Of a DNA stretch of 22,867 nt, positions 1 through 22,867 are shown piece after piece. Below the pieces are notes generated by a model. It had not been told where the DNA came from. It was given only the letters and a program-made list of their open reading frames with translations, and did not search any database. The translations under genes were made by a program, and so were the position numbers. The DNA comes from a virus. Numbering within the stretch: position 1 is the first letter of the stretch; every line of letters begins with the position of its first letter. The stretch covers positions 1 to 22,867 of IMG/VR virus record IMGVR_UViG_3300033146_001906. One strand, given 5' to 3'.

Positions 1-827
1 TTAGATTTACACAAGATAATACATTTGATACTTTAATAGCTTTAGCTAAAATATATTCAAATACAGAAGATACATTTATATTAACTGGTGGTATTGATAA
101 TGGAACAAGTTATAGTGAAGGATATTTATATAGACAAAATAAAATATATCATTTTGATGCATTTACATATACTTTATCTACAAATGTATATATTCACGAT
201 AGAATTGATTATGATTTGAACGGAAATAAAACATTTAAAAGTGGTATAAGTTATGATACTTATGAAATAGAAGATTGCTATCTTGATGAAATATCTACAG
301 GAGGTAATTCTTTTAATTTAAGTTTATTTATGCAAAAAAGAATGGAATATGTTTTGATGGAAAAAATGTTTGATAGTGTTCCAGGAATTACTACATTGAC
401 TAATTACATTAAAGATCATTATTTAAACCAATGGACTGCTATGACTTATGTGAATGGGTATAGTGTTAATCCAGGCAAACACGTGCTAAAATATCATATG
501 GATCCATTTGGTAATTTAAGTATTCGTGGAACTGTTTATAAAAGTACAAGTCCTGTTACTGATCTTGCAATAGTATTCCCAGGTATAAAAATAAGTTCTA
601 TACCAGTTATATTAGCACCTGATAATAGAATAATGATGCCAGTTATGAATATGAAATCAAGAACTATTTTCACCGCTATAGATTCAGTAGATTATAGTGT
701 TTATAGTGCTACTTATATTATAATAGAACCATCTGGAGATGTTAATATATTTATGCACGATATTCCTCAAACCCCATCAAATCAAGAATATTATATTGAT
801 GTTACAATTAAAACTTTAGGATGGTAG
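1..827 (+). CDS. Tail fibre or baseplate-associated protein, 3' end of gene
   Basis: The reading frame is open from base 3 with no stop, so the gene begins left of the window; 274 residues are visible. The first internal start-like codon (TTG at 216) is not a convincing start because coding sequence continues in frame upstream. The visible N-terminal part, around TGGIDNGTSYSEGYLYRQNK, resembles the short glycine- and tyrosine-rich modules of Bacteroidetes phage tail proteins that open with a 'sGc...y..Gyv..nG' pattern. The rest is beta-rich and looks like the distal domain of a virion surface protein. No enzymatic motif, signal peptide or membrane segment is seen. It ends in TAG and is followed by two hairpins. 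A role in adsorption is inferred from this pattern and from the tail genes elsewhere in the window; the exact family is not recognised. Confidence 0.55.
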   Translation, partial: RFTQDNTFDTLIALAKIYSNTEDTFILTGGIDNGTSYSEGYLYRQNKIYHFDAFTYTLSTNVYIHDRIDYDLNGNKTFKSGISYDTYEIEDCYLDEISTGGNSFNLSLFMQKRMEYVLMEKMFDSVPGITTLTNYIKDHYLNQWTAMTYVNGYSVNPGKHVLKYHMDPFGNLSIRGTVYKSTSPVTDLAIVFPGIKISSIPVILAPDNRIMMPVMNMKSRTIFTAIDSVDYSVYSATYIIIEPSGDVNIFMHDIPQTPSNQEYYIDVTIKTLGW

Positions 828-848
828 AAATGTTATAAAAAAGTATAA

Positions 849-867
849 GGGATTTTTTAAAGATCCC
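849..867 (+). terminator. Short hairpin after the tail gene
   Basis: GGGAT (849-853) pairs with ATCCC (863-867) across a 9-base A/T loop, starting 22 bases after the stop codon at 827. T-rich sequence follows. It may be a weak terminator or an RNA 3'-end stabiliser working with the stronger hairpin at 897-931. Confidence 0.4.
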
Positions 868-896
868 AGAAGAATATTTATTTTTCTTTCATTAAT

Positions 897-931
897 AGGG
901 TAGATTTTCTTTTAATTAAGAGATCTACCCT
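897..931. terminator. Bidirectional terminator between convergent genes
   Basis: AGGGTAGAT (897-905) pairs perfectly with ATCTACCCT (923-931). The loop can itself fold through CTTTT/AAGAG. T-rich sequence follows on the plus strand and A-rich sequence precedes it, so the hairpin can end transcripts from either side. It sits between the plus-strand tail gene ending at 827 and the minus-strand gene ending at 943. Confidence 0.7.
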
Positions 932-942
932 TAGTTTAATTT

Positions 943-1119
943 TTAATCTTTTTTGTCATATAAAATTATTTCTAAATTATCTACAAAATATTTCACTGTC
1001 CAATAAACATAATAAGGTATAGCTATACCAAATGTACATACACTTATTAATAATAATAATAGAGATATGAAGAAAAACTCTATAAAACTTCCTGTGTAAA
1101 CTACTTTTCCTTTTGTCAT
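943..1119 (-). CDS. Small membrane protein, 58 aa
   Basis: Read on the minus strand from ATG at 1119 to TAA at 943-945, this frame gives 58 residues beginning MTKGKVVYTG. Residues 12-35 or so form a long hydrophobic stretch rich in Phe, Leu and Ile. A second semi-hydrophobic segment with GIAIPYYVYW follows, and the tail is charged (YDKKD). The order 'TGSF..FF.SLLLLL.S..TFGIAIPYY' resembles the small membrane unit of the DUF898/YjgN type, so one or two membrane spans are likely. The A-rich leader before the ATG matches other starts here. It lies 108 bases downstream of the primase-helicase on the same strand and may share its transcript. Function is unknown; inner-membrane location is inferred from hydrophobicity alone. 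Confidence 0.65.
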   Translation of the reverse strand: MTKGKVVYTGSFIEFFFISLLLLLISVCTFGIAIPYYVYWTVKYFVDNLEIILYDKKD

Positions 1120-1227
1120 TTTATTATATTTTAAATTATTAAATAAATATTGTTAAAATATATTATATAAAATTATAACGTGTTTAATACTTTTTTTTAA
1201 TATTTATTTTAATTAAAAAACTGTTAT

Positions 1228-3834
1228 TTAATTAAATATACCACCTCTTTTTAATTCATATTTTTGTATCGCATTTTCTAAAGGTATTCTACTATATAAA
1301 TACACGTTACAATCATTTCGTAACACTCTTGCTCGTCCGATTGCTTGTATCAATTCACCAGTAACCATTTCTAACTGCAAATCTCTTAATATAGGTTCTC
1401 TAAATGTATTTAATTTAAATTTAAAAGATCCATATATAACTTCTTGCTTTGAATAATTATGTTCATCAAATAAATTTTCATTAGATATTGTTCTAGCCAT
1501 TAATAAATAAGTCCAATCTGGATAATATGGTGTTCCTACTACTGCAATATCATTTCCACTTAAACTATCAAAACCAGTTAATTTACCAAAATAAATATCT
1601 TTTAATGAATTTTTAAATTTAGATAATTGAGATCTAAATGTTATTATTTGAATATCTTCCTTATTTTTATCTTTTAAATCTTTTTTAATGTAATTTAATG
1701 AATATTGTTTTTTATTATTTAATGATGATCGTGAATAAGTATAACGAGTATCTTGATATATTGTTCCTATAGTTTCAACATTATCAATACTATAAAATTT
1801 AACTCTATCTTTATATAATGCTTTATAAATCGTTTCAGATGCTGTTGCACTTAGTATTATTATTTTTTTATCTTTATTTAAATCTTTACGAGTTGTAAAA
1901 TGAATATTAGAATTTTCAATTACTTTTAATATATTTTTAAAATTACTATTAACATCAATATCTATAAATATTTCTTTTGCAAATAATAATTCTATAATAT
2001 TAGAATCATATATTTTATTTTTTATTAATTCTTCTACTATTTTTGATTTTATATTATTATTTGATGATACATTGCTTCTTATAAAAAATGGTATACCATC
2101 TTTAAGTTTACCAATTAATTTATTTAATAATAATGATAATAATGTATTACTATTTTTAAATTTATTTACTAAATTTATAAGATCTTTACCTTTAACTGTA
2201 TTTATTTTAATTATACTTTGAAATGGATCTTCATCATATATATAAGTATTTTGTTTAAAATCAACAAATTGTGTCATTTGATGTGTTGTAATAACATTTA
2301 CATTTCCTTTATATGATTCTTTTATTTTATTACGATATTCTTTTATATTTTTTTTATCAACTTTATCAGCATTTTTGTCTTTTAAAAGATGATTTAATAA
2401 ATTAGTTACTTCATCTGATAAACCAACACGATATAAATAATTAATTTCTTTAGTTAATTTATCAGATAATATAGGAAATTCAGGAGTTGTTGTAAATTTA
2501 TTTTCTTTAGATGCTTTTAATATACGATTTGATACCTCATCTTTTAAACTATGATTAGGAAATGCCATTACAACATTCATATTTTTAATATTTTCTAATA
2601 AACGTGTTTTACCTAATCCTGTTGGAACTTTAATGATATGTATCTTTTTATCATCACTATTTATAGCTTCATTATAATACTTTATTAATTTTTGTTCTGC
2701 TTCCATAAGTGTTATACCTTTTTTAATTTCTTTTATACGTTTAATAATATAGTCTTTTTCTGGTTTACATTCTAAAAAAAATGATAAATTACCATTATAT
2801 TTATATTTTTTAATAGATTTTATTAAATTAAAATCTGAATCATTATAATGACTTATACCTTTATTGTTATTTAATTTCATTGTGTCTTTTAAAAACTTTT
2901 CACCACCATTAATCCATAATAAATTTTTTATCAAATATAATAAACTTGCATAAGCTAAATGACCATTAACAAATGTATAAAATAATTTATTGTTCTCTAT
3001 CGCATATTCCCAATCAAAACGTTGAACTATATTATGTACCGGATGTATATCTATATTATTATCTTTCAATACATTAAGCCATTCTAAATTTGTTAAAATA
3101 TTGGTTGTCAATTGTTTATTAGACGAACTTAGGTGTTTTTTGCAATTTTTACTCAAGTGGTTTATATATATATAACCACTTGAGTAAAAATTGAATTTTT
3201 TGTTAAAGTTCGTTTCTAAATCATTGTTAGCCAAAATGTTTAAAATTTCATTAGTTGAATTTAAAGTAGAATCTGAGTAAATTAATTTTTTACCTCCATA
3301 AAACATTCGTGCTAAATCAAACGTTGCTTTGTCACTTTCAGTAAACAATTTTTTAAACCAATTTAAAACATTTTTTATTTGATTTTTATCTTTAATAATT
3401 TTATCAAGAATGATAACTATTCTAAATTTACGTTTTGAATTACTATCATTAAAAGTTGAATAAACTATATTAGGAATAATACCAAAAAAATTAAGTTTAT
3501 CCATAATAATATTAGGTGTAACCCCTGAATCAAAATCTAAACCTATTATTTGTGATTTAGACCAAGTAGTATTAGATTTACTATTGTTTCTATTAATTTC
3601 AAATATACCAGGAAACCAAGTATAACCATTAGAAATTTTATACACAAATTCATTAAAAGGAATTAATTCTGTTTTAGATTGTTTTTTAATTTTAGGAACT
3701 TGAACAGGTGAGGGTTTAATTTTATATGATATTTTATCTATAGTAACTAAAATATTTGTTTGCTCTTCTTTTTTAATATTTTTCAATTCTTCAAAAATAT
3801 TGAAATCATTAGGATCATAACTCTGTGTTTGCAT
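1228..3834 (-). CDS. Primase-helicase fusion, 868 aa
   Basis: One long protein that probably both primes and unwinds DNA during phage replication. Near residues 96-102 it carries IIGLDFD, matching the DxD metal-binding motif of archaeo-eukaryotic primase (AEP) domains. YSTF (125-128) and KRKFRIVIILD (134-144) follow as expected for such a domain in phages and mobile elements. The C-terminal half has superfamily 2 helicase motifs: Walker A VPTGLGKT (403-410), ITTHQM (515-520), DEDP (534-537), LSATAS (661-666) and the arginine-finger motif QAIGRARVLR (830-839). No zinc finger is evident. It starts at ATG 3834 with an A-rich leader. The gene is on the opposite strand to the virion operon and has a structured 566-base region upstream. 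The helicase assignment is strong; the primase assignment rests on the DxD context and general pattern. Confidence 0.82.
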   Translation of the reverse strand: MQTQSYDPNDFNIFEELKNIKKEEQTNILVTIDKISYKIKPSPVQVPKIKKQSKTELIPFNEFVYKISNGYTWFPGIFEINRNNSKSNTTWSKSQIIGLDFDSGVTPNIIMDKLNFFGIIPNIVYSTFNDSNSKRKFRIVIILDKIIKDKNQIKNVLNWFKKLFTESDKATFDLARMFYGGKKLIYSDSTLNSTNEILNILANNDLETNFNKKFNFYSSGYIYINHLSKNCKKHLSSSNKQLTTNILTNLEWLNVLKDNNIDIHPVHNIVQRFDWEYAIENNKLFYTFVNGHLAYASLLYLIKNLLWINGGEKFLKDTMKLNNNKGISHYNDSDFNLIKSIKKYKYNGNLSFFLECKPEKDYIIKRIKEIKKGITLMEAEQKLIKYYNEAINSDDKKIHIIKVPTGLGKTRLLENIKNMNVVMAFPNHSLKDEVSNRILKASKENKFTTTPEFPILSDKLTKEINYLYRVGLSDEVTNLLNHLLKDKNADKVDKKNIKEYRNKIKESYKGNVNVITTHQMTQFVDFKQNTYIYDEDPFQSIIKINTVKGKDLINLVNKFKNSNTLLSLLLNKLIGKLKDGIPFFIRSNVSSNNNIKSKIVEELIKNKIYDSNIIELLFAKEIFIDIDVNSNFKNILKVIENSNIHFTTRKDLNKDKKIIILSATASETIYKALYKDRVKFYSIDNVETIGTIYQDTRYTYSRSSLNNKKQYSLNYIKKDLKDKNKEDIQIITFRSQLSKFKNSLKDIYFGKLTGFDSLSGNDIAVVGTPYYPDWTYLLMARTISNENLFDEHNYSKQEVIYGSFKFKLNTFREPILRDLQLEMVTGELIQAIGRARVLRNDCNVYLYSRIPLENAIQKYELKRGGIFN

Positions 3835-3881
3835 ATTTTTAATTTATTTTATTTGTTTTGCATTTATATTTCTTTATAAAG

Positions 3882-3942
3882 TTGTTAGAGAGTGGTAATG
3901 CACGGCCAAAGATTATTAAAAAACCTAACCACTCTCTAACAA
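3882..3942. repeat. Perfect 15-bp inverted repeat
   Basis: TTGTTAGAGAGTGGT (3882-3896) is the exact reverse complement of 3928-3942, with a 31-base spacer. The arms are G+C-richer than the surroundings. The structure could be an RNA hairpin on either strand, a protein-binding site or a mobile-element remnant. It lies about 48 bases upstream of the primase-helicase start, in that gene's probable leader. Confidence 0.8.
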
Positions 3943-4007
3943 GGATAACTTTTGTTGTAGTTCCAAACAAGTTCTTTAAAAGTGCAATGAATGGATCAAG
4001 AACATAA
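3882..4007. other. G+C-richer island with a possible structured RNA
   Basis: This stretch of about 125 bases has visibly more G and C than the extremely A+T-rich gap around it. It contains the 15-bp inverted repeat, a possible 5-bp hairpin near 3952-3970 (TTGTT/AACAA), and GTTCTT (3971-3976) paired with AAGAAC (3998-4003). It is also open on both strands. On the plus strand TTG at 3882 could encode 41 residues ending FKSAMNGSRT. On the minus strand a start-less frame contains VREWLGFLIIFGRALPLSNN. Codons such as CGG and CCA are unlike the phage genes. I read it as a conserved non-coding element, leader RNA or acquired host fragment rather than a proven gene. Confidence 0.4.
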
Positions 4008-4250
4008 CACTAATAAATTAATATTTTATAATATAATATATATATACAAATAATGTTTTCAAAAAATTTAATTTTTGTTATTTATAATCATTCTAAATAG
4101 GAAAGTATACTTTACATTTAAAGCCAAAAATAACCACTTTTTTTAATGGCTTAATTAATTAATTATTAATACGTTAAATGCTGTTTATACCAAAAAAAAG
4201 TATCAACATATATAATACATTAAATTCTTTAATATTATTTTAATGGTTTT

Positions 4251-4300
4251 TATAATAAAGTTTTATAAAGAATAATAAAGTTTAATAAAGTTTAATAAAG
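4251..4300. repeat. Five 10-bp phased AATAAAG repeats, candidate origin
   Basis: Five consecutive 10-base units end in AAG with exact 10-base spacing: TATAATAAAG, TTTTATAAAG, AATAATAAAG and TTTAATAAAG twice. A 10-bp phase places each A-rich unit on the same face of the helix, which favours bending. A further pair, ATTTTAACAA and ATTTTAACAG, lies at 4341-4360 with the same period. The location in a gene-free gap upstream of the primase-helicase makes a replication origin or regulator-binding array plausible. The repeat is seen; the function is inferred. Confidence 0.5.
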
Positions 4301-4400
4301 ATTCTTTTAAATAAATTTAATAAAATACATATGATTTTTTATTTTAACAAATTTTAACAGGTGTACTTTAAATGCAGATTAATGATTATTAAATAAAGTT

Positions 4401-4787
4401 TTATGGTTTTATTAAAATAAATCCTTTAGTTTGTTTTAAAATACCTTTAAGAAGGCTACTTAAATGACCAAGACTGAGTTTATATTGGTTTGACAGTTGT
4501 TTTCTTGTTCCAGTTACAAAACCGTGCTGAGGATGATATAATGTAATATAAGGAACCATTTTTTTATAATAAATTCTACGATATTTAACTTTAGCTTTAA
4601 CTTTAGCTTTAACTTTAATTTCAGGTTTAATAGTATTGAAGTTATCATAATAATATTCTTTAAAAGGATTTAGTTTTCTATCGATATCGCTTTCAAAAAG
4701 TTCACCATTTAATATAGCTTCTTTAGTTAGACCCCAAAAATGTTGATAATTTATATGATAATAATAATACTTTTGATAAGGTTTCAT
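4401..4787 (-). CDS. Small basic protein with NUMOD1-like DNA-binding tail
   Basis: 128 residues. The N-terminal half is rich in Tyr (KYYYYHINYQ) and matches nothing I recognise. Residues 57-69 form a Lys/Val/Ala repeat (KVKAKVKAKVK) encoded by a tandem 12-base repeat, probably a flexible basic linker. The C-terminal segment, about 82-126, reads HPQHGFVTGTRKQLSNQYKL followed by LSLGHLSSLLKGIL. This fits the NUMOD1-type helix-turn-helix found beside homing endonuclease domains: a short strand, then 'G..r.ls..y.ls...ls.llkg.....kGf'. No catalytic HNH or GIY-YIG motif is present, so it may be a stand-alone DNA-binding protein or an endonuclease relic. It is divergent from the nuclease gene at 4884 and shares a 96-base control region with it. 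Confidence 0.6.
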   Translation of the reverse strand: MKPYQKYYYYHINYQHFWGLTKEAILNGELFESDIDRKLNPFKEYYYDNFNTIKPEIKVKAKVKAKVKYRRIYYKKMVPYITLYHPQHGFVTGTRKQLSNQYKLSLGHLSSLLKGILKQTKGFILIKP

Positions 4788-4825
4788 AATTTAATTTATT
4801 TATTAATTTATTTTCATTTTTATAC

Positions 4826-4833
4826 CAAATTTA
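4826..4833 (-). promoter_or_regulatory. Possible Bacteroidetes-type -7 box
   Basis: On the minus strand these bases read TAAATTTG, matching the Bacteroidetes -7 consensus TAnnTTTG, 39 bases before the ATG at 4787. No clear -33 TTTG lies at the expected distance upstream, so support is partial. Confidence 0.3.
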
Positions 4834-4841
4834 GTCAAAAA

Positions 4842-4883
4842 GGTTAATATTAAACGATATATATAATAAACAAACTATTAACC
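4842..4883. promoter_or_regulatory. Inverted repeat, possible operator
   Basis: GGTTAATA (4842-4849) and TATTAACC (4876-4883) are perfect 8-bp inverted copies separated by 26 bases. The right arm ends directly against the GTG start codon at 4884. The position between divergent genes suggests an operator, or an RNA hairpin that would hide the start codon. Confidence 0.45.
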
Positions 4884-5342
4884 GTGTTAAACTTTAATGA
4901 CTATGAACAAATATCAAGAGACAAATTTCAAACTTTATTCTTAAATAAAATAAATGTTAAACAAGTATATTGGTCTAATTTAAAAGACCATTATGATTGT
5001 ATCTTTAAATTTAATAATAAAATTATTATAACTGAACTTAAAGATAGACATAAACAATATGAAAACTATGATGATTTATTACTTGAATATGATAAATACC
5101 AGTCACTATTAAATATTAAAAAAGAAATTGCATTAGATTACCCTAGAACAACTATTTTAATACTTTATGTACATACATTCAGAAACAGTAATAAAATGCG
5201 TCTAACATACTTAAACGAGCATCTAGAACAAAAAGATTTTATTAAACAAGTACAACAAAAATCACAAGTGCTAACAAATGGTTATAAAGTAAAATTAGTA
5301 AGATACATTGATGATAGATTACATAAAATTAAAAAGATCTAA
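4884..5342 (+). CDS. PD-(D/E)XK-like nuclease
   Basis: 152 residues that probably form a small DNA endonuclease. The core runs HYDCIFKFNNKIIITELKDR, with Asp38 followed 12 residues later by Glu51-Leu-Lys53 at the end of a hydrophobic strand. This is the D...ExK signature of the PD-(D/E)XK fold, with a preceding helix at 6-20. A long charged helix (YDDLLLEYDKYQSL) and another hydrophobic strand (TTILILYVHTF, 89-99) complete a plausible fold. The start is GTG, since no ATG is available near the open end of the frame. The stop overlaps the ATG of the GIY-YIG gene (TAATG), so the two are translationally coupled. A resolvase or recombination nuclease is one option; the substrate cannot be told from sequence. 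Confidence 0.6.
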   Translation: MLNFNDYEQISRDKFQTLFLNKINVKQVYWSNLKDHYDCIFKFNNKIIITELKDRHKQYENYDDLLLEYDKYQSLLNIKKEIALDYPRTTILILYVHTFRNSNKMRLTYLNEHLEQKDFIKQVQQKSQVLTNGYKVKLVRYIDDRLHKIKKI

Positions 5343-5983
5343 TGAAAATATTTATTAATAAAACTTTTAAAGTAGATTATCGTAATAATTCAGTTATATA
5401 TTTTATAGATGAAACATTAGATGAAATAGAAACTTTATTTGATGTTATAAAAAAGTATAACATTTATAGATTAAATCATCATTATCATTATTCACCTTAT
5501 GATTGGTATTGGAATAAAACTTGGAATAATAAAAATTATAAATGTTCAGGAGTGATAACAAATAATATTAATGAATATAGACCTAATTATAAAATTATAT
5601 CTGTGTGGAAACATCACGATCAAATAGAAACTATTAATGAAGAACAATTATATAATGAAATTTTAAATTATTTTCAATTAAAATACAATAGTAATTATTT
5701 AAACATCGTATTAAATGATATAACAAGATATATTGGTAGAACAAATAACATCCATAGAAGAACTCTTGAACATAAAAGATTATATAGAAAAGGTTATAAA
5801 AAAGTATTATATAATTTTATGAGAAAAGAAAAACATATTGAAGATGATATAGAATTAAAAGAAATATATAAGTCTACTAAAAAAGTAGATACAAAAAGAT
5901 TTGAAATGTTTGAGATACTAAAAGACTATTTTAATAAAAAGGAATTAAAACAACAAGTTCCTAAAATATCAGATAAATATTAA
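5342..5983 (+). CDS. GIY-YIG family endonuclease
   Basis: 213 residues. The C-terminal half carries a GIY-YIG nuclease signature: RYIGRTNNIHRRTLEHKR (129-146), with the YIG tripeptide at 130-132, the catalytic-type arginine at 139/140 and His144. A later KRFEMFEIL segment supplies a candidate metal-binding glutamate (Glu188), followed by Asn198. The GIY half of the motif is weak (NIVLNDITRY). The N-terminal 100 residues are unusual, with a cluster of His, Tyr and Trp around 45-62, and have no recognised domain. The gene starts inside the stop codon of the nuclease at 4884. Members of this family act as homing, repair or restriction-type endonucleases; with no intron seen, a free-standing phage nuclease is likely. 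Confidence 0.75.
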   Translation: MKIFINKTFKVDYRNNSVIYFIDETLDEIETLFDVIKKYNIYRLNHHYHYSPYDWYWNKTWNNKNYKCSGVITNNINEYRPNYKIISVWKHHDQIETINEEQLYNEILNYFQLKYNSNYLNIVLNDITRYIGRTNNIHRRTLEHKRLYRKGYKKVLYNFMRKEKHIEDDIELKEIYKSTKKVDTKRFEMFEILKDYFNKKELKQQVPKISDKY

Positions 5984-6001
5984 AAAAAAAATAAATAAAT
6001 A

Positions 6002-6268
6002 ATGAAAACACCTAGTTATAAATTATTAAACAAAGTAGATAAAGCAATTGGTCATATGTATAGTGAAATTATAACATTTTCTAAAATAAAAAATATATTA
6101 TATTTTCTTATTAATAAACCAGATGGTCCAGTAGAAGATAAAATGATAAATATATTAATAGATAAAAATTATTTACTATTAATAGACAGATTAATCGATC
6201 TTAAAGTTATAACTGAAACAGAAAAATGGAATATTGCTTTATCAGAAGATTATATAAAATATGTGTAA
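6002..6268 (+). CDS. Hypothetical protein, 88 aa
   Basis: I do not recognise this protein. It is 88 residues long and mostly helical in appearance, with two hydrophobic helices (KIKNILYFLI and YLLLIDRLIDLKVI). It has no signal peptide, cysteine motif or obvious DNA-binding motif. The ATG is preceded by an A-rich AAATAAATA leader, the usual start context here. It lies 18 bases after the GIY-YIG gene and 5 bases before the start at 6274, so it is probably co-transcribed with both. Confidence 0.7.
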   Translation: MKTPSYKLLNKVDKAIGHMYSEIITFSKIKNILYFLINKPDGPVEDKMINILIDKNYLLLIDRLIDLKVITETEKWNIALSEDYIKYV

Positions 6269-6273
6269 ATAAA

Positions 6274-6780
6274 ATGTTAGAACAATTATTAATAAAATAT
6301 AAAGAAACACGAAAAGATAAAGATTTAGCTAAATTACGTGATGAAGTAATGTTAGTATCAAATAAAATACTTTATCATCTAAAAGTGTCTAATAAATATT
6401 TAAGAGAAAATATTATAAATGAAATGGTAGTAGAATTTTATATAAATGTTGATAATATTTATATTAAAAATTTGCAAAGTTATTTATATACAATGATAAT
6501 CCATAATTTATATAATTATAGAAAAAAAGATAAAGAAAAATATAATATACCAATTTATAATCAATCTATATCTTTACATAAATCAGGTGATATAGATTTT
6601 GAATCCGCAATAAAGGAAATACTATCAAAAGCAAATTGTAATAAAGATATATTAAAAAAAATATTATTTTCTCAAAAATATATAACAGAAATAATTAAAG
6701 AAGACGATAATATATCTTTTTATGATATTAAAAAAGTATATAATGAAATAAGATATGTTATAAATAAACAACTCTTTTAA
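6274..6780 (+). CDS. Putative sigma-like regulatory protein
   Basis: 168 residues from ATG 6274. An upstream in-frame ATG at 6226 lies inside the preceding gene, while 6274 follows a TAAATAAA leader, so 6274 is preferred. An N-terminal helical region (VMLVSNKILYHL) is followed by LRENIINEMVVEFY and then IKNLQSYLYTMIIHNLYNYR. This pattern resembles sigma-70 region 2 (a helix, 'eDl.qE.fl..w', then '..l.sYLytia.N...dy.Rk'). The C-terminal part (ILKKILFSQKYITEIIKEDD) could be a degenerate region 4 helix-turn-helix. Similarity is by eye and weak. If correct, it would redirect host RNA polymerase to phage promoters. Otherwise it is an unknown helical protein. Confidence 0.45.
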   Translation: MLEQLLIKYKETRKDKDLAKLRDEVMLVSNKILYHLKVSNKYLRENIINEMVVEFYINVDNIYIKNLQSYLYTMIIHNLYNYRKKDKEKYNIPIYNQSISLHKSGDIDFESAIKEILSKANCNKDILKKILFSQKYITEIIKEDDNISFYDIKKVYNEIRYVINKQLF

Positions 6781-6819
6781 TTAAAATAATTTTAAAAAAA
6801 ACACCTTATATAAATATAA
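6781..6819 (+). promoter_or_regulatory. 39-bp repeated promoter-like element, copy 1
   Basis: This stretch matches 13371-13409 with only two mismatches over 39 bases. The 3' part, CACCTTATATAAATATAA, is identical in both. It starts right after a stop codon and ends 20 bases before the ATG at 6839. Its position upstream of a gene in both places suggests a phage promoter or regulator site. Confidence 0.6.
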
Positions 6820-6838
6820 CTAAAATAAATAAAAATAA

Positions 6839-7135
6839 ATGGCTAAGAAAATAACCACGAAAGCGAAAGCGAAAGCGAAAGAAACAATTTATATAGTATT
6901 AAAGGAAATAAATCCTGAAATACTAAAAATATCTTATGCTTTAACCGATAAATTTAAAAATGATTATAATTTTATAGTAGATTATAATGATTATGATTAT
7001 TCTATTAAACAAGAAATATATAATAGAGAGAAAAAAACATTTATTATATTAGAATATAACCCTATTATTAAAGTTTATAATTCTAAAAATAAATCATTAG
7101 ATAATATAACGTTCCATTATTTTAATAACAAATAG
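6839..7135 (+). CDS. Hypothetical protein with Lys-Ala repeat, 98 aa
   Basis: 98 residues of unknown family. The N-terminus (MAKKITTKAKAKAKE) is a positively charged Lys/Ala tract encoded by four GCGAAA units, which stand out as locally G+C-rich. The remainder is beta/alpha mixed with many Tyr, Asn and Asp residues, and ends HYFNNK. The basic tract could bind nucleic acid. A similar low-complexity tract occurs in the minus-strand protein at 4401-4787, although the two proteins are not otherwise alike. It is the first gene after the 39-bp promoter-like element and precedes the terminase genes, so it may belong to the packaging transcript. Confidence 0.6.
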   Translation: MAKKITTKAKAKAKETIYIVLKEINPEILKISYALTDKFKNDYNFIVDYNDYDYSIKQEIYNREKKTFIILEYNPIIKVYNSKNKSLDNITFHYFNNK

Positions 7136-7169
7136 ATAACACATTAAATACCAAACAATTAAAACAATT

Positions 7170-7598
7170 ATGAATAAAAGAAAGAAATATACAGCAGCAG
7201 AATTACAAGTTTTAGATAATATTATTAATGAATATGGAACAATTGGTATTAGACAATTGACTAAAAAGTATAATATTACACCTGCAACTTTTTATAAATG
7301 GTTAGAATATAATCCAACATATAAAGAAAGATATTTAAAAGCAAAATATACAAAAGCTGAAGAAGATAATAATCATATAGTAGAAATAGCACAGTCTAAA
7401 CTATTAGAAAAAGTTGAGGATGATCATTTCCCAGCTATTAAATTTGTATTGGAAAACAAAATACTTTTTAATGATATTAAAAAAGCTACAATTAGAAAAA
7501 TAGCTGGAGGTATAAAATCTATATTACCTGACATTTCTGAACAAGAAGAAATAAAACTTATTAAAATGTTTGAAGATCTTGAAAAAGAAATAATTTAA
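7170..7598 (+). CDS. Terminase small subunit
   Basis: 142 residues. The N-terminal region reads like a helix-turn-helix DNA-recognition domain: GTIGIRQLTKKYNITPATFY followed by KWLEYNPTYKERY, typical of phage small terminases, which recognise viral DNA for packaging. A helical middle (IVEIAQSKLLEKV) and ENKILFNDIKKA suit the oligomerisation region. The acidic C-terminus (FEDLEKEII) could contact the large subunit. The gene is upstream of the large terminase at 8134, separated by a tRNA and a lysin gene, which is unusual because the two subunits are normally adjacent. The start is an ATG after an A-rich leader. Confidence 0.78.
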   Translation: MNKRKKYTAAELQVLDNIINEYGTIGIRQLTKKYNITPATFYKWLEYNPTYKERYLKAKYTKAEEDNNHIVEIAQSKLLEKVEDDHFPAIKFVLENKILFNDIKKATIRKIAGGIKSILPDISEQEEIKLIKMFEDLEKEII

Positions 7599-7619
7599 AA
7601 TAAATTTAAAATAATAGAT

Positions 7620-7693
7620 TGCGGGGTGGAATAGTGGTCAAGTTCGACAGGCTCATATCCTGTAGGTCGTAGGTTCAAATCCTACCTCCGCAA
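7620..7693 (+). tRNA. tRNA with CAU anticodon, initiator-like
   Basis: A 74-base cloverleaf folds completely. The acceptor stem TGCGGGG pairs with CTCCGCA with one G-U. The D stem is GAAT/GTTC, the anticodon stem ACAGG/CCTGT with loop CTCATAT (anticodon 7654-7656), the variable loop AGGTC and the T stem GTAGG/CCTAC with loop TTCAAAT. The discriminator is A; no CCA is encoded. Much of the sequence matches bacterial tRNA-fMet (GCGGGGTGGA, AGGTCGT, GGTTCAAATCC, CCGCAA). The D stem has A11-U24, the purine-pyrimidine order typical of initiators. It departs from the type in having U1-A72 instead of the C1xA72 mismatch, and A29-U41 in place of one of three G-C pairs. Elongator Met or Ile2 is less likely. 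Confidence 0.85.
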
Positions 7694-7699
7694 CATATT

Positions 7700-8137
7700 A
7701 TGATACAACTTATATTAAAAATATTTATAATAATAATGTTAAATACATCAAAATATAATGCTTTAAAGCAAGTTGAACATAAATTAATAACAGGAAATAA
7801 AAGAATATCTGTCGAAAAGTATCTCGGTACACCTTATAAATGGGGTGGAAATACTTTGAAAGGTATTGATTGTTCGGCACTTATAAAAAAGATATATAAA
7901 GATGAATTAAATATAGATATACCTCGAATTTCATATAATATAGCAAAGATAGGGATAGAGGTAGATACAAATAAAATTTATAACATATTAATATTTGATG
8001 GGCACGTTGCATTAATGTTAAATAATAATAAATTTATACACGCTACAAGTTCAAAGGGTGTAATAATAGATAGTATAAATAGTAGAGTTTGGAATCACTA
8101 TTGGAAATATAGATACATAAAAACAATAAAAGTTTGA
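7700..8137 (+). CDS. NlpC/P60 peptidoglycan endopeptidase, probable endolysin
   Basis: 145 residues with an NlpC/P60 cysteine peptidase domain that would cut peptide cross-bridges in the cell wall. YLGTPYKWGG (41-50) leads to GIDCSALIKKIY with catalytic Cys58. His102 (DGHVALML) and His114 (FIHATSSKGV) complete the site. The usual 'pGDLvfF' segment is reduced. The start is uncertain. ATG 7700 lies only 6 bases after the tRNA 3' end and adds a hydrophobic segment (IQLILKIFIIIM). ATG 7736 follows an AT-rich leader and gives a soluble 133-residue enzyme. The gene ends in a TTGA overlap with the terminase start. Its place between terminase genes points to a phage lysin, although a tail-associated role is possible. 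Confidence 0.8.
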   Translation: MIQLILKIFIIIMLNTSKYNALKQVEHKLITGNKRISVEKYLGTPYKWGGNTLKGIDCSALIKKIYKDELNIDIPRISYNIAKIGIEVDTNKIYNILIFDGHVALMLNNNKFIHATSSKGVIIDSINSRVWNHYWKYRYIKTIKV

Positions 8138-9636
8138 AAAAACAAGATAAAAAATATTATACACAAGAACGAGAAAGTTATTATAATTCTTTGAGATATA
8201 AAGTAGGTTTAAATAATAATTTGAAAAGTAAACAAGATAATACAACTTTACAAGATTTTCAATTATTTGTATCTACTTATTTTAAACATTATACTACAGA
8301 TAAAAACAATAATGAAATAAAATTATCTAAATATCATTTAGATTTAATAAATGAATTATATAATGATAAAGTTGAAATATTAGCTGAATTTTCAAGAGGA
8401 TTCGCTAAAACAACAGTTTTCTCTTTATTTGCACCTATTTATTTTATGTTAAAAAATGAAGCACATTTAATATTATTAATATCAGCTACTAAAGATGCAG
8501 CTGTTAAACAATTAATAAATATTCAAGTTGAATTAGAAACAAATCAAAAATTAATAGCAGATTTTGGTCCATTTATTAAAGATGGAAGTTGGTCTAAAGG
8601 TGATTTTGTTGTTAATAATTATGATTGTAAATTTACTTGTGCTGGTAAAGGTCAATCAACAAGAGGTCTACGATATAAAAAATATAGACCTGATTTTATA
8701 ATAGTAGATGATATTGATACTGATAAAGATTCAAGGAATAAAGCATTAGTATTACATCATTATGATTGGTTAATGCAATCTGTATTATCTTCAATGGAAC
8801 TTACTAAATATAAATTTTTATTTGTTGGTAATAGGTTTAGCCATAATATGGTATTAAATCATTTTTCAAAAGTTGAAGGTATTAAATATATTAAAGTTAA
8901 TGCACTTGATGAAAATGGTGAAAGTAATTGGAAAGATAGATATTCTACTGAAGATTTAAATCATATTAAAAAGAAAATAGGCTCTATACGATTTCAAAGA
9001 GAATATATGAATACGCCTATTACGGTAGGTTCTATATTTAAAGAGGAATGGATACAATTTAAACATATTAATGATTTAATATCTTATCAATACATTGTTA
9101 CTTATGTTGATCCATCTTGGAAAAAAGAAGGTGATTATAAAGCAATTATAACTTTAGGGTTTATAAAAAATGAGTATCATATAATAGATATTTATTTAAG
9201 GAAAGAAACAATGTCAAATGTTATTGAATATTTATATGAATTAAATGATAAATTATTAAAAAGTGCATATTCTATTTATTATGAAGCTAATTTTGCACAA
9301 GATTTACATCAAAAAGAATTTGATGAAATAGCTGAACAAAAAGGATATACATTACCTATTAGACAAGATAAAAATAAAAAGGGTAATAAAGAAGCAAGAA
9401 TAGAAAGTTTATCAGTTGTATTTGAAAATAGAAAAATATTCTTTAATAATTTAATAAGCTTATCATTAGATTTTGAGGAATTTAAAAATCAATTACTTTC
9501 GTTTCCTGAAACTAAACACGATGATGGAATTGATGCACTACAATCAGCTTATGTAAAACTTAATTTAAAACTTAGACATTTAAAATTTGAACCTGTTTTA
9601 GGAGATAAATATGCAGGTAGAGATAATTTTTATTAA
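8134..9636 (+). CDS. Terminase large subunit
   Basis: 500 residues; the ATPase-nuclease motor that packages DNA into the prohead. Walker A is SRGFAKTT (87-94) and Walker B FIIVDD (188-193), followed by a coupling-type segment KFLFVGNRF (217-225). The RNase H-like nuclease domain supplies acidic residues in YVDPSWK (Asp326), YYEANF (Glu384) and HDDGIDAL (Asp463/464, Asp467). Length suits a full-length protein. The only usable start is TTG 8134, because a stop at 8110-8112 precedes it in frame and no ATG exists until well inside. The TTG overlaps the lysin's TGA, so translation is probably coupled to the lysin. The TTG may keep terminase output low. Confidence 0.95.
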   Translation: MKKQDKKYYTQERESYYNSLRYKVGLNNNLKSKQDNTTLQDFQLFVSTYFKHYTTDKNNNEIKLSKYHLDLINELYNDKVEILAEFSRGFAKTTVFSLFAPIYFMLKNEAHLILLISATKDAAVKQLINIQVELETNQKLIADFGPFIKDGSWSKGDFVVNNYDCKFTCAGKGQSTRGLRYKKYRPDFIIVDDIDTDKDSRNKALVLHHYDWLMQSVLSSMELTKYKFLFVGNRFSHNMVLNHFSKVEGIKYIKVNALDENGESNWKDRYSTEDLNHIKKKIGSIRFQREYMNTPITVGSIFKEEWIQFKHINDLISYQYIVTYVDPSWKKEGDYKAIITLGFIKNEYHIIDIYLRKETMSNVIEYLYELNDKLLKSAYSIYYEANFAQDLHQKEFDEIAEQKGYTLPIRQDKNKKGNKEARIESLSVVFENRKIFFNNLISLSLDFEEFKNQLLSFPETKHDDGIDALQSAYVKLNLKLRHLKFEPVLGDKYAGRDNFY

Positions 9637-9654
9637 AATATATAATAATATAAT

Positions 9655-10077
9655 ATGAAATTTATAGAAAAGAAAGATATAGAAAATTTAATTAAAAGTA
9701 ATATATTAGATGATATTACACAAAACAATAATGAAATATTAAATGATTTAGAATTGGTTGCAATTGACGAAATTGATAGTTATATTGGAGCTAAATATAA
9801 TACTAAAGATACATTTAATAAAACAGGAGATGATAGAAATAGATTTTTTGTTAATTTAATAACTGATATTTTATTATATCATTTACATTCAAGATTAACA
9901 CCAAGTTCAATTCCAATTATTCGACAAGAAAGATATGATAAAGCTATAAGTTATTTATATGAAGTTGGAAAGGGAATTATAACTCCTAATATTCCTTTAA
10001 ATTCATTACCATTTAATGTAAGAAGTAATGAAAGTTTATTTGGCACACAAGCTAAAACAAATGATGCAAGCTATTAA
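9655..10077 (+). CDS. Head-tail connector, DUF1320 (Mu gp36-like)
   Basis: 140 residues matching the DUF1320/Mu gp36 pattern: an N-terminal helix (MKFIEKKDIENLI), then ELVAIDEIDSYIGAKYNT, a helical core NLITDILLYHLHSR, and RQERYDKAISYLYEVGKG. Proteins of this type form part of the head-to-tail neck ring below the portal. The C-terminus is polar and looks disordered (SLFGTQAKTNDASY). It sits between the large terminase and the portal gene, with short A/T-rich gaps on each side, as expected in a packaging and head-completion operon. Confidence 0.82.
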   Translation: MKFIEKKDIENLIKSNILDDITQNNNEILNDLELVAIDEIDSYIGAKYNTKDTFNKTGDDRNRFFVNLITDILLYHLHSRLTPSSIPIIRQERYDKAISYLYEVGKGIITPNIPLNSLPFNVRSNESLFGTQAKTNDASY

Positions 10078-10091
10078 AAAATAAAATAAAT

Positions 10092-11273
10092 ATGAGATTA
10101 ATTGACAAACTATTTGGTAAAGTTAATAATAAAAAAGTAACAAGTAAAATAATAGAAAGAAATTCTTATCGAATTAGAGAATCTATACAAACTTGGAGAG
10201 ATGCTTTGACTTTAGCCGAAATGAAAGTATCGCCAGATTCAACTATCAAACCTGATAGACGTTCATTATTAAGAATATATAATGAAATTATGTTAGATAC
10301 ACATTTACAATCAGTAATCGATTTACGAAAAGAAAAAGTGTTAGAATATCCATTTAATTTATATACTGATAATGGTAAAATAGATGAAGAATCTACTAAA
10401 AAATTAAAATCAGAATGGTTTTATAAATTGTTATCATATGTTATAGATAGTGTTTTTTATGGACACTCATTAATACAAATAGATGCTATTTATAAAGATA
10501 ATATAGAACAAATAACATTAATAGATAGAATAAATGTTATACCTGAAACTGGTGAATATATGCCAGATATTTATAATAATATGAATAGCATATCTTATTT
10601 AGATTCAAAAACTTATGATTGGCTATTTGAGTTTTATAAAGAACGAGATGATTTAGGTTTATTAAAAGGTATAGCACCTTTAGTTTTATGGAAACGCTCT
10701 ACAATGTCAGCTTGGGCTGAATATACTGAAATATTTGGTATGCCTATCAGAATAGCTAAAACAACTTCAAATGTTGCTGCTGATAGAACAAGATTAGCTA
10801 ATTTTGTAAGAGATTTAGGTAAAAGTGCTTGGGCTGTATTAGATGATGAAGAAACTATTGAATTTATAGAAAATAAAAAATCAGATGCCTTTAATGTATA
10901 TGATAAATTTATAGATAAAATTAATAAAGAAATATCAAAAGCTGTTTTAGGAGTTACGCAAATTAATGAAGATGGTAGTTCTTATTCACAAAGTAAAGTA
11001 CACAGCGATCAATCAGAAATCAAAACAGCATCTGATTTAAGGAATATAGAATTTATAATAAAAGATAAAGTATTACCTAAATTAGTAAAGTTAGGTGTAT
11101 TACCAGAAAATTTAATATTTCAATTTGATAGAAGCACAGTTTTGAAAATAGAAGATCAAATATTAGTTGATGAAAAGTTGAATCTTATGTATCCTTTACA
11201 AAAAGATTACCTTAAAGAAAGATATAACGTAGAATTTGAAGATATAACATTTGAAATAGAAGATAATGAATAA
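10092..11273 (+). CDS. Portal protein, DUF935 (Mu gp29-like)
   Basis: 393 residues forming the dodecameric DNA gate at one head vertex. The sequence follows the DUF935 portal pattern: TLAEMKVSPDS early, then DTHLQSVIDLRKEKV (about 72-86), VIDSVFYGHSLIQID (117-131), and LVLWKRSTMSAWAEYTEIFG (197-216). A later region KINKEISKAVLGVTQINEDG (276-295) is the conserved helix and loop near the crown. It is somewhat shorter than the Mu protein. It overlaps the next start as TAATG. The MuF-type minor head gene that usually follows a Mu-type portal is not seen here; an exonuclease gene occupies that place. Confidence 0.9.
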   Translation: MRLIDKLFGKVNNKKVTSKIIERNSYRIRESIQTWRDALTLAEMKVSPDSTIKPDRRSLLRIYNEIMLDTHLQSVIDLRKEKVLEYPFNLYTDNGKIDEESTKKLKSEWFYKLLSYVIDSVFYGHSLIQIDAIYKDNIEQITLIDRINVIPETGEYMPDIYNNMNSISYLDSKTYDWLFEFYKERDDLGLLKGIAPLVLWKRSTMSAWAEYTEIFGMPIRIAKTTSNVAADRTRLANFVRDLGKSAWAVLDDEETIEFIENKKSDAFNVYDKFIDKINKEISKAVLGVTQINEDGSSYSQSKVHSDQSEIKTASDLRNIEFIIKDKVLPKLVKLGVLPENLIFQFDRSTVLKIEDQILVDEKLNLMYPLQKDYLKERYNVEFEDITFEIEDNE

Positions 11274-12286
11274 TGGAACAAAAAGTTAATATTTTAATAG
11301 ATGCATATTATATTCTTTATAAATCAATTTACGAGGTATTAAAAAAAGGAACTATAAATGATTTAGAAACTTATTTAAACACTCAAATTGTTCGAATAAC
11401 TGAAACGTTTGAAGATTGTCAATACTTTTTTATAATAGATTCTAAACCTAATAATTGGCGAAAAAATTATTATAGTAAATATAAAGAAAATCGTATAAAA
11501 GATAAAAATTTAGATTGGACATATATTAATAAAGTTTTTGATAAATTTATAGAATCATTACCATCTAATATTAATGTTATTAAAATAGATGGTTTAGAAT
11601 ATGATGACATTGTATATTATATTAACAAACAATCAAACAAATTTAATTATAGTAATATATTAATAACTTCAGATAATGATATAAGACAAACATTACGAAC
11701 AAATTTAGTATCTGGATATATTAATTTAAAATATAATTTACAAGATAATAAACCAAGAATAGATATACAATCAAATTCAAAAGATAATGCTATAATAATT
11801 GCCGGATTAATATTAAATAAACTATATAAAATGAATAAGTATATCAGTAGAAAAACTTTAAAAGTATTAAAAAATATATTTAATGGTTCTGAAATTAAAA
11901 TAGTAGTTCCTGAATATGAAATATTTGAGGATATAGTATCTGGTAAAAAACTTTATAATATTACAGGCATCTTTAAATCAAGATATGGTAAAATAGATTC
12001 AAATGGACAATATATTGGTATAAAAGGTTCTCAAGGTTTATATAAAGAATTTAAAAAAACTTATAATGGTATAATATCATTTACTCATAATAAGTTTATT
12101 GAAAATCTTTTAATATCTTCACTTATATATAAAAATATTATAAAAACAACAAAAACAGAACAAAATATTATTAAAAAGAATATAAAAAGAAATATAATAT
12201 TAAACTATCTATCTGAAGAAACAATACCTAAAAAGTATTATAGTAAAATGAAGGACTTAAATAAATATTTTGATAATGAAAATTAA
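11273..12286 (+). CDS. 5'-3' exonuclease / FEN-like nuclease
   Basis: 337 residues. The N-terminal 140 match the PIN-like core of phage 5'-3' exonucleases (T4 RNase H, T5 D15 and Pol I N-domain group). Motifs are NILIDAYYI (Asp10), FIIDSKPNNWRKNYYSKYKE (Asp56, Arg63, then Arg74), IDGLEYDDIVYYI (Glu109, Asp111, Asp112) and ILITSDNDIRQTL (Asp134, Asp136). The C-terminal 190 residues lack a clear helix-hairpin-helix and instead look lysine-rich and unfamiliar, so DNA binding may differ. These enzymes remove RNA primers or resect DNA. It overlaps the portal stop (TAATG) and its stop overlaps the next start, so it is translated with virion genes. That location is unusual for a replication enzyme. 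Confidence 0.82.
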   Translation: MEQKVNILIDAYYILYKSIYEVLKKGTINDLETYLNTQIVRITETFEDCQYFFIIDSKPNNWRKNYYSKYKENRIKDKNLDWTYINKVFDKFIESLPSNINVIKIDGLEYDDIVYYINKQSNKFNYSNILITSDNDIRQTLRTNLVSGYINLKYNLQDNKPRIDIQSNSKDNAIIIAGLILNKLYKMNKYISRKTLKVLKNIFNGSEIKIVVPEYEIFEDIVSGKKLYNITGIFKSRYGKIDSNGQYIGIKGSQGLYKEFKKTYNGIISFTHNKFIENLLISSLIYKNIIKTTKTEQNIIKKNIKRNIILNYLSEETIPKKYYSKMKDLNKYFDNEN

Positions 12287-12644
12287 TGTTGAAGATGAAT
12301 TATTACAAAAAGAATTAAAAAGGATACTTAAAGAATTAAACACAGTACCTAAAGAATTATCTAAAGAATGGAAATCTGAATCGTTAGAATTATTTAATAA
12401 TAATGATTGGGATCGTAAAGTAGATGGTACTAAAGCTACACTTATTAAATCTGGTGATATGAAAAAAGGTATAAAATCTACTTACAATTCAACATCGGTA
12501 ACTATGTATGATAAAGTTAAATATGCTACATATCATCAATATGGTACTTCAAGATTACCTTCAAGAAAATTTATAATAGAAGATGAAGAAATAATATCAA
12601 AATTATATGAAGAATTAATATTAAAAATATTTAAAACAGTATAA
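12276..12644 (+). CDS. Head-tail joining / tail completion protein
   Basis: 122 residues from ATG 12276; the TTG at 12270 in the same frame is less likely. The pattern fits the phage virion morphogenesis and HK97 gp10-like groups: a helical N-terminus (LLQKELKRILKEL), then DWDRKVDGTKATLIKSGDMK, then a beta segment VKYATYHQYGTSRLPSRKFI (89-108). The Tyr-His-x-x-Gly...Pro-x-Arg-x-Phe run is typical of these neck proteins. The role is to seal the head opening or join it to the tail. It overlaps the exonuclease gene by 11 bases. Confidence 0.75.
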   Translation: MKINVEDELLQKELKRILKELNTVPKELSKEWKSESLELFNNNDWDRKVDGTKATLIKSGDMKKGIKSTYNSTSVTMYDKVKYATYHQYGTSRLPSRKFIIEDEEIISKLYEELILKIFKTV

Positions 12645-12648
12645 TATA

Positions 12649-12813
12649 ATGAATGAATCTAAAATGAATAAACAATATATTAAAATGCAATTAACTTTAG
12701 CTAGATCTAATAAAAGTCTCTATGCTTTAACTGGTTATGAAAAGTTTAAAATAGCTTTCATAAAGATAATGATAGAACTATTTAGATTTAGAAATAATAA
12801 AAATAAAAAATAA
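12649..12813 (+). CDS. Small basic protein, 54 aa
   Basis: A 54-residue frame starts at ATG 12649, 5 bases after the previous stop, and ends 2 bases before the next start, so it fills the gap between two virion genes exactly. The protein is basic (MNESKMNKQY ... RFRNNKNKK). It has a central amphipathic or hydrophobic helix (FKIAFIKIMIELF). No family is recognised. The tight fit in the operon argues that it is translated. It could equally be a spacer carrying little function. Confidence 0.5.
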   Translation: MNESKMNKQYIKMQLTLARSNKSLYALTGYEKFKIAFIKIMIELFRFRNNKNKK

Positions 12814-12815
12814 TT

Positions 12816-13367
12816 ATGTTTAGCCATATTTACAAGTTTTTAAGATATATCATAATGGAAAACATTACTGATATAAAACACATTGATTTATTTAATGATC
12901 AATATGAAAATTTAGATACAAATGATCCAATACCATATCCTTCTATATTAATAGAAATAGAACCCGATTTAGAATTTGAACAATATCAATCTAAATTACA
13001 AATTGCACAAATTACAGTCCATTTATATTTAGCCACAGAATTTGCAAGTGGGTTAAGATCAAATGATAGTAAAATAGATCAATCATTAGAACATTTATCA
13101 TTAGTAGATAGAGTTTTTAAATATATTGAAGGTAAAAGTAATAATAATTTACCAGATGATTTGAAATCAGATATTTATGAAATAGGGGCTTTGCATAGAT
13201 CTACTGTTCAATTTTTACCTAATTATAATAATGTTAAGATAACAAAGACATCTTTTGTCTTTAGGTTTGCAGATGCTTCAGCTTATCCTAAATATGAAAC
13301 TACATTATTAAAAGAAATAGAAGTAAATGGTGAGTATTTAGAAACATTTCACAAAAAAACAATATAA
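12816..13367 (+). CDS. Tail terminator / neck protein, DUF1834-like (Mu gp37 type)
   Basis: 183 residues. The layout matches tail-terminator proteins of Mu-like Bacteroidetes phages: an N-terminal helix leading to IKHIDLFNDQYE, then PIPYPSILIEI, a beta strand AQITVHLYLATEF (65-77), a helix region HLSLVDRVFKYIEG, and a closing segment KTSFVFRFADASAY. These proteins cap the tail tube and sheath and join the tail to the head. ATG 12816 is chosen because the extra 13 residues supply the first helix expected; ATG 12855 is the alternative. It follows the 54-residue gene by 2 bases and is the last gene before the second promoter-like repeat. Confidence 0.7.
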   Translation: MFSHIYKFLRYIIMENITDIKHIDLFNDQYENLDTNDPIPYPSILIEIEPDLEFEQYQSKLQIAQITVHLYLATEFASGLRSNDSKIDQSLEHLSLVDRVFKYIEGKSNNNLPDDLKSDIYEIGALHRSTVQFLPNYNNVKITKTSFVFRFADASAYPKYETTLLKEIEVNGEYLETFHKKTI

Positions 13368-13370
13368 GTT

Positions 13371-13409
13371 TTAAAATAATTTTTTAAAAAACACCTTATA
13401 TAAATATAA
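13371..13409 (+). promoter_or_regulatory. 39-bp repeated promoter-like element, copy 2
   Basis: Matches 6781-6819 at 37 of 39 positions and lies 14 bases before the ATG of the protease-scaffold gene. It follows the preceding stop codon by 3 bases. It may start a transcript for scaffold and major capsid, which must be made in large amounts. Confidence 0.6.
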
Positions 13410-13422
13410 ATAAATAAATAAA

Positions 13423-14583
13423 ATGTACAATTTTACATTAAATACAGAAGAAAAAAATGTTTATGGTTATAAAGTTTTAACTTCTGGGTTAGATTTATCA
13501 GAATTTAATGAAAATCCAGTAATGCTTTACAATCATAATATTGATAATGTTTTAGGTAGATGGACACAAATAGAAAAGAAAGAAGATGATAAATTAGGAT
13601 ATATCTTAACTGCTATGACCGAATTTGATAATGATGAACTTTCTAAAGATATCCAAACTAAAATAGAAAAAAATTATATAATTGGAGTTTCTATTGGTGC
13701 ATCAGTTATAGATGCTTATGTAGATTCAAACGATGAACTAATTGTAACAAAAGCTTTATTAAAAGAAGCCTCAATAACTGCATTACCTGCTAATAAGCAA
13801 GCTAAAGTTAATAAAGGCAACACTTTATCAATTGCATTAAGTTACAATGGTAAAAATAACATAGAAGAAATTAAAAAACATTTTAATATGAATAAAGAAA
13901 AAGAACAAGTAGAATTAACTACATTCAATAACCATCCAGAAGTTTTGAAAAATAAGATAGAAGATATCAAGAAAGAAGATAAAAAAGTAGAACATAAGAA
14001 AACCATTAAAAAATCTACTAAAAAAGATAAAAAAGTTGATGAAGTTAAATTATCTGAAATCTTAGTTAAAAATTTAGAACTTACTATTGAAAATGATGAA
14101 TTTACAGATAGTAAAATTATATTAACTGTAAAAGAGTTATTAGATAAAGCTAAATTGAAAACAGAAGAAACTAAAGAATATATTGAATTATCTAATAAAT
14201 TTAATGAAATGGTTAATGAAAAAGATAATGAAGTAAAAACTTTAAAAACAGAATTAGAAACAATTAAAACATCTATTAAAGATAAAGATATAGAAACTAT
14301 CGTATTGTCTGCTATTAAAGATGGTAAAATTAAAGAATCCCAAAAAGATTTATTTATCAAATTAGCAAATGATAATATGGAAACACTTAAAGAATTAATT
14401 GAATCTATTGAAACTGTTAAAACACCAGATACTAAATTAACAGATAATATTAAGTTATCTGATAATAAACCCGAAAAAGGTTTTGATTGGTATCGAAAAA
14501 ATGATCCTAAAGGATTAAAACAAATTAAAGAAACTAATATAACATTATATAATAAAATGTATAATGACTATATTAAAAATTAA
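13423..14583 (+). CDS. Prohead protease fused to scaffold protein
   Basis: 386 residues in two parts. Residues 1-130 look like an HK97-type prohead serine protease: NPVMLYNHN supplies the likely catalytic His38, VLGRW follows, IIGVSIGASV (87-96) carries Ser90, and LLKEASITALPANKQAKV (112-129) is the conserved closing strand. Residues 150-345 are strongly charged Lys/Glu helix, with heptad-like stretches near 240-280 fitting a scaffold rod. The C-terminal segment (GFDWYRKNDPKGLKQIKE) resembles a scaffold tail that touches the coat protein. One chain would thus shape the prohead and later digest itself from the interior. The gene follows copy 2 of the promoter-like repeat and precedes the major capsid gene by 26 bases. 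Confidence 0.82.
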   Translation: MYNFTLNTEEKNVYGYKVLTSGLDLSEFNENPVMLYNHNIDNVLGRWTQIEKKEDDKLGYILTAMTEFDNDELSKDIQTKIEKNYIIGVSIGASVIDAYVDSNDELIVTKALLKEASITALPANKQAKVNKGNTLSIALSYNGKNNIEEIKKHFNMNKEKEQVELTTFNNHPEVLKNKIEDIKKEDKKVEHKKTIKKSTKKDKKVDEVKLSEILVKNLELTIENDEFTDSKIILTVKELLDKAKLKTEETKEYIELSNKFNEMVNEKDNEVKTLKTELETIKTSIKDKDIETIVLSAIKDGKIKESQKDLFIKLANDNMETLKELIESIETVKTPDTKLTDNIKLSDNKPEKGFDWYRKNDPKGLKQIKETNITLYNKMYNDYIKN

Positions 14584-14609
14584 AAATTAAAAATAAAAAA
14601 TAAAAAGAT

Positions 14610-15509
14610 ATGCTCAATACGGAATTATGGATCAAAGAAATAGAGAAAAACTTATATCCAACAAACGAATTTTACAATTTCTCAAAAAATGATAACGCTT
14701 ATATTACAGGTAAAACTGTACATAGACCAAATGCTGGTACTATGCCAATTGCATTAGTTAATCCTGCTGTACCTTTAGTTGCACCAGTTTTAAGAGCTGA
14801 TGTTGATTTAACTTACACAATGGCTAACATCGTATCACCTCAAATGTATATTGATTATATTCAAGATATTGAATTTTCATATGACATTATGTCTTCTTAT
14901 GTAGAAGATATGGTTAATGGTTTAAATGCTGGAGTAGGTGATTATGTTGCTTACAATTGGGCAAATACTCCTGGTACTAATATTTTAAGAACATCTGGTA
15001 CTTCAAGACCTGCTTATGCACCTTTACAAACTGGTACTCGTAAAAAATTAGTTTTAGCTGATTTAAGAGCTGCTGGTAGATTAATGGACAATGCAAACGT
15101 ACCTACAGAGGGTAGAAAACTTTTAGTAGATGGTAACTTATATTCAGATATTTTAGAAATGGACGAATTTAAAGATAGTTATATCCTAACTAATGCTGCT
15201 GTATCTGACAATTTTGTTGGTAGAGTAGCTGGTTTTGACGTTTATAAACGTTCTACTGTTGTTAGATATAATGCAACTGCTGCTGCTAAACTTGCAGTTG
15301 GTGCTCCTACAATAGCTACAACTAATTTAGCTGCTATTGCTTGGCATCCTTCATTTGTTGCAAAAGCAAACAGTGCTGTTGAAATGTTTGGAATGGATAG
15401 AAAAGATCCTTCTTACTTACAATATGTAATATCTGCGAAAGTTAGATATGGTGCTGCTAAAACAAGAACTTCTGAAATAGGAGTTGTAACTATAGTTGAA
15501 GAAAGTTAG
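14610..15509 (+). CDS. Major capsid protein
   Basis: 299 residues. The protein starts MLNTELWIKEIEKNLYPTNE and continues with NAYITGKTVHRPNAGTMPIA. This opening is common in Bacteroidetes phage coat proteins, which adopt the HK97 fold. The middle has KLVLADLRAAGRLMDNANVP, resembling the long spine helix, and DGNLYSDILEMDEF. The end (LQYVISAKVRYGAAKTRTSE) matches the axial-domain strands. Composition is richer in Ala and Gly than its neighbours, as expected for an abundant virion protein. It lies right after the protease-scaffold gene and is followed by a strong terminator. No N-terminal delta domain is obvious. Confidence 0.85.
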   Translation: MLNTELWIKEIEKNLYPTNEFYNFSKNDNAYITGKTVHRPNAGTMPIALVNPAVPLVAPVLRADVDLTYTMANIVSPQMYIDYIQDIEFSYDIMSSYVEDMVNGLNAGVGDYVAYNWANTPGTNILRTSGTSRPAYAPLQTGTRKKLVLADLRAAGRLMDNANVPTEGRKLLVDGNLYSDILEMDEFKDSYILTNAAVSDNFVGRVAGFDVYKRSTVVRYNATAAAKLAVGAPTIATTNLAAIAWHPSFVAKANSAVEMFGMDRKDPSYLQYVISAKVRYGAAKTRTSEIGVVTIVEES

Positions 15510-15539
15510 AAGATTAATAACCAATCTTTTACAAGTTAT

Positions 15540-15566
15540 AAGGGGATACTTTTAAATCCCCTTTTT
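15540..15566 (+). terminator. Intrinsic terminator after major capsid gene
   Basis: AAGGGGAT (15540-15547) pairs with ATCCCCTT (15556-15563) across an 8-base loop, followed by a run of T. It begins 30 bases after the capsid stop. Partial read-through would give capsid a higher mRNA level than the downstream tail genes. Confidence 0.8.
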
Positions 15567-15592
15567 AATAAAAATATAAAAAATAACAAATT

Positions 15593-16813
15593 ATGGCTTT
15601 AAACGATGTAATTTTTATCAAAGGAACGGGTGGATTAGGTAGAGTAGCTGGTGCTAACGATTACATATCTGCACTTTTAATTTATGATGAGAAATTTGTT
15701 GATAACGCTTCCTTTATTGCAAATGGATTAAATACATTTACTGAAACTAATAGAATTATAGATTTTAATAGAATGAGTGATGTTGAGGAAACAGGTTTAA
15801 CCGAAACCAATCTATTAACAAAAGAATATTGGTATCAAATAAAAGAATATTTTAGAATTGCACCGACTGGAAAACTTTATGTAGGTTTATATAATGATAC
15901 TACTAAAGATACAGTCCCATCAAATTTAAATTTTCAAGAAGTTTACACAATGCAAGTATTTGCTGAAGGTGAACTTAGACAAATTGGTGTTTATAACACT
16001 AAAAATACATATACAACTGGAGACGTTGAATTAATTCAAGGGGTAGCTAATACTGCTGAAATTAATCATATGCCTTTATCTTGTATCTACGGTTCAGATA
16101 TTTCAACTGCCGATTTAACTACTTTAGATAGTTTAAGAAGTTTATCTACTCCTTCACCAAAAGTATCAGTTACACTTTTACAAGATGGTGCAAATGTTGG
16201 AGCTGCTTTAGCTATATCTGAAGGTAATTCAATACCAGCAGTAGGAGCTTTATTAGGTTCAGTATCTAATTCTAAAGTTAATGAATCTATTGCTTGGGTA
16301 CAAAAATATAATGTTGCAGGTGGTGGTGAATTAGAAACTATTGCATTTGTGAACGGTGATTTATATACAGATTTATCGCCTACAGAATTAAGTGATATTA
16401 ATACTTTAGGATATATTTTTGGATTAAAACATATAGGAATTGCTGGAACTTATTTTAATGATAATCATACTGGTGATACAATTTTATCAGATTATGCTTA
16501 TATTTCTGAGGTTAGAACAATTGACAAAGCTATTAGAGAAGTGAGAACAGCTCTTTTACCACAATTAAATAGACCTATTAAAATAACATCAAGCGGTACT
16601 ATCGCTGGAACTACTATATCATTCTTTAAAAGTTTGGCTGTTAAACCAGTCGATAGAATGATATCAGATGGGGAACTAAGTGCTGGAGATGTTTATATAG
16701 ATCCAGAACAAAACATATTAACAACAAGTAAATTAGAAGTAACAATTCAATTAATTCCTTACGGAACAGCAAGAACAATTTCTGTAAATATATCTTTTAC
16801 TACACAATTGTAA
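15593..16813 (+). CDS. Contractile tail sheath protein, DUF2586-like
   Basis: 406 residues. The sequence follows the DUF2586 sheath type: an N-terminal FIKGTGGLGRVAGANDYISA, a central region with IAWVQKYNVAGGGELETIAF, and a conserved C-terminal core, TIDKAIREVRTALLPQLNRP (about 307-326). The chain ends in beta strands (VTIQLIPYGTARTISVNISF) used for subunit linking. Sheath proteins form the outer contractile cylinder that drives the tube into the cell. Its presence classes the phage as a contractile-tailed myovirus type. The length is moderate for the family. It follows the capsid terminator by a short leader. Confidence 0.9.
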   Translation: MALNDVIFIKGTGGLGRVAGANDYISALLIYDEKFVDNASFIANGLNTFTETNRIIDFNRMSDVEETGLTETNLLTKEYWYQIKEYFRIAPTGKLYVGLYNDTTKDTVPSNLNFQEVYTMQVFAEGELRQIGVYNTKNTYTTGDVELIQGVANTAEINHMPLSCIYGSDISTADLTTLDSLRSLSTPSPKVSVTLLQDGANVGAALAISEGNSIPAVGALLGSVSNSKVNESIAWVQKYNVAGGGELETIAFVNGDLYTDLSPTELSDINTLGYIFGLKHIGIAGTYFNDNHTGDTILSDYAYISEVRTIDKAIREVRTALLPQLNRPIKITSSGTIAGTTISFFKSLAVKPVDRMISDGELSAGDVYIDPEQNILTTSKLEVTIQLIPYGTARTISVNISFTTQL

Positions 16814-16843
16814 ATAATATAAAAATAAAAATGGGAATTAATA

Positions 16844-16868
16844 ATAAAAATAAAAATAAAAATAAAAT
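16844..16868 (+). repeat. TAAAAA hexamer repeat in a leader
   Basis: Three TAAAAA units plus partial copies lie 11-35 bases before the ATG at 16879. It is the most regular example of the A-rich leaders used instead of Shine-Dalgarno sites in this window, and could tune translation by slippage in copy number. Confidence 0.5.
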
Positions 16869-16878
16869 ATAAAACACA

Positions 16879-17265
16879 ATGGCAGACGTAAAATATACAA
16901 TAAGACAAGGCGAAAGTTTAGGAATGGAAATGGCTTTCAAAGATGATAGTGGTAACGCTATTATAGTTGATGGACCAGACGTAACAAATATCTTAGTTAC
17001 ATTATCAAGTAATAGTACTGTTTTTGCAAAATTCAGTTTAAACCCTGCGATGGGAGCAGATTGGGGTTCATTAGCAGTAAGTGGTAATATAATTACAATT
17101 TTAGTTACAAGAGAAATGACTAAACAATGGGCAACTGGTTTTGGTATGGCTACTATTACAGTAGAAAAAGATGATGTAGTTTTAACTCATTTAGTAAAAG
17201 AAAATGAGAATAATGCATTAGTTCAAATATATCCATCTATTAATGCTCAATATACTTTTGCATAA
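16879..17265 (+). CDS. Virion-associated beta-rich protein, 128 aa
   Basis: 128 residues. The N-terminal YTIRQGESLGMEMAFKDDSG (6-25) is followed by alternating strands (ITILVTREMTKQW and MATITVEKDDVVLTHLV). This looks like the Ig-like N-domain seen in some phage baseplate and tail decoration proteins (BppU-type: 'qGdt..l.i...d..G..i...'). No enzymatic residues are evident. It sits between the sheath and the two tube genes, where small tail or decoration proteins are common. The exact role is unknown; a structural role in the tail is inferred from fold and position. Confidence 0.6.
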   Translation: MADVKYTIRQGESLGMEMAFKDDSGNAIIVDGPDVTNILVTLSSNSTVFAKFSLNPAMGADWGSLAVSGNIITILVTREMTKQWATGFGMATITVEKDDVVLTHLVKENENNALVQIYPSINAQYTFA

Positions 17266-17272
17266 ATAATAT

Positions 17273-17294
17273 AATGGGAGCTTAGTCTCCCATT
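17273..17294 (+). terminator. Hairpin before the tail tube genes
   Basis: AATGGGAG (17273-17280) pairs perfectly with CTCCCATT (17287-17294) around a 6-base loop. Only a short T run follows, so it may be a weak terminator or an mRNA stabiliser rather than a full stop. Confidence 0.6.
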
Positions 17295-17326
17295 TAACAA
17301 ATTAATAAAAATAAAAAATATAAATT

Positions 17327-17800
17327 ATGCTTTTACATAATAATACAAATATAAATGGTATTGCTTATGATTGGAGTTCTATTAAATTCACATTTGGTTC
17401 TGGTGATGCAGCTATCGAAAATACTGAATTAATACAAATTACTGCAATTTCATACGGAGAAACAAGAGATGCCCAAAAGAATTATGGTACAGGTGCTTAT
17501 CCAGTATCAAAAGGTTTTGGTAATGTAGATGTTAAAGCTTCTATGACAATAGCAATGACTGAATTAAGAAAATTAATAGATATTGCAACTAACACTAAGA
17601 TCCAAAATTTAGAATCTTTTGAAATAGTAATATCATATTATCCTGGTGTCACAGATCAAGAAGGTACCCCAGTTGTTGAAGATAGAATACAAGGATGTTC
17701 AATAGACTCTACATATTTTGATTTAAAACAAAATGATATGAATATAGAAGTAGAAATTGATTTAAATCCTATGAACGTTTTATATGGAGTTACATCATAA
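17327..17800 (+). CDS. Tail tube protein, copy 1
   Basis: 157 residues, probably the inner tube subunit of the contractile tail. Features shared with the next gene are a start MLLxNN, AYDW near residue 18, ISYGETRDAQKNYGTGAYPV, a conserved GFGNV strand, and KQNDMNIEVEIDLNP near the end. The beta-strand pattern suits the tube fold (two orthogonal sheets plus a helix, here LRKLIDIATN). It lies downstream of the sheath and upstream of the tail chaperone, the standard location for tube genes. Because there are two related copies, it may be the main tube or a special tube-end subunit; the sequence does not decide. Confidence 0.75.
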   Translation: MLLHNNTNINGIAYDWSSIKFTFGSGDAAIENTELIQITAISYGETRDAQKNYGTGAYPVSKGFGNVDVKASMTIAMTELRKLIDIATNTKIQNLESFEIVISYYPGVTDQEGTPVVEDRIQGCSIDSTYFDLKQNDMNIEVEIDLNPMNVLYGVTS

Positions 17801-17820
17801 AATAATAATAATATAGATAA

Positions 17821-18399
17821 ATGCTATTAAATAACAATATATTTATAAATAATAAGGCTTATGACTGGGGTTCAATACTTGTAGTAATAGAAGGATACCC
17901 AGTTATTGGTATTTCAAATATATCTTATTCTGAAACTATGAATCACCAAAATATCTATGGTACTGGTTTATATCCAGTACATACAGGTTTTGGTAAGGTA
18001 GTTCCTCAAGCATCTATAACTTTAAATGCAGATGAGATATTTACATTGCAAAATGTTGCAGTAAATGGGATATTACAAAATTTACCACCTTTTGATATAA
18101 TGGTTACCTATAATTATGCAGAAGAATTATCTAATTTAGATTTTTCATCGATAATAAAAGATCCTACAACACTAACAGATGTAAAACCTGCAAAAACAAT
18201 CATATTAAAGAATTGTAGATTTACTAATGTTGGATTTGATGTATCTCAAAACGATATGAATATAGAATATAGATTTAATTTAAGTTTAAGTCATATTATA
18301 TGGAAACCTATTACACAGGAAGACTTTAAAAAACTTGGTAATGCAATTGTAAATTTATTTCAATCTACTAAAAATGCTTTATTTGGAGCACAAATATAA
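17821..18399 (+). CDS. Tail tube-like protein, copy 2
   Basis: 192 residues, clearly related to the preceding protein: MLLNNN, KAYDWGSI, ISYSETMNHQNIYGTGLYPV, TGFGKV and SQNDMNIEYRFNLS line up with the same motifs in copy 1. It is longer, with an insert of about 20 residues near 120-145 (SNLDFSSIIKDPTTLTDVKP) and a C-terminal helical extension (FKKLGNAIVNLFQSTKNALF). The extension suggests a specialised role, such as the tube initiator at the baseplate or a tube-terminator contact. The two genes are separated by 20 bases and probably arose by tandem duplication. Confidence 0.7.
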   Translation: MLLNNNIFINNKAYDWGSILVVIEGYPVIGISNISYSETMNHQNIYGTGLYPVHTGFGKVVPQASITLNADEIFTLQNVAVNGILQNLPPFDIMVTYNYAEELSNLDFSSIIKDPTTLTDVKPAKTIILKNCRFTNVGFDVSQNDMNIEYRFNLSLSHIIWKPITQEDFKKLGNAIVNLFQSTKNALFGAQI

Positions 18400-18405
18400 A
18401 AATTA

Positions 18406-18963
18406 ATGAAAATGAAAGAAAAACAAACAAAAAAATATCAAATATTAATTGATAAATTTAAAAAAGATAACATATCCTATAACACTATTAACATAGAACC
18501 TGATTATGTTTGTTATCTTAAAAAAGCTGATAGAACTACTATCAAACAAGTAATGAGTTTAATTGCTAAAGACCAAATTGCTGGTATGTTTTTATTATTC
18601 AAAAATACTTGGCTTGGTGGAGACGATGAAATTATGGAAGATAGTGAACTATTCTTATCTGCTATATCTGTTGCTGGTGATTTATTTAAAACTTACGATG
18701 TTAAATTCGATAAGGTAGATAATAACTATAAATTTACAATAGATGGTAAAGAATGTTTATTAAGAAAACCTAAGATAACTGAATTGTCATCAATTTTTTC
18801 AAGATTAGAAAAAGATCCATTAAGTGCAAATGAATATATGTTGGACCAGTGTTGGATATCTGGTGATGAAGAGATAAAAACAAACGATGATTATTTCTTA
18901 TCATTAAGTCCAATGCTTGAAAAAATATTAAATGTTCGTTCTGCTACTTTAAAAAAAAACTAA
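18406..18963 (+). CDS. Tail assembly chaperone, short form (gpG-like)
   Basis: 185 residues. The position just before the tape measure, and the small acidic/basic mixed helical sequence, fit the first tail-assembly chaperone. Its middle has QVMSLIAKDQIAGMFLLFKN, and its end GKECLLRKPKITELSSIF followed by DDYFLSLSPMLEKIL. The chaperone coats the tape measure protein during tube growth and is absent from the mature tail. The last codons (CT ACT TTA AAA AAA AAC TAA) contain two overlapping -1 slippery heptamers, T TTA AAA and A AAA AAC. The start is ATG 18406, with ATG 18412 close behind in the same frame. Confidence 0.78.
   Translation: MKMKEKQTKKYQILIDKFKKDNISYNTINIEPDYVCYLKKADRTTIKQVMSLIAKDQIAGMFLLFKNTWLGGDDEIMEDSELFLSAISVAGDLFKTYDVKFDKVDNNYKFTIDGKECLLRKPKITELSSIFSRLEKDPLSANEYMLDQCWISGDEEIKTNDDYFLSLSPMLEKILNVRSATLKKN
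18948..18960 (+). promoter_or_regulatory. Programmed -1 frameshift slippery site
   Basis: The sequence T TTA AAA AAA AAC overlaps the 3' end of the chaperone, and its zero-frame stop follows directly. It offers T TTA AAA (18948-18954) and A AAA AAC (18954-18960). No strong stem-loop is obvious just downstream, so the slip may depend on the A run alone. Confidence 0.75.
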
Positions 18964-19211
18964 ATTTTTATAAAATATCTGAAAGTGAAAATAGAGACAT
19001 ATTAAGAAAATCAATAGCCGCTTTAAGAAGATATTTTAACCTTACTACTAAAGAGATAAACAACTTAACCGATGATACTTGGGCTATACTTTATACCGAA
19101 TTACAATGGATATTAAGTGTTGAAAATCCACAAACCACAACTAAAACAGTTAATTATAGCAATCCTTATCAGGGTAGGAAAAACGATATTAATAAAATAT
19201 TAAATAGATAA
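18960..19211 (+). CDS. -1 frameshift extension of tail chaperone (gpGT-like)
   Basis: The 248 bases between the short chaperone stop and the tape measure start hold no separate gene with a start codon, but the -1 frame is open for 83 codons right from the slippery site to TAA at 19209-19211. It encodes LNFYKISESENRDILRKSIA and then AALRRYFNLTTKEINNLTDD, WAILYTELQWILSV and a polar tail ending NDINKILNR. Shifting at A AAA AAC (18954-18960) would give a fused protein of about 268 residues. The TAA is directly followed by the tape measure ATG. A nine-A run also permits transcriptional slippage. This matches the conserved G/GT frameshift arrangement of long-tailed phages. Confidence 0.85.
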   Translation, partial: LNFYKISESENRDILRKSIAALRRYFNLTTKEINNLTDDTWAILYTELQWILSVENPQTTTKTVNYSNPYQGRKNDINKILNR

Positions 19212-20798
19212 ATGGCACAAACATTAAAAATAAAAGCTGTATTAGATGATTTAATATCACCTAAATTAAAAACAATCCAAACAAAGTTAAAGGAAGTTAC
19301 TACTGCATCAAAAAAGACAGCAACTTCTTCAACTAAAAGTTTTAAAAAAATGGGTACTTCATTAAGTAACCTTAAAACTGGTGCGGTAGCTGTTACAGCT
19401 GCAATAATTGGTATTGGTGTTAAATTAAATGCTATTATATCTGAATCATTAACTTTATATGATGCTCAAGAAAAAGCAATTGCTCAAGTAGAAGCTGGTT
19501 TAAAAAGTACAGGTAATACAGTAGGTTATACATCTAAGCAATTACAAGAGATGTCGTCTGAATTGCAGAAAATATCTTTATTTGGTGATGAAGAAATACT
19601 TGCAAATGCAACAGCTCAATTATTAACATTTACAAATATAACAGGTGAACAATTTGATAAAACACAATTAGCTGCATTAAATTTAGCTACAAGATTAGAC
19701 GGTGATTTAAAATCAGCATCTATTCAATTAGGTAAAGCATTAAATGATCCAGTTGCAAATTTATCAGCATTAAGTAGAAGTGGTATTCAATTTAGTGATG
19801 CACAAAAAGAATTAATTAATTCACTTGCAGAAACTAATCAACTTGCAGAAGCTCAAGATATTATATTGGCAGAATTAGAAAAACAATATGGTGGAAGTGC
19901 TGAAGCTGCTGCATTAGCTGGAACTGGTGGATTAACTCAATTAAAAAATGTTATTGGTGATTTAAAAGAAGAGTTTGGTGGAACATTAATTGCTAATGTT
20001 AATACTTTTTCAACTGCTATTATGAATAATGCTGATAACATAAGTACTGTTATATCTACTTTTGAAACTTTAAAAAATACTATTTTAGATGCTTTTAATT
20101 TTGATTTAGAAAACAATTTAACTAAAGTTTTAGATATAATTAATAATGTTTTAACAGCTGTATCTAATAATTTTTTTATAGTTAGTGATGCTATAAAAAT
20201 AGTTATTGAACCTTTTAAAGAATTATTTGCATTATTTGGAGATTTTGGTGGAGCTTTATCTATAGTAACAGGAGTTATGAAAGTTTGGGTTGCTATTATG
20301 AAATTTGCTACATTTCCTATAAGAACATTAGTAAAAGGTATTACATTAGCAATTGAAATATTTCAAGGTTTATCAGATAAAGTTAAACTTGTTGCTAAAA
20401 TAATTCTTGCGGTTTTATTTCCACCTATTTTATTAGTAATAGATGGATTTAAAATAATTAAAAAAGCACTTTTTGATTCCAATAGTGAAGCAAGAAAACT
20501 TTTATCAATAACTAATAAATTAGCAGATGTAACCAGAAGACCTGTAACCGCAACTACTACTGAAACAACAGATATAGACACCACATTACCAGATGCTCCT
20601 ACTTTAGATGGAGATTCTACTACATTAACTACGGATAGAAGTGTTACTAATATTACTTTAGATATAGAAAAAATAATTGAAAGTGGTGGTATTGTATTAA
20701 ATACAACTAATATGACTGAAAATAGTGAAGAGATAACAAAAATAGTAGAAGAAGCATTAACAAAAGCATTAATTGATGCTACAAATATAAAATTATAA
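19212..20798 (+). CDS. Tail tape measure protein
   Basis: 528 residues. The N-terminus is Lys/Thr/Ser-rich helix (about 20-48), then a hydrophobic segment (AVTAAIIGIGVKL). The central region has the classic tape measure signature: YTSKQLQEMSSELQKISLFG, SIQLGKALNDPVANLSALSR, SGIQFSDAQKELINSLAETN and EAQDIILAELEKQYGGSAEA. A second hydrophobic stretch (LVAKIILAVLFPPILLVIDG) may aid membrane passage. The protein sets tail length and is ejected with DNA. At 528 residues it is short, which predicts a short contractile tail. The ATG follows the frameshifted chaperone stop directly. Confidence 0.9.
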   Translation: MAQTLKIKAVLDDLISPKLKTIQTKLKEVTTASKKTATSSTKSFKKMGTSLSNLKTGAVAVTAAIIGIGVKLNAIISESLTLYDAQEKAIAQVEAGLKSTGNTVGYTSKQLQEMSSELQKISLFGDEEILANATAQLLTFTNITGEQFDKTQLAALNLATRLDGDLKSASIQLGKALNDPVANLSALSRSGIQFSDAQKELINSLAETNQLAEAQDIILAELEKQYGGSAEAAALAGTGGLTQLKNVIGDLKEEFGGTLIANVNTFSTAIMNNADNISTVISTFETLKNTILDAFNFDLENNLTKVLDIINNVLTAVSNNFFIVSDAIKIVIEPFKELFALFGDFGGALSIVTGVMKVWVAIMKFATFPIRTLVKGITLAIEIFQGLSDKVKLVAKIILAVLFPPILLVIDGFKIIKKALFDSNSEARKLLSITNKLADVTRRPVTATTTETTDIDTTLPDAPTLDGDSTTLTTDRSVTNITLDIEKIIESGGIVLNTTNMTENSEEITKIVEEALTKALIDATNIKL

Positions 20799-20802
20799 CG
20801 AT

Positions 20803-21468
20803 ATGGCTAATAAAAAATTAGTATCAAATTTAGATAATATATATAGTTGGAGTAGAAGTATAGGAAGTAGATTACTTAGACAAGATTATATAACTGGTAA
20901 ATATCAAGATGATGCGTTACATCCAGAAAATTATATAGATCAATCTACAATATCTCAAATGTTAGGTACTCCTACTGGAAATAGATGGATAAAATTTAAA
21001 GGTATTGATCCATTTAAAGATGAAGAAGACGCAATTGGAGAAATTAATGAGAAGCCAGTGGAATTATCACGACCAGAGTTTATATTAGAAAATCCTATAA
21101 TAACTATTAATAGACCTAAAGAAATTGTTCAAACTTCGGTAAATGGTTTAAATGGTAAAATAGTTGAAATAGTATCAAATGGTAATTTTGAGATTAATAT
21201 AGTAGGCACTTTAGCTGGTGTTCAATTTTGGAACTATGATGAAGCAAATATTAAAAATTTAGAAACGATATTCCAAGTTAAAAAAGAACTGATGATTGAC
21301 AGTCCATATTTGAATGATATATTTGACATTACAAAAATAGCTATTACTGATCATAAAATTGCACAAAGTACAGAATTTACAAATGTTACTGCAATTGAAA
21401 TAAATTGTATATCAATCCTTAATGAAGATATATTTGAAATAGATGAAGATAAATTAAAAGAAGAATAA
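20803..21468 (+). CDS. Baseplate or tail protein, DUF6046-like
   Basis: 221 residues. The N-terminal part is polar (SNLDNIYSWSRSIGSRLLRQ). The core ENPIITINRPKEIVQTSVNG followed by GKIVEIVSNGNFEINIVGTL (about 95-139) matches the DUF6046 pattern seen next to tape measure genes in Bacteroidetes phages. The C-terminal half has repeated Ile/Glu strand segments ending CISILNEDIFEIDEDKL. Its place between tape measure and hub suggests a hub or tube-initiator role, comparable to T4 gp48/gp53 or Mu gp43 in position only. The ATG is 4 bases after the tape measure stop, and the next gene starts 5 bases after its own stop. Confidence 0.7.
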   Translation: MANKKLVSNLDNIYSWSRSIGSRLLRQDYITGKYQDDALHPENYIDQSTISQMLGTPTGNRWIKFKGIDPFKDEEDAIGEINEKPVELSRPEFILENPIITINRPKEIVQTSVNGLNGKIVEIVSNGNFEINIVGTLAGVQFWNYDEANIKNLETIFQVKKELMIDSPYLNDIFDITKIAITDHKIAQSTEFTNVTAIEINCISILNEDIFEIDEDKLKEE

Positions 21469-21473
21469 TAACA

Positions 21474-22583
21474 ATGACTTACGAATTAAACATAGAAATA
21501 AAGTTTTATAATAAATTTGAAGATGGTACATATTCTGAAAAACCTATAATTTTACAAAAAGTTATTGGTATGAATATTGAATATGATTTGAATAATTTAA
21601 CAGATACTTGTAATATTAAAATACCACGTAAAAATGCTATTATTGATATTATTAAATCTGAGGTTAGTTTATATTATGAAACAAGTTTAAATAAAAAAGT
21701 TAATATTGGATCAAAAGTTGAAATCAAATATGGTTATAATATTACAAATTTTAAAGTAGAACCTACTAAATTTTATGGTTATTTATCTGATATAAAATAT
21801 GAAGATACATTTATAACACTTTATATTGAAGATTCAATGTATTTATTAAAAAAAGGTAAAAGAATACAAAAAACTTGGGCATTTACTACACTTAGTGATT
21901 TAATAAATGATATAACCATTAATAATGATATTCCTATTAAAATTGGTAATATAACTAATTTTGAATTTAATAACTTAAGAGTTAAAGATTTAATAAGTCC
22001 ATCTGAAATATTACAAATGTTAAAAGATGAATACTCTTTTTATTTTTATTTTATTGGTGATTTATTATATGGTGGTTATAAGTATTTAGATAATACAACA
22101 AGTTATAATTTTGAATATCCTTATAATAAAAATGCTTATCCTATAATATCAAAAGATATTGATAATAGTATTCCTGAAATATTAAATTCAAGAGTAATCA
22201 TAACAAGTACTCAAACAGATAATTCAGTTATATCTGTTTATATTGATAGTGATAATATTGATTCATATCCTGAAATTGATGATTATACTGATGATATCCC
22301 TGAAAAAGATAATACAGTTGAAATTAAAAAACCAGGTATGAGTAGAATAGCTTGTGGTAAAATGGCATATAATAGATTTTTACAATTCAGTAATAACAGC
22401 TTAAATGGTAGTTTTACAACTTTTGGTAAACCATTTATAAAAGTAAGTGATATTATAAATATTAAATTAGGATATCTTAATATTGAAGATGATGCTATAA
22501 TGTTTATAGATAGTATTAATATTAAATATGCTGATGGTAATGGTAATAGACAAGAAATTGTTTTTGGAAGTCAAATAAAATAG
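21474..22583 (+). CDS. Baseplate hub protein (gp27/Mu gp44-like)
   Basis: 369 residues. The early region IEYDLNNLTDTCNIKIPRKN and NIGSKVEIKYGYN (about 38-88) fit the paired beta-barrel domain of phage hub proteins, which read 'v..G..v.i..GY......f.G.v'. FYGYLSDIKYEDTFITLYIE closes the barrel, and a helical segment VKDLISPSEILQMLKDEYSF follows. The acidic stretch near 265-290 could be a linker to a second domain (TFGKPFIKVSDIINIKLGYL). Proteins of this type form the trimeric hub under the tube and carry the spike. The gene ends in TAG at 22581-22583 and is followed by a non-coding region and the 29-bp repeats. Confidence 0.8.
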   Translation: MTYELNIEIKFYNKFEDGTYSEKPIILQKVIGMNIEYDLNNLTDTCNIKIPRKNAIIDIIKSEVSLYYETSLNKKVNIGSKVEIKYGYNITNFKVEPTKFYGYLSDIKYEDTFITLYIEDSMYLLKKGKRIQKTWAFTTLSDLINDITINNDIPIKIGNITNFEFNNLRVKDLISPSEILQMLKDEYSFYFYFIGDLLYGGYKYLDNTTSYNFEYPYNKNAYPIISKDIDNSIPEILNSRVIITSTQTDNSVISVYIDSDNIDSYPEIDDYTDDIPEKDNTVEIKKPGMSRIACGKMAYNRFLQFSNNSLNGSFTTFGKPFIKVSDIINIKLGYLNIEDDAIMFIDSINIKYADGNGNRQEIVFGSQIK

Positions 22584-22610
22584 TTATAAAAAAGTATAAT
22601 GTTAATGAAT

Positions 22611-22635
22611 AAATCCTTAGATAATAATTGGATTT
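22611..22635 (+). other. Small hairpin after the hub gene
   Basis: AAATCC (22611-22616) pairs with GGATTT (22630-22635) around a 13-base A/T loop. No T run follows, so it is not a convincing terminator; it may be a processing or stability element between the hub gene and the repeat array. Confidence 0.3.
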
Positions 22636-22639
22636 AAAT

Positions 22640-22867
22640 GTCTTAAAGAAAGGATAAGTCTGGTCTTAAAGTTAAAGAAAGGATAAGTCTGGTCTTAAAG
22701 TTAAAGAAAGGACAAGTCTGGTCTCAAAGTTGAAGAAAGGACAAGTCTGGTCTCAAAGTTGAAGAAAGGATAAGTCTGGTCTCAAAGTTGAAGAAAGGAT
22801 AAGTCTGGTCTCAAAGTTGAAGAAAGGATAAGTCTGGTCTCAAAGTTGAAGAAAGGATAAGTCTGGT
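22640..22867. repeat. 29-bp tandem repeat array, at least 8 copies
   Basis: The motif GG(A/C-variant)AAGTCTGGTC starts at 22652, 22681, 22710, 22739, 22768, 22797, 22826 and 22855, an exact 29-base spacing; the last unit is cut by the window edge. A shortened copy precedes the first. The units differ only by transitions: copies 1-2 have CTTAAAGTTAAAG, later copies CTCAAAGTTGAAG, and copies 3-4 have GGAC in place of GGAT. The period is not a multiple of three and stops fall in every frame on both strands, so it is not coding. No unique spacers separate the units, so it is not CRISPR. It may be a binding array or a packaging or recombination site; function is unknown. Confidence 0.85.

Follow-up and report, generated by a model that had tools for sequence, protein, structure and literature searches.

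The window, that is, the whole stretch of 22,867 bases analysed here, is a complete IMG/VR virus record with a G+C content of 23.7%. We detected tailed-phage genes in it, including a small and a large terminase, a Mu-type portal and a sheath gene. The terminase matches included Flavobacterium, Elizabethkingia, Porphyromonas and Bacteroides phages, with identities below 60% throughout, and because these are phages of Bacteroidota, a Bacteroidota host is likely for this phage. A tRNA-Met gene (CAT, 7620-7694) closely precedes the genes for NlpC/P60 and the large terminase. A tandem repeat with a unit of 29 bp (22646-22867; 7.7 copies, 97% matching) reaches the right end of the record and may be a sign of an assembly end or of terminal repeats.

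The region studied lies between two minus-strand genes, at 4401-4787 and 1228-3834. The latter encodes an 868-aa protein of replication type, whose N-terminus resembled phrog_25531 (function unknown; E 1e-19). The protein had no Pfam match and no PDB relative, its structure model was of poor quality (pLDDT 32), and the helicase-like motifs that it appears to contain are our own reading. Primase relatives were found neither in viral contigs nor in phage records. The features of the locus were the following:

1228-3834, minus strand: replication-type gene of 868 codons, downstream of the leader, named primase-helicase in the first-pass annotation.
3143-3193, no strand assigned: second perfect inverted repeat inside the replication gene, with arms of 20 bp (3143-3162 and 3174-3193) and a loop of 11.
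3882-4007, minus strand: G+C-richer island (33.3% G+C), the probable transcribed 5' leader of the replication gene, adjoining a predicted transcription start.
3882-3942, minus strand: perfect 15-bp stem-loop, the putative leader hairpin, with arms TTGTTAGAGAGTGGT (3882-3896) and ACCACTCTCTAACAA (3928-3942), a loop of 31 nt, and its end 47 nt before the ATG.
3943-3949, minus strand: GTTATCC, directly 5' of the hairpin and present once in the window.
4033-4063, minus strand: candidate promoter with a -33 element (TTTG, 4063-4060) and a -7 element (TATATTAT, 4040-4033), correctly spaced and with a poor -7.
4073-4099, minus strand: conserved block TATTTAGAATNNNTATAAATNACAAAA, recognised from the leader alignment with a related phage and from 29 viral stretches.
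4080-4098, minus strand: Fur-box-like near-palindrome ATTTAGAATGATTATAAAT, the core of the block.
4131-4138, minus strand: third copy of AGTGGTTA; the other two, at 3933-3926 and 3180-3173, both lie in hairpins.
4253-4300, no strand assigned: 10-bp tandem repeat (TAATAAAGTT, 4.8 copies) in a stretch of 9-14% G+C, possibly iterons or an unwinding element.

The first-pass annotation had described positions 3882 to 4007 as a compositional island in a barren A/T region, open on both strands and holding a perfect 15-bp inverted repeat together with further possible stems. The inverted repeat was confirmed. When each perfect repeat was given one point per base pair of its arm and two more for every G/C base in the arm, the repeat at 3143-3193 reached 32 and the island hairpin 27, while all others in the window scored 14 or less; among 100 dinucleotide Markov genomes the best score was 21, and none had a 15-bp arm holding 6 G+C. 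RNA folding of positions 3875-4015 gave z-scores of -2.7 for the plus strand and -3.5 for the minus strand, and the stem-loop at 3882-3942 a free energy of -23.8 kcal/mol, with the further stems appearing weak in the predicted fold. The contrast in composition held against the A/T surroundings and not against the phage as a whole: 7% of all 126-nt windows are as rich in G+C, so the island is distinct only from its neighbourhood. The frames, open over 54 and 55 codons on the two strands, are not unusual, since 171 out of 2000 dinucleotide-matched random sequences had at least 40 open codons on both strands. We rejected the hairpin as an intrinsic terminator, as neither arm runs into a T run and a scan of 3700-4450, restricted to loops of 3-8 nt, recovered none.

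Homologues of the island, which the first-pass annotation had proposed to seek in Bacteroidetes genomes and phages, were not found above noise. Blastn against phage and plasmid records returned chance matches only, and against 395 Bacteroidia genomes the best hit (E 3.7e-4) consisted of short scattered pieces that we read as noise, so that a conserved element derived from the host is not supported. Exact stem and loop patterns of the island had no match in IMG/VR, and neither strand matched a Pfam or NCBIfam family. A permissive Rfam search of 3800-4400 gave chance matches only; the gathering cut-off was passed by the tRNA at 7620-7693 and by nothing else.

A terminase search recovered one related phage species, represented by four contigs (L042-L045), of which L043, L044 and L045 were 99.83-99.99% identical to L042. 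The terminases of L042 and the window were 76% identical over residues 93-492, and their DNA blocks were collinear. The L042 terminase is longer (8744-11221; 825 aa vs 500 in the window) owing to an inserted Hom_end/LAGLIDADG homing-endonuclease stretch, which looks like an intein and is absent from the terminase of the window. GIY-YIG-like ORFs were also seen among the structural genes of the kin (L042:16096-16710 and L065:3255-4878), one of them confirmed by Pfam and the others identified by eye. The primase-like gene of the related species lies on the minus strand and encodes 489 aa (phrog_9765, DNA primase, E 2.5e-5), with no convincing alignment to the 868-aa protein of the window (E 0.06). 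Just behind this gene, L042 carries a perfect inverted repeat (2819-2919; arms of 34 bp, loop of 33 nt), followed by CGTTTTTTTT on the plus strand.

The leaders of the two genes share the conserved block, with a local alignment score of 70, whereas the highest score among 200 shuffles was 52 (0/200), and the distance from the end of the block to the ATG is 238 nt for the window and 235 nt for the related species. The leader of the latter also contains a hairpin (TGAGGGATA/TATCCCTCA, 4457-4481), in which 9 bp are nested in an 8-bp stem. Its repeat score was 17, and its fold was only slightly more stable than those of shuffled sequences (z -1.4 to -1.5). The two hairpins differ in sequence, and the leaders do not align over them, but their distances to the ATG are 47 and 45 nt, respectively, in a comparison that covers one related species only. 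The word GTTATCC occurs once in L042 (4498, minus strand), as it does in the window, and in each adjoins the leader stem.

The block itself was much more widely distributed. A search for TATTTAGAATNNNTATAAATNACAAAA across all IMG/VR contigs recovered 29 viral stretches, compared with 0 for the reversed-pattern control; after removal of the kin and of near-duplicates, 20 distinct loci remained. The block often precedes small phage ORFs. Promoters of Bacteroidota are characterised by TTTG at -33 and TAnnTTTG at -7. In 7 out of the 20 distinct loci TAnnTTTG started 36-40 nt after the block, while all other offsets within 60 nt downstream of it held 4 such words in total, and from this fixed spacing we concluded that the block lies just upstream of promoters in many loci. 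With the same spacing, transcription in the window would begin near 4019-4023, bordering the island. The -7 element of the kin is poorer than that of the window, and a sigma-70-type scan showed no enrichment (10 sites vs 7.8 expected from shuffles). A hairpin is no general companion of the block, because 11 other distinct block loci with a foldable leader, the kin excluded, had no perfect repeat scoring above 14; one block-bearing locus with a short leader (L104) had a fold z-score of -2.8, comparable to that of the window. We also observed a 12-bp palindrome, AAAGTATACTTT (4102-4113), which adjoins the Fur-like block and is present once in the window.

The core of the block resembles a binding site for the iron regulator Fur. 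It differs at 2 out of 19 bases from ATTTAGAATTATTCTAAAT, the Fur box of Riemerella anatipestifer, which the available text of the source gives as predicted and as supported by EMSA in that organism (PMC5609570); the site of the kin has 3 mismatches. In the window, positions 4098-4080 were the only place within two mismatches of that published box, and such a site was present in 2 out of 60 random genomes. A search for TTTAGAATNATTATAAA in 119 Bacteroidia genomes gave 22 matches in 17 genomes, compared with 5 for the reversed control. We examined 10 of these host loci: a cytochrome c type gene lay downstream in 6 and an Fe-S biosynthesis gene in 1, a TonB-receptor gene was found on the other side in 1, and 2 were uninformative. 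At the 8 informative loci, 4 gene assignments were obtained via Pfam, and 4 of the 6 cytochrome c assignments rest on similar N-termini. These genes fit an iron regulator and fall short of proof that it is Fur. Among the papers listed in a literature search, none dealt with Fur boxes in Bacteroidetes phages, which is weak evidence that none exists.

Given an upstream block that marks promoters in other Bacteroidota phages and hence a predicted start near 4020, the island would be transcribed as a leader. We therefore consider, with a probability of about 0.5, that it is the 5' untranslated mRNA leader of the replication gene, with a promoter and a putative Fur box in the adjoining A/T stretch and a hairpin in the leader itself. 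The promoter would start minus-strand transcription near 4020 and would carry, approximately 50-75 bp upstream of the start, the Bacteroidota-phage block that reads as a host Fur box. The resulting leader RNA, of about 185 nt, would fold into the 15-bp hairpin ahead of the ATG. Our guess is that the hairpin probably adjusts how stable the replication-gene mRNA is, how it is processed or how well it is translated: it may make the message decay more slowly, serve as a cleavage site, or be the target of a protein that exerts feedback on the gene. In this simplest account, the folding of the leader would also explain why the island is richer in G+C. The repeat, the block with its conservation and the equal spacing in the related species are shown; promoter, start site, transcription of the island and binding of Fur are all things that we infer from the sequence. 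The feature is real; most likely it is a structured leader of an ordinary kind, and what is unusual is its promoter setting. The first-pass annotation had taken the island to lie in what is probably the leader of the primase-helicase, with a structured regulatory RNA among its options, and this placement and this option are the ones that fit the evidence best.

The main rival is a replication origin acting at the level of DNA, in which the inverted repeats, the AGTGGTTA words, the iterons and the A/T stretch would be bound by a phage primase or initiator, as NrS-1 PrimPol binds its 8-nt word; we consider this doubtful as the explanation of the island, and both roles could coexist. All three copies of AGTGGTTA in the window are on one strand and within 1 kb at the replication gene, two of them in hairpins, but the motif was picked after looking, and at least three copies were found in 33 out of 300 order-2 random genomes. 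The repeat at 3143-3193, the strongest of the window, has a loop of the TATATATATAT type and shares AGTGGT/ACCACT loop-side pairs with the island hairpin; six identical loop-side positions in both hairpins have a chance of about 0.003 by a simple estimate that allows three registers. Five AGTGGT words in 1 kb were seen in 0 out of 300 random genomes, in a tally that counts each hairpin twice. The 10-bp repeats at 4253-4300 would suit iterons as well, and GC skew changes sign near 4-5 kb, yet it tracks gene direction. According to the available text of the sources, TTTGGTTA is a recognition word of NrS-1 PrimPol and GTGG a more efficient one (PMC8718748), the use of both words being documented in PMC8775771 and PMC7102993 as well, and the NrS-1 genome has two copies of the 8-nt site, which may serve as an origin (PMC7102993). 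Against an origin of this type, TTTGGTTA had 0 copies on either strand of the window, the PrimPol identity of the 868-aa protein is only putative (phrog_25531 of unknown function, no Pfam match, no PDB relative), and the kin has neither the AGTGGTTA cluster nor iterons like those at 4253-4300.

Slightly more doubtful is an inert hairpin, produced by template switching in a freely varying region and with no specific function. The island sequence is nowhere conserved, and the kin differs in the hairpins at this position and has a perfect repeat of 34 bp after the same gene, as if such repeats often arise here; an inert structure would nevertheless leave unexplained that stem G+C exceeds the phage average in both phages and that the distance from hairpin to ATG differs between them by no more than 2 nt. 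We judge it improbable that the repeat is a duplex DNA operator, at which a phage regulator of the operon would bind as a dimer, with no role in RNA: the symmetry is perfect, and a related second repeat and a single half-site word lie nearby, but a spacer of 31 bp is long for one such site, the second repeat is found some 640 bp into the gene, and the arms match no known regulator site. Far less probable than any of these is a host gene remnant or an old insertion. The encoded strings had seemed familiar in the first-pass annotation as spurious flavobacterial ORFs, and this impression led to a single genome locus, where tblastn matched the minus-strand frame, at 50% over 34 residues, to the strand opposite rnpA in a Bacteroidales MAG, a match that had been preselected through an exact 8-residue seed. 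A RnpA profile was built from 19 Bacteroidia sequences out of 30 fetched loci, 11 having been dropped by a motif filter, and it scored the plus-strand frame of the island at E 0.43, second to an unrelated frame of the window that matched by chance; the RnpA remnant was thus rejected, in line with the lack of Pfam and NCBIfam matches. An insertion element or MITE would show as extra length compared with a relative, and the one related species, which lacks the island sequence, has a leader equal in length to that of the window, which disfavours the old insertion that had also been proposed.

We consider the upstream block to matter more than the island, which, taken alone, is of an ordinary kind, a structured mRNA leader. 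The block provides a sequence handle for the early promoters of uncultured Bacteroidota phages, and if Fur binds it, host iron supply would help to set early-gene timing in a broad set of these phages. A bolder proposal, which we hold to be quite unlikely, is that many unrelated Bacteroidota phages have adopted an extended-tail form of the host Fur box as an upstream element of their early promoters, which would make early genes and replication genes responsive to host iron; here the replication gene would also be gated by the leader hairpin, and the loop-side AGTGGTTA word of that hairpin would in addition be a recognition site of the replication protein.

Compared with known systems, the block-bearing phage loci share with the Bacteroidota promoter the TAnnTTTG word at a fixed distance in 7 out of 20 cases, whereas the -7 element of the window departs from this consensus. 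The likeness to the Riemerella Fur box, as far as the available text describes it, extends over 17 out of 19 bases, the near-palindromic form and a likely location in a promoter region, and the word precedes iron-linked genes in hosts; the phage site differs in standing ahead of a replication gene and upstream of the -33 element, and the additional conserved tail of the phage block, NACAAAA, is absent from the box as published there. Short TGGTTA/GTGG words are clustered at the replication gene of the window in a way similar to the NrS-1 PrimPol site described in the accessible text, but the window lacks the exact 8-mer, two of its AGTGGTTA copies lie in perfect hairpins, and a PrimPol is only putatively encoded. 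In phage T4, structures in the mRNA leaders of genes 43 and 32 control these replication genes. The hairpin of the window differs from them in lying 47 nt from the start codon and in having no known ligand; shared with them is that a replication gene has a stem-loop in its untranslated leader.

Follow-up and report, generated by a model that had tools for sequence, protein, structure and literature searches.

A Mu-like phage with a probable Bacteroidota host carries a divergent initiator-class tRNA gene in its head operon

Genomic context of the tRNA gene

The window, that is, the whole 22,867-base virus record (hereafter also the contig), contains a single tRNA gene with the anticodon CAU, on which ARAGORN and Rfam agree (RF00005, 63.5 bits, E = 7e-12). 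The features of the locus are listed in Table 1. The phage group is evident from the Mu-type portal protein, and other genes of the contig encode a DUF2586 sheath and a capsid. Judged from its gene content, the contig is a Mu-like tailed phage in which the tRNA gene stands within the head operon, between TerS and NlpC/TerL. Among the best 80 TerL relatives in genomes, 79 are titled as Bacteroidota lineages and one is a MAG labelled Alphaproteobacteria, and the phage host is probably a member of the Bacteroidota. In genomes, TerL finds its best match at 37-38% identity, and naming of the host below the phylum failed.

Table 1. Features of the tRNA locus and of related loci
Feature	Position	Strand	Basis or remark
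Terminase small subunit (TerS), upstream of the tRNA	7170..7598	+	PHROG 1482, E 1.7e-5
Initiator-class tRNA (CAU), positions 1-73, CCA not encoded	7620..7693	+	ARAGORN; Rfam tRNA 63.5 bits; initiator model 73.3 bits
U1, paired to A72 (7692)	7620..7620	+	Sequence; host initiators have a 1-72 mismatch
D-arm, A11 (7630)-U24 (7644), a bacterial initiator hallmark; unusual A12-U23, U13-G22	7629..7645	+	Sequence
Anticodon arm ACAGG CUCAUAU CCUGU	7647..7663	+	Sequence; comparison with hosts
Within the anticodon arm: A29, U41, anticodon, A37, U38	7649, 7661, 7654-7656, 7657, 7658	+	Sequence
NlpC/P60 gene, starting 6 nt past the tRNA 3' end (7693-7700)	7700..8137	+	PF00877, E 9.9e-19
Terminase large subunit (TerL)	8134..9636	+	PHROG 38, E 1.4e-76
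Mu-type portal protein	10092..11273	+	PF06074, E 3.8e-66
U37-C38 family members	L178 7172-7243; L186 7177-7250	-	Further members L394-L472

The four closest relatives (L002-L005), with 76% TerL identity, contain no tRNA. TerS and NlpC overlap in L002 at the place where our contig has the tRNA, and an Rfam search found no degraded tRNA at the matching place in L002. Relatives sought through NlpC were distant ones only and were also without the tRNA. Given that L002-L005 have no tRNA and that TerS and NlpC overlap in L002, the simplest reading is that the gene was inserted recently into a tightly packed operon. The same absence indicates that the tRNA is dispensable to the phage group, which we count against a working initiator. 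Host contamination was rejected as an origin, since the gene is flanked by phage structural genes, and an attachment-site remnant was judged unlikely, because the gene is complete and lies inside the head operon. No promoter-like signal above that of shuffled sequences was found around the tRNA gene, which likewise counts against a working initiator. In L002 (6744-9221), and also in L003-L005, TerL is interrupted right after FAK by an intein-like segment of some 325 aa, whereas TerL of the contig is without it.

The original prediction took the A-rich leaders without SD sequences as a hint that the tRNA is involved in the control of translation start. An SD-like 4-mer was found in none of the 22 gene leaders on the contig, and A makes up 45-82% at each of the 20 bases upstream of the genes; nearly all leaders are A-rich, and the exception is the NlpC leader, which consists of tRNA sequence. 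One published account states that Bacteroidia ribosomes do not recognise SD sequences (PMC9976891), and leaders of this kind are therefore expected for a Bacteroidota phage. Because they extend over nearly the whole contig, they do not point to any role of the tRNA, and this part of the prediction is unsupported.

Sequence and fold of the tRNA

In standard numbering, the tRNA reads UGCGGGG UG GAAU AGUGGUCAA GUUC G ACAGG CUCAUAU CCUGU AGGUC GUAGG UUCAAAU CCUAC CUCCGCA A. The cloverleaf is intact, with all 21 of 21 stem pairs formed. The acceptor end comprises U1-A72, G2-C71, C3-G70, G4-C69, G5-C68 and A73, the D-stem has A11-U24, and the anticodon stem has A29-U41, G30-C40 and G31-C39. The gene has a G+C content of 52%, compared with 24% for the contig, which speaks against decay. 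It lacks an encoded CCA, A73 being followed by CAUAUU, as in most of the Bacteroidota host initiators seen. Three points had been missed by the original prediction, namely U38 in the loop CUCAUAU, the odd D-stem and the start of NlpC so close to the tRNA 3' end. The D-stem is GAAU/GUUC, whereas host initiators have GAGC/GCUC, and a pattern search for a second phage with GAAU/GUUC gave three matches, none of which is a tRNA. The computed minimum free energy structure of the unmodified RNA is not the cloverleaf (-23.6 versus -21.2 kcal/mol), which we count against a working initiator; the minimum for a host control tRNA (L310) likewise lies below its own cloverleaf.

Class of the tRNA

We built covariance models from Bacteroidota tRNAs of the fMet (n=14), elongator Met (n=10) and Ile2 (n=11) classes. 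The tRNA scored 73.3 bits with the fMet model, 62.7 with elongator Met and 40.7 with Ile2, which places the initiator model ahead by 10.6 bits. This comparison, together with that against host elongators, could have overturned the initiator assignment and did not: all elongator Met and Ile2 tRNAs parsed from Bacteroidota have C11-G24 instead of A11-U24. The original prediction of an initiator-like CAU tRNA with A11-U24 is thus borne out. An elongator tRNA-Met was rejected on the grounds of A11-U24 instead of Y11-R24, U1-A72 instead of G1-Y72 and the lower model score. A tRNA-Ile2, in which CAU is read as lysidine-AU, was rejected on those of G4-C69, G5-C68, A11-U24 and its model score; nearly all parsed Bacteroidota Ile2 tRNAs have C4-G69, C5-G68 and C11-G24.

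Within the initiator class, however, the gene is not typical. Normal-featured initiators scored 91-99 bits in the same fMet-model run, and 73.3 bits is the lowest score among the initiator-like genes tested, which again counts against a working initiator. The closeness to the E. coli initiator that had been predicted is fair but not striking, given this score and an identity of 78.7% to a Salmonella chromosomal tRNA-Met. Compared with a textbook tRNA-fMet, the tRNA has CAU in an intact cloverleaf, A11-U24 and its best score with the initiator model, but positions 1 and 72, which should be unpaired, form U1-A72, a standard though weak pair, and only two of the three G-C pairs at 29-41, 30-40 and 31-39 are present, 29-41 being A-U. 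Both changes had been correctly predicted. A G-C pair at 29-41 is not strictly defining, because A-U occurs there in some host initiators and in 29 of 68 viral initiator-like tRNAs among the matches listed. G2-C71, C3-G70, A73, A11-U24, G30-C40 and G31-C39 are all kept, and these positions match listed determinants of formylation and P-site selection (PMC9976931; PMC7949028). By these features, the tRNA is an initiator-class tRNA, but a divergent variant rather than a textbook tRNA-fMet; we call it a variant because U1-A72 is paired and because no initiator with this pair was matched in the 198 Bacteroidota genomes searched.

Altered bases in host initiators

The initiator pattern was matched in 100 of the 198 Bacteroidota genomes, with G29 and the loop CUCAUAA in nearly all of them, and the same pattern with U1-A72 was matched in none of the 198. 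U38 of our tRNA thus stands against A38 in nearly all Bacteroidota initiators. A29-U41 with a normal loop is present in some hosts (G020, G022, G023 and G027). In one genome (G084), a prophage initiator copy with U38 lies beside the canonical host copy. In two genomes of a 67% G+C lineage in the same phylum grouping (G224 C1:550171 and G176 C1:2247305; L483, L484), the sole initiator-like match has A29-U41 and U38 and is located within a chromosomal tRNA cluster. Another genome (G083 C31:69516-69885; L485) contains tandem initiator-like copies on one chromosome, two of which have U38; ARAGORN calls the canonical one only.

Initiator-like tRNAs in other phages

Phage-encoded initiator tRNAs are already in the public records, though they are usually labelled only as tRNA-Met. 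U1-A72 was present in 10 of the 68 viral initiator-like tRNAs among the matches listed, a sample that consists in part of the host flanks of prophages. An initiator pattern with A37-U38 matched 60 viral contigs; 40 of the matches were parsed as initiator-like tRNAs, and nine of these have U1-A72. Bases 37 and 38 of the anticodon loop are often altered in phage copies, further loops being UUCAUAU in Escherichia J-01, UUCAUUA in Erwinia phiEa21-4 and UUCAUAC in Pseudomonas PaMx74. The tRNA of our contig is ordinary in kind, in that U1-A72 with A29-U41 (or U29-A41) occurs in several sequenced phages. The two altered hallmarks emphasized by the original prediction are real, but they are not exceptional, either in this combination or, for A29-U41, when compared with some host initiators. 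Its few base differences from the host versions, such as many other phage copies also show, may change its recognition.

Initiator-like tRNAs adjoin or lie near terL in several unrelated phages, as in crAssphage cr60_1 (NC_055891 24392-24613), PaMx74 (JQ067093 3168-3435), the present contig (7620-8134) and Bacteroidota prophages. In one prophage locus (L171 2200-2273, minus strand), a tRNA-Met far upstream of TerL has an initiator-like body and C1-A72 but also C11-G24 and A31-U39, and thus combines features of an initiator with those of an elongator.

A U37-C38 tRNA family in Bacteroidota Mu-like prophages

When TerL relatives were scanned, an initiator-like tRNA with the loop YUCAUUC (U37, C38) proved to be frequent in Bacteroidota Mu-like prophages. 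U37 is very rare in tRNA generally. The position of the gene is fixed: it lies between TerS and the protease/capsid operon, shares its strand with the capsid operon and is divergently oriented to TerS. In the cases listed, the distance is 123-189 nt to the TerS match and 15-167 nt to that of the protease. It was present at 11 of 80 TerL loci in genomes and 7 of 80 in viral contigs, a set that was not selected by loop, and a scan with the U37-C38 pattern found 90 viral contigs. The stems of 47 distinct sequences are 95.2% paired, compared with 81.1% for shuffled sequences, and 6-67, 27-43, 28-42 and 51-63 each show several types of pair. A73 and A11-U24 do not vary, and 45 of the 47 have no pair at 1-72, although the search pattern or filter in part enforces the constancy of U37-C38, 11-24, the D-stem and 30/31. 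In nearly all cases where both are visible, a normal CUCAUAA host initiator is found beside the U37-C38 copy in the same genome. PIN-domain proteins are mostly missing in hosts of this family (G019, G022-G026 and G028-G030), unlike in the comparison Bacteroidota. Membership of our tRNA in the family was rejected in view of its loop CUCAUAU, its location on the TerS/TerL strand and its place between TerS and NlpC.

Proposed function and alternative explanations

We propose, as a reasonably probable reading, that this intact initiator-class tRNA, recently gained, placed in the operon and bearing base changes of a recurrent type, is a working initiator of the tRNA-fMet type that the Mu-like phage acquired and that supplies initiator in late infection. 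It would probably share a transcript with the head and lysis operon and be cut out by host tRNA-processing enzymes; a host enzyme would complete the CCA, and the tRNA would be charged by MetRS and then presumably formylated. In this form it may top up or replace the host initiator pool during late phage protein synthesis. The features needed for charging (CAU, A73) are retained, as are most of those that serve formylation and P-site choice, and the recurrence of initiator-like tRNAs in unrelated phages speaks for this reading, as do the well-paired stems of the U37-C38 family. Against it, U1-A72, as a standard pair, could lower formylation and allow the binding of EF-Tu. Such lowered formylation could let the tRNA serve in both initiation and elongation, a double role also raised by the original prediction, in the manner of human mitochondrial tRNA-Met, where partial formylation and a pairable 1-72 give one tRNA both roles (PMC7949028). 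The standard pair at 1-72 is in accordance with such dual use, but A11-U24, G30-C40 and G31-C39 are kept, the initiator model scores clearly above the elongator models, and the viral initiator-like tRNAs with U1-A72, some 15-22% of the total (the 68-member set being the matches listed), are otherwise initiator-featured, so that we consider dual use improbable. Little more can be said for a passenger, that is, a recently captured initiator tRNA of no benefit that has not yet been lost. The four tRNA-free relatives are what it would predict, but the completeness of the pairing, a G+C content twice the contig average and recurrent carriage in unrelated phages make it quite unlikely. The tRNA may instead act in cis, mainly as a processing site, with a 3' cut just before NlpC that leaves a 6-nt leader and alters NlpC translation. 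The NlpC leader is made of tRNA sequence where others are A-rich, L002 has the TerS-NlpC overlap instead, and the U37-C38 tRNA also lies upstream of a protease/capsid operon; yet any cleaved tRNA would suffice for this purpose, whereas initiator features are specifically retained, and the distances from tRNA to protease in the U37-C38 family vary widely. We therefore give such punctuation little credence. Processing of the tRNA 3' end would in any case make the NlpC mRNA almost leaderless (7693-7700).

Evasion of a nuclease is compatible with the plain supply of a working initiator, since it would be one reason for such a supply. The phage copy would replace initiator destroyed by a host VapC-type anticodon nuclease, and its changed arm (A29-U41 and U38 here; U37-C38 or U37 in relatives) would make it a poor substrate. 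VapC toxins that target initiator tRNA cleave between the anticodon stem and loop (PMC8522696), resistance through loop changes has been proposed for phage tRNAs (PMC10264068), and rescue from tRNA-depleting defences by phage tRNAs has been shown experimentally for tRNA-Tyr and tRNA-Lys (PMC11555353). In addition, host initiators almost all have CUCAUAA, and the phage copy differs from this at 37/38 within one genome in G084 and in 11 genomes with U37-C38. We tested VapC carriage in the carrier hosts as support for evasion, and the result came out against it: a PIN-domain (VapC-type) protein (E<=0.001) was found in 3 of 12 genomes with loop-altered prophage initiators versus 9 of 12 comparison genomes, the two sets being unmatched by lineage or genome size. 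CUCAUAA is also unchanged in many phage initiators, and the only initiator-like match of G224 and of G176 has A29-U41 and U38, so that the change can be normal. Evasion thus seems rather unlikely as the driving force. We are equally tentative about a broader speculation, in which phages keep a separate class of initiators, with an anticodon arm (29-41, 37/38) unlike that of their hosts, that gives late mRNAs a privileged or defence-proof start; the Bacteroidota member, with YUCAUUC, would be fixed in the capsid operon leader, and the tRNA of our contig would be an independent case.

Comparison with known initiator tRNAs

Taken alone, this gene is one more phage initiator tRNA, and its value lies in the pattern that it exposes: many of the initiator-like tRNAs in phages differ from their bacterial counterparts at positions that are presumed to act in P-site selection or that lie where a nuclease is known to cut. 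According to a 2023 study, phages generally do without a tRNA-fMet gene of their own where tRNA-fMet is the target of VapC-LT2 of Shigella flexneri (PMC10264068). In the records analyzed here, many other phages encode tRNA-fMet, often in altered form. This pattern opens a direct test of how large a part of the initiator signature is required and of whether a nuclease or some other force drives the changes.

Bacteroidota host initiators share A11-U24, G30-C40, G31-C39, CAU and, usually, the lack of an encoded CCA with our tRNA, but differ in a 1-72 mismatch (C-A, C-U or U-U), usually G29-C41, the loop CUCAUAA and the GAGC/GCUC D-stem. The U37-C38 family has in common with it the initiator class, a location in the head-gene region of TerL-related phages and, mostly, A29-U41, but differs in its YUCAUUC loop, the retained 1-72 mismatch and its position on the capsid-operon strand divergent from TerS. 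Among named phages, whose matches were found by similarity to A29-bearing queries, which biases how often A29-U41 is seen among them, Erwinia phage Omen has an annotated tRNA-fMet unlike ours, with A1-U72, UUCAUUA and a U-U at 31-39. The Caulobacter phage CcrSC tRNA, noted as fMet, shares U1-A72 but has U29-A41 and CUCAUAA, and Xanthomonas XbC2 shares both U1-A72 and A29-U41. The tRNA-Met of Aeromonas phage 65.2 also has U1-A72 and A29-U41, in an anticodon arm almost identical to ours (GACAGGCUCAUUACCUGUAGGUCG), but with U37-A38 instead of A37-U38, an encoded CCA and a location next to further tRNA genes in a large phage. The tRNA-Met of crAssphage cr60_1 (NC_055891, 24392-24465) differs in its loop CUCAUAA (A38), its canonical D-stem, an unrelated phage family and an intein in its terL; it shares U1-A72, A11-U24, A29-U41, G30-C40, G31-C39 and the lack of CCA, and it adjoins terL, just as our tRNA lies near terL.
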